From the NCBI RefSeq assembly GCF_008386505.1, contig NZ_VUNZ01000001.1:1977937-2041936 (forward strand): DNA of 64,000 nt, in the 5' to 3' direction. The DNA is from Chryseobacterium sediminis (lineage in GTDB: Bacteria > Bacteroidota > Bacteroidia > Flavobacteriales > Weeksellaceae). Under the pieces are notes generated by a model, which did not search any database, was not told the origin of the DNA, and was given only the letters and a program-made list of their open reading frames with translations. A program made the translations under genes and the position numbers. Positions 1-64,000 of the stretch are shown piece by piece. The first letter of the stretch is position 1. Each line of letters starts with the position of its first letter.

Positions 1-873
1 ATCTCCAAAATCCCTTCTGTTATCATTACTTTTAAGACCATCTGCTCCTTCTATCCAATAGTTTTCGTAAGAGTGTTTTTCATTTTTATTTTGTCTTAAT
101 TTCAATGAAGTACGCAGTTTTTCATTCTGATAATTCAATGTTACACTGTTTGAATTTCCGGTGTAGGTCTGCTGCTGAAGACTGGAAGTCAAACTTCCGC
201 TCCATCCGAGATTCTGATTTTTCTTTAAAACAATATTGATCAGTCCGCTGTTTCCCTGTGCTTCATATTTTGCAGGAGGTGCTGTAATAACTTCTATTTT
301 TTCAATGTTTTCAGACCGGAGACTTTTCAGGTAAGTGACAAGTTCAGCATCAGACAAATTCAGAATCCTGTCATTAATCATTACTGCTACCCCACTTTTC
401 CCAACAATTGAGACCCCTGTATTGTCATCTACTTTTACCAATGGTGTTGTCGCCAGAGCATCTGCGCCATCCATTCCCTGTGAGGCCACCGAATTGGAAA
501 CATTGAAAACTAATCTGTCCGCTTTTCTCTCAATCAGTTTCTTTCTGGCGGTAATTGTAACCCCTTCGATCTGTTTTTCTTTCCTTTTTTCAACAAAAAA
601 ATCATGTTTCACCTCACCATTTACCATCAGTTCATTATTGGCTATTTCTACACCGTCCTGAATAAGCTTAATAGTATAGATCCCGTTTTCTGAAAGTTTG
701 AGTGAATAGTTTCCTTTTTCGTCTGAGATGGCTGTCTGTTTTTTCTGATCTTTTATGGCAATCACCTCAACATAAGGAACCGCATTTCCGGTTTGAAAGA
801 TTTTCCCTTTTATTGTCTGGGCAAATGTAACCGCCGGCAACAGCATGATTATAGCAAAAAATATCTTCTTCAT
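1..873 (-). CDS. TonB-dependent receptor-like outer membrane protein, N-terminal part (cut by window edge)
   Basis: An open frame runs from an ATG at 871-873 to the left edge without a stop, giving about 291 residues of a longer protein. It starts with a signal peptide (MKKIFFAIIMLLPAVTFAQ). A carboxypeptidase-regulatory-like beta-sandwich follows at about residues 20-95, then a plug-like region at about 110-215 containing GVSIVGKSGVAVMINDR and KIEVITAPPAKYEAQGNSG. This order is typical of Bacteroidota outer-membrane barrel proteins of the TonB-receptor superfamily. The barrel itself lies outside the window, so the substrate cannot be inferred. It is transcribed divergently from the GH92 mannosidase. 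Glycan uptake is possible, but no SusD partner is visible. Confidence 0.85.
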   Translation of the reverse strand, partial: MKKIFFAIIMLLPAVTFAQTIKGKIFQTGNAVPYVEVIAIKDQKKQTAISDEKGNYSLKLSENGIYTIKLIQDGVEIANNELMVNGEVKHDFFVEKRKEKQIEGVTITARKKLIERKADRLVFNVSNSVASQGMDGADALATTPLVKVDDNTGVSIVGKSGVAVMINDRILNLSDAELVTYLKSLRSENIEKIEVITAPPAKYEAQGNSGLINIVLKKNQNLGWSGSLTSSLQQQTYTGNSNSVTLNYQNEKLRTSLKLRQNKNEKHSYENYWIEGADGLKSNDNRRDFGD

Positions 874-941
874 GAATTATATCGTTTTTAATAAGACAAG
901 CTACCCCCTAGTTTTATTACTTCTGTTTTGCTGTTTTTCAA

Positions 942-949
942 TATCTTCG
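942..949 (+). promoter_or_regulatory. Possible -7 promoter element for the GH92 gene
   Basis: TATCTTCG differs at one base from the Bacteroidota -7 consensus TAnnTTTG and lies 18 nt before the ATG at 968. No well-spaced -33 element is clear. The same variant precedes the YciI gene near 46159. Confidence 0.35.
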
Positions 950-967
950 TCTTTATAAAATCAGAAC

Positions 968-3769
968 ATGAAAAAAGGGCTTATAGCATTTTCTTTATTT
1001 ATTACTCAGATCATTTCTGCACAGAATTACTCCCAATATGTGAATCCTTTTATAGGAACCGGAGGCCATGGCCACACTTTTCCCGGAGCAATTGTTCCAT
1101 TTGGGATGGTACAGCTTTCTCCGGATACCAGAATTGACGGGAGCTGGGACGGGTGCAGCGGATATCATTATTCAGATTCTGTAATCTATGGTTTTTCCCA
1201 TACCCACCTGAACGGAACAGGAGTTTCAGATTATGGAGACATTATGCTGATGCCTACGATGGGAAATCCAAGTCTGAACAGTAAAGATTATTCTTCAAAG
1301 TTTTCGCATAAAAATGAAAAGGCAGCGGCTGGATATTATGCTGTTAAATTAGACAAAAACAATATTAATGTTCGTCTTACGACTACCAAAAGAGTCGGTT
1401 ATCATGAATATACCTTCAACAATGCGGGTAATGCCAATATCATTTTAGACCTCAATCACAGGGATAAACTTCTGGAAGGGGAAGTAAAAGTGATTGATGA
1501 TAAAACCATTGAAGTTTTCAGAAGAAGTGAAGCCTGGGCCACCAACCAATATATCTATGCCAGAATTGAGTTTTCAAGACCTATGAAAATTTCAAAAAAA
1601 GAGGTTAACGGAAAAGATGAAAACAATCTGTTTACCGGAACAAAACTTGCCCTGGCATTTTCAGCCAATGTTAAAAAAGGAGAAAAAATAAACGTAAAAG
1701 TCTCTGTTTCTCCCACGGGATATGAAGGAGCTGGCAAAAATATGCTCGCAGAAGGACAGTCTAAAGATTTTGATGCTGTAAGGAAACAGGCACAATCTGA
1801 CTGGGACAAAGAGCTTTCAAAAATTGAAGTGAAATCTGATGATAAAAACAAACTAGCTGTTTTTTACACTGCTCTCTATCATGTTTTTACCCAGCCAAAT
1901 ATCAATATGGATGTTGACGGGAAATACAGAGGCAGAGACAACAAGCTATATAATGCAAACGGCTTTGATTATTACACCGTATTTTCACTTTGGGATACCT
2001 TCAGAGGCGCTCATCCGTTAATGACTTTAATTGACAGAAAAAGGACTGCAGATTTTATCAACACTTTTATCAAACAATATGAACAGGGCGGAAAACTTCC
2101 GGTATGGGAACTGGCTTCTAATGAAACAGAATGCATGATTGGTTATCACTCCGTTTCTGTGATCGCGGATGCTATGGCCAAGGGAATTCAGGGATTTGAT
2201 TACGAAAAGGCTTTTCAGGCAGCCAAAGGTTCAGCAATACAGGATATTTTCGGATTGAATGCTTACAAGCAGAATAATTATATCAGTATCGATGATGAGC
2301 ATGAAAGTGTTTCCAAAACTGTAGAATATGCTTATGACGACTGGTGTATTGCTCAAATGGCAAAAATTTTAGGCAAAAAAGAAGATTATCAGTATTTCAT
2401 GAAGCGTTCTCAAAACTGGAAAAATCTTTACAATCCTAAAACCGGTTTTATGCAGCCAAGAAAGAATGGAAACTGGTATGAACCATTTGATCCAAGAGAG
2501 GTGAATAACAATTATACCGAAGGAAACTCATGGCATTATTCTTATTCTGTACAACAGGATATTCCGGGACTGATTGCTGCCCATGGCGGAAAAGAAAAAT
2601 TTGAACAATTCATTGATGCCATCTTTACCGCACCGGATAAAACAACAGGAAGAGAACAGGTAGACATCACAGGATTGATGGGACAATATGCTCAGGGAAA
2701 TGAACCAAGCCACCATATTGCTTACCTGTACAATTTTGTAGACAAGCCTGAAAAAACAGATGCCAAAATAAAATACATCCTTGATAATTTCTATAAAAAT
2801 ACGCCTGACGGACTGATCGGAAATGAAGATTGCGGCCAAATGAGTGCGTGGTATATTCTAAGTTCCATGGGAATTTACTCTGTTACCCCAGGATTACCGG
2901 AATGGGAAACGACAACGGCTTATTTTGATGAAATCAAACTTCATCTGGAAGATGGTACCACAAAAATAATTACTAAAAACACCGGCAGAGCAGAGCTTAA
3001 AAAACTTGGTTTTGAAAATGTAAAACCTGTTAAGGATTTTAAATATATGGAACAAACGGCTTCACCCGTAATCGCTGCTGACAGAATCTTTGATTTTTCT
3101 ACCAAAGTTGAGATCACCCCCTTACATCCAAATGACAAGGTATATTATATGACCATGGATGAAAGTGACAGTAATAAAAGAAAAACTTTCTCTACCTACA
3201 AAGGACCATTCTCTATCACAAAAACAACCCAGGTAATGGCTTATGCTGAAAGAAACGGAGAAAAAAGTTCTGTAACCACAGCCAGCTTCAACAGAAGACC
3301 TAATTATTGGGATATTAATATCCTGTCTAAAGTTACTCCTCAATACAGCGCTACCGGAAAACTGGCTCTTATCGACGGAATAAGAGGTGATGTCAACTGG
3401 AGAAAAGGTGAATGGCATGGTTACCAAGGGCAGAATTTTGAAGCAATTATTGATTTCAAATCTCCTCAGCAGATCAAATCATTATCGTCCACTTATCTTC
3501 AGGACAGCAGAGCATGGATTCTTATGCCTAAAAAAGTAGAATATTACGCTTCCATGAACGGGAAAGATTTTATCCTTCTAAAAACTATTGACAATGATAT
3601 TGATCCAAAGGATGAAAAGGTACAGATCAAAGATTTTTCTACGGAAATTCTTCCTACTGAAGCACGATACATCAAAGTAAAAGCTTACTATTTCGGAAAA
3701 CTTCCGGAGTGGCATCAGGGAGCAGGAGGAGATGCTTATATTTTCATTGATGAGATTTCTGCTAAATAA
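968..3769 (+). CDS. GH92 family glycoside hydrolase (putative alpha-1,2-mannosidase)
   Basis: A 933-residue secreted enzyme expected to remove alpha-linked mannose from glycans by a calcium-dependent inverting mechanism. Residues 1-19 form a signal peptide ending SAQ. The GH92 opening motif NPFIGTGGHGHTFPG is at 26-40. TEGNSWHYS near 517 carries the acid-type glutamate, and GNEDCGQMSAWYILSSMG near 618 is the C-terminal family signature. The C-terminus looks extended by a chitobiase-C-like segment (about 705-775) and an F5/8-type carbohydrate-binding-like domain (about 787-933). No lipobox is seen, so the protein is probably periplasmic or exported. The next gene follows within 10 bp. The exact linkage specificity cannot be read from sequence. 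Confidence 0.93.
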   Translation: MKKGLIAFSLFITQIISAQNYSQYVNPFIGTGGHGHTFPGAIVPFGMVQLSPDTRIDGSWDGCSGYHYSDSVIYGFSHTHLNGTGVSDYGDIMLMPTMGNPSLNSKDYSSKFSHKNEKAAAGYYAVKLDKNNINVRLTTTKRVGYHEYTFNNAGNANIILDLNHRDKLLEGEVKVIDDKTIEVFRRSEAWATNQYIYARIEFSRPMKISKKEVNGKDENNLFTGTKLALAFSANVKKGEKINVKVSVSPTGYEGAGKNMLAEGQSKDFDAVRKQAQSDWDKELSKIEVKSDDKNKLAVFYTALYHVFTQPNINMDVDGKYRGRDNKLYNANGFDYYTVFSLWDTFRGAHPLMTLIDRKRTADFINTFIKQYEQGGKLPVWELASNETECMIGYHSVSVIADAMAKGIQGFDYEKAFQAAKGSAIQDIFGLNAYKQNNYISIDDEHESVSKTVEYAYDDWCIAQMAKILGKKEDYQYFMKRSQNWKNLYNPKTGFMQPRKNGNWYEPFDPREVNNNYTEGNSWHYSYSVQQDIPGLIAAHGGKEKFEQFIDAIFTAPDKTTGREQVDITGLMGQYAQGNEPSHHIAYLYNFVDKPEKTDAKIKYILDNFYKNTPDGLIGNEDCGQMSAWYILSSMGIYSVTPGLPEWETTTAYFDEIKLHLEDGTTKIITKNTGRAELKKLGFENVKPVKDFKYMEQTASPVIAADRIFDFSTKVEITPLHPNDKVYYMTMDESDSNKRKTFSTYKGPFSITKTTQVMAYAERNGEKSSVTTASFNRRPNYWDINILSKVTPQYSATGKLALIDGIRGDVNWRKGEWHGYQGQNFEAIIDFKSPQQIKSLSSTYLQDSRAWILMPKKVEYYASMNGKDFILLKTIDNDIDPKDEKVQIKDFSTEILPTEARYIKVKAYYFGKLPEWHQGAGGDAYIFIDEISAK

Positions 3770-3779
3770 AACTACAGAC

Positions 3780-4544
3780 ATGAAAAAATTATCATTATTG
3801 CTCTTTTTACTTTTAAGTATCATAAAAGTTTCCGCCTGCAAATGTGTATACGAAACATTACCACAGAATTATTTAAATGCAAGCATTGTAGGCATCATTA
3901 AAATTGTAAAAGTGTATGATGAAGATTCTCAACAGCGAAACTATAAAGCTGATGTTGAATTTGAAAAAATTTATAAAGGAACTCCATTCAAAACGATGAA
4001 TGTAAGAGGTCTGATTGGAAATTCGTACTCCGGAGCATGCGAAATTGATGTACAGCCTAATGAAAGATATCTGATCTTTCTGAATTCCGATAGCACCTAT
4101 TCTATTTCATCCTGTACTCCAAAAGCAAAACTGGGAATTAAACCAACAAAAGCTGAAAATTTATGGCTTAAAAATCTGAGCAAAGCCTTCACCTACTTAG
4201 ATAATAATAAATTCAGGTTCATAGGCCTACAGTTTACTAGTTGCTATGATGAAACCCAAACTGAACATGTATCTGATTTATCAAAAATCAGTAGATTCAA
4301 ACCTAAGCAGCCTTTTGCTATTTATAAAGTAAAAATAGATGATAGGTCAAAAATTCAGGAAATTACTCCTGTTACAACTTTTGGAAGTAAGGATGATACA
4401 ATCGAAAATATACTGAAAACAAATATGATAGTCTCCCCACCAAGATCTTTCTGGATTCCCAATCCAAAAGAAGCTTTACTTTTTCTTTTTTATAATAAAG
4501 AAAATATAGGAAAGCCATACGGTGAAGTCATCTCCTGTGATTAA
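3780..4544 (+). CDS. Secreted cysteine-rich protein with NTR/TIMP-like N-terminus
   Basis: This 254-residue protein starts at the ATG at 3780, 10 bp after the mannosidase stop. An upstream in-frame start at 3732 would place about 16 residues before the signal peptide and is rejected. The signal peptide ends KVSA and the mature protein begins CKC. The region to about residue 115 has spaced cysteines and the pattern NASIVGIIKIVKVYDED...YKGTPFKTMNVRG...YLIFLN. This resembles the netrin/TIMP-like OB fold seen in bacterial secreted proteins. VSAC could also serve as a lipobox, so the same cysteine may be lipidated. The rest of the protein is unrecognised. It is probably co-transcribed with the GH92 gene. 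Its function is unknown. Confidence 0.7.
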   Translation: MKKLSLLLFLLLSIIKVSACKCVYETLPQNYLNASIVGIIKIVKVYDEDSQQRNYKADVEFEKIYKGTPFKTMNVRGLIGNSYSGACEIDVQPNERYLIFLNSDSTYSISSCTPKAKLGIKPTKAENLWLKNLSKAFTYLDNNKFRFIGLQFTSCYDETQTEHVSDLSKISRFKPKQPFAIYKVKIDDRSKIQEITPVTTFGSKDDTIENILKTNMIVSPPRSFWIPNPKEALLFLFYNKENIGKPYGEVISCD

Positions 4545-4552
4545 TACTAAAA

Positions 4553-4587
4553 TAAACCCCTCTTCAGAATTTTTGAAGAGGGGTTTA
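4553..4587. terminator. Bidirectional intrinsic terminator
   Basis: A perfect 14-bp stem (4553-4566 with 4574-4587) encloses a 7-nt loop. A T-rich tract follows on the plus strand and an A-rich tract precedes it, so it can serve the convergent genes ending at 4544 and 4591. Confidence 0.9.
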
Positions 4588-4590
4588 TTT

Positions 4591-5313
4591 TTAATTCATT
4601 CTTTCCGACCATTGCAGGACTTCCGGAAGTTCCATATCAGAGAATTCTATGTGGATCACTCTTCTTTTTTTACCGTTGGTTGTCCGGTTTGAACCATGAA
4701 GTGTTAAAGGTTTCATGATCATAATTCCTCCTTTTTCAACGTTACAGATCTCTTCTGTTTCAATGGTCCAGTCGATGGTTTCCGGTCTGTAAATGCCTTT
4801 TGCGTGAGATTTTGGAACTACTTTCAAAGCTCCGTTACTTTCATCGGTATCATCCAGATGGATTCTGATCGTATAGATATTTTCTAAAATATTCAGAGGA
4901 GGCTGCACCGCAAACTGGTTCTTTTTAGTTGTCCACGGGCCGAAATCAGGCAGATCCATTTTTTTATCAACAGAAATAGTCAGATCCTGATGATAAGCTA
5001 CATACCAATTGGAAGTTTCAGGTTTATCAAAATAAATGCTTTTTACCACAAAATATTTTTCCCCAAAGATTTCCTTAACTACTTTCTGAATATTTTCATT
5101 GAAAACAAGATCTTTGATTTCCGGAACTTCTTTTAAAAACTGTCTTATAGCAAACAGATCTTCAGATTTTCTGAAATTCTCTTTTGAAGTGTCTATATTT
5201 TGCAGAACATGATTTATTTCTTCAAGTTCTTTCTGTGAAAACACATTATTGATAACAGCAAAGCCATATTCTTGAATATGGCTTTTATTGTTTTTTAAGT
5301 TATTTAAATTCAT
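4591..5313 (-). CDS. Phytanoyl-CoA dioxygenase (PhyH) family protein
   Basis: A 240-residue Fe(II)/2-oxoglutarate-dependent oxygenase. The iron triad is visible as H108-x-D110 (YHQDLTIS) and H206 (LTLHGSNR). R218 is the likely 2-oxoglutarate anchor (GKKRRVIHIEF). The family hydroxylates small molecules, lipids or natural-product intermediates, and this member's substrate is unknown. It begins 6 bp after the stop of the dicarboxylate symporter, so the two are probably co-transcribed. Since 2-oxoglutarate is the co-substrate and the transporter family moves C4-dicarboxylates or glutamate, a metabolic link is conceivable but not shown. The unit ends at the shared terminator. Confidence 0.85.
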   Translation of the reverse strand: MNLNNLKNNKSHIQEYGFAVINNVFSQKELEEINHVLQNIDTSKENFRKSEDLFAIRQFLKEVPEIKDLVFNENIQKVVKEIFGEKYFVVKSIYFDKPETSNWYVAYHQDLTISVDKKMDLPDFGPWTTKKNQFAVQPPLNILENIYTIRIHLDDTDESNGALKVVPKSHAKGIYRPETIDWTIETEEICNVEKGGIMIMKPLTLHGSNRTTNGKKRRVIHIEFSDMELPEVLQWSERMN

Positions 5314-5319
5314 TGATAT

Positions 5320-6570
5320 TTAAATTTTGTCTAATGGCTCTGTCAATTGCCCTTCCCATTTGGAAACTGCAGAAGTTGCCAATGTATTTCCTAATACGTT
5401 GGTCATACTTCTTCCCATGTCACAGAAATGGTCAATTGGTAAAATCAAAGCAATTCCTTCCGGCGGAATACCGAACATGGAACACGTTGCCACAATAATT
5501 ACCAGAGAAGCTCTCGGAACACCGGCAATTCCTTTTGAAGTAAGCATTAATACCAATAACATGGTGATCTGCTGTCCAAGGCTCATTTCGATTCCGTAGA
5601 TCTGAGCAATAAAGATGGATGCAAATGTCATATACATCATACTTCCATCAAGGTTGAAAGAATATCCTAAAGGTAAAATAAAGGACACTACTCTGCTGTT
5701 ACAACCGAATTTCTCCAATTCTTCTACCAATTTCGGGAATACAGCTTCTGAACTTGTAGTGGAGAAAGCGATCAGTAATGGCTCTTTAATTCTTTTCAAC
5801 AGGTCAAAAAGACGGTTTCCCAGGATAAAATAGCCCACCAGTAAAAGTACCAGCCAAAGAACTCCTATAGCAAAGAAGAAGTCTCTTAAATAAATAGCAT
5901 ATACTTTAAAGATTTCAAAACCATTGGTTGCCACTACTGCTGCAATAGCTCCCAGTACTCCCAACGGAGCAAACCACATAATATACCCTACCATTTTAAG
6001 GATTGCGTGAGCAATGATATCAAAAAGCTTCACTACTGGCTTAGAATATTCTTCTCCTAAATTCGCAAGCGCAACTCCAAACATCACAGCAAATATCACA
6101 ATCTGCAATACTTCATTGGTAGCAAAGGCTTCAAATAAACTTTTAGGAATCATATGCTTTACAAAGTCTTCCATGGAGAAACTTTTGCTGCTTTTAAGAA
6201 GTTCGTCAGCAGAAGATACGTCCTGAATAGGGAGTTTTGTAACATGTCCCGGCTCCAGCCAGTTAACGAGGATTAACCCGATAAAAAGGGAAACCAGAGA
6301 AGCGGAAATAAACCAAAGCATTGCTTTTGTTCCTACTCTTCCGATCATTTTAATATCACTCATTTTGGCAATACCCACCACTAAAGTTGTAAAAACCAAA
6401 GGAGCAATAATCATCTGTACCAATCTGATGAAAACCGTTCCCAACAGTTTTATATTCTTAGCAAAAGGTTCTGCATTCTCAGGATATTTCACGTGTACAA
6501 TACCTCCGATTCCTACTCCAACAAGAAGGGCAATGATAATTGCTATAAAAAGTTTATTCTGTCCTTTCAT
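5320..6570 (-). CDS. Dicarboxylate/amino acid:cation symporter (DAACS family)
   Basis: A 416-residue inner-membrane transporter of the GltP/DctA family, importing dicarboxylates or acidic amino acids with Na+ or H+. It shows the usual eight transmembrane segments and two hairpins. Family signatures are the serine-rich hairpin TTSSEAVFPK (about 270), FNLDGSMMYMTFA (about 305) and DHFCDMGRSMTNVLGN (about 378). Length is normal for the family. GltP-like and DctA-like specificities cannot be separated with confidence. It is the first gene of a two-gene unit with the PhyH-family oxygenase. A TAnnTTTG box on the minus strand lies about 20 nt before the start. Confidence 0.92.
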   Translation of the reverse strand: MKGQNKLFIAIIIALLVGVGIGGIVHVKYPENAEPFAKNIKLLGTVFIRLVQMIIAPLVFTTLVVGIAKMSDIKMIGRVGTKAMLWFISASLVSLFIGLILVNWLEPGHVTKLPIQDVSSADELLKSSKSFSMEDFVKHMIPKSLFEAFATNEVLQIVIFAVMFGVALANLGEEYSKPVVKLFDIIAHAILKMVGYIMWFAPLGVLGAIAAVVATNGFEIFKVYAIYLRDFFFAIGVLWLVLLLVGYFILGNRLFDLLKRIKEPLLIAFSTTSSEAVFPKLVEELEKFGCNSRVVSFILPLGYSFNLDGSMMYMTFASIFIAQIYGIEMSLGQQITMLLVLMLTSKGIAGVPRASLVIIVATCSMFGIPPEGIALILPIDHFCDMGRSMTNVLGNTLATSAVSKWEGQLTEPLDKI

Positions 6571-6589
6571 ATATATAGTTCAATTTGCG

Positions 6590-6597
6590 CAAATATA
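6590..6597 (-). promoter_or_regulatory. -7 promoter element for the symporter gene
   Basis: Read on the minus strand this is TATATTTG, an exact TAnnTTTG match, 19 nt ahead of the ATG at 6570. It predicts a 5' leader of only about 13 nt. No clear -33 partner is seen. Confidence 0.5.
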
Positions 6598-6732
6598 ATG
6601 GTTTTTCAATTGGCAGAAGATTTTCTTCAATGGGGATTAATTTTACATTAAGTTTTTAATACCTAAAAATTAAAAGCCTGGTTTAGAAAATATTGTAAAA
6701 AAATTAAGAAACATTTATTGAATTTTTATTCT

Positions 6733-6760
6733 TTTGGTACAAATTTTATTATTACATTTG
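6733..6760 (+). promoter_or_regulatory. Bacteroidota-type promoter for the BON gene pair
   Basis: TTTG at 6733-6736 is followed after 16 nt by TACATTTG at 6753-6760, which fits the -33/-7 consensus. The ATG at 6791 lies about 30 nt downstream. Confidence 0.65.
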
Positions 6761-6790
6761 ATTGTATAACAACATTAATAAATATACAAT

Positions 6791-7279
6791 ATGAAAAAAA
6801 CTATTGCAATGGCTGCATTAGCTGTAGCTGTATCTTTCGGTGCTATTTCTTGTAAAAAGAAAGTTTCTGATGCCGATCTTCAGACTCAGGCTACAACGGT
6901 AGTAACTTCTAATCCCAATGCTTCTGTTGAAGTAAAAGAAGGTGTAGCTCACTTAAGCGGTACTTTCGCAGACCAGCAGTCTAAAGACGCGATGATTGCA
7001 AAATTAAAAGCGATCAACGGAGTAAAAGACGTAATGGATATGTCTACTGTAGCAGCTGCTCCTGCGCCTGCACCTGTTGAAACTGCTTCTGCTGTAGATC
7101 CTGCTGTTCAGAAAAAAGTTCAGGATGCGGTGAAGGATTTCCCTTCTGTAAAGGTAGAAGTTGTAAACGGACAGCTTACTCTTACAGGAAATGTTTCCGG
7201 CCTTCAGGCTAGAAAAATCAAAGAATCTGTAGATGCTTTGAAAATCGGAAAGTATAATAACAACCTAATCGTAAAATAA
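6791..7279 (+). CDS. BON-domain lipoprotein
   Basis: A 162-residue lipoprotein. The signal peptide ends AISC with the lipidated cysteine at residue 21, followed by three lysines. Two BON domains follow, at about 30-85 (AHLSGTFADQQSKDAM) and about 105-162 (GQLTLTGNVSGLQARKIKES), joined by an Ala-Pro-rich linker. BON domains bind phospholipid surfaces or cell-envelope components, and family members such as OsmY respond to envelope or osmotic stress. The gene has a good promoter and is followed 6 bp later by another BON gene, so both probably act at the envelope. The specific role is unknown. Confidence 0.88.
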   Translation: MKKTIAMAALAVAVSFGAISCKKKVSDADLQTQATTVVTSNPNASVEVKEGVAHLSGTFADQQSKDAMIAKLKAINGVKDVMDMSTVAAAPAPAPVETASAVDPAVQKKVQDAVKDFPSVKVEVVNGQLTLTGNVSGLQARKIKESVDALKIGKYNNNLIVK

Positions 7280-7285
7280 TTTAAG

Positions 7286-7705
7286 ATGAGCGAATTACAA
7301 GATAAATATTCAAGCGTAGTTTCAGCGGCACAGTCTGCGGGGATCTCCAATCTTCAGGTTCAGGAGCAGGACGGGATTCTTTATGTTTCCGGAAATGCTT
7401 CCAACACTGCAGCTAAAGATGCTGTATGGAATGCTTTAGGAGCTATTGATTCTACTTATTCTGCTTCAGATATCAATATTGATGTACAGGTTGCAGGTCT
7501 TGCTTCAGGAGCTTCTTTAACAGTGGCAACAGAAGATTCTAACCTGAATATCAGACAGGAGCCTTCTACTGAAGCTGCCGTTGTAGGTAAAGCTGCTAAA
7601 GGTTCTTCAGTAACTTTAATTGAGCAAACTTCTGATGACTGGTGGAAGGTGAAAACTGATGACGGTCAGGAAGGATATGCTTATTCAAGATATTTAAGAG
7701 CATAA
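7286..7705 (+). CDS. BON domain plus bacterial SH3 domain protein
   Basis: A 139-residue protein with one BON-like domain (about 1-70, QDGILYVSGNASNTAAKDAV) and a C-terminal SH3b domain (about 76-139, SNLNIRQEPSTEAAVVGKAA and WWKVKTDDGQEGYAYSRYL). SH3b domains usually bind peptidoglycan or other wall polymers. It has no signal peptide, which is odd because both domains normally act outside the cytoplasm. It sits 6 bp behind the BON lipoprotein and surely shares its transcript. A good terminator follows. I considered an upstream start that would add a signal peptide, but the preceding frame contains the lipoprotein's 3' end and offers none. Confidence 0.82.
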   Translation: MSELQDKYSSVVSAAQSAGISNLQVQEQDGILYVSGNASNTAAKDAVWNALGAIDSTYSASDINIDVQVAGLASGASLTVATEDSNLNIRQEPSTEAAVVGKAAKGSSVTLIEQTSDDWWKVKTDDGQEGYAYSRYLRA

Positions 7706-7746
7706 ATTTTATTAAAAAGTAATAAAGTTTCACAAATAAAGCATAG

Positions 7747-7776
7747 AAACATCCCAATTTTGGGATGTTTTTTTAT
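7747..7776 (+). terminator. Intrinsic terminator after the BON pair
   Basis: Inverted arms at 7747-7757 and 7760-7770 are followed by a T-rich tract. The structure lies between the BON/SH3 stop and the ATG at 7802, which argues against a start inside it at 7760. Confidence 0.8.
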
Positions 7777-7801
7777 TTTTACGGCTCTGAAAAAAAAACT
7801 A

Positions 7802-10567
7802 ATGAAGAAAACTCTGTTGCTATTGACTTTGATGTTCACAGTCATTATTTTGCACGCCCAAAAACTACACATTGACGGAAAAATATCAGATTCTGAAAAA
7901 AAACCGATAGAAAATGCTACCGTTTATCTTTTGAAAGAAAAAGATTCATCCATTGTCAACTATACGGCAACCAATAAAGAAGGTAAATTTTCTCTGAAGA
8001 TTGACGATGTAAAAGAGCCTTCCATCCTGAAAATTGATGCCGATAAACTGACTTCTTATTCAAAAAAATTTGAGAAAATAGATCAGTCTTTATCCTTAGG
8101 AGATATTCTGCTTGAGAAACAAAGTATTGTCAACAATATTGATGAGGTAAAAATCACGGCATCGCCGGTAAAAATTAAAAAAGACACTATTGAGTTCAGT
8201 GCAGCGGCGATTAAAGTACGGCCTGACAGTAAAATAGAAGAACTTCTGAAGCAGATTCCCGGTGTAGAAATCAATAATGAAGGAAAAATTACAGTGAACG
8301 GGAAGGAAGTGGATCAGATTATGATCAATGGGAAACCTTTCTTTGATAAAGACGGTAAAATTGCCCTTCAGAACTTACCTGCAGATATCATCAAGAATAT
8401 TCAGTTTACAACAACCAAGACCAAGGAAGAAGAACTGAGTGGACAAACCGCAAAGTCTCAGAATACCACCATCAATTTTAATATTGACGAAAAGAAAAAC
8501 AAAGGATTGCTGACAAGGCTTACAGTCGGATACGGATCAGACAAACGGTATGAGGCAAGCGGGCTGGCCAGTTATTTTAAAGGCGATACCAAAGTAAGTA
8601 TTCTTGCTTCATCCAATAATATCAACTCACAGGGGTTTTCCAGAGATGAGGTTTTTGACAGTATGGGGAACGGCCGGAATGCCTGGATGATGCAGGGCGG
8701 CACTGTCTCAACGGTAGGAAATGTAACGTATTATAACCAGGGAGGCGGTACAAGAGGAATTCAAAGATCTACCACCATAGGTTTGAATTACAGTGATAAA
8801 ATAGGGAAAAATGCTGATCTGGATTCTTTCAGTCTGATGCATTCAGATTCTAATACGGAGACAAGATCCAAGGTTTCAAGATCTACTCTTTTACCCAATT
8901 ATACGCTTCAGACCAACTCAGAAAGTAATGGAGAAAATGAATCTAAGCAGTACAGTTTTGATACTTCAGTCAAAATCAAGCTGGATTCTATGACAAGTGT
9001 TTATTTTTCCCCGAGATTTACTAAAAACAGCAGTTTTAATTTCAATAATTCACGATCATCTACTTTGAGGAATGGAAGCCTTCTGAATGAAAGTAACTCG
9101 TATTCAAGTAATGATTCGGACAGCAATTCATTTAATCCTTATATCTATTTTTCCAAAAAATTCAAGAAAAAAGGACGTGTGCTTTCCGCCAATATGAACA
9201 GTTCTATCTCTGAATCTAAAAGAGATAACCTAAGCCAATCCCAGAACACATTTTATGATCAAAACGGGATAACAAAAGATAATCGTGATCAATTAGCCAA
9301 AAATAAAAATCAGAACAGCTCTTTCAATTTCAGCACAGGGTATACAGAACCTGTTTCCGATTCGTCCAGTGTAAATTTTAAAATAAAATATGAAGCGAGA
9401 TCAGTGAGGGATTTAAGGAATGTAAACGATTTTGATAATGCTACCAGAGATTACACTAAATTCAATCAGCTTTTATCGAATAATATGAAGCAGAGAATCA
9501 ATCAGATCTCTCCTGAATTGAGCTATCAGATCAATAAAAACAAGCTCAATTTCTGGGCGTCGATGAACCTTGACATTTCAGATATGAAAGTAAACTCTAT
9601 CTACAACGGACAGCAATATAACCTGCAGAAAAATTTTGTTTTACCTGAATATAATCTCAACCTTTACTATCAGGTTGGAGAAGGTAAAACCTTAAATATC
9701 TATAATTACTCTAACTTCAACATTCCGACTGCAGAACAGCTTACTCCTTATAAAGATGAATCCAATCCTTTGGTTACCTATCAAGGAAACCCTAATTTGA
9801 AAAATACCTGGATCAATAATCTTTATCTGTATTTCAATAATTATAATAAAGTAAAAAACCTCAGTTACTATTTCAATATTGGTTTTACTTACAGAAATAA
9901 TGACATCATTAATTTTTCCACCTATGATAATGCAGGAAAACAAGTGGTAACTTATAACAACGTAAGCGGAAACAAAAGCATTAACGCCGGCGGGGGCTTC
10001 AGCAAACCCCTGAAATGGAAAAATAACAAACTGGTCATTAACCCAACATTCAACATGAATTATGCTTACAATAATGGTTTTGTTGACGGACAATCTTTTA
10101 CCAGCAACTCATATAGTCTGAATCCTGGACTTAATCTTGTCTTTGAAATCAAGGATAAAATGACTATTAAGCCTTCTTACCGACTTGGATACAGCTTCTC
10201 AAATTACACCAACTACAATGTAACCAATGTAAATACAGCCAACCAATCCTTAAAATTGGAACTAACCAATTACCTGTTTAAAGGCAATTTCGTATTTGGA
10301 AATGATTTTGAATATAACACCAATTCCAATATTGCTCCAGGATTTAAAAAAGATTTCTACTTCTGGAATACCAGTCTGGGTTATTCATTCTACAAAAAAC
10401 AGTTTACAGCAAAGGTGAAGATTTATGATGTCTTAAATCAAAATCAAAGCGTAAGAAGAACAATCACAGATTCTTATTTTGAAGACCGCGAAGATCTGAT
10501 CCTAAAAAGATACATCATGTTTTCCATCAGCATGAAGCTGAATAAGTTTGCAGGTAAAAAACAGTAA
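7802..10567 (+). CDS. Large outer membrane beta-barrel protein (TonB-receptor-like)
   Basis: A 921-residue protein starting at the ATG at 7802. The alternative start at 7760 lies inside a terminator hairpin. The signal peptide ends ILHAQ. A carboxypeptidase-regulatory-like domain covers about 22-100. A plug-like domain covers about 125-225 (KIEELLKQIPGVEINNEGK, INGKPFFDKDGK). A Ser/Asn-rich barrel of many aromatic-ended strands fills the rest. The order matches the Bacteroidota outer-membrane beta-barrel family that resembles TonB receptors but often lacks an obvious TonB box. The substrate is unknown, and no SusD gene or other partner adjoins it. It appears monocistronic. Confidence 0.88.
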   Translation: MKKTLLLLTLMFTVIILHAQKLHIDGKISDSEKKPIENATVYLLKEKDSSIVNYTATNKEGKFSLKIDDVKEPSILKIDADKLTSYSKKFEKIDQSLSLGDILLEKQSIVNNIDEVKITASPVKIKKDTIEFSAAAIKVRPDSKIEELLKQIPGVEINNEGKITVNGKEVDQIMINGKPFFDKDGKIALQNLPADIIKNIQFTTTKTKEEELSGQTAKSQNTTINFNIDEKKNKGLLTRLTVGYGSDKRYEASGLASYFKGDTKVSILASSNNINSQGFSRDEVFDSMGNGRNAWMMQGGTVSTVGNVTYYNQGGGTRGIQRSTTIGLNYSDKIGKNADLDSFSLMHSDSNTETRSKVSRSTLLPNYTLQTNSESNGENESKQYSFDTSVKIKLDSMTSVYFSPRFTKNSSFNFNNSRSSTLRNGSLLNESNSYSSNDSDSNSFNPYIYFSKKFKKKGRVLSANMNSSISESKRDNLSQSQNTFYDQNGITKDNRDQLAKNKNQNSSFNFSTGYTEPVSDSSSVNFKIKYEARSVRDLRNVNDFDNATRDYTKFNQLLSNNMKQRINQISPELSYQINKNKLNFWASMNLDISDMKVNSIYNGQQYNLQKNFVLPEYNLNLYYQVGEGKTLNIYNYSNFNIPTAEQLTPYKDESNPLVTYQGNPNLKNTWINNLYLYFNNYNKVKNLSYYFNIGFTYRNNDIINFSTYDNAGKQVVTYNNVSGNKSINAGGGFSKPLKWKNNKLVINPTFNMNYAYNNGFVDGQSFTSNSYSLNPGLNLVFEIKDKMTIKPSYRLGYSFSNYTNYNVTNVNTANQSLKLELTNYLFKGNFVFGNDFEYNTNSNIAPGFKKDFYFWNTSLGYSFYKKQFTAKVKIYDVLNQNQSVRRTITDSYFEDREDLILKRYIMFSISMKLNKFAGKKQ

Positions 10568-10693
10568 CAACACCATACTTTATATATATATATTTTGATA
10601 ATGGCCGGATATTTCCGGCTATTTTTTATGAATACAGAGAAGGATTGATCAATAACCGTATTTTTATTTTTAAATTAGCATCAAATTTTTTTT

Positions 10694-12553
10694 ATGAAGA
10701 TCCATATTTCAGTATTATGTATTCTTTTTTTCATTCTTGGAAAAGCTCAGAAGACGGAACAGAAAGATACTTTCGTTAAAGACAATTTCACCAAGAAAGA
10801 ATTTTATATTCCGATGCGTGATGGAGTGAAACTTTTCACAGCTGTATATATCCCGAAAGATATATCAAACAAGAACAAATATCCGTTTCTGATGCAGAGA
10901 ACCTGCTACAGCATTGCACCCTACGGAGAAAATGAGTATAAAACTAAGGTAGGTCCCAACACTTATCTTATGAAAGACAAGTATATTTTCGTATACCAGG
11001 ATGTACGCGGAAGATATATGAGTGAAGGTACTTTTACCAATATGACTCCGCAGGTAGAGCGTAAAACAAAAAAAGATGTTGATGAAAGTACAGATACTTA
11101 TGATACTATCGAATGGCTTTTGAAAAACATCAAGGACAACAATGGTAAAGCTGGTCAGTTTGGAACATCATATCCTGGATTTTATACTGCTGTAGGGACA
11201 TTATCACAGCACCCTGCATTAGTAGCTTCTTCACCACAAGCCCCTATCTCAGATTTCTGGAATGACGATTTCCTTCACAACGGAAGATTTATGTTAGGTT
11301 ATTTCAGGACATTTCCTGTTTTTGGAGTTCAGAAAACAAAACCTGAAGACAAAGCATGGTATATGGATTCTTTCATTAAACAGACTTCCGAAGATGGACT
11401 GAAATTCTACAGAGATCTTGGTACGCTGAAAGATGCTTATGAAAAATATTATAAAAATAATTTCTTCATGACAGAAATTATGAATCATACCAACTATGAT
11501 GAGTTCTGGCAAAAAAGAGGTCTTCTTCCCCATTTGAAGAATATCAACCACGCTGTAATGACTGTTGGCGGATGGTTTGATGCAGAAGATCTTTCCGGCC
11601 CTTTGAATATTTATAAAACCATTGAAAAAACAAGCCCTAAAGCAAAAAACACTATTGTAATGGGACCATTCTCTCATGGTGGCTGGTCTCAGGAGCAAGG
11701 GAAACATTTTCACAGTGAGACGTATTTTGGAGACAGTATTGCAACGTATTACCAGAAAAATATTGAAACAAAATTCTTCAACCACTATTTGAAGGGTAAC
11801 ACAAAAGAAGACGCCGGACTTCCTGAAGCACTGATGTATGACACCGGAGCTAAAGAATGGAAAGAATTTGCTTCTTATCCGCCTAAAAATGCTCAGAAAG
11901 TCAATTTTTATTTAGCTGACAACACCTTGAAAAAAACTTCCGGACAAGGATATTCCGAATATTACAGTGATCCTAATAATCCTGTTTTAAGCTCAGATCA
12001 TTTGAAGGATTTCAACGGATTTACTCCTAAAAATTACATGTCGGAAGACCAGAGATTTGCAGTAGGCAGACCGGATGTATTAACGTTCACAACGGATGTT
12101 CTGACTGAAGATATCGCGTTCGCCGGAGAGATCATGGCTAAGCTGAATATTGCTTCCACTTCTACAGATGCCGATTTTGCAGTAAAGCTTATTGATGTCT
12201 ATCCTGAGGATTTTAAGCCTGCTGAAAAGAAAGACGGTGTTATCTATGGCAATTATCACCAGATGGTAAGAAGTGAAATAATGCCTGCCAGATTCAGAAA
12301 TACAAAAGAAAAAGGAGAAGCATTGGTCCCTAATCAGAAAACGGCTGTTAATTTCAGACTTCAGGATGTTGTTCACACCTTCAAAAAAGGACATAAGATC
12401 CAGATTCAGATCAGCAGTACATGGTTTCCGCTTTTCGCTATCAACCCACAGAAATTTATGGATAATCCGAATTTTGCAACCAAAGAGGATTATACCAAAG
12501 CATTCATTAAAGTATATAATGACAGCTCTATTGAAGCTGAAATTTTAAAATAA
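10694..12553 (+). CDS. CocE/NonD family hydrolase (X-Pro dipeptidyl-peptidase S15-like)
   Basis: A 619-residue secreted alpha/beta hydrolase with signal peptide MKIHISVLCILFFILGKAQ. The nucleophile elbow GTSYPG holds S159, DVRGRYMSEG is the conserved segment before it, and GPFSHGGW holds the likely catalytic H328. The C-terminal 240 residues resemble the jelly-roll domain of X-Pro dipeptidyl-peptidases and cocaine esterase (LTFTTDVLTEDIAFAGE). Such enzymes cleave esters, acylated amines such as alpha-amino acid esters and beta-lactams, or X-Pro dipeptides. The substrate cannot be told here. The gene stands alone and is followed by a strong terminator. Confidence 0.9.
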   Translation: MKIHISVLCILFFILGKAQKTEQKDTFVKDNFTKKEFYIPMRDGVKLFTAVYIPKDISNKNKYPFLMQRTCYSIAPYGENEYKTKVGPNTYLMKDKYIFVYQDVRGRYMSEGTFTNMTPQVERKTKKDVDESTDTYDTIEWLLKNIKDNNGKAGQFGTSYPGFYTAVGTLSQHPALVASSPQAPISDFWNDDFLHNGRFMLGYFRTFPVFGVQKTKPEDKAWYMDSFIKQTSEDGLKFYRDLGTLKDAYEKYYKNNFFMTEIMNHTNYDEFWQKRGLLPHLKNINHAVMTVGGWFDAEDLSGPLNIYKTIEKTSPKAKNTIVMGPFSHGGWSQEQGKHFHSETYFGDSIATYYQKNIETKFFNHYLKGNTKEDAGLPEALMYDTGAKEWKEFASYPPKNAQKVNFYLADNTLKKTSGQGYSEYYSDPNNPVLSSDHLKDFNGFTPKNYMSEDQRFAVGRPDVLTFTTDVLTEDIAFAGEIMAKLNIASTSTDADFAVKLIDVYPEDFKPAEKKDGVIYGNYHQMVRSEIMPARFRNTKEKGEALVPNQKTAVNFRLQDVVHTFKKGHKIQIQISSTWFPLFAINPQKFMDNPNFATKEDYTKAFIKVYNDSSIEAEILK

Positions 12554-12558
12554 ATTGA

Positions 12559-12592
12559 AAAAGCTGTTCGTCTGAACAGCTTTTATTTTTTT
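12559..12592 (+). terminator. Intrinsic terminator after the CocE/NonD hydrolase
   Basis: An 11-bp perfect stem (12559-12569 with 12574-12584), a 4-nt loop and a T-rich tail. Confidence 0.88.
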
Positions 12593-12676
12593 AATCTCTC
12601 TCTGATTAAGATGATTATGGTAAAAACCTGCGTAATCTGCAGGATAAAAAATATGGCGATTAGATGAAGCATTATT

Positions 12677-12705
12677 GAGATTCCTACGGAATGACAAACG
12701 TTGTG
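12677..12705. repeat. Short intergenic repeat-like module
   Basis: The stretch reads gagattcctacggaatgac and continues for a few bases in the spacer between two converging genes. I recall near-identical stretches between genes in other Chryseobacterium-type genomes. An adjacent cctgc...gcagg inverted repeat lies near 12628-12643. Copy number cannot be checked from this window. Confidence 0.4.
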
Positions 12706-12726
12706 GGTAAAGTCTCTCTAAAAAAA

Positions 12727-13338
12727 TTATTCCTCAATTGTTCTGAATGTCAGGTTGACTCTGGGAGTTTTCACTTTTGTAGTGGGTGGAAGCCTGTGAA
12801 GCCAATTGTCCTGGGTAGTTCCTTTCATAATTAGCAAACTTCCGTTTTCAAGGAATATTTCAACCTTTTCTTTGGTCTTTTTATGTTTGAATAAAAATTT
12901 TCTTTCTGCTCCAAAGGTCAGAGAAGCAATGGCACCGTGTTTCTTCAGATCTGTTTCGCCATCGCTGTGGTAAGCCATTCCCTCGCTTCCGTCATGGTAT
13001 AAATTGAGCAGGCAAGAGTTGTAGGTTTCTCCTGAAACTTCCTCGCATTTTTTCTTTAGTTCCAATAATTCCGGAGTCCAGAATTTGGCATATTTTGTAC
13101 GTTTAGAATACGTATATTCAAAAGGCTTTTCTCCGAACCAGGCTACTTTTCTTTTGGTTAAAATTAATTTTCCAAAGATGATGGCTTCATCATTTTCCCA
13201 GGGAATCTGGTTCAGCAAATAGGTATAAAAAGAATCAGAAAGTTCTTTAGAAAAAACCTTTCCGTAATAATGAACAGTTCCGTCATTCGGAAGTATATTG
13301 ATCGGATAGTCTGATATTTCTTCAAAGAGGCTCATCAT
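12727..13338 (-). CDS. alkB: Alpha-ketoglutarate-dependent dioxygenase AlkB family (DNA alkylation repair)
   Basis: A 203-residue Fe(II)/2-oxoglutarate dioxygenase that oxidatively removes methyl groups such as 1-methyladenine and 3-methylcytosine from DNA. Residues H124 and D126 (YHSDGE) and H181 (WLHRLP) form the iron site. R193 and R199 (TPRVNLTFR) bind 2-oxoglutarate. NLYHDGSEGMAYHSDGE is the family signature, closest in feel to the ALKBH2/3-type group. A second methionine follows the first, so the start may be 13335. It lies downstream of an Ada-like gene on the same strand, separated by 195 bp that holds repeat-like sequence, which suggests a small alkylation-repair cluster. Confidence 0.93.
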   Translation of the reverse strand: MMSLFEEISDYPINILPNDGTVHYYGKVFSKELSDSFYTYLLNQIPWENDEAIIFGKLILTKRKVAWFGEKPFEYTYSKRTKYAKFWTPELLELKKKCEEVSGETYNSCLLNLYHDGSEGMAYHSDGETDLKKHGAIASLTFGAERKFLFKHKKTKEKVEIFLENGSLLIMKGTTQDNWLHRLPPTTKVKTPRVNLTFRTIEE

Positions 13339-13365
13339 AGTTTTTTTTATTAAATGCTTTTATAA

Positions 13366-13408
13366 CTAAACACAAATTACACTAATATTTCCACAAATCA
13401 CACAATAG
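13366..13408. repeat. Intergenic repeat-like module (CACAAAT-rich)
   Basis: The motif cacaaat recurs at short spacing (13371, 13392) with further caca-type words. I recall CACAAATTACAC/CACAAATCACAC words in many flavobacterial intergenic spaces. Family membership is from memory and unverified. Confidence 0.35.
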
Positions 13409-13506
13409 CTTTTGCAATAAAAATGGAATAAAAAGCTTTTGACAATCTAAGACTTTCATTTTTTTGAACTTTAAGACAGATAATTTTACTATCATCTTCA
13501 TAAAGT

Positions 13507-13525
13507 CTTTTGTGCCTTTTGTAGT
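13507..13525. repeat. Intergenic repeat-like module (TTTTGTGCCTTTTGT)
   Basis: cttttgtgccttttgtagt lies 9 bp beyond the Ada-like stop codon. Very similar words recur between genes of Flavobacteriia, from memory. It belongs to the same spacer as the CACAAAT-rich module. Confidence 0.35.
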
Positions 13526-13533
13526 AAAATATA

Positions 13534-14376
13534 TTACGAGTAAATACGTGAACCTTCCCAGCCTACAATCAGCTGTTTTCTGTCACTTCCCCAACGGTAA
13601 CCACCAAGATGACCGGTAGCTTGAATAACACGGTGGCACGGAATAAGAAACGCAACCGGATTACTTCCAATAGCTGTTCCCACCGCTCTAAAAGCCTTCG
13701 GATTTCCAATTTTTTCAGCCAGACTGCCATAAGTAGACAGTTTTCCCATTGGAATCGTCAATAGGCTTTCCCATACTTTAAGCTGGAAATCGGTTCCTTT
13801 TAAATGTAATTTTATAGTATTGAGTTTCGTCCAGTCTTTATCGAATATGGACAGTGCATTCTTTTGAAGGGCGTCTTGTTGTTCAGTAAAAGAAGCATTA
13901 GGGAACTTTTGTTTCAGCTCCCCAAATGCTTTTTCTTTATCGTCTTCAAAAGCCATATAGCAGATTCCTTTTTCTGTAGAAGCTACTAACAGATTCCCGA
14001 AAGGACTTTCGGAAAAACTGTAATGAATAGTAAGGCTTTTTCCTCCGTTTTTATATTCTGCCGGAGACATTCCTTCAACCTTTACAAACAGATCATGAAG
14101 TCTGCTTGTGCTTGAAAAACCTGTCTCATATGCAGCATCAAACAAACTTGCTCTTTCTTCCTTTAATAAGTTCTTGGCATGTTCAAGACTGATGAACTGC
14201 AAAAACTTTTTCGGACTTGTTCCTGCCCAATCTGTGAAGATCTTCTGAAAATGGGCCGGACTCAAGTGAATATTCTCTGCCACTTCCTCCAAACTTGGCT
14301 GAAGCCTGAAATTGCTCTGGATATATTCTATCGCCTTAGCAATTCTGTTATAATCTATCTGACTTTGTGTGGACAT
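13534..14376 (-). CDS. Ada-like AraC regulator fused to O6-methylguanine-DNA methyltransferase
   Basis: A 280-residue protein with two parts: an AraC-type helix-turn-helix region (about 10-108, SLEEVAENIHLSPAHFQKIF) and a methylguanine methyltransferase domain (about 115-275). The methyl-acceptor is C247 in PCHRV. The transferase removes methyl groups from O6-methylguanine to its own cysteine. The N-terminal zinc domain of E. coli Ada, whose cysteine senses methylphosphotriesters and switches on transcription, is absent. The protein could still bind DNA, but how it would be activated is unclear. It lies upstream of alkB on the same strand. Confidence 0.92.
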   Translation of the reverse strand: MSTQSQIDYNRIAKAIEYIQSNFRLQPSLEEVAENIHLSPAHFQKIFTDWAGTSPKKFLQFISLEHAKNLLKEERASLFDAAYETGFSSTSRLHDLFVKVEGMSPAEYKNGGKSLTIHYSFSESPFGNLLVASTEKGICYMAFEDDKEKAFGELKQKFPNASFTEQQDALQKNALSIFDKDWTKLNTIKLHLKGTDFQLKVWESLLTIPMGKLSTYGSLAEKIGNPKAFRAVGTAIGSNPVAFLIPCHRVIQATGHLGGYRWGSDRKQLIVGWEGSRIYS

Positions 14377-14445
14377 TGTATTATTATTTTACCTCACAAA
14401 TTTCCAAAGAATATACGGCAGAAAAAATCCGATTCTTGCGGAATA

Positions 14446-15303
14446 TTAGTTGTTGTTATAAATATCGTTATAAGCAAGCATTTTATAATATAACTTAGCT
14501 GCAAGGAAAGCTGTTGGCTTAGCCATTGGAGAATCCATTAATTCTACAATATCAAATGCCACTACGTTACATTTTTCAAATACTTTTCTTATTAATTCCA
14601 GTGTTGGATACCATTGTAATCCACCAGGCTCAGGAGTTCCTGTAGAAGGAGCAATGGAAGGATCAAAAGCATCAAGATCTATTGTAATATATACGTTTCC
14701 TGAAACTTTTTCCAATACGTCATTGATCCAGTTTTCGTTATTTGCAATTTCGTGAGCAAAGAATACTCTTCCTTCCGGTAAATACTGAGCTTCCTCCGCA
14801 TCCATAGAACGGATTCCCACTTGTACAAGATTATGTTTCTGGTTAGCTTCAAACACAGCACAAGCATGGTTAGAAGTAGAACCGTGAAATTCAGGACGTA
14901 AGTCTGTATGAGCATCAAACTGAAGAACGGTAAGGTTTTCAAATTTCTCTCCTACTGCACGGATAGAACCGATAGACACAGAGTGTTCACCTCCAAATAA
15001 AGTAAATACTTTCCCTTCATTGTTCAAAAGTTCTTTGGTTTTCTGGTAAACAGCTTCTGTCATTGCTTCCGGACTGGAATTTTCAGAAACTTCTCCTGCC
15101 AGGTATACTCCCTGAAGATAAGGTTCCGTTTGGGTTTCAATATCATAAAGCTCCATATTTTCAGAAGCATCTAAGAATAATTCAGGGCCTTTGTCAGCTC
15201 CTTTCCCCCATGTTGAAGTTCCATCATAAGGAACAGTTACCAACATTACTTTTGAATTCTCTAACGTTGCGTTTTCTTCGGGAATTCCTGCGTATGTTTT
15301 CAT
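14446..15303 (-). CDS. speB: Agmatinase (ureohydrolase family)
   Basis: A 285-residue metal-dependent ureohydrolase that converts agmatine to putrescine and urea. The binuclear manganese site is visible: H107 (GGEHSVS), D130, H132 and D134 (FDAHTDLRPE), and D209 and D211 (TIDLDAFDPS). TGTPEPGGL completes the family signature. Arginase and other ureohydrolases share this fold. The arginine decarboxylase 1 kb away on the same strand favours agmatine as substrate. A -7 element lies about 35 nt upstream. Confidence 0.9.
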   Translation of the reverse strand: MKTYAGIPEENATLENSKVMLVTVPYDGTSTWGKGADKGPELFLDASENMELYDIETQTEPYLQGVYLAGEVSENSSPEAMTEAVYQKTKELLNNEGKVFTLFGGEHSVSIGSIRAVGEKFENLTVLQFDAHTDLRPEFHGSTSNHACAVFEANQKHNLVQVGIRSMDAEEAQYLPEGRVFFAHEIANNENWINDVLEKVSGNVYITIDLDAFDPSIAPSTGTPEPGGLQWYPTLELIRKVFEKCNVVAFDIVELMDSPMAKPTAFLAAKLYYKMLAYNDIYNNN

Positions 15304-15337
15304 ATATAATTATTAATTAAAAAATTAAATGATTTCG

Positions 15338-15345
15338 CAAAGATA
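15338..15345 (-). promoter_or_regulatory. -7 promoter element for agmatinase
   Basis: Read on the minus strand it is TATCTTTG, matching TAnnTTTG, 35 nt before the ATG at 15303. No clear -33 element is seen. Confidence 0.45.
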
Positions 15346-15470
15346 CGAAGAGTTTACGAGTTGAAGAGTACGAGTTTCGGAGAGTTTATGAGTTATACAC
15401 TTTACTTTTACTGTCTGTTATCTGCTACCTGTAACCTAGCATCTATTATCTCATTCCTTTCCACTCTCGA
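15345..15470. repeat. Degenerate short direct repeats in the spacer
   Basis: Words of the type gagttta/gagttga/gagtttc recur about every 12-16 nt from 15348 to 15395. They are followed by a string of tct-nn-tat-type words (15412-15455). The stretch does not code and has the look of a decayed repeat array. Its function is unknown. Confidence 0.35.
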
Positions 15471-15480
15471 CTCAAATAAC

Positions 15481-15488
15481 TACTTTTG
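15481..15488 (+). promoter_or_regulatory. -7 promoter element for the HAD phosphatase gene
   Basis: TACTTTTG is an exact TAnnTTTG match 16 nt before the ATG at 15504. It supports that start over the one at 15486, which overlaps the element. Confidence 0.6.
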
Positions 15489-15503
15489 CACAAAACTTTT
15501 AAT

Positions 15504-16163
15504 ATGTCTTTAAAAGCTGTTCTTTTCGATATGGATGGAGTGATTGTAGATACAGAACCATTACATAGAAAAGCTTATTTCAAAACGTTTGATGAATTGG
15601 AAATTGCTGTTTCCGAAGAACTGTATACCTCTTTTACCGGAGCGTCAACCAAGAGAGTCTCTGAAACCCTGATCAATGAATTCAATCTAAATCAGACTTA
15701 TGAATCCATTGCAGGAATCAAAAGATCTCATTTTAAAGATTACTTTTATAATGATGATGAATTTGATTTAATTCCGGGGGTAAGAAAACTGATTGAACAT
15801 TATCATGAAAATGGAATAAAACTGATTCTGGCTTCTTCAGCTACCATGGTAACAATCAATATGGTTTTTGAAAAATTCGGGTTGGAAAAATATTTCAGCG
15901 GAAAGATCAGCGGTGCCGATTTAAAAGAATCAAAACCTCATCCTGAAGTTTTTTTACTGGCTGCAGAAATGGCAGGTGAACCTGTTGAAAACTGTATGGT
16001 AATTGAAGATTCCACCAACGGAATTCTTGCTGCACACCGGGCTAAAATTTTCTGTGCTGCCTACAGAAGTCCTCATTCTAAAAACCAGGATTATACACTG
16101 GCAGATACTGTAGTTACGGATTACGAGGAACTCGAACTTGATAAAATCTCAACCTATTTCTAA
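15504..16163 (+). CDS. HAD superfamily hydrolase, beta-phosphoglucomutase-like
   Basis: A 219-residue HAD enzyme. The start at 15504 is preferred because the earlier in-frame methionine at 15486 lies within the promoter. Motif I is FDMDGVIVDTE with D9 and D11. Motif II is the serine in ILASSA. K and DD-type motifs III/IV are in KESKPHPEVF and VIEDSTNG. The helical cap after motif I puts it in subclass I, with beta-phosphoglucomutases, phosphoglycolate and sugar-phosphate phosphatases. The substrate is uncertain. It sits on the opposite strand between the two polyamine genes with no apparent functional link. Confidence 0.88.
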   Translation: MSLKAVLFDMDGVIVDTEPLHRKAYFKTFDELEIAVSEELYTSFTGASTKRVSETLINEFNLNQTYESIAGIKRSHFKDYFYNDDEFDLIPGVRKLIEHYHENGIKLILASSATMVTINMVFEKFGLEKYFSGKISGADLKESKPHPEVFLLAAEMAGEPVENCMVIEDSTNGILAAHRAKIFCAAYRSPHSKNQDYTLADTVVTDYEELELDKISTYF

Positions 16164-16167
16164 ATAA

Positions 16168-16200
16168 AAAAGCTCTCAGAATCTGAGAGCTTTTGTTTTG
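16168..16200 (+). terminator. Intrinsic terminator after the HAD gene
   Basis: Complementary arms at 16168-16180 and 16182-16194, GC-rich in the centre, are followed by a T-rich tail. Confidence 0.85.
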
Positions 16201-16210
16201 TATATACTTT

Positions 16211-16239
16211 GTCATCTGAACGAAGTGAAGATCCTTAAC
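16211..16239. repeat. Intergenic repeat-like module (GTCATCTGAACGAAGTGAAGATCC type)
   Basis: gtcatctgaacgaagtgaag and the following atcc resemble the TGTCATCCTGAACGAAGTGAAGGATC words scattered between genes in many bacterial genomes (from memory). It occurs within 110 bp of another such module. Confidence 0.45.
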
Positions 16240-16318
16240 TTTCCTTAATTCTTAATAAAAAACTTAATGGTTAAATTTTAAACATTAAGATACATTGAGT
16301 GATTAAGATTATTAAGAT

Positions 16319-16353
16319 GAGATTGCTTCGTCACATTCGTTCTCGCAATGACA
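16319..16353. repeat. Intergenic repeat, GAGATTGCTTCGTC...CGCAATGAC type
   Basis: The ends gagattgcttcgtc and cgcaatgaca frame a partly self-complementary centre. A degenerate second copy with the same ends lies at 22953-22982 in this window. Such TCATTGCGAG...GAAGCAATC words are common dispersed elements in bacterial genomes (from memory). Confidence 0.55.
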
Positions 16354-16363
16354 GATTAAGTTC

Positions 16364-17758
16364 TTATTTATAACCAAGAATCTTCAGTATATCTTCCGGT
16401 TCCTGTTTCTCACGGAAAATTTCATATTGTAACTCACCGTTTTCATCTTTTTGGATCAGGACATGTCTCGGCTGAGGCATCAGGCAGTGGTGTACTCCAC
16501 CATATCCTCCGATTGTTTCCTGGTAAGCTCCTGTATGGAAGAATCCGATATACAATGGCTTAGTATCACTGAAAACCGGTAAATAAATAGCATTGGTATG
16601 CTGTTCAGAATTATAATAATCATCTGAATCACACGTCAGCCCTCCTAAGAATACTCTTTCATAAGAATCTTCCCAACGGTTTAGCGGAAGCATGATAAAG
16701 TGTCTTGAAATTGCCCATGTATCAGGAAGAGTGGTCATGAAAGAAGAGTCAATCATATTCCATTTTTCTCTGTCATTCTGACGTTTCTGAGAGATAATCT
16801 TATAAAGATTCGCTCCGCTTTCCCCTACAGTAAAGCTTCCGAATTCTGTATAAATATTAGGTTCCTCCACTCCTTCTTCTTCACAGAATTTTTTGATCTG
16901 AGAAACAATTTCTTCTACCATATACTGATAGTCATAATCAAAATTCAAAGAAGTTTTAATTGGGAAACCACCTCCGATATTCAATGAATTTACTTCCGGA
17001 GCGATTTTTTTCAAACGTGCATATACACGAAGACATTTATACAATTCATTCCAGTAGTAAGAAGTATCTTTGATCCCGGTATTGATAAAGAAGTGAAGCA
17101 TCTTCAATCTTGCATTCGGGTGTTCGGCAATCTTCTGGCTGTAATAAGGAATAATATCTTTATATCCGATTCCTAATCTTGAGGTATAGAACTCGAACTT
17201 CGGTTCTTCCTCAGATGCGATTCTGATTCCGATATTAAAGGTAGAATCGATGCTTTCCGTAAGTTTATCCAATTCTCTGTAATTATCAAGAATCGGAGTA
17301 ATATTTTCAAAACCATTATTGATCATATCTGAAATATTTGTCAGATAATCATCGGTTTTAAAACCATTACAGATTACTTCAATGTTTTTATCTACTTTCC
17401 CTTTTTCGTAAAGAGATTTTACAATATCCATGTCATAAGCAGAAGATGTTTCTATAGAGATATCATTCTTCAAAGCTTCTTCCAATACAAAATTGAAATG
17501 ACTGGATTTTGTGCAATAGCAGTAGGTATAATTCTTTTTATATCCGGTTTTTTCAAAAGCTTCTTTAAACCAGCTTTTGGCCTTCTGAATATTTTGAGAA
17601 ATTCTCGGCAGATAGCTAATCTTTAGCGGAGTGCCAAATTGTTCAACTACATCCATCAATGGAACGTCGTGAAACAACAAATTGTTCTCAGATACATTAA
17701 ATTCCTCCGTAGGAAAATATAATGTCTGATCAATAAGTTCCGAGTACTTTATTTTCAT
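16364..17758 (-). CDS. Arginine decarboxylase, type III PLP-dependent (Bacteroidota form)
   Basis: A 464-residue fold-type III PLP enzyme. The PLP lysine is K84 in YCTKSSHF. HFFINTGIKD and NIGGGFP are the phosphate-binding and barrel motifs. GGLTCDSDDYY near 370 carries the active-site cysteine of ornithine/arginine/diaminopimelate decarboxylases. It is shorter than E. coli SpeA (about 660), as in Bacteroidota enzymes annotated as arginine decarboxylase. It should produce agmatine, which the neighbouring agmatinase would hydrolyse to putrescine. Activity on another basic amino acid cannot be excluded. Confidence 0.85.
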   Translation of the reverse strand: MKIKYSELIDQTLYFPTEEFNVSENNLLFHDVPLMDVVEQFGTPLKISYLPRISQNIQKAKSWFKEAFEKTGYKKNYTYCYCTKSSHFNFVLEEALKNDISIETSSAYDMDIVKSLYEKGKVDKNIEVICNGFKTDDYLTNISDMINNGFENITPILDNYRELDKLTESIDSTFNIGIRIASEEEPKFEFYTSRLGIGYKDIIPYYSQKIAEHPNARLKMLHFFINTGIKDTSYYWNELYKCLRVYARLKKIAPEVNSLNIGGGFPIKTSLNFDYDYQYMVEEIVSQIKKFCEEEGVEEPNIYTEFGSFTVGESGANLYKIISQKRQNDREKWNMIDSSFMTTLPDTWAISRHFIMLPLNRWEDSYERVFLGGLTCDSDDYYNSEQHTNAIYLPVFSDTKPLYIGFFHTGAYQETIGGYGGVHHCLMPQPRHVLIQKDENGELQYEIFREKQEPEDILKILGYK

Positions 17759-17880
17759 TTCTAAACAAGTGAATTAAGAAATGCAAAATTGCTAAAAAAG
17801 TTTGATTTTCGGGTGTTAAAATTATTATAATTTTAAATAAAGACCCAATATCATATCCTGTAAAAATTTATCTCTGATAA

Positions 17881-18756
17881 TCAATAAGTAAACTTTTGAA
17901 TATATGCTGTTCTTTTGGCATCTGAAATCCCTAATACCTGCTGAATATAGACATCTGTAGAGCCATACTTTTTATCAATCTCCCCAAAAGCGGCATCAAG
18001 GTATCTTTTTTCTACCCAGCTGAGTTTTTCCAGCACCTGTAAATCCATCTTTGGATAGATAAAATGTAACCGATTCGCAAGATGAAGTCTTTTCTGAACC
18101 ATATCTTTTCTGTAGTTGTTGGAGAGAAGATATTCATTATAAATAGTCTCTTTATCAAACTTCAGAATCGTTAAGATGAGTGCTGTGGTAATCCCTGTTC
18201 TATCTTTTCCGGCAGTACAGTGGTATAAAACCGGATTGTCAGATTCCAGGATTTCTGTGATGATTTTCTTTATGGTTTCGGGATTCTCCGTAACGTATTC
18301 ACGATAGAAATCTATCATTCTTTTGTCTGCATCAGAAGCATTTACTTTACCTTTCAGAACCAGCTTTTTTGCCTGGGCCAGCTGATCTCCTTCATCTTCA
18401 AATGCTGAATATTTTTTATACGTTATTTCTGCAGGAAGCTGATCCGGTTTCTGTGAGATTTCCTTAGAGTTTCTAAGATCAATTATTTCTTTGATTCCCA
18501 GATTATCAAGATCATCAAAAGACTTCTTTTTCAACTTATGAAGATGGGCACTTCTGTAGAACCTTCCTTTTTTTAAAGTTCTTCCTTCTGTATTTTTAAT
18601 ATTTCCTACTGTCCGGAAATTCGTTACTTTCTTAATATGAATTACTTTTTCAGTTTCATTTTTACCATATTCGGGCGTTTCAAAATGCTGTGTTTTGCAT
18701 GATAAAATACTGCATAATGAAATGGTGAAAACTGATATTTTAATTAATTTATTCAA
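17881..18756 (-). CDS. Tyrosine phosphatase-family lipoprotein
   Basis: A 291-residue protein. The signal peptide ends SILSC with lipid acceptor C20. The active-site loop is HCTAGKDRTG, with the nucleophile cysteine near residue 180 and arginine six positions on. The general acid is probably within the preceding EDEGDQ segment. RTVGNIKNTEGRTLKKGRFYRS is the common N-terminal signature of this group of secreted tyrosine phosphatases (cut here to its ends RTVGNIKN and KKGRFYRS). It would act in the periplasm or on the cell surface, on phosphotyrosine or a phosphorylated small molecule. It has no visible partner, and the flanking spacers hold repeat-like sequence. Confidence 0.88.
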   Translation of the reverse strand: MNKLIKISVFTISLCSILSCKTQHFETPEYGKNETEKVIHIKKVTNFRTVGNIKNTEGRTLKKGRFYRSAHLHKLKKKSFDDLDNLGIKEIIDLRNSKEISQKPDQLPAEITYKKYSAFEDEGDQLAQAKKLVLKGKVNASDADKRMIDFYREYVTENPETIKKIITEILESDNPVLYHCTAGKDRTGITTALILTILKFDKETIYNEYLLSNNYRKDMVQKRLHLANRLHFIYPKMDLQVLEKLSWVEKRYLDAAFGEIDKKYGSTDVYIQQVLGISDAKRTAYIQKFTY

Positions 18757-18781
18757 TATTTTTATTTTATACGAAAGTTAG

Positions 18782-18830
18782 CTCCCCCGTCAAATCTTTC
18801 GATTTGTCACCCCTCCTATGGAGGGGAATT
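18782..18830. repeat. Double-hairpin intergenic repeat-like element
   Basis: It contains two inverted repeats: caaatc/gatttg (18791-18796 with 18801-18806) and cccctcc/ggagggg (18810-18816 with 18820-18826). It lies in the 115-bp spacer between the phosphatase and thiamine pyrophosphokinase genes. Similar ccccTCC...GGAgggg elements recur between genes of Bacteroidota (from memory). It has no T-rich tail, so I do not call it a terminator. Confidence 0.5.
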
Positions 18831-18871
18831 CTGACACCTTTAATTGTTATTATTCGTGAAGACTTGAAATA

Positions 18872-19519
18872 TTAATATATTGTAGGATATTCTATTTCGC
18901 TGATTCCTACGAACAACAGGACATCACCTGATTCATATTCTATGGAAACCTCATCTTCAACAGCAAAGTTTCGGGTTCCTATTCTTGAAGTAATATTTAG
19001 AGTTTCATTCGTCAAAGGCCAGTTGAGCCCTTTCGTTGTAATATTATTCACTGATGGAAATGGATAGAGAGATATCATTCTATTCTTCGCTCCTTCCAAT
19101 TTAAAATGATTTGGAATAAAATAATATTCTGAAAATTCATCATAAAATTTAATTCCCATCCGATCTTTGAATGTATAAGCAACGGTAAGATTCCCAAGAA
19201 AATGATCCTGCTCACCTCCGCTTCCTCCGAAAACATCAATCTCCGAAAAACCTTTTTCCAAAATAATTTCCAAAGCTTTGTGAAAATCTGTTTTATCCTG
19301 ATCCAATGTAAGGATAAATTTTTCCTGATACATATCTTCATCTGATCCGGAGTGAGAATCAAAATCACCGGAAATAAAATCCAGCTTATCCAGTGAAAAA
19401 CCCATTCTTTTTAAATAATGGAATGCCCCGTCTGTACAGGCAATTAAACCATAATTATCAGGATTGGGTAATGATTTTGGCGCATCTCCATTGATGAAAA
19501 GTAATGCTTTATCTCTCAT
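18872..19519 (-). CDS. Thiamine pyrophosphokinase (thiamine diphosphokinase)
   Basis: A 215-residue enzyme expected to make thiamine diphosphate from thiamine and ATP. Motifs: LIACTDGAFHYL near 25, FISGDFDSHSG near 50, DQDKTDFHKALE near 75, and FGGSGGEQDHFLGNL near 96, all carrying the acidic metal and ATP ligands of the family. The C-terminal region (KGLNWPL, SRIGTRNF) is the thiamine-binding part. It overlaps the end of the cobalamin adenosyltransferase gene by 11 bp, so the two form one transcript. Thiamine and cobalamin are both cofactors, but no TPP or B12 riboswitch is seen. Confidence 0.92.
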   Translation of the reverse strand: MRDKALLFINGDAPKSLPNPDNYGLIACTDGAFHYLKRMGFSLDKLDFISGDFDSHSGSDEDMYQEKFILTLDQDKTDFHKALEIILEKGFSEIDVFGGSGGEQDHFLGNLTVAYTFKDRMGIKFYDEFSEYYFIPNHFKLEGAKNRMISLYPFPSVNNITTKGLNWPLTNETLNITSRIGTRNFAVEDEVSIEYESGDVLLFVGISEIEYPTIY

Positions 19520-20078
19520 TCGGGTTCCAGTATTCTTCCGGTTCGTTGTTCAGTTTTGAAATATACCTTGCCAACACGAAAAGATAATCTGAAAGTCTGT
19601 TTAAATATTTAATCAATTCAGGACGCACTTCTTCAGATTCATTCAAAAATACCAATGAACGTTCTGCTCTTCTGCAGATGGTTCTCGCCGCATGTAAAAA
19701 AGTTGCAGACTTTCCACCCCCTGGAAGAATAAAATACTGAAGCGGTTCCAGTTTATCTTCAAAAGCATCCATCCACTGTTCCAGTTCTTCAATTTCTGTT
19801 TCTGAAATAATGATCGGAAGACGTGATTTTCCGTTGGCCAGCATCAGTTTATCTACTGGTGTAGCAGCCTCCGAACCTACGGTAAACAAATCAAACTGTA
19901 TTTTCTTAAGCTGTTTCAAAACTTCTTCATCTTCGATATGACTTTTTGCAATCCCGATGAATGAATTCAGCTCGTCTATATTTCCATAACTGTCTACTCT
20001 GGCACTGGCTTTAGAAACTCTCGTTCCGCCATATAATGCAGTCTGACCTTTATCTCCTGTTTTTGTATAAATTTTCAT
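19509..20078 (-). CDS. ATP:cob(I)alamin adenosyltransferase (PduO type)
   Basis: A 189-residue enzyme forming adenosylcobalamin from cob(I)alamin and ATP. TKTGDKGQTALYGGTRVSK at the N-terminus is the ATP-binding signature. VDSYGNIDELNS and FILPGGG with the ARTICRRAER helix complete the family pattern. Length is normal. It is the first gene of a two-gene unit with thiamine pyrophosphokinase and overlaps it by 11 bp. The product is the cofactor for enzymes such as methylmalonyl-CoA mutase, which are not in this window. Confidence 0.93.
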   Translation of the reverse strand: MKIYTKTGDKGQTALYGGTRVSKASARVDSYGNIDELNSFIGIAKSHIEDEEVLKQLKKIQFDLFTVGSEAATPVDKLMLANGKSRLPIIISETEIEELEQWMDAFEDKLEPLQYFILPGGGKSATFLHAARTICRRAERSLVFLNESEEVRPELIKYLNRLSDYLFVLARYISKLNNEPEEYWNPNER

Positions 20079-20147
20079 AGTACTAAAATACCCTTTTTTG
20101 TAGAATGTAAAAAGTAAAATATAGTAATAACTTCCTATTCTACCTGA

Positions 20148-20178
20148 AAAAATAAAACAGACATTAGAAATTAATGTC
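20148..20178 (-). terminator. Intrinsic terminator for the TonB receptor gene
   Basis: A 7-bp stem (20160-20166 with 20172-20178) is followed on the minus strand by a T-rich run at 20148-20159. It is short and AT-rich, so only moderately strong. Confidence 0.55.
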
Positions 20179-20268
20179 AGTTAATATTTGCATATCGGTT
20201 TATATCTTTTGAGATTGCTTATCCTTTTTAAGCATGACAAAACAAATGTTAATTCTTTTATTTAGAGA

Positions 20269-22689
20269 TTAAAAAGTATAATTAACATTTAGCTGAAAAA
20301 TTGTTCCGTTAAATCCAAACTGATTCACCTCCCAAGGGTATTTGAATCTTCCTCCAAGATCTGTTACTATATCTCCTTTGCTATCTATTACATCTGGATA
20401 AATATTAAACAAATTATTTACAACTCCGGAAACTTTAAGGTCTTGGGTAATTTTATATGTTAAAACGATGTCTGTAACTACCTTGCCAGAAAATGTCTGA
20501 TCTTTGGCAGGATCAGTTGCGTGCTGCCATGTAACAGAACCAAAATAAGTATTATTAAGGTTAAAATTAAACTTTGAAATGTCATAAGAAAGACTAAGTA
20601 TAGTTTTTGTTTTGGGTCTTGCAGAGGTAATTCTGGATTGTTCTTTTCTATCAAAAAAGTTTTCTGAGTAACCATTTTCAGCCAAAATATTCGGAACGGC
20701 GATATTATCTACTATTTTAGTTTCGTTATAATTGAAAGCAGCAATAACTCCCAATCTTCCTTTGCCAATAGCGGAAGTATAATAATTTGCGACGAAATCT
20801 ACCCCTTGAGTAACTGTATTTACAGCATTGGTAAAAAACTTCAGGGAAGTTATTTTATTATTATCTAATATTACTTCCACAGGGTTTGTTATATCCGGAC
20901 TCCCCGGACTCCCTGTTTTATAACCAATATCTCCTGAGAAAAGTACCCGGTCTTTAATTTTTATTCTATAATAATCGGCTGTAATCGTAAGATTTTTAAA
21001 AGGTTTTACGGCAAATCCTCCAGTAATGTTAAAGGCTTTTTCAGCATTTAATTTGGCTACACCAAGATCAGATCTTACAATTTGAGAGTCGTTATTAAAA
21101 GTCCCTTGATTAGCTACAGTATTCCCTGTAATTTTGGTTTGAACATTGGAATAATAAATCTGGTGTAATGAAGGTGCCCGAAATCCTGTAGAAACAGACC
21201 CACGGAAAACTAATTTATCATCTAACAACTTATATCTTGCATTTCCTTTCCAGGAAACATTATTTCCAAAATCACTAAAGTTTTCATATCTCACAGTTCC
21301 TCCAATCAACAGGTTTTTCGTAATATCCCATTCCGCATTCATATAAGCTCCGATATTCTGACGATTTTTATTGACTTCATTTTGAGGCTGCAGTCCCGGA
21401 AATGATTCTGCACCACTTCCTATATAAGACGCCTCTTCTCCTGCTCTTGCCTGATAATTTTCATTCCGCACTTCAGCTCCGGCTCCTAAAACAAGCGCAC
21501 CAAAATCCCGGCTGACATCTATGTTTCCTATAATATTACTGAACTGGTGTCCACCTGCTTTAAAATAGGTTGGGGAATTTACACCTAAAGACGTATTAAT
21601 TGTATTTCCTACTGCATAATCTACTGCATTAGAACCAAAGGTTGCACTTCCATCAAAATTCCATTTTCCAAACATTCCTTTCCACCCGGAGGTTAAATTA
21701 TAATCGTAAACATCTGTTTTAAATTGCGGTTGAAATCCATTGTAAGGTTGCCCTTGTGGAGTTAATAAACCAAAATCTGAAGTTACCCAATAGGGAGTTC
21801 TGTACAAAGCAAAACTGGTCCCACTTCTGTAAGTTGTACCCCCAAAAGCATAGAATTTGCCCGTTTCACCCGTCGGCAGTTCAAAATTCACAAATAGATT
21901 ACCAACTTTTGTGTCCGGCTGCCCAATAATCATTCCTAAACCAGGATTAGCTTGCGTCCAGGCATTATCCACACCAAAAAGTTCATCTTTTGTAACAGAA
22001 CCTGCGCGGTTAGTTTTATTTTGGGATGAAAATCCTAGTGTAAGATTCAGACTTCCGTTTTTTGCCACTTTGATTCCTGTATTAAAATCTGCTCCGATAT
22101 TAAAGCCGTCTCCTTTTGAAGTAATACCTGAAAAAAGGTTGACCGTGCTTTTTCCAACGCTGTTCTTAAGAATAATATTGATTACTCCCGCAATAGCATC
22201 AGAACCGTATTGTGCAGATGCTCCATCTCTCAATACCTCTACATTCTGTAAGGCGGCAGATGGAATACTTTTCAGATCCGTACCTACCTCACCTTTTCCA
22301 GGAGTATCATTGACATAAATTAAAGCACTTTGATTTTTTCTTTTACCATTTACCAAAACCAATGTTCTGGAAGGCCCTAATCCTCTTAAATCTGCCGGAT
22401 CAAAATGAGCCGTTGCATCAGAAACAGTTTGCTGTGATGAATTAAAAGATGGAACAGCATAGGTTAAAGCTTTATCAAAAGTAACTTGCCCTGTGGATTT
22501 TAATTGTACAGCAGAAATATTATCAATAGGAATTGCTGAGGTAATGATGGTCCTGGGCTTAGTTCTACCCGTTGTAACCACAACTTCATCTATTTTATTT
22601 TGTTTTATGCTGTCCTGAGCATACCCCATTGCACCAGCTCCGCTTAATACTAATGCATAGATTTTTTTATTAAATAAACTCTCTATCAT
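20269..22689 (-). CDS. TonB-dependent receptor
   Basis: An 806-residue outer-membrane receptor. The signal region ends GAMGYAQ, with a somewhat long n-region. TonB-box-like IDEVVVTTG is at about residues 33-41. The plug domain covers about 45-175 (DLRGLGPSRTLVLVNGKRK, LQNVEVLRDGASAQYGSDA, AGVINIILK). The barrel ends in NVNYTF with the usual terminal phenylalanine. Unlike the other two receptor-like proteins here, it lacks the N-terminal carboxypeptidase-regulatory domain. It has the look of the broad-substrate or metal/cobalamin-type receptors, but the ligand is unknown. The nearby cobalamin adenosyltransferase gene suggests B12 only weakly. Confidence 0.9.
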   Translation of the reverse strand: MIESLFNKKIYALVLSGAGAMGYAQDSIKQNKIDEVVVTTGRTKPRTIITSAIPIDNISAVQLKSTGQVTFDKALTYAVPSFNSSQQTVSDATAHFDPADLRGLGPSRTLVLVNGKRKNQSALIYVNDTPGKGEVGTDLKSIPSAALQNVEVLRDGASAQYGSDAIAGVINIILKNSVGKSTVNLFSGITSKGDGFNIGADFNTGIKVAKNGSLNLTLGFSSQNKTNRAGSVTKDELFGVDNAWTQANPGLGMIIGQPDTKVGNLFVNFELPTGETGKFYAFGGTTYRSGTSFALYRTPYWVTSDFGLLTPQGQPYNGFQPQFKTDVYDYNLTSGWKGMFGKWNFDGSATFGSNAVDYAVGNTINTSLGVNSPTYFKAGGHQFSNIIGNIDVSRDFGALVLGAGAEVRNENYQARAGEEASYIGSGAESFPGLQPQNEVNKNRQNIGAYMNAEWDITKNLLIGGTVRYENFSDFGNNVSWKGNARYKLLDDKLVFRGSVSTGFRAPSLHQIYYSNVQTKITGNTVANQGTFNNDSQIVRSDLGVAKLNAEKAFNITGGFAVKPFKNLTITADYYRIKIKDRVLFSGDIGYKTGSPGSPDITNPVEVILDNNKITSLKFFTNAVNTVTQGVDFVANYYTSAIGKGRLGVIAAFNYNETKIVDNIAVPNILAENGYSENFFDRKEQSRITSARPKTKTILSLSYDISKFNFNLNNTYFGSVTWQHATDPAKDQTFSGKVVTDIVLTYKITQDLKVSGVVNNLFNIYPDVIDSKGDIVTDLGGRFKYPWEVNQFGFNGTIFQLNVNYTF

Positions 22690-22952
22690 GTGAATTGATA
22701 ATTATTCAATAAATCTAGTAAAAAAATTAATATTAAATACAAAAACAAAACATATAATAATAATTCAATTATATATTAACGAAAACCATACCATTTCATA
22801 AAAACAACAATTAATTCACAAAACATAAAGTCATTTATTAATAACATGAAAAAAAATAAATCAATAACATCATATTTGTATAAAAAAATTAATTCATCAA
22901 CGTTAGAAATAAATATGATTTAATTCTTTCTTATAAGTAGTTTTTGTAGCTT

Positions 22953-22982
22953 GAGACTGCTTCACCTATAGCCCGCAATGAC
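22953..22982. repeat. Degenerate copy of the 16319 intergenic repeat
   Basis: It begins gagactgcttcacc and ends cgcaatgac, against gagattgcttcgtc and cgcaatgac at 16319-16353. The centres differ. Two copies in different spacers of one window support a dispersed family. Confidence 0.5.
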
Positions 22983-22984
22983 TA

Positions 22985-23014
22985 TATATAAAAAATGGCC
23001 GGAGAAACCGGCCA
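22985..23014 (-). terminator. Intrinsic terminator for the 23023 lipoprotein gene
   Basis: A GC-rich perfect stem, atggccgg/ccggccat (about 22995-23013), has a 3-5 nt loop and is followed on the minus strand by a T-rich run. Confidence 0.85.
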
Positions 23015-23022
23015 TATCCAAA

Positions 23023-23586
23023 TTATTTATTTACCTCTACGTATTGTATGATGGTCTGATTTTTTGGGTTGTAGATAATTGTACTACTGTTGGGAAACCT
23101 TTTCAATTTATAATATTGAATATTTTTATCTGATTTTATATCTTCCAGAACACTTGTATCAAAGGTATTATCAGGGAGAAATTTTGATAAAAGACTTATT
23201 TTATCTATGATATTTTGTCCGTCAATCTTACGGGCTTTCTTTTCAGATTTACTTTCATCAGAAGTAGGCTGCCCCTCTAAAAACGGAAGCAATACAGCAA
23301 TGTCTGCTTTGTATTTAAAAATATACCCTTCAGATCTTCCCGGGATTTTAATCTTTTTTCCCTTTTCTTCGGATATGATGGCAGCACCCGTACCAGGGAA
23401 AACTGTATTAAACTTAACGTCTTCGGAATTGGTTAAAGAATTTATAGATTCATTGACCGTTTTCTTCACTGTTTCTTCTACAACCTGCTGTGTCTTCTGC
23501 TGAACAGTCTGGTCAATTTTTTCTTCTATTTTATTGCATGATACTAATAAAAAAGCGGTGACAACAGGCAAAATATACTTCTTCAT
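23023..23586 (-). CDS. Hypothetical lipoprotein
   Basis: A 187-residue protein of unknown function. The signal peptide ends LLVSC with the lipidated cysteine at about residue 17. The next 40 residues (KIEEKIDQTVQQKTQQVVEE) look like a charged amphipathic helix or coiled coil. A compact C-terminal domain follows, with DVKFNTVFPGTGAAI and repeated hydrophobic-lysine stretches. I recognise no family. It is a single gene with its own terminator. Confidence 0.7.
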   Translation of the reverse strand: MKKYILPVVTAFLLVSCNKIEEKIDQTVQQKTQQVVEETVKKTVNESINSLTNSEDVKFNTVFPGTGAAIISEEKGKKIKIPGRSEGYIFKYKADIAVLLPFLEGQPTSDESKSEKKARKIDGQNIIDKISLLSKFLPDNTFDTSVLEDIKSDKNIQYYKLKRFPNSSTIIYNPKNQTIIQYVEVNK

Positions 23587-23722
23587 AATTCTAATAATAG
23601 CGATTTTTGTTATTAATATCCTTCCTTCTAACGGAAAAGTAGGTCAGGATATTTTAGCAAAGAAAAAAATATTTTTTCAATATTAAAAATCCTGCTGACA
23701 AACTGTTGTCATAACCTCCTCA

Positions 23723-23730
23723 TACCTTTG
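23723..23730 (+). promoter_or_regulatory. -7 promoter element for the DinB-family gene
   Basis: TACCTTTG, an exact TAnnTTTG match, lies 29 nt before the ATG at 23759. Confidence 0.5.
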
Positions 23731-23758
23731 TATCAACAACAAACAAAAACAAAACATT

Positions 23759-24250
23759 ATGACAACTACAGCAACAGCCACAAAACAATTCATGACATCC
23801 GACCAGCTATTAAACGACTGGCAGGGACATAGAAATCTTACAAGAAGAGTCATTGAATCTTTTCCTGAAAAAGAGTTATTTGAATTTTCTGTAGGTGGAA
23901 TGAGACCGTTTGCAAAACTGGCCGTAGAGCTAATCAGTATTGGCGGGCCTGCTTTAAAAGGTATTGTAGAAGGAAATATGGAAGCATACAATGAAGAAGC
24001 ATTCAATCCGAAAACCAAAGAAGAAATTTTAAAGAAGTGGGATGAAGAAACAGAAGTAATTAACCATTACTTTAATATGATTTCCGAAGAGCGTTTCCAG
24101 GAAACTTTCAATTTATTTGGAGAATATGAATTTCCGGTATACCAGAACATCCTTTATTTTGTAGACAATGAAGTTCACCACCGCGGACAAGGATATGTTT
24201 ATCTGAGAGCTTTGGGAATTGAACCTCCATTCTTCTGGGAAAGATTTTAA
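23759..24250 (+). CDS. DinB family protein
   Basis: A 163-residue four-helix protein of the DinB/YfiT-like putative metalloenzyme superfamily. Candidate metal ligands are H28 in WQGHRNLTRR and the paired histidines in DNEVHHRGQGYVYLRALG near 142, with an ending typical of the family (PPFFWERF). Members include bacillithiol and mycothiol transferases and many uncharacterised proteins. The function here is unknown. It converges on a WYL-domain regulator gene that may be related to its control, since the two share a terminator. Confidence 0.85.
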   Translation: MTTTATATKQFMTSDQLLNDWQGHRNLTRRVIESFPEKELFEFSVGGMRPFAKLAVELISIGGPALKGIVEGNMEAYNEEAFNPKTKEEILKKWDEETEVINHYFNMISEERFQETFNLFGEYEFPVYQNILYFVDNEVHHRGQGYVYLRALGIEPPFFWERF

Positions 24251-24446
24251 TTTTAATAAAAGTAAGAGGTAAAATTGCAAAAAAGCGGAAATCCTGAAAA
24301 ATACATCTGCAATGTCATTTATTACTAGTGATTTTCCTCCATTTTAACAACTTATATCATTTTTTGCGACAAAACAAATTTAATTTTTTTGCAATTTTTC
24401 TCTTGGCTTATTAACCATTTCATTTATTTGCCTCAATTAAGTCTTT

Positions 24447-24475
24447 AAACCTCAACAATTACTCTGTTGGGGTTT
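24447..24475. terminator. Bidirectional terminator between the DinB and WYL genes
   Basis: Arms at 24447-24457 and 24465-24475 pair with one G:T wobble. T or A tracts flank them on both sides. Confidence 0.65.
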
Positions 24476-25428
24476 TATTGATGTCTTTCAGTCATTTTTA
24501 CAAGCAGCTCGTTCAATCTGGTGCGAAGACTTTCCGGTTCCAGAACAGTGGCATAATCTGCAAAAGTGATGAGCCACCGGGGAAATCCGTCACTGATCCA
24601 TTCTGTTTCAAAAGTGAGTTCTACACCGTGTTCAGTTTCTACTTCTTCTGTAAGTCCATAATATTTTTTGGAATTCACCAGATGAGACATTATTTTTTTG
24701 TCTACCAAAAGTTTAGCTTTGACTTTATTTCCGTTTGATTTTTTCCGGTAATCATTCACTTGCCCATACTCTTGTAAAAAAGGATTTAAGGTTTTTGAAA
24801 TCTCTAAAATCCGGTCTATCCTAAATTGTCTGAAATCTTTTCTCAAGGTACAGAATGCCATGATGTACCAAAAATTAAACTCAAAGAACATCCCTACAGT
24901 TTCAATAGTTCTGTTGTCTACTCTTCCATCTACCGTCTGATACCTTATATTCAATTGGGTTTTGTCTGCAATACTTTCTAAAATAATAGGAATCACATTT
25001 TTAAGAGAATCTCCGGAATCGGTATGAAAACTAAAAACATCAATCTGTTTTTCAATATTCTGAATAAGATTTTTATCAGAATTCCGCAATACTGAGCGTA
25101 CTTTCTCCATGGCTGCCTGATAATGACTTCCTAAACTTTGGTGGGAAAATTTCTGCATCAGTTTTTCGGCGGTAATGAAACTTAAAACTTCTTCTTTAGT
25201 AAACATGATTGGAGGAAGTTTGTATCCGTCCATTAAAGAATAGCCGTTCCCTGCTTCGCCTACAATAGGAATACCCGCATTTTCCAGGGTTTTTACATCA
25301 CGGTAAATGGTTCTGATACTTACATCGAACTTTTCAGCCAGATCCTGTGCCCGAACAACAGGTTTAGACTGTAATTGGGTAAGAATAGCCGTTACCCGAT
25401 CGAGTTTTTTAAGATAGTGATCATTCAT
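24475..25428 (-). CDS. YafY-type transcriptional regulator (HTH and WYL domains)
   Basis: A 317-residue regulator. The N-terminal helix-turn-helix is at about 8-62 (ARAQDLAEKFDVSIRTIYRD region, QDLAEKFDVSIRTIYRDV). The WYL domain is at about 135-215 and the C-terminal WCX-type segment follows. NFWYIMAFCTLRKDFRQFR marks the ligand-binding module. WYL proteins sense nucleic acids or small nucleotides and often control stress or defence genes. It converges with the DinB-family gene and diverges from a Crp/Fnr gene. Its targets are unknown. Confidence 0.9.
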   Translation of the reverse strand: MNDHYLKKLDRVTAILTQLQSKPVVRAQDLAEKFDVSIRTIYRDVKTLENAGIPIVGEAGNGYSLMDGYKLPPIMFTKEEVLSFITAEKLMQKFSHQSLGSHYQAAMEKVRSVLRNSDKNLIQNIEKQIDVFSFHTDSGDSLKNVIPIILESIADKTQLNIRYQTVDGRVDNRTIETVGMFFEFNFWYIMAFCTLRKDFRQFRIDRILEISKTLNPFLQEYGQVNDYRKKSNGNKVKAKLLVDKKIMSHLVNSKKYYGLTEEVETEHGVELTFETEWISDGFPRWLITFADYATVLEPESLRTRLNELLVKMTERHQ

Positions 25429-25523
25429 TATGTAACAAAGCTAAAATTCTTTTTCGAGGTATGTCTTATAAATGGGACTGCTTTTTTTATTAATTTTATT
25501 TTTCATAAAACAGTTTCTTCTTT

Positions 25524-26096
25524 ATGCTTCACACTCATTTTGTTCAGTCTGTTGAAAAAGTTTTAAAACCAGAACAGGCAGTGATAGACGAACTTGTTAC
25601 CCATCTGGAATCCAAAACTTACAGAAAAGGAGATTTTCTGTTAAAAGCTGATGAAACCTGCAGGTATTTTTATTTTATCGAAAAAGGACTTGTCAAACTA
25701 TTTTTTGACAATGGTGACAAGGATTTTATCATGACATTTTTTGCAGAAAATGCTTTTTTCGCTGAACTGAGTGGTTTTCTCACGGGACAGCCGTCAAAAT
25801 ACATGATTGTTGCTCTGGAACCTACTGAAGTTCTCCGGATCCACAGAGATGTCATTGAAGGATTATGTAAAAAATACCACACTGCAGAAACACTTTTCAG
25901 CAGGCTTTATTCAAAAGCTCCCGTCAATATGATGGGAAGGATCAGTGAAATGCTGGAAGACGATGGAAAAAAACGCTATCATAATTTTCTAAAACAAAGA
26001 CCTGATCTTATCCAGCGAATCAGTCTTGGAGATCTGGCAGACTATATCGGCATTACTCAGGTTTCTTTAAGCAGAATAAGAGCGCAGAAAATTTAA
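25524..26096 (+). CDS. Crp/Fnr family transcriptional regulator
   Basis: A 190-residue regulator with a cyclic-nucleotide-binding-like beta-roll at about 20-115 (RKGDFLLKADETCRYFYFIE, GLVKLFF) and a C-terminal winged helix at about 150-190 (SLGDLADYIGITQVSLSRIR). It lacks the Fnr iron-sulfur cysteines. The ligand pocket is not obviously cAMP-type, so the signal is unknown. It is divergent from the WYL regulator. Its downstream neighbour, an AhpD-like gene 165 bp away with its own -7 box, is a plausible target in the manner of other Crp/Fnr-oxidoreductase pairs. Confidence 0.88.
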   Translation: MLHTHFVQSVEKVLKPEQAVIDELVTHLESKTYRKGDFLLKADETCRYFYFIEKGLVKLFFDNGDKDFIMTFFAENAFFAELSGFLTGQPSKYMIVALEPTEVLRIHRDVIEGLCKKYHTAETLFSRLYSKAPVNMMGRISEMLEDDGKKRYHNFLKQRPDLIQRISLGDLADYIGITQVSLSRIRAQKI

Positions 26097-26225
26097 AAGA
26101 ATGGAAGTAAGGATGCTGGAAGAAGGAAACGAAAATATATAATCTGCTCAGTAGTAACATCCAGCTTCTAAAATCTTTCCTTTTAAAATTTATCATTTGT
26201 AAAAAAATTCAGGAAAATACAGTTC

Positions 26226-26233
26226 TACATTTG
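26226..26233 (+). promoter_or_regulatory. -7 promoter element for the AhpD-like gene
   Basis: TACATTTG matches TAnnTTTG and lies 29 nt before the ATG at 26262. Confidence 0.55.
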
Positions 26234-26261
26234 TCACATAATTAATCAAAAAACAAATATT

Positions 26262-26726
26262 ATGTCACAAAGAATCAACGCATTTGCAATCGGAAACAAG
26301 GCTGTAAATGCTCTTCACACCATGGGATTTCAGGTACAGAATTCATCACTGGACAATTCATTTCTTGAGCTGATGTATTTCCGGGTTTCACAAATGAACG
26401 GATGTGCTTTTTGCCTGGATATGCATTCCAAAGAATTAAGAGCAAAAGGCGAAACAGAACAGAGAATATTTCTAGTAAGTGCCTGGAGAGAATGTTCGTT
26501 TTATACGGATAAAGAAAAGGCGGGATTTTTATGGGCTGAGACTTTAACAGCTTTAAATGGTAAAGAAGTGAATGATGAAATTTATTCAAAAGTAAGTCAT
26601 TACTTCTCTGAAACTGAAATAGTGGATTTAACAATGGCCGTTATTGCCATCAACAGCTATAACAGAATTAATATTGCTTTCGGAGCAGATGTAGGTACTT
26701 ATCAGGTTCCGGAAAAAGCACATTAA
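26262..26726 (+). CDS. Carboxymuconolactone decarboxylase / AhpD-like family protein
   Basis: A 154-residue all-helical protein. The redox motif C48-A-F-C51 with H55 (NGCAFCLDMH) is the AhpD-type active site, so peroxidase or disulfide-reductase-like chemistry is more likely than lactone decarboxylation. DLTMAVIAINSYNRINIAF is the conserved C-terminal helix. The gene follows a Crp/Fnr regulator. A convergent ABC exporter shares the terminator after it. Confidence 0.9.
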   Translation: MSQRINAFAIGNKAVNALHTMGFQVQNSSLDNSFLELMYFRVSQMNGCAFCLDMHSKELRAKGETEQRIFLVSAWRECSFYTDKEKAGFLWAETLTALNGKEVNDEIYSKVSHYFSETEIVDLTMAVIAINSYNRINIAFGADVGTYQVPEKAH

Positions 26727-26741
26727 ATTCTTATGAAAACA

Positions 26742-26767
26742 AAAACTCAGCGGACTGGCTGAGTTTT
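26742..26767. terminator. Bidirectional terminator between the AhpD-like and ABC exporter genes
   Basis: A 9-bp stem (26742-26750 with 26759-26767) has an 8-nt loop and is flanked by A and T tracts. Confidence 0.8.
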
Positions 26768-26772
26768 TTTAT

Positions 26773-28581
26773 TTAATTTTCTTTGAAAGTATTCACAAGC
26801 TTATCGAGATTAAGGCTGCGGGCTGATGCATCAAAAATTTCACGGTAAGTACCTTCTTTACTATAAAGTTCATCATGAGTGCCATTTTCTACTACTCTTC
26901 CTTTTTTCATCACATAAATGATATCGGAATCCAGGATTTGTGAAAGGGAATGAGAAATGATGACCACAGTTCTTCCTTCTTTTATTGCATCCAGAGAATT
27001 CTTGATCTGCTCGGTGGCAATGGCATCAAGGCTAGCTGTAGGTTCATCCAGAAAGATAATCGGAGGATTTTTCAGAAACAATCTGGCAATGGCAATTCTC
27101 TGTTGTTGTCCACCGGAAAGCTGAGTAGCATCATGTTGATATTGATCCGGAAGATCCATAATCTGTTCATGCAGATACGCTTTTTTTGCAGCTTCCTGAA
27201 TTTCTTCAAAACTGGCATTCATATCTCCATAACGGATATTATCTTCTATACTTCCCTGAAAGATGTGATTTCTCTGAAGTACCAGACCAAGGTCACTTCT
27301 CAGAAAAGTATTGTCAAATTCATTAAGGTTTACTCCGTCCAGAAGAATTTCTCCGGAATCAGGAAAATAAAATTTACACAAAAGATTAATGATCGTTGAC
27401 TTTCCTGCACCGCTCAGCCCTACCAAAGCCGTGGTTTTTCCGTTTTCAATTTTCATGGAAACATCATGTAAGGCCTTTGTACCGTTAGGATAAGTAAAAT
27501 CAATATTTTTCAATTCAAAAGTTCCTTTGATTTCTTTTTCCACAAAGGTTCCGTTCGATTCCGTTTCATCATCTGCATTCAGGATATCAAAATAGCCTTC
27601 AGCATAGATCATCGCATCATTCATATCATCATAAATCCTGTGAAGCTGGCGGATAGGTGCAGAAACATTGTTGAAAAGCATAATATGAAGCATGATTGCA
27701 CCGATAGTCATTTGCTGATCAAGAACAAGATAAACAGTTAAAAGAATGATCAAAACCACTCCGAACTGCTCAATAAATGTTTTTAAACCATCATAAATAA
27801 AATTGGTTCTCCTTGTGATCATCTGGCTTTCCATAAGCTCCATCTGAAGATCATATTGTTTTTTCCCTTCAAATTTTTCACGGACAAAACTTTTAATGAC
27901 CATAATGGAATTGATCAGGTTCAAAAGTCCGAAAGTCTTTTTTTCTCTCTGATTTCTAAGCTGACGGCGTACTCCATTCAGTTTTTTTGCCTGCAGGGAA
28001 CTGATGTAGAAATAAATGGGAACGATAATCGTAGAAACAAGTCCCACATACACATTCTGCATATACATAATGATCAGCGCAATAATAGCATTAGAAAAAA
28101 GTGGCAGAATATCAATAAAAAAATTCTGTACCAGTTTTGTCAGACTTTCTATACCACGGTCTATCCTGATCTGTAATTTTCCGGATTCATGGTTTTCATC
28201 GTTAAAATAAGCTACTCTATAGGTTAAAATCTTATCAATAGCCGACTGAGCCAGCACAGAACTCACATTGATCCTGATCTTTTCGCCATAAAATTTCTGT
28301 CCGAAATTGATGAAAATATTCAGAAGTTCTTTTCCGAGTAAAATAATTGAAATGATGATAAGAATATGAATTCCCTCTGTCATGGGATGAGGAAGATGGG
28401 TAAGCTTGGTAACCTCATCTACCGTATATTTCAGAACAATAGGGTTTACCTGTGCTGCCAAAGCGCCCAGAAAAGTAAGAAACAGGGTTCCGTAGATCAT
28501 TAATCGGTAAGGTCTGATGAATGGGACAAGCTGCTTATAAATTCCGAACAAAGTAACTGTTCTGTTAAAAGGTTTAGCCAT
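26773..28581 (-). CDS. ABC transporter, fused permease and ATP-binding protein
   Basis: A 602-residue half-transporter. I place the start at 28581 (MAKPFNRTV). Upstream in-frame codons at 28590 and 28617 are possible, but the latter is TTG and lies inside the lptB terminator. The membrane domain of six helices covers about 20-310. The nucleotide-binding domain shows Walker A GLSGAGKST, signature LSGGQQQR, Walker B IIFLDEPTAS and the H-loop in IISHSLSQI. It resembles lipid or multidrug exporters of the MsbA/LmrA group. It has no C39 peptidase domain, so it is not a typical double-glycine peptide exporter. Confidence 0.9.
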   Translation of the reverse strand: MAKPFNRTVTLFGIYKQLVPFIRPYRLMIYGTLFLTFLGALAAQVNPIVLKYTVDEVTKLTHLPHPMTEGIHILIIISIILLGKELLNIFINFGQKFYGEKIRINVSSVLAQSAIDKILTYRVAYFNDENHESGKLQIRIDRGIESLTKLVQNFFIDILPLFSNAIIALIIMYMQNVYVGLVSTIIVPIYFYISSLQAKKLNGVRRQLRNQREKKTFGLLNLINSIMVIKSFVREKFEGKKQYDLQMELMESQMITRRTNFIYDGLKTFIEQFGVVLIILLTVYLVLDQQMTIGAIMLHIMLFNNVSAPIRQLHRIYDDMNDAMIYAEGYFDILNADDETESNGTFVEKEIKGTFELKNIDFTYPNGTKALHDVSMKIENGKTTALVGLSGAGKSTIINLLCKFYFPDSGEILLDGVNLNEFDNTFLRSDLGLVLQRNHIFQGSIEDNIRYGDMNASFEEIQEAAKKAYLHEQIMDLPDQYQHDATQLSGGQQQRIAIARLFLKNPPIIFLDEPTASLDAIATEQIKNSLDAIKEGRTVVIISHSLSQILDSDIIYVMKKGRVVENGTHDELYSKEGTYREIFDASARSLNLDKLVNTFKEN

Positions 28582-28599
28582 AGAAATCATTTTAAATGA

Positions 28600-28635
28600 A
28601 AAACGTACCGCTTTCAAAAGAAAAAGGTACGTTTT
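28600..28635 (-). terminator. Terminator after lptB
   Basis: A 10-bp perfect stem (28600-28609 with 28626-28635) is followed on the minus strand by TTTTT and more T-rich sequence. It separates lptB from the ABC exporter. Confidence 0.75.
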
Positions 28636-28668
28636 ATTATCATGTTCAGCAAATAAATGCTTTATATT

Positions 28669-29730
28669 TTATCCTTCAAACACATATGTTGTAAGATAGT
28701 GCAGTTCTTTTGTGCTGGCTTCTTTAGACTCTGCTTCTGCCTGTTCCAGAGAATATTGGGAATTGATTTCTTTTTTCTGGAAAATAAATGAGTTGTTGGC
28801 ATTCTTATCTATAACTTCATCAAAGATATGCTTAATTTCAGCGTTTCCTAGTGAAGCAAAACTGATATCTTCAAAACCGTACATCCGTCTCAAATCATCA
28901 AACTGACTAAAATTTTCACTGACAAATGCCTGCAGCTGTGCTTTGGAATCAAAGTTACCAGCCCAGATATTATAAGCGTATTTCTTCTTTTTAGGCTTAT
29001 CTAAAATACTTTGATACACGAAGTTTTCACCCAGATAAGCTTCTCTTACCTGTGGATCATTGGCAAGATCTTCCGGAAGTCCTTCTTTCAGGATCTTTCC
29101 TTCAAACATAATATAGGTTTTGTTGGTGATAGCCAACGTCTGCTGTACGTTGTGGTCGGTAATCAGAATTCCGATATTTTTATCTACAAGGCTTCTTACA
29201 ATTTTCTGAATATCTTCAACAGCAATAGGGTCTACCCCTGCGAAAGGCTCATCCAAAAGAATAAAGTTCGGGCTTGTAGCAAGGCAGCGTGCAATTTCTG
29301 TTCTACGCCTTTCACCCCCGGAAAGAAGATCTCCTCTGTTTTTACGGACATGCTGTAAAGAAAATTCTTCAATCAGTTCATCACATTTGATTTGCTGCTC
29401 ACGTTTTGAAAGCTTGGTCAGCTGCAATACTCCCATAATGTTTTCTTCCACGGAAAGTTTTCTGAAAACGGAAGCTTCCTGAGCCAGATACCCGATTCCC
29501 TTTTGGGCTCTTCGGTACATGGCATCCGTAGTAATCTCCTGTTTATCCAGGAAAATTTTTCCTGAAGTGGGCTTAACCAACCCTACGATCATATAAAACG
29601 ATGTGGTTTTCCCTGCTCCGTTCGGACCTAGCAAACCAACAATTTCTCCCTGTTGAACCTGTACAGAAACGCCTTTTACAACTTTTTTAGGACCATATTC
29701 CTTGATTAAGTTTTCTCCTCGTAAAATCAT
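28669..29730 (-). CDS. lptB: LPS export ABC transporter ATP-binding protein LptB with C-terminal extension
   Basis: A 353-residue protein. Residues 1-240 match LptB: Walker A GPNGAGKTT (35-43), signature LLSGGERRR (135-143), Walker B FILLDEP (156-162), H-loop TDHNV (191-195), and the ending AYLGENF. LptB powers lipopolysaccharide extraction from the inner membrane with LptF/G/C. The family normally ends near 240. Here residues 241-353 add a charged linker and a compact domain starting YAYNIWAGNFDSKAQLQAF, which resembles Imm22-type immunity domains by eye. A possible role is regulation or interaction. Two overlapping -7-like boxes lie just upstream. Confidence 0.9.
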   Translation of the reverse strand: MILRGENLIKEYGPKKVVKGVSVQVQQGEIVGLLGPNGAGKTTSFYMIVGLVKPTSGKIFLDKQEITTDAMYRRAQKGIGYLAQEASVFRKLSVEENIMGVLQLTKLSKREQQIKCDELIEEFSLQHVRKNRGDLLSGGERRRTEIARCLATSPNFILLDEPFAGVDPIAVEDIQKIVRSLVDKNIGILITDHNVQQTLAITNKTYIMFEGKILKEGLPEDLANDPQVREAYLGENFVYQSILDKPKKKKYAYNIWAGNFDSKAQLQAFVSENFSQFDDLRRMYGFEDISFASLGNAEIKHIFDEVIDKNANNSFIFQKKEINSQYSLEQAEAESKEASTKELHYLTTYVFEG

Positions 29731-29734
29731 AGGG

Positions 29735-29751
29735 CAAATATATCAAAAATA
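29735..29751 (-). promoter_or_regulatory. Overlapping -7-like promoter elements for lptB
   Basis: On the minus strand, TATATTTG (29735-29742) and TATTTTTG (29744-29751) both fit TAnnTTTG, and both lie within 21 nt of the ATG at 29730. The nearer one would imply an almost leaderless transcript. Confidence 0.4.
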
Positions 29752-29883
29752 TAAACTTCACTTATATGTTAATATCAACTTGTTTATTTAAATATAAACT
29801 TGTTCACTTCCAAATCATTGTAACTTTTTCTCATTTTAAACTACTTATCGTAAAACATCTCAATCAATTACAATCATTAAGAA

Positions 29884-30177
29884 ATGGAAAATTACGGTTA
29901 CACAAAAACAGAAAATGTACAAAACCAGCAAAGCAATGTTCCTTACCGTTCGGAAAAGAAAATTCCTGCGGCTTTATTGGGAATTCTTGTAGGCTGGCTG
30001 GCTTTAAATAAGTTTTATCTGGGTTACACGAAAGAAGGAATCATTCAGTTGGTTCTGAATGTTGTTACTTTAGGAGCGGCTTCTGTTATCCCTTTTATTG
30101 AAGGTATTTTGTATCTTTTTATGAGTGATAAACAGTTTGATGATACATACGTCTACGGGAAAAAAGGGTGGCTATAA
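29884..30177 (+). CDS. TM2 domain-containing protein
   Basis: A 97-residue membrane protein. A polar N-terminus of about 30 residues is followed by two transmembrane helices joined by a short turn (AALLGILVGWLALNKFYLGY and VVTLGAASVIPFIEGILYLF), the TM2 domain layout. The NKFYLG turn and the following basic residues are typical. TM2 proteins have no firmly assigned molecular function in bacteria. It stands alone, diverges from lptB and is followed by a hairpin terminator. Confidence 0.85.
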   Translation: MENYGYTKTENVQNQQSNVPYRSEKKIPAALLGILVGWLALNKFYLGYTKEGIIQLVLNVVTLGAASVIPFIEGILYLFMSDKQFDDTYVYGKKGWL

Positions 30178-30209
30178 AATGATAAACCACTTACCTGTCT
30201 GAAAATAAT

Positions 30210-30237
30210 ATAGGCTGTTCTTATTTGAACAGCCTAT
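30210..30237 (+). terminator. Terminator after the TM2 gene, possibly bidirectional
   Basis: An 11-bp stem (30210-30220 with 30227-30237) and a 6-nt loop. The plus-strand tail is T-rich. The minus side is less so, but it could also end the small peptide transcript. Confidence 0.7.
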
Positions 30238-30257
30238 TTACTTTTATATTGAAATAA

Positions 30258-30404
30258 TTAATCCGGCGGACAAGCTAAATGATTAATTGTACACGGATGC
30301 CAGATTCCCTTGCACCACGTTCCACAATTTGGATCATCAATAATCACTTCTCCTCCTTTGATTTCCTTCAATTGATTTCTTTCAATCTTTTTAAGATTTC
30401 TCAT
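30258..30404 (-). CDS. Bacteriocin-like double-glycine leader peptide
   Basis: A 48-residue ORF. The first 18 residues, MRNLKKIERNQLKEIKGG, match the double-glycine leader pattern of class II bacteriocin-like peptides, including a family of Chryseobacterium peptides that begin MKNLKKL...LKxIxGG. The mature part (EVIIDDPNCGTWCKGIWHPC, then TINHLACPPD) has four cysteines, two tryptophans and a Pro-rich tail. Such a peptide would be cut after GG by a C39 peptidase ABC exporter. No exporter or immunity gene adjoins it. A TAnnTTTG box about 55 nt upstream supports transcription. Toxin, signal or other role is unknown. Confidence 0.75.
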   Translation of the reverse strand: MRNLKKIERNQLKEIKGGEVIIDDPNCGTWCKGIWHPCTINHLACPPD

Positions 30405-30458
30405 AAATAAATTCTTTTGATGTTTTAATTATTTTCGTTTCTCGAAATTAGCTTTACT

Positions 30459-30466
30459 CAAAAGTA
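30459..30466 (-). promoter_or_regulatory. -7 promoter element for the double-glycine peptide
   Basis: On the minus strand this reads TACTTTTG (TAnnTTTG), 54 nt ahead of the start codon at 30404. Confidence 0.5.
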
Positions 30467-30550
30467 TATTTTTTATGTATACGAAAGTCTTCAATTCAGA
30501 TCATTAACTTAACATTAACGTTAGTGTCCGGATCAATGATTTCCTAATCT

Positions 30551-31540
30551 TTATTTATTCAAAAGGATAGCCGCTTCTTTTGCAAAATACGTAAAGATCA
30601 TATCTGCACCAGCTCTTTTGAAGCAAGTCAGGCTTTCAATGATCGTTTTGTCATTATCCAGCCAGCCGTTCTGTGCAGCCGCTTTTACCATCGCATATTC
30701 TCCACTTACATTGTATACCGCGATCGGAAGATCAATGGCTTCACGTACTTTGGAAACAATATCAAGATAAGGAAGTCCCGGTTTGATCATGATAACATCT
30801 GCTCCTTCGTCAATATCTTTAAATACCTCATTCAATGCTTCACGGGTGTTGTGGAAATCCATCTGATAGGTCTTTTTATCTTTCGGAATTTCCATATTAT
30901 CTTTCGGAGCGCTGTCTAAGGCACTTCTGAAAGGTCCATAGAAAGAACTTGCATATTTGGCAGCATAGCTTACAATTCCTACATCTGTAAAGCCACTTTC
31001 TTCCAACGCTTCACGGATAACCTGTACTCTGCCATCCATCATATCACTAGGCGCTACAAGATCAGCTCCTGCTTCAGCATGAGATACTGACATTCTTGCC
31101 AGGGCATCATTGGTAGCATCATTTATAACTTTTCCATTTTCAATAATTCCGTCGTGTCCGTAAATTGAATAGGGATCCAGCGCTACATCCGGCATTACAA
31201 TCATACCCGGAACGGCATCTTTGATTGCTTTGATTGTACGTTGCATCAATCCGTCTTTGTTCCACGCTTCTTTTCCTGTATTGTCTTTCAGGTGTTCTGA
31301 CACTTTCATGTACAAATTGACAGCTTTTACTCCTAAAGAAAATAATTCCTTACATTCCTTCACGGTTAAATCTATACTCCGCCTAAAAATTCCCGGCATA
31401 GACGGGATCGCCTCCTCCTTGTTTTCGCCCTCCATTACGAAGATCGGCATTACAAAATCATCAGTTGTAAGCACATTTTCTCTTACCAAACTTCTGATAG
31501 ATTCATTAACTCTAAGTCTTCTATTTCTTGAATGTATCAT
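30551..31540 (-). CDS. hemB: Porphobilinogen synthase (delta-aminolevulinic acid dehydratase)
   Basis: A 329-residue enzyme condensing two 5-aminolevulinate molecules to porphobilinogen in haem and cobalamin synthesis. The Schiff-base lysines are in SYAAKYASSFYGPF and MIKPGLPYLD. The segment DVALDPYSIYGHDG replaces the cysteine-rich zinc site of animal enzymes, indicating the magnesium- or zinc-independent bacterial type. Length is normal. A -7 box precedes it. Confidence 0.97.
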   Translation of the reverse strand: MIHSRNRRLRVNESIRSLVRENVLTTDDFVMPIFVMEGENKEEAIPSMPGIFRRSIDLTVKECKELFSLGVKAVNLYMKVSEHLKDNTGKEAWNKDGLMQRTIKAIKDAVPGMIVMPDVALDPYSIYGHDGIIENGKVINDATNDALARMSVSHAEAGADLVAPSDMMDGRVQVIREALEESGFTDVGIVSYAAKYASSFYGPFRSALDSAPKDNMEIPKDKKTYQMDFHNTREALNEVFKDIDEGADVIMIKPGLPYLDIVSKVREAIDLPIAVYNVSGEYAMVKAAAQNGWLDNDKTIIESLTCFKRAGADMIFTYFAKEAAILLNK

Positions 31541-31568
31541 TTTGGAATACTTTTTGAATAAGTTTCTA

Positions 31569-31576
31569 CAAATTTA
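31569..31576 (-). promoter_or_regulatory. -7 promoter element for hemB
   Basis: On the minus strand it reads TAAATTTG (TAnnTTTG), 28 nt before the ATG at 31540. Confidence 0.45.
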
Positions 31577-31598
31577 ATATAAGTTCTACAAAAAACTA

Positions 31599-31629
31599 TT
31601 GTATGAAATTGTAGAATTTATTACATTTG
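31599..31629 (+). promoter_or_regulatory. Promoter for the T9SS sorting-domain gene
   Basis: TTG at 31599-31601, a 20-nt spacer, then TACATTTG at 31622-31629. The ATG at 31659 lies 29 nt downstream. This rules out the upstream in-frame TTG at 31599 as the start codon. Confidence 0.65.
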
Positions 31630-31658
31630 TTACATATATTCGAGAAATTATAAATTTG

Positions 31659-32009
31659 ATGAAAAAACTTTTACTTTTATTTCTATTTGTAGGCACTTTT
31701 GTTGGATTTTCCAACAATTTAAAAGCTCAGCTTAGAGAGCCGGGTTCCATCACTCAGAAAGCAGATGATGGGGTGTTGCTTGCTTATCCAAATCCTGCAA
31801 AGGATTTCCTTATCATTAAGGCAAAAGATTCTTCTTTAAGAATCAAAAGTGTGACTTTTTATTCTATTTTGGGTATGCAGGTCGCTAATTATACAGTGAA
31901 TATGAATTCCGGTGAGATTAATATTGAAAAATTAAAACCCGGAAAATATATGATCCGTTATATTTTAAGTGACAACACGCAGAAAGTTACTCAAATCGTA
32001 AAACAATAA
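31659..32009 (+). CDS. Small secreted protein consisting mainly of a T9SS type A sorting domain
   Basis: A 116-residue protein with signal peptide MKKLLLLFLFVGTFVGFSNN ending near KAQ. About 15 residues (LREPGSITQKADDG) follow, then a type A sorting domain of about 75 residues: LAYPNPAKDFLIIKAKD, IKSVTFYSILGMQV, INIEKLKPGKYMIRYI, KVTQIVKQ. Type A domains direct cargo through T9SS and are normally attached to large enzymes or adhesins. Here almost no passenger exists. It has its own promoter and terminator, so it does not look like a fragment of a larger gene. The role is unknown. Confidence 0.85.
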   Translation: MKKLLLLFLFVGTFVGFSNNLKAQLREPGSITQKADDGVLLAYPNPAKDFLIIKAKDSSLRIKSVTFYSILGMQVANYTVNMNSGEINIEKLKPGKYMIRYILSDNTQKVTQIVKQ

Positions 32010-32014
32010 ATTAC

Positions 32015-32042
32015 AATCCTGATAATCATCAGGATTTTTTCT
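32015..32042 (+). terminator. Terminator after the T9SS sorting-domain gene
   Basis: A 9-bp perfect stem (32015-32023 with 32028-32036) with loop aatc and a T run. Confidence 0.85.
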
Positions 32043-32117
32043 TTTACATTAATTCTGTTTTAATATTTCCGTAACTTTCGGGACCTTTTTATACTAATTG
32101 TAAAAAGAATAATTTTA

Positions 32118-33029
32118 ATGCTAAAAGCTGAACATATTAAAAAGACCTATAATGCCGGAAAAAAGGTCGCCCTGGATGATTTCAGCATCCATGTTCCCAA
32201 AGGCAGTATTTATGGCCTTTTAGGACCTAACGGAGCCGGAAAAACTTCTTTTATCCGTATTATTAATCAAATTACTCAGGCAGACTCCGGAGATATCTTC
32301 ATCAACGGACAAAAACTGAACCCGGATCATATCAAAGACATTGGCTATATGCCCGAAGAAAGAGGATTGTACAAAAACATGAGTGTTGGAGATCAGATCT
32401 TATATTTCGGAGAACTGAAAGGGATGAGTAAAAGCGATGCCCTGAATGAAGCCAAAAAATGGTTTGAAAAACTGAATATTGATCAATGGTGGAAGAAAAA
32501 ACTGTCTGAACTTTCAAAAGGGATGGCACAAAAGATCCAGTTTGTAGTAACTGTTCTTCACAGACCTCATCTTTTAATCCTTGATGAACCTTTTTCAGGT
32601 TTTGACCCTGTAAATGCCAACCTGATCAAAGACCAGATCATTGATCTTAAAAATAACGGAACAACGATCATCCTTTCTACCCACAGAATGGAAAGTGTAG
32701 AGGAAATGTGTGATTATGTTGCTTTGATCAACAATTCTAAAAAAATCATTGATGGGAGGGTTTTTGACGTAAGGGAAAAATTCAAGAAAAATATTTTTGG
32801 GGTTACCCTTTCTGAAGTCAGCAGTGATCAGTTTGACAATTTCAAAAGTAAGTATGATATCTTCAATTTATCAAACGAAAATAATCTTGTTTCTTTTGAC
32901 CTGAAAAATGAAGAGAGTCAGAATAATGTTCTTCTTGATCTTGTACAGGTAGGTAAAGTGAGATCGTTTGACGAAAGAATTCCTAGCATGAATGAAGTGT
33001 TTATTAATGCTGTAAGTAACCATCCTTAA
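32118..33029 (+). CDS. ABC transporter ATP-binding protein (ABC-2/NatA-like)
   Basis: A 303-residue ATPase with Walker A GPNGAGKTS near 36, signature LSKGMAQKIQF near 133, Walker B LLILDEPFSG near 153, and H-loop STHRM. The C-terminal 90 residues form the extra domain common in NatA/DrrA-type exporters. It pairs with the permease gene 4 bp downstream. The system may export sodium, lipids or drugs. The substrate is not readable. Confidence 0.92.
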   Translation: MLKAEHIKKTYNAGKKVALDDFSIHVPKGSIYGLLGPNGAGKTSFIRIINQITQADSGDIFINGQKLNPDHIKDIGYMPEERGLYKNMSVGDQILYFGELKGMSKSDALNEAKKWFEKLNIDQWWKKKLSELSKGMAQKIQFVVTVLHRPHLLILDEPFSGFDPVNANLIKDQIIDLKNNGTTIILSTHRMESVEEMCDYVALINNSKKIIDGRVFDVREKFKKNIFGVTLSEVSSDQFDNFKSKYDIFNLSNENNLVSFDLKNEESQNNVLLDLVQVGKVRSFDERIPSMNEVFINAVSNHP

Positions 33030-33033
33030 TTTT

Positions 33034-34344
33034 ATGAATAATATTTTTTTAATTACCAAAAGAGAATTTCTTACACAGGTTAAGAAAAAATCTTTCATCA
33101 TATTAACGCTGCTGGCCCCTATAATGATTATTGCTTTTGGAGCTGTGGTAGGATTAATGTTTAAGGCAAATGAATCACACAGTGTCATAGAAGTGGTTGA
33201 TAAGAGCGGATTGTTTATGAATCAGCTGAAATCTAATGATAAATTAAATTATGTTTTTGTTTCTGCGGCAGATGAAAAATCAAAGATCAATAATCTAAAA
33301 GGAAATGAATCTCTTGATGGTATCCTGATTCTTCCGGAATTGAAAGATCAGAATTTCGATGCGCTTGAAAAAGAGACAAGACTGGTGATCAACAGCAAAA
33401 TAGGATTTGACACAAAGCAGCAAATTGTGTCTGACATCAGCAATGTTGTTAAAAAAGAAAAAATCAAACAACTGGGCATTCAGGAAACTCAGTTAATTGA
33501 TCTCGATAAAAGCTTCACATTAAAGACTATTAATGTTACTGATAACAATAAAGAGGATTCTGATCTTGCTTTCGGGGTTAAATCCGGGTTGAGTATGATT
33601 CTGATGTATGTTACTTTTATGTTTATCATTATTTATGGAGTAAGAGTAATGCGAAGTGTACTTGAGGAAAAAAATAACCGTGTTGTTGAGATCATTATTT
33701 CTTCCGTAAAACCTTTTGAACTGATGATGGGGAAAATTCTGGGGGTAACCATGGTTGCATTGACCCAGTTTCTGATCTGGATCACGATGTCTGTTATCGG
33801 GGCATTAGTTCTGAATACAGGGTTTTCACCTCTCCAGAAGAATATTCCGGGTGGAAATGATGAGATTGCAAGTAAACTCGATGTGGGGCAGCTTGCCACA
33901 CAGATCTCTCACAGTTTGCTGGAACTGAATTTCCCACTGATCATTTTTGTATTCATCGTTTTCTTCCTTTTAGGATATATTTTTTACAGTTCTATTTATG
34001 CAGCAATTGGTTCAGCAGTAGATAACGAAACAGAGACACAGCAATTTACTTTATTTGCCATTTTACCATTAACATTGGGAATGTATGGAAGTTTTACACT
34101 GATGAACAATCCCGATGGGCCATTAGGCTTCTGGCTGTCAATCATTCCGTTTACCTCACCGGTTGCGATGATTGCAAGGATCCCATTTGGAGTTCCTGCG
34201 TGGCAGATTGTATTGTCCATTGCACTATTGATGGCAACAACTGTTTTTATGATCTTTCTGGCCGGAAAAATCTATCGTGTAGGTATTTTGATGTACGGTA
34301 ATAAAGCTACATTAAAAGAGCTTTGGAAATGGATTAAAGGATAA
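33034..34344 (+). CDS. ABC-2 type permease (NatB-like)
   Basis: A 436-residue permease with one N-terminal transmembrane helix (ILTLLAPIMIIAFGAVVGLM), a large periplasmic domain of about 150 residues, and five further helices from about 190. RVMRSVLEEKNNRVVEIIIS is the conserved ABC-2/NatB segment after the second helix. The ATPase partner is 4 bp upstream. Together they form an exporter of the NatAB type, whose Bacillus namesake extrudes Na+. A terminator follows. Confidence 0.9.
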   Translation: MNNIFLITKREFLTQVKKKSFIILTLLAPIMIIAFGAVVGLMFKANESHSVIEVVDKSGLFMNQLKSNDKLNYVFVSAADEKSKINNLKGNESLDGILILPELKDQNFDALEKETRLVINSKIGFDTKQQIVSDISNVVKKEKIKQLGIQETQLIDLDKSFTLKTINVTDNNKEDSDLAFGVKSGLSMILMYVTFMFIIIYGVRVMRSVLEEKNNRVVEIIISSVKPFELMMGKILGVTMVALTQFLIWITMSVIGALVLNTGFSPLQKNIPGGNDEIASKLDVGQLATQISHSLLELNFPLIIFVFIVFFLLGYIFYSSIYAAIGSAVDNETETQQFTLFAILPLTLGMYGSFTLMNNPDGPLGFWLSIIPFTSPVAMIARIPFGVPAWQIVLSIALLMATTVFMIFLAGKIYRVGILMYGNKATLKELWKWIKG

Positions 34345-34399
34345 TCAAAAAAAGCTGAAAAGCAAAGATTGCAGATCAGCTTCTACAATTTATAATAAA

Positions 34400-34430
34400 A
34401 AAATCCCGGAAACTAAGTTTCCGGGATTTT
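34400..34430 (+). terminator. Strong terminator after the ABC-2 pair
   Basis: Arms at 34400-34414 and 34416-34430 are perfectly complementary, with the tip forming a small loop and AT-rich flanks. The convergent porin gene ends 20 bp away, so it may serve both. Confidence 0.85.
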
Positions 34431-34449
34431 ATATATATTCTGAGATATT

Positions 34450-35121
34450 CTATTTGAATATATAGCTTAAGGTAAGCGCGATTACCTGCTCTGATTTTTT
34501 CTTATCAGTACCTTTAGTTTCTTTAGCAAGACCAGGGTATGTATCACCTAGACCTAAGTCATATTTTAAAGCTACTTCAAGTTGTCTCTTGTAGCTATAT
34601 CCTACTCCCAGTCCAAGTCCCCAGTTAAAGCTCTTTGCCTTTCCATTTACACCTGCCGGTTGGTTAGGGTCGGTAACATCCGGGTCATAATAAGGTCTGC
34701 TTACAGGAACATCTTTAACGTTTTGACTTAGCAAAAAGTTAAATCTAGGTCCTATTAATCCAAAGAATTCTGATTCTGCTTCAGAAAAATATCCTTTGAA
34801 ATAAAGAGGCACGCTTAGGTAGTTATTAGCATATACTGCATCATAACCACTTACCCCTTTAGCATCTTTATCTTTCCCGGTTTCTCCTGCACCATAGTAC
34901 AGAACTTCGGGTTGTATAAAGAATTGGTTTGCCTTTCCTACGGGAATCAATGCCAAAGCTCCAGCCTGGAAAGTGTATCTTGGCCCTGAAGGATTATGGG
35001 CATTGGATACTCTGGAGTAGTTTAAGCCTGCTGTAACACCGAATCTTGTATTATTCCATTGCACCTGTGCAAAAGATAATGCAGAAAGAGTCAAAGCTGA
35101 GGCTAATAAAAGTTTTTTCAT
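34450..35121 (-). CDS. Outer membrane beta-barrel (porin-family) protein
   Basis: A 223-residue outer-membrane protein with signal peptide MKKLLLASALTLSALSFAQ and alternating hydrophobic strands, such as RFGVTAGLNYSRVSN, FFIQPEVLYYGAG and YLSVPLYFKGYF, ending in ALTLSYIFK. This is the PorT-like / outer-membrane beta-barrel type common in Bacteroidota. It starts 16 bp after sucD and may be read from the same transcript. The function is unknown. A PorT role in T9SS cannot be concluded from the fold alone. Confidence 0.83.
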   Translation of the reverse strand: MKKLLLASALTLSALSFAQVQWNNTRFGVTAGLNYSRVSNAHNPSGPRYTFQAGALALIPVGKANQFFIQPEVLYYGAGETGKDKDAKGVSGYDAVYANNYLSVPLYFKGYFSEAESEFFGLIGPRFNFLLSQNVKDVPVSRPYYDPDVTDPNQPAGVNGKAKSFNWGLGLGVGYSYKRQLEVALKYDLGLGDTYPGLAKETKGTDKKKSEQVIALTLSYIFK

Positions 35122-35137
35122 ATGATGTGGTTTTATA

Positions 35138-36010
35138 TTATCCTAGAATTTTTGCTACAGTAGCACCAATGTCAGCAGGAGAGTCTACAACGTTGATACC
35201 GTTTTCTCTCATAATTTCCATTTTTGCCTGAGCTGTATCTTCAGCACCACCTACGATAGCACCTGCGTGTCCCATTGTTCTTCCTTTTGGAGCAGTTTGT
35301 CCAGCGATGAAACCTACAACCGGTTTAGTAGAACCACTTGCTTTGTACCATCTTGCCGCTTCAGCTTCAAGACCTCCACCAATTTCACCGATCATTACAA
35401 CCGCTTCAGTTTCAGGGTCATTAATGAATAATTCTAATGCTTCTCTTGTAGTTGTTCCAATGATTGGGTCACCACCGATACCGATAGCCGTAGAAATACC
35501 GTAACCAGCTCTTACTACCTGGTCAGCAGCTTCGTAAGTAAGGGTACCTGATTTTGAAACGATACCTACTTTACCTTTTTTGAAAACGAAACCTGGCATA
35601 ATACCAATTTTAGCTTCTTCAGAAGTAATGATTCCAGGGCAGTTTGGTCCGATTAATCTGCAGTCTCTGTCAGCAATATAAGATTTTACTTTTACCATAT
35701 CAGCTACAGGAATACCTTCAGTAATACATACAATTACTTTGATACCTGCTTCAGCAGCTTCCATGATAGCATCTGCTGCAAATGCCGGTGGTACGAAAAT
35801 GATACTTACGTTTGCTCCTGCTTTTTCAACAGCGTCAGCCACTGTATTAAATACCGGTTTTCCTAAGTGTTCGCTACCTCCTTTTCCTGGAGTAACACCA
35901 CCTACTACATTTGTTCCGTATTCAATCATCTGACCAGCGTGGAAAGTTCCTTCGTTCCCTGTAAATCCTTGTACAATTACTTTAGAATCTTTGTTTACTA
36001 AAATTGACAT
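35138..36010 (-). CDS. sucD: Succinate--CoA ligase, alpha subunit
   Basis: A 290-residue TCA-cycle enzyme subunit that, with SucC, interconverts succinyl-CoA and succinate with nucleotide triphosphate formation. The phosphohistidine is H248 in [32 protein letters not shown] and the CoA-binding GVTPGKGG are at the N-terminus. sucC is not adjacent, as is common in Flavobacteriia. A TAnnTTTG box lies about 43 nt upstream. Confidence 0.97.
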
Positions 36011-36052
36011 TTTATTGTTGTTTTAATTTATTTATTATTTTATTAATGCTCA

Positions 36053-36060
36053 CAAATTTA
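36053..36060 (-). promoter_or_regulatory. -7 promoter element for sucD
   Basis: Minus strand TAAATTTG (TAnnTTTG), 42 nt before the ATG at 36010. Confidence 0.45.
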
Positions 36061-36100
36061 CTTAAATTTCTTTGATTTTGGATAAAACCTTTGGAATAGT

Positions 36101-37003
36101 TTATTTGAGATTTCTCAGCTTTACTTCTTTTTTCAGATAAGTCTTAAAATCTTCTGCAAACATCCCGATATAGGTACCTTTTTCCAAATCTCTGTTTACT
36201 CCTGTTTTTCCCAAAAGCACAGATCCTGCTTCAATTTTATTACCGGAAGCAATTCCTACCTGCCCCCATAATGTCACCTCATCTCCGATGATGCAGCATC
36301 CTGCAATTCCTACCTGAGATGCAATGAGACATTTTTTCCCGATAACGGTATCATGTCCAATCTGAATCTGGTTATCTAAAACAGAGCCTTCACCAATGAT
36401 GGTAGAGTCTGTAACCCCTCTGTCAATGGTACAGCCATTACCGATCTCTACATTGTTTTCAATCACAACATTTCCTACAGAAATCAGACGGTCAAAGTTT
36501 CCATTCAGTTTTCTGTAATAAAATGCATCACCTCCTAAAACGGTGTTGGACTGGATAACAACATTATCACCGATTTCGGTACGGTCTCCTATCACAACAT
36601 TAGGGAAAATAAGGGTATTTTTTCCGATTTTCACATTGTTCCCGATCACTGCAGAATGGTGGATCTTTGTGCCCTCACCTATTTCAACATCGTGAAGTTC
36701 TTCTGTGAAATTATAGATTCTGGTAAAATGAGTATTGATTTTATTAAAGTCTCTGAAAGGATCATCAGAAACTAAAAGCGCTTTGCCTTCCGGGCACTCT
36801 ACTTCTTTATCAATTAAAATAATAGTCGCTGCAGAGTTTAATGCTTTGTCATAATATTTAGGATGGTTTACAAAAACGATATCACCCGGCTTTACCATGT
36901 GAATTTCATTGGTTCCCAATATTTCAAAGTCTTCCGGGCCAACAAATGCTGAGCCTATTAAATCTGCAATCGTTTTAAGCTTTTGCGGAGAATGGAATCT
37001 CAT
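36101..37003 (-). CDS. LpxD-like acyltransferase (second copy)
   Basis: A 300-residue left-handed beta-helix protein similar to UDP-3-O-(3-hydroxymyristoyl)glucosamine N-acyltransferase. The N-terminal domain (about 1-95) is the LpxD-type nucleotide-binding region. Hexapeptide repeats run from about 105 to 270, such as [12 protein letters not shown]-type turns and [21 protein letters not shown] catalytic-type histidine lies in [10 protein letters not shown]. True LpxD is encoded at 40194, so this is a paralogue, possibly with a different acyl or nucleotide-sugar substrate. It sits between efp and sucD. Confidence 0.85.
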
Positions 37004-37070
37004 AACAATAGATTTTCTTATAAAACAAAATTCGGACTGCTAATGCAAACCGAATTTATGTAAATTTTAT

Positions 37071-37637
37071 TTATTCTTTTACTCTTTCTAAGTAGCTACC
37101 GTCTTCAGTGCTTACTTTAATTCTGTCTCCCGGTTCAATGAACAAAGGAACCATTACTCTTGCTCCTGTTTCAACGATTGCGTTTTTAAGAGCGTTTGTT
37201 GCAGTGTTTCCTTTTACACCCGGATCAGCTTCAATCACATCCAGATATACTGACTGTGGAAGTTCAGCAGAAAGTGGAGTTTCATCAGCTTCTTTCAAAA
37301 TGATTGTTACTTCTTCACCAGCTTTCATAAACTGAGAGTTTTCAATCATTTCTTTATTGATATATAATTGAGAGAAGTCATCATTGTTCATGAAGTGGAA
37401 ACCGTTCTCATCATCATACAGATACTGGAACTTTCTTGTGATTACTTTTACTTCATCAATTTTGTGTCCTGCAGAGAAAGTATTATCAATTACTTTACCG
37501 TTAGTCACTGACTTTAATTTTGTTCTTACGAAAGCAGGTCCTTTTCCTGGTTTTACGTGAAGAAACTCAATTACTTTAAAAATATCATTGCTATATTCGA
37601 TGCACAGCCCTTTTCTGATATCGTTACTTGTTGCCAT
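37071..37637 (-). CDS. efp: Elongation factor P
   Basis: A 188-residue translation factor that relieves ribosome stalling at polyproline. The three beta-barrel domains are recognisable: the KOW-like domain with the tip loop KPGKGPAF (K32, the position lysylated in E. coli), the OB domain, and the C-terminal DPGVKGNTATNALKNAIVETG region. The modification system is not visible here. It lies in the lipid A block, an arrangement common in Bacteroidota. Confidence 0.97.
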   Translation of the reverse strand: MATSNDIRKGLCIEYSNDIFKVIEFLHVKPGKGPAFVRTKLKSVTNGKVIDNTFSAGHKIDEVKVITRKFQYLYDDENGFHFMNNDDFSQLYINKEMIENSQFMKAGEEVTIILKEADETPLSAELPQSVYLDVIEADPGVKGNTATNALKNAIVETGARVMVPLFIEPGDRIKVSTEDGSYLERVKE

Positions 37638-37652
37638 TAATTATATAAATAT

Positions 37653-37988
37653 TTATTTTCTTTTTTTAATTTCAATACCTTGTCCTTGAGGCATCATTCT
37701 GTTAAATGTATTATTATTGAATGTATTTACATTGTTATTCAATCTGTTTACATTCATCTGAATATCAGTTTTATACTGATCAGCTGTTCCTAATATTGAA
37801 CTTCCGATACTTTTCTGTTTCAGAATACCATTTAAGTTATTCTTGGCAATACTATCATTAGACTCTTCGGAAAGTTTTCGTTCTATGGTAAAAGGTTTTT
37901 CTTTTTTCCCAGTTGCAGACTTTTCGGTTTGCTGTCCAAACAAAAAAGAAGTTGTAGAAAGCGCAATAAGTACAATTAAACTTTTCAT
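37653..37988 (-). CDS. Small secreted protein, unknown function
   Basis: A 111-residue protein with signal peptide MKSLIVLIALSTTSFLFGQ. The mature part is basic and Asn-rich (VNRLNNNVNTFNNNTFNRMM) and ends in a Lys/Arg tail. It contains no cysteine and no motif I recognise. It lies 15 bp before efp and 20 bp after lpxA, so it is surely co-transcribed with the lipid A genes. An envelope role is only an inference from position. Confidence 0.65.
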   Translation of the reverse strand: MKSLIVLIALSTTSFLFGQQTEKSATGKKEKPFTIERKLSEESNDSIAKNNLNGILKQKSIGSSILGTADQYKTDIQMNVNRLNNNVNTFNNNTFNRMMPQGQGIEIKKRK

Positions 37989-38008
37989 TGTCTGATAGTA
38001 TTTATAAA

Positions 38009-38803
38009 TTAATCTCTTTCCTTTCCGGTACCATAGCCTTTTACGATACCTCTAGGTGAGTTCTGAATAAACTGTAGAATTTCATCTCTTTCAGCCGTTG
38101 GAAGCATTTCTTTTTCAATATGGGAAATTGCCTGCGAAACGTTCATCTTCATTTGGAAGATTGCTCTGTAGATTTTCTGGATTTCAAAGATTTTCTCATT
38201 GGTAAACCCTCTTCTTCTTAAACCAACAGAGTTGATACCAGCATAAGACATCGGTTCTCTTGCAACTTTTACATAAGGCGGGATATCTTTTCTTACCAAA
38301 GTACCTCCGGAAATCATTACATGTTTTCCGATTTTACCAAACTGGTGAACCGCTGATAAACCTCCCATTACAGTGTAATCCCCAATCTCCACATGTCCTG
38401 CAATACCACAACCGTTTACAATGATAACGTGATCTCCGATAACGCAGTCATGTGCAATGTGTGAAGTTGCCATAATAAGGCAGTGAGCTCCTATTTTGGT
38501 AAACCCCAGAGCTTTTGTCCCTCTGTTTACCGTAACACACTCTCTGATTGTTGTTTCGTCACCGATAATTACTTGGGTATCTTCACCATCAAACTTCAGA
38601 TCCTGAGGAATTGCAGAGATAACAGTCCCGGGGAAAATCCTACAATTTTTCCCTATTCTTGCACCATCCATGATGGTTACATTAGGACCAATCCAGGTTC
38701 CTTCTCCGATTTCTACATCCCCTGCAATTGTAGTAAATGGTTCTACGATTACATTTTTGCTGATTTTCGCACGTTTATCTACGGCTGCTAATTGATGAAT
38801 CAT
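38009..38803 (-). CDS. lpxA: UDP-N-acetylglucosamine acyltransferase LpxA
   Basis: A 264-residue left-handed beta-helix enzyme catalysing the first step of lipid A synthesis, acylating UDP-GlcNAc at the 3-OH. It starts IHQLAAVDKRAKI, and hexapeptide turns run to about 190. The catalytic histidine is in HIAHDCVIGDH, and GLSAVHQFGKIGKH and the C-terminal helical domain are typical. It abuts lpxC-fabZ without a gap. Confidence 0.97.
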   Translation of the reverse strand: MIHQLAAVDKRAKISKNVIVEPFTTIAGDVEIGEGTWIGPNVTIMDGARIGKNCRIFPGTVISAIPQDLKFDGEDTQVIIGDETTIRECVTVNRGTKALGFTKIGAHCLIMATSHIAHDCVIGDHVIIVNGCGIAGHVEIGDYTVMGGLSAVHQFGKIGKHVMISGGTLVRKDIPPYVKVAREPMSYAGINSVGLRRRGFTNEKIFEIQKIYRAIFQMKMNVSQAISHIEKEMLPTAERDEILQFIQNSPRGIVKGYGTGKERD

Positions 38804-40201
38804 TTAATCAACTTTATTTTTTGCAACTTGAGCCATAAGCTCTGCTTCTACTGCTACAGTGTCTCCTACATATCCATACCCCTGCATATGAACAATTCCT
38901 CTTCTGATAGGCTCAATCAATTCAATTTTGAATATAAGCGTATCTCCTGGAATTACTTTTCTTTTAAATTTCACCTTATCAATTTTGATGAAATACGTAG
39001 AATAATTTTCAGGATCCGGAACGCTGGCCAATACCAGAATTCCTCCTGTCTGAGCTAATGCTTCTACCTGAAGTACTCCAGGCATTACAGGTTCTTTAGG
39101 GAAATGTCCAACGAAGAATGGTTCGTTCATTGTTACGTTTTTCAAACCTACCACGTGAGAGTCTGAAAGTTCAAGAACTTTGTCGATCAATAAGAACGGA
39201 GGTCTGTGAGGCATAAGCTTCATAATTCCATTGATATCAAATACAGGTTCTTTTGTCAGGTCAAAATCCGGAACATTTTTCTTTTTCTGCAGTTTCCACT
39301 GGCGGTTCAGTTTTTTTGCGAATTGAGTGTTTACGAAATGTCCAGGTTTGTTAGCAATAACTTTACCTTTTATTTTCACTCCTGCTAAAGCCAGGTCACC
39401 AATTACATCTAATAATTTGTGTCTTGCCGCTTCGTTAGGATAGTTTAAATTAAGATTGTCAAGAATACCGTTTGGTCTGATAGATACATTATCTTTTCCA
39501 AAGGCTTTCTTTAGTTTTTCTGTAGTTTCAGGAGTAAGATCTTTATCTACATATACAATGGCATTGGAAATATCTCCGCCTTTGATCAAACCGTGATCTA
39601 AAAGCATTTCCAATTCATGTAAGAAGCTGAATGTTCTTGCTGATGAGATTTCGTCTTTAAATTCTGAAATATTTTTAAGAGTGGCGTTCTGAGTACCTAA
39701 TACTTTAGTCCCAAAATCTACCATTGTCGTTACTTCGTAAGTATCTGAAGGAATAATTGTGATTTCCGAACCAGTAGCAGGATCACTGTAAGTAAGAACT
39801 TCTTTTACAACAAGATACTCTCTCGCTACACCCTGTTCTGCAACCCCAACGCTTTCAATAGCTTCAACAAAGTATTTTGAAGATCCATCCATAATAGGTG
39901 GTTCAGAGGCATCCATTTCTAAAACTGCGTTATCAATATCACAACCTACAAGAGCTGCCAAAAGGTGTTCGCATGTGGTAATTTTTACCCCTAATTTTTC
40001 TAATGTAGTTCCTCTTTCTGTTGCTACAACATAATTTACATCTGCTTCTACCTGAGGATGTCCCTCCAAGTCTGTTCTTACAAATACAAAACCTGTATTT
40101 TCTTTAGCAGGTTTAATGGTAAGTTTTACTTCTCTACCCGTATGAAGGCCAATTCCAGAAAGAGTTACCTCTTGCTGAAGTGTTTTTTGCATATCACTCA
40201 T
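38804..40201 (-). CDS. lpxC-fabZ: Bifunctional LpxC deacetylase / FabZ dehydratase
   Basis: A 465-residue fusion. I start at the ATG at 40201. Extending to a TTG at 40228 would push further into lpxD. The LpxC part (about 1-300) has the zinc/active-site regions [16 protein letters not shown] and [15 protein letters not shown], and deacetylates UDP-3-O-acyl-GlcNAc, the committed step. The FabZ part (about 320-465) has [20 protein letters not shown] with catalytic His and Glu, and dehydrates 3-hydroxyacyl-ACP. The fusion is characteristic of Bacteroidota and couples lipid A and fatty acid synthesis. It overlaps lpxD by 8 bp. Confidence 0.97.
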
Positions 40202-41225
40202 TAGTATTATCTTTTGAGTTATTCTCAAGATTATTTATTCTATTTACTATTCCAGGAAGATTCCTGAAATGAACATAACTCCTCAAATAGTCATTATAAC
40301 TGATGGCTGGTGAGCCATACAATGTTTCTCTGTCATTAACGCTGGAATTCACACCACTCTGAGCCTGAATTTTCACCTGATTGCCTATTTTGATATGTCC
40401 TACGACACCTACCTGTCCTCCAATCTGATTCCAGTCGCCAATTGTAGTAGAACCTGCAATTCCTGCTTGTGCTGCAATTACATTATTCTGGCCTATTTTC
40501 ACATTGTGGGCAATCTGAATCAGGTTATCGATTTTGGTTCCTTTCCCTATAATTGTAGAGCCTATTGTTGCTCTGTCAATACTGCAGTTTGAGCCGATCT
40601 CAACATCGTCTTCAATAATTACATTTCCAAGCTGCGGTATTTTTTTGAAACCTTCGGCCGTTGGCTGGAAACCAAAACCGTCACCTCCAATTACCGTATT
40701 GGAATGAATCACACAGTTATCTCCTATAATACAATAGTCGTAAATTCTGGCGCCACTGTCTATCTTACAGTTTTTACCAATTTTCACTCCTTTTCCTATA
40801 TATACATGTGGATAGATCTGTGCCCCTTCCCCAATTTTCGCCTTCTCGGACACATAAGTAAATGCTCCGATATATACTTTATCTCCTATGACAGCTGTAT
40901 CGTGAATGGAAGAACCATTTTCTATACCTTCTTTTCTTCCCTGCATTTCCTGATATAAATTCATCAGAATCTGAAAAGAAAGATAAGCATCTTTTACAAC
41001 GATTAAGGTAGGGTTATAACTATTTTTCTCCAGAAGTTTTTCCGAAATGATGATAACAGAGCATCGTGAGGTATCCAAGAAATGAGAAAATCTATCCTGT
41101 GCTATAAAAGAAAGATGTCCTGATTCCCCATTTTCAATTGGTGAAACCCCAGTAATAAGTGCATTCTCGTCACCTATTATTTTTCCGTCAATAAAACTTG
41201 CAATTTGCGAAGCTGTAAATTCCAT
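40194..41225 (-). CDS. lpxD: UDP-3-O-(3-hydroxyacyl)glucosamine N-acyltransferase LpxD
   Basis: A 343-residue enzyme adding the second acyl chain in lipid A synthesis. It starts at the ATG at 41225 ([15 protein letters not shown]). A TTG at 41234 is not needed. The N-terminal uridine-binding domain covers about 1-105. The beta-helix runs to about 320 with many hexapeptide turns, and the catalytic-type histidine is in [11 protein letters not shown]. It is the normal-length, canonical LpxD, in contrast to the 300-residue paralogue at 36101. A -7 box lies only 7 nt upstream, hinting at a leaderless transcript. Confidence 0.95.
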
Positions 41226-41231
41226 ATTCTG

Positions 41232-41239
41232 CAAAGATA
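41232..41239 (-). promoter_or_regulatory. -7 promoter element close to lpxD
   Basis: Minus strand TATCTTTG, 6 nt from the ATG at 41225. If used, transcription would begin at or next to the start codon. Confidence 0.45.
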
Positions 41240-41296
41240 AGAAATTCTAGAATTTGCAAACATTTTTTGGTTTCAGATCGTAAATTTTAATATTAT

Positions 41297-42523
41297 TTAA
41301 GAGTCTAGCCTGGAGATATCTCTTGGAAACATAAGGATATAACGGGTCGTCTTATTTACAATTAACCCTGATAAAAGCTGATCTTCTGACTCATGAAGCC
41401 TCGTTCTCTTCCCATTTTTATGCAGTAAATAGATCGGTTGCTTTTCCGCATGATAGGGCAAAAGTTTTCTTTTTATTTCATGTACCAATTCTTTCCCATT
41501 ATCAATTTTGAAAAATTCATTGGTATTTTTTACTTTTTCATCAATTATTTCCTGACCAAATGGATGTGATGAAATAATTGTTTTAGGTAAATTTCTCTGA
41601 ATTACACATTTACACCAATATGACAATACAAAATCATCTGCATTCTGCCATTCTTTCATCGCCTGGATCACATCATTATCATCAAGACTTGTAAATCTCT
41701 CTATATCTTCATCCGTTGCCGCACTCTTTTCACGGTATAAAAAATATTTCAGATTATCCGCTGCAGGAAGCTCTGTTCCCTGGGAAATCAGATATTTTGC
41801 TCTTTCAAGGATCTTAACCAAAAGAAATTCTGCCAGAGCTGAAGTTTTATGGTAATAGACCTGCCAGTACATAAACATTCTGGCTGTAAGAAAATTTTCA
41901 ATGGAATAAATTCCTTTCGCATCAATCACCAGTTCCCCTTCTTCACAGACATTCATCATGGAAATAATTCTCTGGGTATTAATATTTCCTTCCGATACAC
42001 CGGTAAAAAAACTATCTCTTTTCAAATAATCCAAACGGTCTACATCCAGTTGGGAAGAGATCAACTGGTTAAAAAATTTCCTGTGATATTTCCCCTGAAA
42101 CATTTCTATAGCCATTGATAACTGCCCATCAAATTCATCATTCAGCTTATTCATCAACAATAAAGAAAGGTTTTCATGATGCCAGTCATCCATCAGCATA
42201 CTTTCCAGCGCATGAGAAAACGGACCATGACCAATATCATGCATCAGAATAGCCAGCATCGCTCCTTTTTCCTCTTCTTCAGAAATTTTCACTCCTTTCT
42301 GCTTTAAGGTTTCCAATGCAGTAAACATCAGGTGCATTGCTCCCAGTGCATGATGAAATCTCGTATGAGTTGCTCCCGGAAATATCAGATTCAGAAGTCC
42401 GGTCTGCCCTATTCTTCTTAATCTCTGAAAGTAAGGATGCTCAATGATATCAAATAAAATTTCGTGGGGAATTTTGATAAATCCATGAACAGGATCGTTG
42501 ATGATTTTTAGCTTATTCTGCAT
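41297..42523 (-). CDS. HD-domain phosphohydrolase
   Basis: A 408-residue protein starting at the ATG at 42523 (MQNKLKIINDPVHGF). The farther TTG at 42547 overlaps the -7 box. The HD metal site appears as H and HD in QRLRRIGQTGLL...RFHHALGAMHL and ILMHDIGHGPFSHALE. It resembles the dNTP triphosphohydrolase / SAMHD1-like group, whose members cut deoxynucleotides, but substrate prediction is unsafe. In Bacteroidota this gene commonly sits ahead of lpxD. Confidence 0.9.
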   Translation of the reverse strand: MQNKLKIINDPVHGFIKIPHEILFDIIEHPYFQRLRRIGQTGLLNLIFPGATHTRFHHALGAMHLMFTALETLKQKGVKISEEEEKGAMLAILMHDIGHGPFSHALESMLMDDWHHENLSLLLMNKLNDEFDGQLSMAIEMFQGKYHRKFFNQLISSQLDVDRLDYLKRDSFFTGVSEGNINTQRIISMMNVCEEGELVIDAKGIYSIENFLTARMFMYWQVYYHKTSALAEFLLVKILERAKYLISQGTELPAADNLKYFLYREKSAATDEDIERFTSLDDNDVIQAMKEWQNADDFVLSYWCKCVIQRNLPKTIISSHPFGQEIIDEKVKNTNEFFKIDNGKELVHEIKRKLLPYHAEKQPIYLLHKNGKRTRLHESEDQLLSGLIVNKTTRYILMFPRDISRLDS

Positions 42524-42544
42524 TGAAACGTCAATATTAGTAAA

Positions 42545-42552
42545 CAAAGTTA
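42545..42552 (-). promoter_or_regulatory. -7 promoter element for the HD phosphohydrolase gene
   Basis: Minus strand TAACTTTG (TAnnTTTG), 21 nt before the ATG at 42523. Confidence 0.5.
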
Positions 42553-42708
42553 GGCATTTTAAAATTTAGACTTTTATTAAATTACTATTAAAACATGAAG
42601 TTAAAAAACTGATATCATTCATATTTTACACAAATAATACCTTCTTGATACAACTGAAAATCTCTCCGGATGATTTTTATTTTTAATTCAATATTTTTTT
42701 GAAAACCC

Positions 42709-42740
42709 TTTGCAGTTGTTGCAGCAAAGGACTACCTTTG
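42709..42740 (+). promoter_or_regulatory. Near-consensus promoter for the S41 peptidase gene
   Basis: TTTG (42709-42712), a 20-nt spacer, then TACCTTTG (42733-42740). The ATG at 42762 is 21 nt downstream. This is the best consensus match in the window. Confidence 0.75.
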
Positions 42741-42761
42741 AAAGAAACACGATAACCCTTA

Positions 42762-44402
42762 ATGAGAAAGTATTCTCTTTTCTTTTTATTACTTTTAAGT
42801 TTAAATTTTTCTGCACAACTTATAACTGAGACACAAAAACTGGAATCCCTCTGCAGAATATGGGGATTTTTAAAATATTACCATCCACAGGTAGCAAAAG
42901 GAAATCTGAACTGGGACAAACAGCTTTTTCAAAAAATTGATGAACTTGAATCTATTAATGAGAAAGAGGCTTTAAATAATTTTTATACAGACTGGATCGG
43001 AAGCCTTGGAGAAGTTGCCCCTTGTAAAGAATGTTCAGTAAAGGAAAATAAAGTGTATTTCCTTAAAAACTTTAATCTGAGCTGGATGGATAATCGTGAA
43101 ATTTTCTCCAGAGATCTGTCTCAAAAACTTCATTATATTGAAAACAACCGAAATCTTGGAGACAATCACTATTTCGGAACAGGCGGAAGGAAAGTATATT
43201 TCAGAAATGAAAAGTCCTACGGTTCAAAATTCACTTCAAAGACCATCAGCTTATTGGAACTATTCAGATACTGGAATTATGTAGAGTATTTTTTTCCTTA
43301 TAAATACGAAACTGATCAAAACTGGAATGATGTTCTTACAGAAATGATTCCCAAATTTCTTATGATTGATAGTGACGAAAGTTATCATTTGGCATTAGCA
43401 GAACTGGTCGCAAAAACAGACGATTCCCATGCCTATCTTTCATCAAAGGAGATTCAGCTTCATCAATATGGAAACAGAAGAGTGCCCATAGACTATTCTT
43501 ATGCAGAAGGAAAACTTGTGGTTACAAAAATTAATGCTACAAGATCCAGGGATAAAAATCCGCTTCATGTAGGAGATGTCATTTATGATATTGAAGGTAA
43601 AACAATTCCGCAAATGGTCAACAGCTTTGGAAAATATATTCCAGCCTCCAATTCCTGGGGTAAATTCTACAAAGCAAAAAATAAACTCCTCTTCAACAAC
43701 AATGATTCTATTTCTGTAAAAATTGAGAGAGAAGGGCAAAACCTGGAAATCAAAACCAAGACATATTTTGCCAAAGATATTATTCATGAGAAAAATAAAG
43801 CTCCCAAAAAATGGAAATTCATGGATAAGGAGAAGAAAACAGGCTATGTCAATATGGAAATTATAGAGAAGGAAGATCTGGATGAAATGTACAGCAGTTT
43901 AAAATCTTCAACATCTATTATCTTTGATCTTAGAAATTATCCAAAGCAAACGATCATCCCTTTAAGCTATCTTTTGCTTCCTGAACCTTCCGTTTATTAT
44001 CAGTTTACTTTTCCTGATCCTTATTATCCCGGTAAATTTTACAGCAGAAAAAATGTTATCGGCAGAAAAAATCCTGAATACTATAAAGGGAATGTAATCG
44101 TTTTAGTAGATGAGAGTACCCAAAGTCAGGCAGAGACAACCACAATGATGTTCAAGCAGCATCCGAACGCTACCATTATCGGAAGTAATACTTCGGGAGC
44201 CAACGGAGATGTGATTATGTTTAAAATTGCCGATCTCGACACCCGATTTTCTGGACTTGGTGCTTATTATCCGGACGGAAGGGAAACACAGAGAATAGGC
44301 ATCACCCCTGACATTCTTGTAAAACCGACTGTGGAAGGTCTTAAAAAAGGAAAAGACGAAGTGCTTGAAAGAGCCTTGGAGTATATAAAAAGTACCAATT
44401 AG
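42762..44402 (+). CDS. S41 family peptidase (C-terminal processing protease-like)
   Basis: A 546-residue secreted serine protease with signal peptide MRKYSLFFLLLLSLNFSAQ. The N-terminal helical region (about 25-190) is followed by a PDZ-like domain (about 245-330, ATRSRDKNPLHVGDVIYDIE) and the S41 core. The catalytic serine is S455 (DESTQSQAE). LSYLLLPEPS and IGSNTSGANGDVIMF flank the active site, and GITPDI is near the end. Substrates are unknown. The gene is monocistronic and lies just upstream of porX. Confidence 0.9.
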   Translation: MRKYSLFFLLLLSLNFSAQLITETQKLESLCRIWGFLKYYHPQVAKGNLNWDKQLFQKIDELESINEKEALNNFYTDWIGSLGEVAPCKECSVKENKVYFLKNFNLSWMDNREIFSRDLSQKLHYIENNRNLGDNHYFGTGGRKVYFRNEKSYGSKFTSKTISLLELFRYWNYVEYFFPYKYETDQNWNDVLTEMIPKFLMIDSDESYHLALAELVAKTDDSHAYLSSKEIQLHQYGNRRVPIDYSYAEGKLVVTKINATRSRDKNPLHVGDVIYDIEGKTIPQMVNSFGKYIPASNSWGKFYKAKNKLLFNNNDSISVKIEREGQNLEIKTKTYFAKDIIHEKNKAPKKWKFMDKEKKTGYVNMEIIEKEDLDEMYSSLKSSTSIIFDLRNYPKQTIIPLSYLLLPEPSVYYQFTFPDPYYPGKFYSRKNVIGRKNPEYYKGNVIVLVDESTQSQAETTTMMFKQHPNATIIGSNTSGANGDVIMFKIADLDTRFSGLGAYYPDGRETQRIGITPDILVKPTVEGLKKGKDEVLERALEYIKSTN

Positions 44403-44534
44403 TTGAAACAAAAATATGAAATATCAAATGGTATTTTCATTTAACTTATATTTAACTTTTAATCTTTCTATTTTGTGAGATTTTAAAAGGAATTGGTCAA
44501 CATTTTGATAGAATAACCATGTAAAAAATAAATT

Positions 44535-46079
44535 ATGTCAGAAAAGATATTATGGATCGATGATGAAATAGATTTACTTAAACCTCATATTGTATTTTTA
44601 GAAAAGAAGGGCTACCAGGTAACCCCGGTTAATAATGTGAATGAGGCTTTGGAACTTATGGATTCAGAGAAATTTGCTTTAACGCTAATTGATGAAAATA
44701 TGCCGGGTATCTCCGGACTGGAAGCCATCCCTATGATTAAGGAAAAGGATAACTCCTTAAAAATTGTGATGGTTACCAAAAGCGAAGAAGAACACATTAT
44801 GGAAGAGGCTATCGGATCTCAGATTGCCGATTATATATTAAAGCCTGTAAATCCTAATCAGATATTACTTTCCCTAAAGAAAAACCTTCAGGAAGATAAT
44901 CTTGTTGAGCAAAAAACAATTTTGCAGTACCAGCAGGAATTCAGAAACCTTTCTATGGAACTTTCATACCTGAGAACGTATCAGGATTGGGCAGAATATT
45001 ATAAAAAAATCCTTAGTTGGGAGATCAAATTTGATAAGGTAGCAGACAATGAATTTGCAGACCTTCTGCAGTCTCAGAAAGAGGAAGCCAATATTCAGTT
45101 TGCCAAGTTTATTGAAAAAAATTACACAGACTGGTTAGTTGATTCTGACAAACCTTTAATGAGCCACACTCTTTTCAAAGAAAAAGTAAAACCTGAAGTT
45201 GAAAAAGAAAAAGTTCTTTTACTGATGGTAGACAATCTTCGTTACGACCAGTGGAAAGTGATTGAGCCTCTGTTTACAAAATATTATAATAAGATATCGG
45301 AAGATTATTACTACAGTATCCTTCCTACGGCTACCCAGTATGCGAGAAACTCTTTTTTTGCAGGATTAATGCCGTCTGAAATTGAAAAGCGTTTTCCTGA
45401 CAAATGGTTTAACGATAACGAAGAGGGAAACAAAAATGAATTTGAACGTGATTTCCTTGAAGATCAGATGAAGAGAATTGGTCTTGGATCAAAATCTATG
45501 AAGTACCTTAAAGTACTGAATGCTGATTTTGAAAGAAAGATCTATGATGATTTCAATCAGCATAAAAATAACGACCTGCTGGTGATCGTATACAATTTCA
45601 TTGATATTCTTTCCCACGCGAAAACAGATAACCATATCGTAGATCAGCTGATCCGTGATGATAAAACCTTCCGTTCTCTTACCTTCAACTGGTTTGAAAA
45701 CTCTTCTTTGCTGAAGATTATAAAAACAGCGGCAGAAAACGGTTATAAACTGGTCATCACTACAGACCACGGAACGGTATACGTGAAAAAGCCAAGTAAA
45801 GTAGTAGGAGACAGAGAAACTTCTACTAATATCAGATATAAAACAGGTAAAAGCTTAACGTATGATGACAGTGATGTATGGGCGATTACCAATCCGGAAA
45901 AACTTTTCCTTCCAAAAGGAAACTTAAGCTCGAAATATATTTTTGCTAAAAACAATATATTCCTGGCTTACCCTAAAAATTACAATCATTTTGTTAATTA
46001 CTATAAAGAAACCTACCAGCATGGAGGAATTTCACTGGAAGAGTGTATTATTCCTATCAGTATTTTAGAACCCAAGTAG
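44535..46079 (+). CDS. porX: T9SS response regulator PorX (REC and PglZ domains)
   Basis: A 514-residue protein. The receiver domain covers about 1-120, with phospho-acceptor D53 (LIDENMPG), an acidic pocket in WIDDEID and K103 (ILKPVN). A helical linker follows, then a PglZ/alkaline-phosphatase-like domain at about 200-514 (LLMVDNLRYDQW, LPTATQYARNSFF, VITTDHGTVYVKKPSKVV, LEECIIPISILEPK). In Porphyromonas, PorX with the histidine kinase PorY regulates type IX secretion and has nucleotide phosphodiesterase activity. It is consistent with the T9SS cargo-like gene at 31659. A strong terminator follows. Confidence 0.95.
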   Translation: MSEKILWIDDEIDLLKPHIVFLEKKGYQVTPVNNVNEALELMDSEKFALTLIDENMPGISGLEAIPMIKEKDNSLKIVMVTKSEEEHIMEEAIGSQIADYILKPVNPNQILLSLKKNLQEDNLVEQKTILQYQQEFRNLSMELSYLRTYQDWAEYYKKILSWEIKFDKVADNEFADLLQSQKEEANIQFAKFIEKNYTDWLVDSDKPLMSHTLFKEKVKPEVEKEKVLLLMVDNLRYDQWKVIEPLFTKYYNKISEDYYYSILPTATQYARNSFFAGLMPSEIEKRFPDKWFNDNEEGNKNEFERDFLEDQMKRIGLGSKSMKYLKVLNADFERKIYDDFNQHKNNDLLVIVYNFIDILSHAKTDNHIVDQLIRDDKTFRSLTFNWFENSSLLKIIKTAAENGYKLVITTDHGTVYVKKPSKVVGDRETSTNIRYKTGKSLTYDDSDVWAITNPEKLFLPKGNLSSKYIFAKNNIFLAYPKNYNHFVNYYKETYQHGGISLEECIIPISILEPK

Positions 46080-46111
46080 TTTTTTTCATAGTTTATTTAA
46101 TTTTGGGTTTA

Positions 46112-46150
46112 AAGCGGAAAAAATCGAATGATTTTTTCCGCTTCTTTTTT
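46112..46150 (+). terminator. Terminator after porX
   Basis: A 14-bp perfect stem (46112-46125 with 46130-46143), loop gaat and a T run. Confidence 0.9.
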
Positions 46151-46158
46151 ATAGTTCA

Positions 46159-46166
46159 TATCTTCG
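46159..46166 (+). promoter_or_regulatory. Possible -7 element for the YciI gene
   Basis: TATCTTCG, one mismatch to TAnnTTTG, lies 14 nt before the ATG at 46180. Confidence 0.35.
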
Positions 46167-46179
46167 TAAAAAATAAATC

Positions 46180-46470
46180 ATGTTTATTATTTCGCTTACC
46201 TACAAGAGTTCTATTGAAAATGTGGAACGTCTTATTCCCCAGCATAATATTTTCCTTGATAAGTATTATGAATCCGGACGGTTTATTGCTTCGGGAAGAA
46301 AAGAGCCCAGAACGGGAGGCATCATTATAGCCAACGCAGAATTTAAAAATGAAATTGAGCAGATTATTTCTGAAGATCCTTTTTATATTCATCAGGTAGC
46401 GGATTATGACATCACGGAATTTATCCCGTCGAAATACAATGAAAATTTTAAACTTTTTATAGAAGACTAA
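46180..46470 (+). CDS. YciI family protein
   Basis: A 96-residue protein with the YCII-related ferredoxin-like fold: FIISLTYKSSIENVERLIPQ, ESGRFIASGRKEPRTGGIII and DPFYIHQVADYDITEF. The family's conserved His-Asp pair is partly visible (the segment after PQHN, and D61-type acid in the second half). Function is generally unknown. Its stop codon overlaps the ATG of exonuclease III by one base, so the two are translationally coupled. Confidence 0.88.
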   Translation: MFIISLTYKSSIENVERLIPQHNIFLDKYYESGRFIASGRKEPRTGGIIIANAEFKNEIEQIISEDPFYIHQVADYDITEFIPSKYNENFKLFIED

Positions 46471-47234
46471 TGAGATTAATCACCTACAACGTCAATGGAA
46501 TCAGAGCTGCTTTTACAAAAGATTTTCTGGGCTGGCTACAAACTGCTGATCCGGATATCATCTGTATTCAGGAGAGCAAGGCTGGAAACGATCAGATAGA
46601 TATTGAAAGCCTTGAAAAATTAGGTTACCACAGTTATTGGCACTCAGCAGTAAGAAAAGGCTACAGCGGGGTCGGAATTGCCTCAAAAATTAAACCCAAT
46701 CATGTAGAGTATGGCTGCGGGATTGAAAGCTATGATAATGAAGGCAGAATCATCCGTGCGGATTTTGACGGATATTCAGTGATTTCAGTATACGTTCCTT
46801 CTGCGTCTAATATTGAAAGACTGGATTTTAAAATGCAGTTTTGCCATGACTTTCTGGAGTATATCAAAAATTTAAAAAAAGAAATTCCTAACCTGATTAT
46901 ATCGGGTGATTTTAATATTTGTCATGAAGCCATTGACATTCACAATCCAATTGGGTTAAAAAATGTTTCAGGGTTTCTTCCTATGGAAAGAGAATGGATG
47001 ACTGATTTCATGAATGAATGTGAACTGATAGATAGTTTCAGGTTTTTTAATAATGATCCGGACAATTATACATGGTGGAGCTACAGACAAAATTCCAGAG
47101 CCAGAAATAAAGGATGGAGGCTGGATTATAACTTCACTTCTTACAGTTTAAAGGATAAGCTCTCCAGAGCTGTTATTTTAAAGGAAGCTGTGCATTCTGA
47201 CCATTGTCCTGCGTTATTGGAATTGGACCTATAA
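46470..47234 (+). CDS. xth: Exodeoxyribonuclease III (AP endonuclease)
   Basis: A 254-residue ExoIII/APE1-type enzyme cutting DNA at abasic sites and 3' ends. Key residues: N7 (TYNVNG), E34 (CIQESKA), D-x-N in ISGDFNICHE, and DH in SDHCPALLELD, with RLDYNF for DNA/phosphate contact. Length is normal. It is coupled to the YciI gene by a TAATG overlap. Confidence 0.95.
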   Translation: MRLITYNVNGIRAAFTKDFLGWLQTADPDIICIQESKAGNDQIDIESLEKLGYHSYWHSAVRKGYSGVGIASKIKPNHVEYGCGIESYDNEGRIIRADFDGYSVISVYVPSASNIERLDFKMQFCHDFLEYIKNLKKEIPNLIISGDFNICHEAIDIHNPIGLKNVSGFLPMEREWMTDFMNECELIDSFRFFNNDPDNYTWWSYRQNSRARNKGWRLDYNFTSYSLKDKLSRAVILKEAVHSDHCPALLELDL

Positions 47235-47256
47235 TTAGCGAGTTATTTATGCATAC

Positions 47257-47289
47257 AAAAAGCCAGCTGAATCAGCTGGCTTTTTTTTA
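47257..47289 (+). terminator. Terminator after exonuclease III
   Basis: Arms aaaa-agccagctga and tcagctggct-tttt (47257-47270 with 47272-47285) are followed by further Ts. It lies between convergent genes. Confidence 0.88.
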
Positions 47290-47304
47290 ATTTAAATCAT
47301 AAAA

Positions 47305-47676
47305 TTAATCGACAATTTCATATTCGACCGGAATTGTACCATGGCTGATATCTCCGATCTCATCGAACGCAGCTTTAGACATGTCTAAAGATCTTGATGA
47401 ATGGTAAGGCCCTCTGTCATTAATTCTCACTATTACCTCTTTACCATTTTTAAGGTTAGTAACCTTAACGTTTGTTCCAAATGGAAGCGTTCTGTTTGCT
47501 GCAGTAAACTTTGAGTTATCAAAGATTTCTCCGCTAGCAGTTTTTCTACCGTTAAATTTATCGTGGTAGTACGATGCATAACTTGTTTTTTTCGCATCTA
47601 AGGCATTACTCGTAAAAGAATAAATACCTAAGGTTGAAATCATCATTATGATTACGAGAATGAATCTTTTCATCAT
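47305..47676 (-). CDS. RlpA-like double-psi beta-barrel secreted protein
   Basis: A 123-residue protein with a signal sequence or signal anchor at the N-terminus (FILVIIMMISTLGIYSFTSN) and a DPBB domain of the RlpA family (about 34-122): ASYYHDKFNGRKTASGE, TLPFGTNVKVTNL, RINDRGPYHSSRSLDMS. RlpA-type proteins bind or cleave denuded peptidoglycan strands. It lacks the SPOR domain of E. coli RlpA. The first two codons are both Met, so the start may be 47673. Confidence 0.9.
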   Translation of the reverse strand: MMKRFILVIIMMISTLGIYSFTSNALDAKKTSYASYYHDKFNGRKTASGEIFDNSKFTAANRTLPFGTNVKVTNLKNGKEVIVRINDRGPYHSSRSLDMSKAAFDEIGDISHGTIPVEYEIVD

Positions 47677-47703
47677 TTTGAACTTTTATTGGTTTTGACG
47701 GAG

Positions 47704-47711
47704 CAAATGTA
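47704..47711 (-). promoter_or_regulatory. -7 promoter element for the RlpA-like gene
   Basis: Minus strand TACATTTG (TAnnTTTG), 27 nt ahead of the ATG at 47676. Confidence 0.5.
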
Positions 47712-48191
47712 TCAGGAATCTTTAGAAAACCCTATTCAATATGTTAAAAAACGTTAACAAAAGATTAAACAAATGTTAAGTATCGCTGTAACCCCCTATG
47801 AACAGGGGTTTTAGACTACAGTGTTAAAAAGTGTTAAAAAAACAGTCAAAAAGTTAACATAATTAACTAATTTGTGCATAATTTAAATTTCTACATTTTA
47901 AAAACAATTGAAAATCAGTTGGTTACAAATTAATAAAGTTAAAATAAAATCTGAAAATCAATCTTAAAAAAATTAAAGTCTTAAGATCCGGAATCCGGAA
48001 AAACTTTCTGCCAAAGGACATCTACTCTTATAAGGCAAGGTAGCAGACTCTTTTTTTAACACCATTTTATTTTGTTAAAATTTACAGACAGATCTATTAT
48101 CCAACAATTATCTGCTTTAGTCATCCAAAAAAGTGAATAAGTGATGATATGTAACCCGAAAAAATAAATGAACGCAAATCTCTTAAAAGTA

Positions 48192-48219
48192 AAAAACCAA
48201 TGATCTCTCATTGGTTTTT
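48192..48219 (-). terminator. Terminator for the 48241-49639 gene pair
   Basis: A 12-bp perfect stem (48192-48203 with 48208-48219), loop of 4 nt, then a T-rich run on the minus strand. Confidence 0.85.
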
Positions 48220-48240
48220 ATATGTAATTAAATAAATATC

Positions 48241-48975
48241 TTATTTTAAATATTCTAATACATAATCATAAGTACCGTTAGGATACACTACAGACATACT
48301 AGGAGATCCTGTAATAGCATTTCCTGGAGTTGTAACAGGATTATAAGAATATAAACTTCTATCATAAACAGTGTTTGTACCTGCTTTATAGATTGTAATA
48401 CCATACATTGTAGTCATTCCTGTAGGTGCAGGGATATTAACTGCTGTAGAAGTACCACTTGCAGTGAAAGATCCTTTGATAGCATAAAGCTGCTTATCAA
48501 CACCCGGGCTTACATTTATAATAGTATTTGTAGTTGTTTCTGCTGTTCCAACAGTTACTTTAGGTGAAGTTGAAAGTGAAACCCATCTACCAGTTGAAGT
48601 TGCAAAACCATTTGCTGTTCCACCAGTTGGATTAGAGAAATAATAATATCCCGGAGTTACACTTGTAGCAATACCAGAAACTGTTGTTCCTGAAGCGCTA
48701 TTAAAAACAATCATACCATCATAAGCAGTTGGGAAGTTATCCTCGTCAGTAACAGGAGTTGCAAACGTAAAAGTAGTTAAGTCTGTTCTTGGGAAAACAA
48801 GTCCTTTTCCGTTGTTTACACTGTCGGTGAAACCACCTGTACTTCCAGAAGCATCTAAGAAAACTCCTTGTCCTTGTATATTTCCGCTGGCAAAACCATT
48901 TGTTCTAACCTGCGCATTTGTATATTGAAGCATTGCCACTACAGAGGCAAAAGCTAATAAAACTTTTTTATTCAT
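48241..48975 (-). CDS. Secreted protein, unknown function (Ala/Ser/Thr/Gly-rich)
   Basis: A 244-residue protein with a signal peptide ending TNAQ. The mature part is rich in Thr, Ser, Gly and Asn and low in charge. Segments like AYDGMIVFNSASGTTVSG and TPGYYYFSNPTG with GRWVSLS resemble the beta-rich segments of flavobacterial surface and tail-fibre-like proteins. No catalytic motif or T9SS sorting domain is seen. It lies 25 bp behind the 49001-49639 gene and shares the terminator after it, so the two form a unit. Confidence 0.7.
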   Translation of the reverse strand: MNKKVLLAFASVVAMLQYTNAQVRTNGFASGNIQGQGVFLDASGSTGGFTDSVNNGKGLVFPRTDLTTFTFATPVTDEDNFPTAYDGMIVFNSASGTTVSGIATSVTPGYYYFSNPTGGTANGFATSTGRWVSLSTSPKVTVGTAETTTNTIINVSPGVDKQLYAIKGSFTASGTSTAVNIPAPTGMTTMYGITIYKAGTNTVYDRSLYSYNPVTTPGNAITGSPSMSVVYPNGTYDYVLEYLK

Positions 48976-49000
48976 AACTAAATGTGTGTAAAAATTAAGA

Positions 49001-49639
49001 TTAGTTTACAGAGTAAGACTGCCATGCAGTACCATCATAAACAAAAGCAATACCTCTACCTTGAACAGTAATAGAGTTAACAGAACTTGCGTTCATTCCC
49101 GTTATACTAACATTGGTAGATCCTATTCTTACGATAGTAACTGTTTTACCTTTAGTAGCTGCACTTACAGGAATAGTTGCCAAGTTTACTGAACCTGCTG
49201 TATCAATAAATACATAACCGTTTAAATCTGCTGCAGATAAGTCTGATCCAGTTGTAGAGATTCTTACAGAAGGAGCAGCAGGCGTAACGCTTCCGCCACC
49301 ACCTACAGTGATCCAGGTATTAGTAGTCTGGCCATCATAGTAGTAGAAACCTACAGCTGTAACGTTGGTAGTTTTAGGAGTTGCAGTACCATCAATTGTT
49401 GTTACAAAAGCAAGCGCTCCATTTTGAGCTGCTGTATAAGCCGCATCTTTAGCTAATAATTGTGCTCTTGTCATACGAGGGACCAATAAGGCGTCAGGTC
49501 TAGCGTTGTCTGTAGTATTAGCTACTACATCTAGCGTTGCGGCAGGTGCGGTTGTGTTAATCCCCACTCGCCCTTGTTGAGCCTTAGAAAGGGCCGAAAG
49601 GCCAACAAGCATAATTGCTGTTAATAAAAATTTTTTCAT
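49001..49639 (-). CDS. Secreted protein, unknown function (partner of the next gene)
   Basis: A 212-residue protein with signal peptide MKKFLLTAIMLVGLSALSKAQ. RVGINTTAPAATLDVVAN at the start of the mature part is a segment often opening tail-fibre-like or adhesin-like proteins in Flavobacteriia. ALAFVTTIDG and GFYYYDGQTTNTWITVGGGG-type sequence (quoted here as GFYYYDGQ and WITVGGGG) parallels the AYDGMIVFNS...GYYYFSNP pattern of the downstream gene. The C-terminal part is beta-rich. No sorting domain is recognised. It is the first gene of a two-gene unit. Confidence 0.7.
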   Translation of the reverse strand: MKKFLLTAIMLVGLSALSKAQQGRVGINTTAPAATLDVVANTTDNARPDALLVPRMTRAQLLAKDAAYTAAQNGALAFVTTIDGTATPKTTNVTAVGFYYYDGQTTNTWITVGGGGSVTPAAPSVRISTTGSDLSAADLNGYVFIDTAGSVNLATIPVSAATKGKTVTIVRIGSTNVSITGMNASSVNSITVQGRGIAFVYDGTAWQSYSVN

Positions 49640-50008
49640 AAGTTTTTAAAGATTTTTAATTACATTTTTTTTCATCAATATTTTCAAAAAAGGAAAACGC
49701 ATCCCAACTTGTGAACATTATATAGAAACTAAAGGTTTAAAAAACTATTCTAATTACTTTTAGCTTCAAACAATATTTAACTTATTGAAAGCATATTATT
49801 TAAAAATATTGCTTCTTGCGCAAATTTAAGATATAATTTTCAAATTTATATACTTTAAAATAGAAATTTGAAAAATCTTGATTACACCAAATATTAACAA
49901 ATTGATTATCAATAAAATAAAAATAAGTAACCGAGAAAATTCTATGTTAATTTTCGTTAATAACTTAATTTTACAAATCTTATTTTAAACTGATTAGTAA
50001 GCATTTAG
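49640..50008. other. AT-rich intergenic region upstream of the secreted-protein pair
   Basis: A 369-bp region between rimO and the secreted-protein pair. Two minus-strand TAnnTTTG-like words (49821-49828 and 49841-49848) could start a transcript with a leader of about 170-190 nt. No ORF or strong hairpin is seen. Confidence 0.4.
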
Positions 50009-51310
50009 CTAGACTAATTCTCCGTATAAGTCAAACTCTTCAGCTGAAGTAATTTTAACCTCTGCAAATTCACCTATAGAGATATAAGTATCTTCGGCAG
50101 AAACTAAAACTGTATTGTCCACATCTGGTGAATCATACTCTGTTCTTCCGATAAAATAATTCCCTTCTTTACGGTCAAAAATACATCTGAATATTTTACC
50201 TACTTTTTCCTGGTTTTTTTCCCATGAAATCTGGGACTGCAATTCCATGATTTCTTCTACTCTTGCCTCTTTTACTTCCTGCGGAATGTCGTCTTCCAAT
50301 ACGTAAGCCGTAGTATTTTCTTCATGAGAATATGTAAAGCATCCTAATCTGTCAAACTTCTGTTCTCTTACCCAGTCTTTAAGTTCCTGGAATCTTTCTT
50401 CTGTTTCACCAGGATATCCAACGATAAGGGTTGTTCTGATTGCCATATCCGGAACTTTTTCTCTGAACTTTCCTAAAAGAGCATCTGTTTTCTCATGGGT
50501 AGTTCCTCTTTTCATGGATTTCAACAAATCGGAATTGATATGCTGAAGAGGGATATCTATATAGTTACATACTTTAGGTTCTTCACGGATAATATCAAGA
50601 ACATCTTCCGGGAAACCGCTTGGGAAAGCATAATGAAGACGAATCCACTCTACTCCTTCTACTTTAACCAATTCTTTTAAAAGGTCTCCTAATGCTCTTT
50701 TCCTATAAAGATCAAGACCATAATAAGTAAGATCCTGTGCAATAAGAATTAGTTCTTTTGTTCCTTTTTTTGCCAGTTTCTGAGCTTCTAAAACCAGTTT
50801 TTCGATAGGGGTAGACATGTGTCCTCCTCTCATCAATGGGATCGCACAGAAAGAACATGGTCTGTCACATCCTTCTGAAATTTTAAGGTAGGCATAATGT
50901 TTTGGAGTTGTTGTAAGTCTCTCTCCTACCAGCTCGTGTTTATAATCTGCTCCAAGATGTTTCAGAAGCATCGGAAGGTCTCTTGTACCGAAATACTGGT
51001 CTACATCCGGAATTTCTTTTACCAAATCCGGTTTGTATCTTTCTGATAAACATCCTGTAACGAATACTTTTTCAACTTCACCTCTATTCTTAGCCTCAAC
51101 ATAATCAAGGATAGTATTAATAGATTCTTCTTTAGCATTATCAATAAATCCGCAGGTATTGATGACAACAATGTCACCACGGTCTTCATGAACCACTTCT
51201 TTGCCATTAGCTTTCAGCTGGCTCATTAATACTTCAGAATCATATACATTCTTGGAACACCCAAGAGTGACTACATTGATTTTCTTCTTCCCTACAGATT
51301 TTGTACGCAT
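50009..51310 (-). CDS. rimO: Ribosomal protein S12 methylthiotransferase RimO
   Basis: A 433-residue radical SAM enzyme that methylthiolates an aspartate of ribosomal protein S12. The start at 51310 is chosen since the farther TTG at 51340 lies beyond the -7 box. The N-terminal UPF0004 domain carries C18, C53 and C87 for the first cluster. The radical SAM motif is C148-x3-C152-x2-C155 (SEGCDRPCSFCAIP). The C-terminal TRAM domain ends DLYGELV. It is a single gene with a well-placed -7 element. Confidence 0.96.
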   Translation of the reverse strand: MRTKSVGKKKINVVTLGCSKNVYDSEVLMSQLKANGKEVVHEDRGDIVVINTCGFIDNAKEESINTILDYVEAKNRGEVEKVFVTGCLSERYKPDLVKEIPDVDQYFGTRDLPMLLKHLGADYKHELVGERLTTTPKHYAYLKISEGCDRPCSFCAIPLMRGGHMSTPIEKLVLEAQKLAKKGTKELILIAQDLTYYGLDLYRKRALGDLLKELVKVEGVEWIRLHYAFPSGFPEDVLDIIREEPKVCNYIDIPLQHINSDLLKSMKRGTTHEKTDALLGKFREKVPDMAIRTTLIVGYPGETEERFQELKDWVREQKFDRLGCFTYSHEENTTAYVLEDDIPQEVKEARVEEIMELQSQISWEKNQEKVGKIFRCIFDRKEGNYFIGRTEYDSPDVDNTVLVSAEDTYISIGEFAEVKITSAEEFDLYGELV

Positions 51311-51329
51311 CGTTTTGATTTTGAGTCTG

Positions 51330-51337
51330 CAAAGATA
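51330..51337 (-). promoter_or_regulatory. -7 promoter element for rimO
   Basis: Minus strand TATCTTTG (TAnnTTTG), 19 nt before the ATG at 51310, implying a leader of about 13 nt. Confidence 0.55.
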
Positions 51338-51369
51338 CAAAATATTGAAGAGTTAAGAATTAAAAAATA

Positions 51370-51394
51370 AAAACCACTTTATAAAAGTGGTTTT
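51370..51394 (-). terminator. Terminator ending the polysaccharide gene cluster
   Basis: An 11-bp stem (51370-51380 with 51384-51394), loop ata, then T-rich sequence on the minus strand, just after rfbC. Confidence 0.8.
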
Positions 51395-51406
51395 CAGGGA
51401 TATATT

Positions 51407-51952
51407 TTAAAAGTTTTTGTCTTTAAATCCAGGGGCGTTCTGGTCTTTTTCCGAAAGTATGGCATCTTTTTCGTCAACTTTCCAATCAATATCAAGCTCC
51501 GGATCGTTGAACTTTACACTGCCTTCTGATTCTTTGTTATAAAAATTGTCACATTTATAGGAAAATACAGCGTGAGTACTCAATACGGCAAATCCGTGTC
51601 CGAAACCTCTCGGCACATAAAGCTGTAATTTGTTTTCTGCAGTAAGCTCTATTCCGAACCATTCTCCGAAGGTAGGAGAATCTTCTCTAAGATCTACGGC
51701 AACATCCCACACACTGCCTTCCAGACATGACACCAGTTTTGCCTGTGCATGTTCACCTTTCTGAAGATGTAGTCCTCTTAATACTCCATAAGATGATTTG
51801 GAAATATTATCCTGTACAAAGTGGCCATTCATTCCTGTCAATTCCTCGAATTTTTTTTCGTTGAATTTTTCAAAGAAGTAGCCTCTCTCATCTTCAAATA
51901 TGGTAGGCTCTATGATATAGCAATCTTTAAGCGGGGTTTCTTTAATTTTCAT
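51407..51952 (-). CDS. rfbC: dTDP-4-dehydrorhamnose 3,5-epimerase
   Basis: A 181-residue cupin-fold epimerase of dTDP-rhamnose synthesis. H62 (LRGLHLQ), DLREDSPTFGEW, YVPRGFGHGFAVLS and YKCDNFYNKESEG are the family motifs. rfbA, rfbB and rfbD are not in the window, so the pathway must be completed elsewhere or beyond the edge. It is the last gene of the polysaccharide cluster. Confidence 0.94.
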   Translation of the reverse strand: MKIKETPLKDCYIIEPTIFEDERGYFFEKFNEKKFEELTGMNGHFVQDNISKSSYGVLRGLHLQKGEHAQAKLVSCLEGSVWDVAVDLREDSPTFGEWFGIELTAENKLQLYVPRGFGHGFAVLSTHAVFSYKCDNFYNKESEGSVKFNDPELDIDWKVDEKDAILSEKDQNAPGFKDKNF

Positions 51953-51967
51953 AATAGTAGAAAAACT

Positions 51968-52537
51968 CTATTTCAATATGGTTATTATTGTATTCAATAA
52001 AATCTTTATATCATTTTTGAAAGACATATTTTCAAAATAGTCAAGATTCATTTTTACTTTGTTCGGAAATAATATTTCATCATTATATGCCAAAGGATTC
52101 TTCTGACTGTTCAGAAGATTTTCTTCATCTCTGTATTTTATGCTAGCTTCGCAAGTTAACCCTGGTTTTAGTTCCAGAACTTTTCTATCTGCTCCGGTAA
52201 GTTTGTCGTAATACCCTTCGATATCAGGTCTGGGGCCTACAAAACTCATCTCACCCTTTAAAATATTAAACAATTGGGGAAATTCATCAAATTTAAATTT
52301 CCTGAGTGTCTGCCCGATTCTGGAGCATACTCTCTTGTCATCATGAATTGTTTTAAACTTAAATATGGTAAATGGCTTTCCATACTGTCCTATTCTTGTC
52401 TGAAAAAAGATCCCGTTAGAAGATGTATCGAGGCTAGCAATCACAAATAAAATAATCAGTACCGGCATAAGAAAGAGAGTCAATATTACCGCTAAGATAA
52501 AGTCAAAAACAACTTTCCAATATTTATACTGATTCAT
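51968..52537 (-). CDS. Sugar transferase (undecaprenyl-phosphate sugar-1-phosphate transferase type)
   Basis: A 189-residue member of the bacterial sugar transferase family. One N-terminal membrane helix (VVFDFILAVILTLFLMPVLI) is followed by the catalytic core with TIFKFKTIHDDKRV, KFDEFPQLFNILKGEMSFVG and GPRPDIEGYYDKL. Such enzymes attach the first sugar phosphate to the lipid carrier. It belongs to the same family as the 54335-54940 gene, so the locus carries two initiating-type transferases. This one departs more from the usual motifs (for example TIHDD rather than TM.D). Confidence 0.88.
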   Translation of the reverse strand: MNQYKYWKVVFDFILAVILTLFLMPVLIILFVIASLDTSSNGIFFQTRIGQYGKPFTIFKFKTIHDDKRVCSRIGQTLRKFKFDEFPQLFNILKGEMSFVGPRPDIEGYYDKLTGADRKVLELKPGLTCEASIKYRDEENLLNSQKNPLAYNDEILFPNKVKMNLDYFENMSFKNDIKILLNTIITILK

Positions 52538-52551
52538 TCAATTCAATGATA

Positions 52552-53688
52552 TTAAACTCCAAAATAGTTACGGATTACGTTTGCTATTCTTTCTCTGTCA
52601 TTATCTGACAAGTTAGACCCTGATGGAAGACATAGCCCATTATCAAAAAGATTTTCAGAAATTTTTCCTCCGTAATAAGGAGAAGATTCAAAAACCGGCT
52701 GTAGATGCATCGGCTTCCAAAGCGGTCTTGATTCAATATTATCTTCTAAAAATGCAAGTCTCAGGCCTTCTCTGTTTTTTCCTGTAACCTGTGGATCAAC
52801 GATAATGGCAGATAACCAGTGATTTGAATAAAAATCATTTCCAGGCTCTGAAAATACAGTCACTCCTTCAATATTTTTGAAGATATCAAAATAGAAATCA
52901 TGCATTGCTCTACGGGCAGCCACTCTATCTTTAAGTACTTCCATCTGTCCTCTTCCTATCCCTGCAACAATATTGCTCATTCTGTAGTTGAAACCAATAT
53001 GTGAATGCTGATAGTGAGGTGCATTATCTCTTGCCTGAGTAGAAAGGAAAACCGTTTTATCTTTATCTTCCTGAGTATGACAAACCAAAGCTCCTCCTCC
53101 TGAGGTAGTAATAATTTTGTTACCATTAAAGCTTAATACTCCAAAACGTCCGAATGTTCCGCACGCCTGTCCTTTGTAAGTAGAACCAAGAGCTTCTGCA
53201 GCATCTTCTATCACAGGAATCTGGAATTCCTGAGCTATAGCTGAAATTTCATCCATTTTTGCCGGCATGCCATACAGGTGAACGACAATAATTGCTTTGG
53301 GCTCTTTTCCTTTTTGAATTCTGTCTTCAATAGCTTCTTTTAAAGCTTTTGGACACATATTCCAGGTATCTGGTTCGCTGTCTACAAAAACAGGAGTTCC
53401 CCCACAGTAAGCAATAGGATTGGCTGATGCTGAGAAAGTCATTGACTGACAGATAACCTCATCACCATGCTGTACTCCACATTCAATAAGCGCAAGGTGT
53501 AATGCAGCAGTACCTGCCGAAAGAACGGCAACTTTTGCATTTTCACCCAAGAACTGTTCCAGATCTTTTTCAAGTCCATCAACATTAGGGCCCAACGGTG
53601 CTACCCAGTTTTCTTCAAATGCTTCGTTGATGTATTTTTGTTCGTTACCTCCCATATGGGGTGATGATAACCAGATTTTAGTATTCAT
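52552..53688 (-). CDS. DegT/DnrJ/EryC1/StrS family sugar aminotransferase (PglE-like)
   Basis: A 378-residue PLP enzyme that aminates a keto-sugar nucleotide, like PglE in bacillosamine or related pathways. The PLP lysine is K191 (SFNGNKIITTSGGG). SAGTAALHLALI and EDAAEALGSTYKG are conserved motifs. It lies 1 bp before the PglD-like gene's stop, in the classical order acetyltransferase, aminotransferase. No C4,6-dehydratase (PglF) is visible here. Confidence 0.93.
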   Translation of the reverse strand: MNTKIWLSSPHMGGNEQKYINEAFEENWVAPLGPNVDGLEKDLEQFLGENAKVAVLSAGTAALHLALIECGVQHGDEVICQSMTFSASANPIAYCGGTPVFVDSEPDTWNMCPKALKEAIEDRIQKGKEPKAIIVVHLYGMPAKMDEISAIAQEFQIPVIEDAAEALGSTYKGQACGTFGRFGVLSFNGNKIITTSGGGALVCHTQEDKDKTVFLSTQARDNAPHYQHSHIGFNYRMSNIVAGIGRGQMEVLKDRVAARRAMHDFYFDIFKNIEGVTVFSEPGNDFYSNHWLSAIIVDPQVTGKNREGLRLAFLEDNIESRPLWKPMHLQPVFESSPYYGGKISENLFDNGLCLPSGSNLSDNDRERIANVIRNYFGV

Positions 53689-53689
53689 A

Positions 53690-54331
53690 TTATTCGTGGA
53701 ATTTTATTGGTTTGGCTGGTATTCCAACTGCTGTACAGTTGGCGGGAAGACTTTTATAAACTACTGCTCCTGCTCCAACAATAGTATTTTCACCGATCTC
53801 CAGGAGATTTATAATTTTTGCACCTGTACCTACGTAGACTGCTTCATTTACAACTACCTCTCCTGAAATATTAACTGTCGGCATGAATGAAGAATAATTT
53901 TTTATTATAGTATCATGCCCTACCGTACAAGAAAGATTAAGGATTACGAAGTCTTCAATTTCAATATCAACTGTAATAATAACTCCTGCACATATAATAT
54001 TTCCTTTTCCAATTTTGATATTATCCAGTCCAATAATCACTGACGGATGTATTAATGTTGGAAATTCAATATTAGGATTATTGATCCCCTGTATAATCTT
54101 CTTTTTTGTTTTAGGGTCTCCAATTGCTACTGCAATACACAAAGGATGATCTACTTCATTTATTTTTTCAATCTTTCCTAAGTAAGGAACTCCATTAATA
54201 TCATGATCATAATGTTTATCATCATAAAAACCCTGAATTTCAAATTGTTTATCTTTCTGGTTGATATGATCGATCAGCATCTTTACCTCACGTCCAAATC
54301 CTCCTGCACCAATAATTGCTATTTTTTTCAT
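53690..54331 (-). CDS. Sugar O/N-acetyltransferase (PglD/NeuD family)
   Basis: A 213-residue acetyltransferase with a Rossmann-like N-terminal domain (MKKIAIIGAGGFGREVKML) and a C-terminal left-handed beta-helix with hexapeptide turns (IGKGNIICAGVIITVDIEIE). A catalytic-type histidine is in SCTVGHDTIIKNY. The family acetylates amino sugars such as UDP-4-amino sugars (PglD) or sialic acid (NeuD). The adjoining aminotransferase favours the PglD-like reaction. Confidence 0.92.
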   Translation of the reverse strand: MKKIAIIGAGGFGREVKMLIDHINQKDKQFEIQGFYDDKHYDHDINGVPYLGKIEKINEVDHPLCIAVAIGDPKTKKKIIQGINNPNIEFPTLIHPSVIIGLDNIKIGKGNIICAGVIITVDIEIEDFVILNLSCTVGHDTIIKNYSSFMPTVNISGEVVVNEAVYVGTGAKIINLLEIGENTIVGAGAVVYKSLPANCTAVGIPAKPIKFHE

Positions 54332-54334
54332 ATT

Positions 54335-54940
54335 TTAAATATTTCCTTTAAAAGGTTCCATAGTTGCCTGTCCTTCTTGTGAAATGCCTTCTCTTATAAA
54401 AACTTTTTTAGCTGTTAAAAAGAAAATTTTCACGTCTAAGCTTAATGATATATTTTCTACATACCATACATCGTAATCAAATTTTTGATTCCATGATATA
54501 GCATTTCTACCATTTACCTGTGCCCATCCGGTAATTCCTGGTCTTACTTCATGTCTGCGTGCCTGATTTTCATTATACAGTGGCAGATACTGAACCAAAA
54601 GAGGTCTTGGTCCGATAAGGGACATATCCCCTTTGAGTACATTAAGTAATTGTGGAATTTCGTCCAGAGATGTTTTACGGACAAATGCTCCTAGAGCTGT
54701 TAATCTTTCTGCATCTGATAAAAGGTTTCCAGTAGAATCCTTTTTATCATTCATTGTTTTAAACTTTATAATTTTAAATATTCTCCCGTTTTTACCAGGT
54801 CTCTGTTGAAAGAAAAAAGGTTTACCATTATTGGAAAGAAATAATCCAACCATTACGATAAGAAAAATTGGAAGCAGGATGGTAATTCCTATGAGAGCAA
54901 CTACAAAGTCGAAAATCCTCTTTAAATAATTTTTGTACAT
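54335..54940 (-). CDS. Sugar transferase (PglC-like)
   Basis: A 201-residue initiating phosphoglycosyl transferase. The re-entrant membrane helix is at the N-terminus ([20 protein letters not shown]). Catalytic motifs are [35 protein letters not shown] and [15 protein letters not shown], with the Asp-Glu pair in LDEIP. With the PglD- and PglE-like genes it forms the pglE-pglD-pglC order known from bacillosamine loci, so it probably transfers a diamino-type sugar phosphate to undecaprenyl phosphate. Confidence 0.93.
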
Positions 54941-54991
54941 TTTTAGAAATTTGGTGTATCAATCATCATATGCTTTTTATAAATATCTTTT

Positions 54992-56170
54992 TTAAATTTC
55001 CTGTGTTTTTGCCGTATAACCAATACCTATAATCATTGAGCTAAAGTACAAAAATTCCGGTATATTGAAAAGATTACAAGAAGTCTGTACTAAAGTAAAG
55101 TATTGCAAAAATAACGCAAAAATAAGTTTATAGTATATATTTCCCGTTTGAATTTTCCAAAATAAAGCAGCATTTTTTACAACGGGCCAAAACTTTAAGA
55201 AATAAACAATCAGTCCTAAAATACCAGTACCCATTAAAAGCTCTAAAAAGATGTTATGTGGATGAACGCCGTCCTCAAATAATATCCTTCCTCCCAATAA
55301 ACGATTTGAATTAAATATTTCTATAGCTTTATTATATAGTGGTTCTCTGCTAGATGTATCTCCATGCGCTATCCATTTATACATTCTATTAAAACTTGTT
55401 ATAGCTCCATTACCATATTGCTCATGAAGAATAATCAGTCCTATAAACAGCATAATGGAAATGAGAGCATAGAAAATATATTTTTTATTCCCTTTTAAAA
55501 TAATCATGTATAAAGAACATACAGAAATAGCTACAATTGGGCTTCTCGCCATAGACTGTATAACATTAAAAAGGCCTAAGAAAAGGCAAAAGAACAGAAA
55601 ATAGGTTTTATAATCTTCTCTGCAAAACAACAGCAAAAATAATGATATGATAAACAATGAAGCTCCTATATGACCATACATTATGTAATAGGTACTAAAA
55701 ATATGGTCTAATTTTATATAGCCGTATATATAATTTATGACAAGAAGACCACAGAGAATACTAACACTATATTTTGCTATACTTTTAAAATCTACTGTAC
55801 GGTAGTTGATGCATAATAATGCAATGCTGGGTAAAAGTATCATACATAAGATTCTAAAAATATCTTCATTCCTTGATAATAATACTTCCTGATTAAACGA
55901 ATAATTATTAAAAGAGTAAATAAGCTTGATGATGTAAAAAATCCAGAACCCAACAAGGCTTATTATTGAAATATTTTTAAAACTGATATTTTTTCTTTCT
56001 CTATATATTATCAACAAAGAGAAAACAATGATCAAGATCCGATATGGTATAGAAAAATTCCTGGGGCTCATCTCCAAAGGTTTTGCAAAAGAAATGGCAA
56101 TAGTATTTCCCACCATAACTGATAACAGGAATAGCTTATAGATGAAATTATTATTAATCGTAATTTTCAA
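54992..56170 (-). CDS. O-antigen ligase/polymerase family membrane protein
   Basis: A 392-residue inner-membrane protein with 10-12 hydrophobic segments. A periplasmic loop contains HPHNIFLELLMGTGILGLIV, the WaaL/Wzy_C-type pattern with the conserved histidine. WaaL-like ligases join O-antigen to lipid A core, and Wzy-type members polymerise repeat units. The second polymerase-like gene at 61713 makes one role each possible. Which is which cannot be settled by sequence. Confidence 0.85.
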   Translation of the reverse strand: MKITINNNFIYKLFLLSVMVGNTIAISFAKPLEMSPRNFSIPYRILIIVFSLLIIYRERKNISFKNISIISLVGFWIFYIIKLIYSFNNYSFNQEVLLSRNEDIFRILCMILLPSIALLCINYRTVDFKSIAKYSVSILCGLLVINYIYGYIKLDHIFSTYYIMYGHIGASLFIISLFLLLFCREDYKTYFLFFCLFLGLFNVIQSMARSPIVAISVCSLYMIILKGNKKYIFYALISIMLFIGLIILHEQYGNGAITSFNRMYKWIAHGDTSSREPLYNKAIEIFNSNRLLGGRILFEDGVHPHNIFLELLMGTGILGLIVYFLKFWPVVKNAALFWKIQTGNIYYKLIFALFLQYFTLVQTSCNLFNIPEFLYFSSMIIGIGYTAKTQEI

Positions 56171-56204
56171 AATAAAGCCTATTTTTTATTTCACCAGTGC
56201 AAAG

Positions 56205-57437
56205 CTACTTCTTTTGCTTTACAGAATGAGATAAAATAGCATCTATATATTTTTTCCCCAACACCGGATACGTTCTGTTTTTAAAAATCCATTTTCTGCC
56301 TTTACTTCCGATTTCAATTCTTTCTTCCGGACTCATATTGGCATAATATAAAATTGTATTTTTGATATCTTCTGCAGATGTACTGTTGATAAACTTGCCA
56401 CATTCTGCCTCATTAATCATAGAAGGATATCCAGTGTACGAAGCAATAATTGGTTTGCCAGCCAGCATATATTCTACCACTTTATTCATAGACTGCCCAT
56501 AGTCCCATACTTTTGAATCTTTTGTGGATAAGTATAGAATATCACAAACCTGAAGAAAATATTTAACCTCATTCTGTTGAATTCTCTGTAGGAATGTGAC
56601 ATTTGAACAATCTTTCAGCTGTTCTTCATAGGATGTTCTCAAATCTCCGCTTCCCACAAGTACAAAATGAGTGTTACGATCCCCCTTCATCATTTGTATT
56701 GCTTCAATAAAAGGCTCCAATGCATTGGTAACTCCCATACTCCCTGCGTACCCAACAATTACTTTACCTGAAGGTACTATTTCTAAAAATGGATTTTTCT
56801 CTTTCAAGAAATCTTCAGAATAATTTTCAGGATCAAATCCCAATGGAGAACAATGAAAAGGTTTTTTATATCCTAATATTTCTTCTACATGTAAATCCAG
56901 CCTTGGCATTGTACCGGCAACCAAATCAGCTTTTTTGTACCCAAACTTTTCTATAAATCCTATCAGTAAAACTAGAGGATGCCATTTTGAAAAACCTGCT
57001 TCCTCTGTCATTGTTAAAGGCCAGATATCACGAATTTCAAAAACTAAGAAACTTCCAAACTTCTTTTTCAGATAATAACCATATATAATCGTAAAAATAG
57101 AAAGTGATGAAATAATAACGGCATCTGGTTTTTCCATATTGGAAAGTTTCATCAAAAACAGCTTTCTTTCAAAATCAAGCCAGGATAAAATTCTGTCTAT
57201 AGAGGCGGTTCTAGTATATTTTTTTGTTTTAATCCATCTTATAGCGACACCATCCTGCTCTTCATCATTATATATTTTATCGGTTTCGGGACAATTTGTA
57301 AAATGATTTGCATCTGATGTTATTAATAAAGCTTCGTTTCCCATTTTTTTAAACTCTCTCGCCAGATAAAATAAGCGTGACGGGGCTTTTGCATATTGAG
57401 GTGGTGAAGCATATTTTGAAATTAACCAGATATTCAT
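56205..57437 (-). CDS. Glycosyltransferase family 4 (WbuB-like)
   Basis: A 410-residue GT-B retaining glycosyltransferase. N-terminal ISKYASPPQYAKAPSRLFYLA resembles WbuB-type enzymes. The donor-binding half shows IVGYAGSMGVTNALEP and EYMLAGKPIIASYTGYP with the acidic pair motif (EA..G) around INEAECGKF. It adds a sugar to the growing lipid-linked oligosaccharide. Donor and acceptor are unknown. It lies between the 57451 gene and the ligase gene. Confidence 0.9.
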   Translation of the reverse strand: MNIWLISKYASPPQYAKAPSRLFYLAREFKKMGNEALLITSDANHFTNCPETDKIYNDEEQDGVAIRWIKTKKYTRTASIDRILSWLDFERKLFLMKLSNMEKPDAVIISSLSIFTIIYGYYLKKKFGSFLVFEIRDIWPLTMTEEAGFSKWHPLVLLIGFIEKFGYKKADLVAGTMPRLDLHVEEILGYKKPFHCSPLGFDPENYSEDFLKEKNPFLEIVPSGKVIVGYAGSMGVTNALEPFIEAIQMMKGDRNTHFVLVGSGDLRTSYEEQLKDCSNVTFLQRIQQNEVKYFLQVCDILYLSTKDSKVWDYGQSMNKVVEYMLAGKPIIASYTGYPSMINEAECGKFINSTSAEDIKNTILYYANMSPEERIEIGSKGRKWIFKNRTYPVLGKKYIDAILSHSVKQKK

Positions 57438-57450
57438 TGGTATTTATGTG

Positions 57451-58695
57451 TTATTTTAAATTTACAATTTCTTGAAAATACCCTTTATTATCATTGATAT
57501 AAGGATTTTGATTGGAATAATAAGAGTATTTAAGTGCAATCTTATCATACATCATATTTACCTCATTTGTATTCAGCATCTTCCACCATCCATAAAAAAT
57601 ATGGCTATAATCCTCAGATGGCAACAATCCCTTTTCTCCTTTTTTAAGGTTACTTCTAAAATTGCTATTATTTCCATCTACAAAATTATTGAAAGCATAA
57701 GTTCCATCTTTAGGATTATACATTGCAATATTGTTCAGTAATTGCCTTGAAAGCAACGCATTAAGTTTATCTAAATACTGAAATTTTGTAATATCAGATT
57801 GAAATGCTAATTTCAGAATATGGAGATAAGCCGGCATTCGAGAAAAATGAGATGCATCCCAATTAACACTTTGATTCTTTTTTAAGACCACATCTTGAAA
57901 ATTGGGGTGATCTTTCCAGACATTAGGCTGCAAATACCATACATTATCCTGGAATACTACTTTTTTCTGCATTACCTGATAAAAGGAGTTTCTAATGTTT
58001 ATCAAATCCCTAGTAGCAGTAAATGACATATCTTTCTCTATAAGGGAAAGACTAACTCCTGTTGCCATAATATAAAACTCAAGATCAGTAAATGCACTAT
58101 AATAGCTCATATCACCGTTATACTCACCAGTCAGCAGATACTGTACTCTTTGCTTTACTCCATAGAATTTCTTTGATTCTGCATCCCAAATATTTGCATA
58201 GGTATTATTCCAATAGTTTAATATTTCTTTTTTGATGAAATTAAACATCTTTGTCTTTTCTGCATCACCACGTATTCCGCTTCTTCTCAGATATTCAGAA
58301 ACTGTGAAATAGAAAGTTCTTTTACTTAAATCGTCTACATCTGATCTGTTTTTTATGATAAGCAGTCTATCGTAGGTAAAAAGTGTCTGCAGTTCTTTTA
58401 TGATTGTCTGATTCTTTGTATCGTAAGCGTATTGTATCGGAATATATAAAAAAGCTGCACAGTCATAAACGGCATTCGGCCAATTCGCCATTTTTGTTTC
58501 GGAAGCAAAGATATCATCATAATGATTGATCAGACTAACAATTTCTGTAGTTTTCAGATTTTGTTGTCTGAACACAGGCTCAACCGATATTAAAGATGTT
58601 TTGCTTACAGATGCCTGTACCATCGGGCAAATGCTGATGGTACAAAACAAATAAATAAAAATAAACCTCAGTTTATAAATTAATAAATTTTTCAT
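57451..58695 (-). CDS. Unrecognised secreted protein in the polysaccharide locus
   Basis: A 414-residue protein whose N-terminus looks like a signal peptide (IFIYLFCTISICPMVQAS). The mature part is largely helical, with repeated Tyr/Trp/Asn motifs (IKKEILNYWNNTYANIWDAE, WYLQPNVWKDHPNFQDV, WDASHFSRMPAYLHIL). Helix-rich exported proteins of this kind could form an alpha/alpha-toroid like polysaccharide lyases or glycoside hydrolases. I do not recognise a catalytic motif. Its position suggests it trims or modifies the polysaccharide. Confidence 0.65.
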   Translation of the reverse strand: MKNLLIYKLRFIFIYLFCTISICPMVQASVSKTSLISVEPVFRQQNLKTTEIVSLINHYDDIFASETKMANWPNAVYDCAAFLYIPIQYAYDTKNQTIIKELQTLFTYDRLLIIKNRSDVDDLSKRTFYFTVSEYLRRSGIRGDAEKTKMFNFIKKEILNYWNNTYANIWDAESKKFYGVKQRVQYLLTGEYNGDMSYYSAFTDLEFYIMATGVSLSLIEKDMSFTATRDLINIRNSFYQVMQKKVVFQDNVWYLQPNVWKDHPNFQDVVLKKNQSVNWDASHFSRMPAYLHILKLAFQSDITKFQYLDKLNALLSRQLLNNIAMYNPKDGTYAFNNFVDGNNSNFRSNLKKGEKGLLPSEDYSHIFYGWWKMLNTNEVNMMYDKIALKYSYYSNQNPYINDNKGYFQEIVNLK

Positions 58696-58725
58696 CTATA
58701 AGTAGGCATTTACAATTAGATTCAA

Positions 58726-60555
58726 TTATTGCTTATACAATTTTGGAATATTGTTAACTATTTTTATCACGCGTTCAAAATCCAATCCTAAAGTATCAAG
58801 ATACCATCTGATATTCTGATAACGTGGTGCATTCTCTATTTCGACAAGCTCTAAAGCTCTTTCTCTTGTCATTTGTCCTTCTCTAATCTGATTACTTCTA
58901 AATGTATCATGTTCTGTAAAACCCGCTACAGTATAATATACATAATTATAAAAAGCCGCTGTACCATCTCCAATTCTCCAGGTAGTAGTAGTATCTATCG
59001 CTTTTTCCCAATCATAATGATTTAAAAGAGTATCATCTACCTGCTCTTCATCCCATCTCCAGTAATCAAAAATATGGTAATAATCCTGTTTATCAGTAAA
59101 ACTACGGTAGTATTCTCCTGAAAGAGTATCCCAGAGTGAGCTATTGAAATATCCAGGACTCTGCATCATCGCTCTGAATCGTTTAGAATGGTATCTCAGC
59201 TGTTTCATAGCACCATGGCTGTACACTCTTTTTTCTTCAAAATCAGGTTCAATATCTAAAAATCCTGTTTTAAAGTGAGTTACTTCCAAAGGATTTACTC
59301 CCCAAAGATTAAGATTGATTCCTGTTTGTTTCTTGATATCTTCTACATATCTGAAGAAATGCTTATCTCCTGCAGTGAGCATCGCCATCATCCCCAAATG
59401 TGGAGCTTTAAGCCAAGCTTCAAGATTCATTCTTATATTTTTTCTTTTGAGTGAGATATCGGCTGCCACAATAATATTTTCTACCCCAAGATCTGCACAC
59501 ATGCGGCTGATATTTCTTCGGCCAAGATCGGTTACCATTCCCCAATCATAGGTATAAGTAACCGGTTTCATTTCCAGCTCTTTTACAATAAGGTGTAATC
59601 CGTAACAGCTATCTCTACCTCCTGAAAAAGGAACAATACAATCTAATTCTTTTCCTTTTCTTCTGTATGGCTCAACCAATTTAAATAATTCTTCTTTCGG
59701 TTTGGGATTATTTCTTGGTTTATAATTTTTGCAATAATTGCATACTCCGGCATCATCAAACTTTATAAAAGGCATTGTTTCCGGCAGTATACATTTTGTA
59801 CATCTCTTAATGCTTATTTTTTTATATTCCAGTAGGCCTTCTTCAATAGTATTAAATTTAAATTCAGGAATTAAATTTTCTACTCTGCTTTTTTCGTCTA
59901 CAATATTCAGCTTTTCTTCTGAAACAGGAATATCAAGAATCATAGCTTCATCTTTTATCTGGCTAATATTCTCGCATCCAATAATTTTAAGTCCGTAATT
60001 TTCTGAAGCAAAATAAGTTTTATCCTCATTGTAACCTACATATAAGCTTCCATTATTGGAGAAAAGAAGCAGTTTTCCTTTTTCCGGTAACACAAGAGCA
60101 CATGCAATAACTCCTTTACATAGAGAAAGTATTTCTTTAGGAAGATTTTCAATTTTATTCTCCGTATTACTAAGAAATTCTTCTGCAATGGCTACAATAG
60201 CTTCAGAATCAATTTTCAGTTGTCTAGTTACTGATAATTTACTCCAAACTTCTTCTTCGTTTACAATGATACCATTATGTATAGCACATATATTTCCTCT
60301 CACCACTGGCTGATTATCTCCAAGACCATTGGTGATTAACCTACTGTGTCCTAATACAATATTATTATTATACGGCTGTACTTTATTCAGTAATTTTTCA
60401 ATACTATAATCTGCTCTGTTTACCTTATAGTGATTATTTTGATAATAGATCAAACCACTGGAGTCTACTCCTCTTTGTTCGGAATGTTTTACCAGGGTTT
60501 GAAACTTCTGTTTGTTTATATGAGTCTTTGATACGACTCCAAAAATTCCACACAT
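58726..60555 (-). CDS. N-acetyl sugar amidotransferase fused to a class II glutaminase domain
   Basis: A 609-residue two-domain protein. Residues 1-230 form an N-terminal-nucleophile glutaminase: C2 (MCGIFGVV), GHSR (69-72), HNG (93-95). From about 250 the protein matches the WbpG/PseA-type N-acetyl sugar amidotransferase: zinc-site cysteines C252, C255, C272, C275 (CTKC...CNYC), and the ATP pyrophosphatase loop SGGRDS (311-316). The usual family member is near 380 residues and receives ammonia from a separate HisH-like glutaminase. Here the ammonia source is built in. The enzyme probably converts an N-acetyl sugar to an acetamidino sugar. Confidence 0.9.
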   Translation of the reverse strand: MCGIFGVVSKTHINKQKFQTLVKHSEQRGVDSSGLIYYQNNHYKVNRADYSIEKLLNKVQPYNNNIVLGHSRLITNGLGDNQPVVRGNICAIHNGIIVNEEEVWSKLSVTRQLKIDSEAIVAIAEEFLSNTENKIENLPKEILSLCKGVIACALVLPEKGKLLLFSNNGSLYVGYNEDKTYFASENYGLKIIGCENISQIKDEAMILDIPVSEEKLNIVDEKSRVENLIPEFKFNTIEEGLLEYKKISIKRCTKCILPETMPFIKFDDAGVCNYCKNYKPRNNPKPKEELFKLVEPYRRKGKELDCIVPFSGGRDSCYGLHLIVKELEMKPVTYTYDWGMVTDLGRRNISRMCADLGVENIIVAADISLKRKNIRMNLEAWLKAPHLGMMAMLTAGDKHFFRYVEDIKKQTGINLNLWGVNPLEVTHFKTGFLDIEPDFEEKRVYSHGAMKQLRYHSKRFRAMMQSPGYFNSSLWDTLSGEYYRSFTDKQDYYHIFDYWRWDEEQVDDTLLNHYDWEKAIDTTTTWRIGDGTAAFYNYVYYTVAGFTEHDTFRSNQIREGQMTRERALELVEIENAPRYQNIRWYLDTLGLDFERVIKIVNNIPKLYKQ

Positions 60556-60568
60556 TTGTCTTTATTTT

Positions 60569-61720
60569 TTATTCTTTATTTTTTAAAATATTGTTATACA
60601 TTTTTAATAATTCACTTTCCTGAAAGTTCCAGCTAAGTGGATAAAGGTCTTTCTTAATTCTATTATCCAAATCTAAATGCTCAACGTCTTTTACAATTTC
60701 AAATAAATTTTCAGCATCCAAGCTACTACATTTTCCTAAATTATATTCACTAACAATTTTTTTAATATCTGGAAAATCTGACGCTAAAATATACAATTCT
60801 GAAAAAGCATATTCAAATAATTTATTAGGTAGGCAATAATAATCACTTAAAGAGACAGCTTCCACCAGACAAAGCCCTACATCAGCAGAGGTAGACACCT
60901 CTACTACCTGATGATGTGGAACCGCCGGATGGTAATGAATATTATCATTATTAAGTGCTATTTTTTTTATTTCATCAACATATTCACCATAACCAATAAA
61001 AACAATATGGGAATCTATTTCTTTTCTTTGAAAAACATCCAAATACAAATTTACACCTCTTCCGACTTCACTTATTATTCCCAGGTATAAAAATATTTTT
61101 TTTCCTTCAGGAATATTAAATTTTTCTCTGAGATAATTATTTTTAATGTGTTCTTTTTGAGAAGGATCAAGCAAAGGGGAATTCAATATCAGAACACTTT
61201 CCTTTTTCCCAAGATGCTCATCATACCAATCAATAATTGATGGGCTCACACTAATCAGGATATCAATATCTTTCCACAACATTTTTTCAATGAAAAGAGT
61301 ATATTTTGAAAGTATTTTTGATTGCCCTGCTTTATCAGATTCAAGCTCATGGGCATCATAAATCAGTTTTGATCCACAAAATAATTTGATCATTTTTGCA
61401 ATGGGCAAATACAGGGTATCATGACAATGAATGATATCCGGTTTATATTTGATCCCTGGAAAAACCATTCTAATAAATGCCTCTATAAGATTAAGAAAAT
61501 ATCTGACAGGTCTTGGTAAAAATTTCAGATTTTTTGTAGCAATATTGAATACCTTAATAAAAGGCATATGCTCTGTTTCATATTTATGTCCTTCGGAATC
61601 ATCAATTCCATAGGCTATCAGAGTTGTATCTTCAATTTTCCGGACTGCTTTCAGCTCTTTTAAAATCCTACTATCATATCGGATATCTGTGGGTGAAAGA
61701 TGAAGTATTTTTTTATTCAT
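60569..61720 (-). CDS. Glycosyltransferase (GT4-like)
   Basis: A 383-residue GT-B glycosyltransferase. IIHCHDTLYLPIAKM near 103 and KLIYDAHELESDKAG near 128 are in the acceptor half. IFLYLGIISEVGRGVN, ADVGLCLVEAVSLSDYYCLP and NKLFEYAFSELYILASDFPD are in the donor half. It should add one sugar to the lipid-linked unit. Its 3' end lies 14 bp before the amidotransferase start, and its 5' end overlaps the preceding polymerase gene by 8 bp. Confidence 0.9.
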   Translation of the reverse strand: MNKKILHLSPTDIRYDSRILKELKAVRKIEDTTLIAYGIDDSEGHKYETEHMPFIKVFNIATKNLKFLPRPVRYFLNLIEAFIRMVFPGIKYKPDIIHCHDTLYLPIAKMIKLFCGSKLIYDAHELESDKAGQSKILSKYTLFIEKMLWKDIDILISVSPSIIDWYDEHLGKKESVLILNSPLLDPSQKEHIKNNYLREKFNIPEGKKIFLYLGIISEVGRGVNLYLDVFQRKEIDSHIVFIGYGEYVDEIKKIALNNDNIHYHPAVPHHQVVEVSTSADVGLCLVEAVSLSDYYCLPNKLFEYAFSELYILASDFPDIKKIVSEYNLGKCSSLDAENLFEIVKDVEHLDLDNRIKKDLYPLSWNFQESELLKMYNNILKNKE

Positions 61721-62972
61721 TTTTTTTATATCTAGGCATTAAATAAAGTAAAAAGCAAACAGCTAAAAACCCACCTGAAATAAGTGCTGTAAAAAAAGCT
61801 CCATTGATAAATAGAATTCCAAAAGAAAAACTAGAAATCAAATATATTCTTGCGTCTAATTTAAAGCTTGACATATCAAATACTCTAAAGAAATAAGCTC
61901 TCAAAATAGGAAATACCAGTAGGGAAGCCCAACCAAACTGTGCATAATCACTTCCAACCAAACCTGTGTTGGAAGACATATCCGGGTCATTAAAATAAGT
62001 TGCTGCTATAATATAAGGAGAGTTATTTTTATGATTTACGTTGGTCTCAAACCAATGTCCAAAATGCTCTCTGAGGTAAAGTAATTCATGAGTTGAAAAG
62101 TAATCATAATGACAATAGGCTAACAAAGTAGGCGTAAAAAAGGCTCTTGAATAAAGACTGGCAATACTGATTTGAACACTCTCACTTCCAAATTCAACAA
62201 AAAACATCAAAATAAGATTGAAACCAATAAATGCATGCAGAAGATACTTATTGTATTCTTTCTTATAAAAAAAATAGATCAGTATGGTCATGATCAATAA
62301 TACGAAATCTGTCTTATGTGCACCAAAGGAATACATCATTAAACCAAAGAAGAAAAACAGGCAGCTTAAAAAAACATTTTTCTGTACCAGATAATACATA
62401 AAAGAAATCGGAATAAACATACTTGCTATCGGCCGGAGATAATTAATAAATGAAGGCATATTTAACTCACTAACTTTAGCCCGTATTTCATACACTTCTT
62501 CAAAATCAAATTTAATATTAAAACCATTATATATAACGGAAAAAACAATCATCAGTACCACTACGGTATATAGCAAAATTTTAAACAATATCATGGATTG
62601 GGAATTGTCAAAAATTTTATAATATTTCACGTTATTATACCTTATATAAAACAAAGATAGAAGAGCACAATATAAAACACTATATAAAAAAAACTCAAAA
62701 TTATTGGTATATATACAAAAAGTTAAATTGGGTAAAAAGTATAATAGATATATCACCATAAGAATTAAGCTTGCAGGAGTATCTTTCTCTAAAATCTTTT
62801 TAAAAAAATAAGTATAAAATACTATAGCAATGTAAGAAAGCGTATTAATGGTATGACTAAATTCTCTTACATAACCAAGATACTCATAATATACAGATAT
62901 TGAGTTAACATAGAGATAATCTAATGATAATTTATATAGGATAAAAAATATTAATAGTTTGAAATACTTCAT
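61713..62972 (-). CDS. Oligosaccharide repeat-unit polymerase-like membrane protein
   Basis: A 419-residue protein with about 12 hydrophobic segments and a large loop between about 280 and 340 (FFTPTLLAYCHYDYFSTHEL, GHWFETNVNHKNNSPYIIA, NTGLVGSDYAQFGW). This layout is typical of Wzy-type O-antigen polymerases. The sequence is poorly conserved, as expected. It overlaps the next glycosyltransferase gene by 8 bp, so both are translated together. Confidence 0.82.
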   Translation of the reverse strand: MKYFKLLIFFILYKLSLDYLYVNSISVYYEYLGYVREFSHTINTLSYIAIVFYTYFFKKILEKDTPASLILMVIYLLYFLPNLTFCIYTNNFEFFLYSVLYCALLSLFYIRYNNVKYYKIFDNSQSMILFKILLYTVVVLMIVFSVIYNGFNIKFDFEEVYEIRAKVSELNMPSFINYLRPIASMFIPISFMYYLVQKNVFLSCLFFFFGLMMYSFGAHKTDFVLLIMTILIYFFYKKEYNKYLLHAFIGFNLILMFFVEFGSESVQISIASLYSRAFFTPTLLAYCHYDYFSTHELLYLREHFGHWFETNVNHKNNSPYIIAATYFNDPDMSSNTGLVGSDYAQFGWASLLVFPILRAYFFRVFDMSSFKLDARIYLISSFSFGILFINGAFFTALISGGFLAVCFLLYLMPRYKKNE

Positions 62973-63140
62973 AGTAATAAAAAATCAAGACTTATTAAAT
63001 AGTAAAGAAAGCAATAAATATTTAAATAGAATTACCACTTTAGAGAACCTGAAAAAACAAAAATAAAATAAATAAATACTTTAAAAAATCTAAACTTGTT
63101 GGTAAATAATGACATCCTTCTTAATTATATTGTTTCTAGT

Positions 63141-64000
63141 TTATAAAGAATTGTTACTTCCTGAGATTTTGTATGAATTAAATATTAGTATTATGTTAAA
63201 AACAGAAGCAGAAATCGTGAAAAACACTAACGACATGTATGCATCTGAAAAAATTAAATAACCTGCCAAAATCATTATAAAACCTAATACAGCATTCAGC
63301 AATTGAAGTTTCATAAGCAATTTTTGCTTTCCTCTTATATAATAAATTGAGCTAAGGGGTGTAGCGATAAATTCAAAAAACAAAAAAACTGAAATAACTT
63401 GTGAATACTCACCAGCTACATACCACTGCTTACCAAAAATCCAACTAAATAAAAATTTACTTGTTAAAAATAGGAATAAATATGCAGGCAATGAAAGAAA
63501 TATCAACTTCCTCATTGTAGAAAAGTATAAGTCTTTACAATTCCCGTTTATCCTAATTGCATCTATTGCCTCATTTCTAAAAACATTACTGATTGCACTG
63601 GTAATAACAATATTTGGAATTCTTATAATTCTATTTGCCATAGAAAAAAAACCTACAACAGTAGTGCTATATAATAAAGAAAATATAACTGGTATAAATT
63701 GCTGGCTAGCCACTAAAGACAAATCTGAAAATGTCATGTATTTTGGAAAAGAAGAATATTGTAGTGCTATACTCTTCACTTCATTTTGTTTGATAACACT
63801 TTTCACTATTGTACGTTCAGTCAATACATGATAGAGTATCCCAACCAAAATACCCATCATCAGAGATAGTATAAGTCCAGATTTCACATTGAAAAAACCT
63901 AATATTAGGCTTGTCAACGTTGTACTTATGATCTGTAAAGTAGTAGCTATTGTAATGGTTTTATATGCCTTTTGTCTCTGTTTCCAATAATTCAATGCTG
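63141..64000 (-). CDS. Oligosaccharide flippase (Wzx-like), C-terminal part (cut by window edge)
   Basis: The frame is open from the right edge to a stop at 63141, giving at least 286 residues with about 8 hydrophobic segments. The codon before the apparent start is sense (alanine), so the gene begins beyond the window. RTIVKSVIKQNE and SFPKYMTFSDLSLVASQQFI with VVGFFSMANRIIRIPNIVI resemble the middle of polysaccharide-export flippases, in which the loop before the seventh helix has a similar shape. It would move the lipid-linked repeat unit to the periplasm. Full flippases are about 430-480 residues. Confidence 0.85.
   Translation of the reverse strand, partial: ALNYWKQRQKAYKTITIATTLQIISTTLTSLILGFFNVKSGLILSLMMGILVGILYHVLTERTIVKSVIKQNEVKSIALQYSSFPKYMTFSDLSLVASQQFIPVIFSLLYSTTVVGFFSMANRIIRIPNIVITSAISNVFRNEAIDAIRINGNCKDLYFSTMRKLIFLSLPAYLFLFLTSKFLFSWIFGKQWYVAGEYSQVISVFLFFEFIATPLSSIYYIRGKQKLLMKLQLLNAVLGFIMILAGYLIFSDAYMSLVFFTISASVFNIILIFNSYKISGSNNSL

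Follow-up and report, generated by a model that had tools for sequence, protein, structure and literature searches.

Among described systems, the bacteroidetocins offer the closest comparison with the locus analysed here. According to the accessible parts of the respective reports, these peptides act on BamA (PMC8546649), carry a leader of 15–16 residues ending in GG in front of a core of 42–48 residues, and are encoded next to a C39 exporter, a transmembrane protein and, in most cases, a thiol oxidoreductase (PMC6671954). From Chryseobacterium itself, chryseobasin, a RiPP, is described in the accessible part of its report as having a terminal CPACGMG motif (PMC10214503), and a gene-cluster survey of Flavobacteriaceae and Weeksellaceae presents many Chryseobacterium RiPP families; the leader_Chryseo family considered below was not met in the accessible part of that survey (PMC10734526). 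Literature searches on the leader_Chryseo family found an exporter or a function in no title or abstract among the matches listed, and searches on Chryseobacterium double-glycine or bacteriocin peptides and on the cassette proteins described below gave titles and abstracts that, among the matches listed, did not treat the family. In the prochlorosins, many scattered and diverse precursors share one conserved leader and a common machinery, as would be the case in the family considered here. Unlike the prochlorosins, this family implies no LanM-type modification, and predicted disulfides take the place of thioethers.

The window, by which we mean the whole 64-kb stretch of the Chryseobacterium sediminis genome that was analysed, contains a precursor peptide gene of 48 codons plus stop (30258..30404, minus strand), exactly where an earlier note made from the sequence alone had placed a short minus-strand open reading frame (ORF) with a double-glycine leader and four cysteines. 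The 18-residue leader (M1–G18, 30351..30404, minus strand) is MRNLKKIERNQLKEIKGG, and the predicted mature peptide of 30 residues (30261..30350, minus strand), which would be released by cleavage after the GG, contains Cys27, Cys31, Cys38, and Cys45. This predicted core is acidic, with a charge of −3.0 at pH 7 and a pI of 4.8, and it includes two Thr and no Ser residues; its calculated average mass is 3348.8 Da in the reduced form and would be about 3344.8 Da with two disulfides. The NCBIfam model NF047798 (leader_Chryseo, "bacteriocin-like protein") scored 30.8 bits over residues 1–18 (cut-off 23.5), so that peptide and model have the leader in common from end to end; the model spans the leader alone and is silent on core, exporter, and function. 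The earlier statement that families of such peptides are known in Chryseobacterium and that their function is unproven holds on both counts. NF047792 (CCPGW family putative bacteriocin), whose leader resembles that of the window peptide, gave 15.5 bits over residues 1–19, far under its cut-off of 80, while Pfam PF10439 (class II bacteriocin with double-glycine leader) gave 12.1 bits, below its gathering score of 27.1, and NF033383 fell far below its own cut-off. The CPACGMG motif of chryseobasin is absent from the window peptide. Comparison with solved structures gave a best E of 1.2, which is chance level, and structure prediction with AlphaFold yielded no usable model (mean pLDDT 56, pTM 0.26). 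A search of plasmids and phages returned zero matches and thus no sign of mobility there.

When named genomes were scanned with the window peptide, 16 loci were returned, ten of which were full-length or nearly so at 77–100% identity and all labelled Chryseobacterium; three were partial, and three were other or chance matches. Across 173 genomes of the genus, matches at E 1e-5 were present in 49, which sorted by identity and place into 22 intact orthologues, three remnants, and otherwise paralogues. The remnants comprised G054 (interrupted by a stop), G082 (leader absent), and G169 (partial), the status of G054 and G169 being judged from the match table alone. The peptide was 100% identical in seven genomes, our own included, and its four cysteines were invariant in all 22 intact orthologues. 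Over the 21 distinct intact orthologue sequences, pS was 0.530 and pN 0.093, giving a pN/pS of 0.175 (leader 0.116, core 0.207), and the median pairwise dN/dS was 0.08. This set represents 21 of the 22 intact orthologues; that of G113 (L094), in which a duplicated stretch extends the leader to 26 residues including the GG, was omitted. Selection on the gene is strongly purifying. The ORF is a genuine gene, given the combination of an above-cut-off leader match, genus-wide orthologues, and these two ratios, which is more than chance would produce. The earlier note had proposed a search for the leader in Chryseobacterium genomes and had said that its reading would fall if the ORF or the leader were absent from related genomes or if coding constraint were lacking; ORF and leader are both conserved, and the constraint is strong.

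The gene is flanked upstream by hemB (ALAD, Pfam PF00490; 30551..31540, minus strand) and faces a convergent gene for a TM2-domain protein (29884..30177, plus strand). Further downstream lie a conserved gene for an ABC ATPase, putatively LptB-like (28669..29730, minus strand), and, 1.6 kb from the peptide gene, an ABC exporter without a peptidase domain (ABC_membrane + ABC_tran; 26773..28617, minus strand). The order hemB–peptide–TM2–ABC ATPase was kept in 13 of 14 named loci, three of them with a partial peptide; hemB is a conserved upstream neighbour in the same number, and the fourteenth locus (L024) carries another paralogue. Since the TM2 gene was kept in the three named loci in which the peptide is partial (L019–L021), it is not tied to the peptide and is unlikely to be an immunity gene. 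None of the neighbours identified resembles an immunity gene.

Both flanking signals in the earlier note were recovered. The promoter-like TAnnTTTG box reads TACTTTTG (30459..30466, minus strand), and such a box occurred within 90 nt of the start in 17 of the 22 intact orthologues, including the one in the window. When the leader peptides of our own genome were inspected, 12 of 41 had TAnnTTTG within 150 nt, whereas 200 mononucleotide shuffles averaged 4.0 and never exceeded 10; this is an enrichment and not a rule, and we rejected the box as a feature common to the whole family. The downstream hairpin (30210..30237, minus strand) is terminator-like, with an 11-bp stem and a 6-nt loop followed by a T-rich stretch, and has a folding energy of −17.5 kcal/mol, with a z of −7.0 relative to dinucleotide-shuffled sequences. 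Perfect hairpins of 8–14 bp were present within 90 nt past the stop in 18 of the 22 intact orthologues (own included). Also in the 5' untranslated region lies a short inverted repeat (TTTCG-N5-CGAAA; 30433..30447, minus strand), which among the orthologues only the closer ones share.

The window peptide is one member of a large set. NF047798 gave 51 hits in our own genome at E 10, of which 30 were over the cut-off; 41 of the 51 were translated, and the family figures rest on these 41. Their leaders are similar, their cores range from 26 to 76 residues, and 37 of them have four or six cysteines. Core charge was −1 or below in 27 and +1 or above in two. Leader peptides were found in 160 of the 173 genus genomes, with up to 46 per genome; these counts are lower bounds, as at most 49 candidates were scored per genome, whereas scoring was exhaustive for the 13 genomes that gave no match. 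Two tandem arrays of five members each were observed in our own genome (L065, G000:C6:75299-76308; L066, G000:C1:2262271-2263282), both distant from the three C39 exporters described next.

The earlier note had seen no peptidase exporter near the gene, had left the export route open, and had suggested looking for C39 ABC exporters elsewhere. Our own genome contains three C39 peptidase matches over cut-off, all outside the window, and one of them lies beside the nearest paralogue of the window peptide; the absence of an adjacent C39 exporter thus stands, while the route is less open than it was, a likely exporter now being nameable. This closest own-genome paralogue, P0004 (64 aa), shows 52% identity over 48 residues (E 5.8e-14) and is located on contig C10, 72 nt from the exporter gene. 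The genes there run on one strand in the order VKOR-thioredoxin fusion (P0003), C39 ABC exporter (P0002, the candidate exporter, G000:C10:105057-107249), peptide P0004, and HlyD adaptor (P0005), which we refer to as the VKOR cassette. A radical SAM/SPASM protein is encoded at the locus of the second C39 exporter, and lanthipeptide-type dehydratase and cyclase-like proteins at that of the third. Double-glycine precursors at these two loci have leaders of about 28–31 residues; in the radical-SAM cluster, the assigned precursor is 7 kb from the exporter, which makes the pairing loose. A profile of the 18-residue leader picked out P0004 at the VKOR cassette locus and gave no match within the 20 kb surrounding each of the two other C39 exporters. 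The lanthipeptide-type/C39 locus also holds a tandem run of four near-identical precursors whose core is rich in Cys and Gly (L060:16703-17571, minus strand).

Cysteine counts point to disulfide bonding in the family. None of the 41 catalogued leader peptides has a cysteine within residues 1–18, and the cysteine count is even in 40 of them. With the peptides of 20 other loci added, the number was even in 101 of 104 (odd in three), and after thinning of cores alike at ≥45% it was even in 64 of 65 (odd in one), for a p of 1.8e-18 under the assumptions that cores less than 45% alike are independent and that parity is a coin toss. P0004 shares the spacing C-x3-C-x6-C-x6-C with the window peptide and has two further cysteines, Cys26 and Cys61, both of which are missing from the window peptide; their joint absence fits what would be expected if that pair bonds. 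From cysteine parity, the comparison with P0004, and the VKOR-thioredoxin protein, the mature window peptide is likely to contain two disulfides.

On this evidence we regard it as quite likely that the product of the window gene is a precursor from which a small disulfide-bonded peptide is made and secreted, with export in trans through the VKOR cassette, and the peptide is probably one of some forty small Cys-rich peptides processed by one shared machine. The leader would be recognised by the C39 domain of the candidate exporter, encoded away from the window, and the precursor would be cut after Gly17-Gly18 in the course of export. The 30-residue core would then leave the cell aided by the HlyD adaptor of the cassette, the VKOR-thioredoxin fusion would oxidise the four cysteines to two disulfides, and a single exporter would serve some forty precursors dispersed over the chromosome. 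For the window peptide itself, we infer cleavage, trans export, disulfides, and the outer-membrane route. The assignment to the VKOR cassette was made mainly because the nearest paralogue lies inside it and the leader profile is silent at the other two C39 loci. C39 domains are sometimes promiscuous, and the radical SAM/SPASM and lanthipeptide-type systems are both present in the same genome, so that either might export or modify the window peptide; we consider this improbable, as the precursors at those loci carry different and longer leaders, the nearest paralogue sits in the VKOR cassette, and a core with so few Thr and no Ser offers little for lanthionine formation. Still less credible is a decaying relic that has lost expression. 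The remnants in G054, G082, and G169 and the partial matches in L019–L021 are what such decay would leave, but 22 intact copies among 173 genomes, a pN/pS of 0.175, conserved cysteines, and a promoter-like box and hairpin around the gene all argue against it. Linking leader_Chryseo to the cassette turns an orphan list of "bacteriocin-like" proteins into a testable one-exporter system.

To view this link across the genus, we compared the distributions of cassette and leader peptides. A VKOR protein match at E 1e-20 was present in 162 of the 173 genomes and P0004-like peptides in 42, with other cores in cassettes elsewhere; the cassette peptide thus turns over between genomes. Twenty-one cassette loci were inspected, namely our own and 20 chosen for an orphan without P0004, absence of P0004, or leader hits close by. 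Seventeen of them had at least one leader peptide and four had none; among the 64 peptides, which were called with a profile derived from 32 leaders of our own genome, 53 lay between cassette genes. In L181, L185, and L186, a cassette gene ran off the end of the stretch or was only partly matched. VKOR protein and leader peptides occurred together in 159 genomes, VKOR alone in three, peptides alone in one, and neither in ten, for a naive Fisher p of 6e-13. On a tree of 30 of the 173 genomes, including all of those without VKOR protein or peptides, three independent pairs agreed, none disagreed, and two tied (sign test p 0.25); with relatedness taken into account, the association thus falls short of significance. 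All 25 genomes with an orthologue or remnant of the window peptide have the VKOR protein, which is weak evidence given the base rate of 162/173. Searches for the exporter itself covered 20 genomes. All over-cut-off leader peptides of G086 (three) and G106 (one) lay no more than 7 kb from a homologue of the exporter, the match in G106 lacking the first 96 residues and with them most of the peptidase part. G069 had four leader peptides with no VKOR match at E 1e-20 and no exporter match at E 1e-120. The exporter was present at 87–90% identity in G004, G030, G089, and G137, which had zero leader peptides over the cut-off; the VKOR protein was absent in G004 and gave only a weak match in G030.

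The proposed window system and the bacteroidetocins, as the latter appear in the accessible part of their description, are alike in combining a small four-Cys double-glycine peptide, a C39 ABC exporter, and a thiol oxidoreductase (PMC6671954). Bacteroidetocins have at least two cysteines and a disulfide-bonded mature form; the window peptide has four cysteines, and disulfides in it are predicted from cysteine parity. Compared with what the same accessible part reports for bacteroidetocins, the window gene has no adjoining C39 exporter and the core is shorter and acidic (PMC6671954), and the presumed cassette and its genome further differ in having an HlyD gene and dozens of precursors. The window peptide is made much like the bacteroidetocins, yet by the features compared (gene place, leader, core length, and charge) it is not a member of that group.

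The role of the peptide outside the cell is judged with less assurance, and the gradings that follow are judgements. Some form of competition with related bacteria appears the likeliest, although we would not call it probable, and 27 of the 41 family cores at −1 or below, as opposed to two at +1 or above, as well as neighbours unlike immunity genes, speak against it. The larger part of this grading is taken up by a strict bacteriocin, that is, a bacteroidetocin-like killer of related Bacteroidota with self-protection through target variation and no immunity gene, which we propose only tentatively. It gains from the similarity of its production genes to those reported in the accessible part of the bacteroidetocin study (PMC6671954), and it loses from the acidic core (−3.0, against +2 and +6 for two bacteroidetocins in the same source), the leader of 18 rather than 15–16 residues, and the occurrence of a near-identical peptide in many species at a fixed locus. 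Signalling comes second, as a rather unlikely alternative in which cells of the producing species sense the peptide as an extracellular signal or pheromone. An acidic core, a stable sequence, and a fixed place in a housekeeping locus could belong to a signal as well, and the strong purifying selection, the seven identical copies (own included), and the gene's own promoter-like box and terminator-like hairpin fall in with such a role; set against this, the identified neighbours (hemB, TM2 domain, ABC ATPase, and ABC exporter) include no receptor or regulator, and some forty diverse relatives per genome would need many receptors. A role other than antagonism or signalling seems somewhat less likely still.

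The upstream regions of 8 of the 41 leader peptides share an element, spotted by eye, that corresponds to the Rfam family DUF805b (RF02914). Our own genome contains 20 DUF805b matches at E 0.01, 12 of them over the gathering score; eight, five of which exceed that score, immediately precede leader peptides. The element precedes P0004, the cassette peptide, and the eight are found at L058:9006-9038 (minus strand) and seven further places in this genome. One further match precedes another Cys-rich peptide, and of the other 11 the weakest has no convincing gene behind it while the rest precede proteins that, by reading of translations, include caspase-like and trypsin-like ones. In cassette loci of other genomes (n = 18, including L172–L188), all 22 DUF805b matches over the gathering score sit 17–24 nt before a double-glycine-type peptide, 19 of these peptides being recognised by regular expression and three by eye, one of the three with a different leader. 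The ten genomes without VKOR protein and leader peptides have one to five DUF805b matches each, and those examined precede other proteins; the element is thus not confined to the leader-peptide set. No DUF805b was found upstream of the window gene even at E 10, and a text search of the literature returned no paper on DUF805b, the eight matches listed for DUF805 looking unrelated by title. A known cis-regulatory RNA class seems to govern part of the secreted-peptide set. Taken as a whole, these results may, tentatively, describe one near-universal oxidative exporter (VKOR-thioredoxin, C39 ABC, HlyD) that serves some forty peptides per cell with one leader and unrelated cores, a venom-like repertoire switched in part by DUF805b, of which the window peptide would be an anciently fixed, separately promoted, and signal-like member. 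The genes directly behind DUF805b elements (L242–L252 in our own genome, L253–L261 in others) encode, with names given by reading, small proteins (about 90 residues) that open with a signal-like stretch, tandem caspase-like and trypsin-like proteins, a tail-collar-like protein, and a membrane protein.
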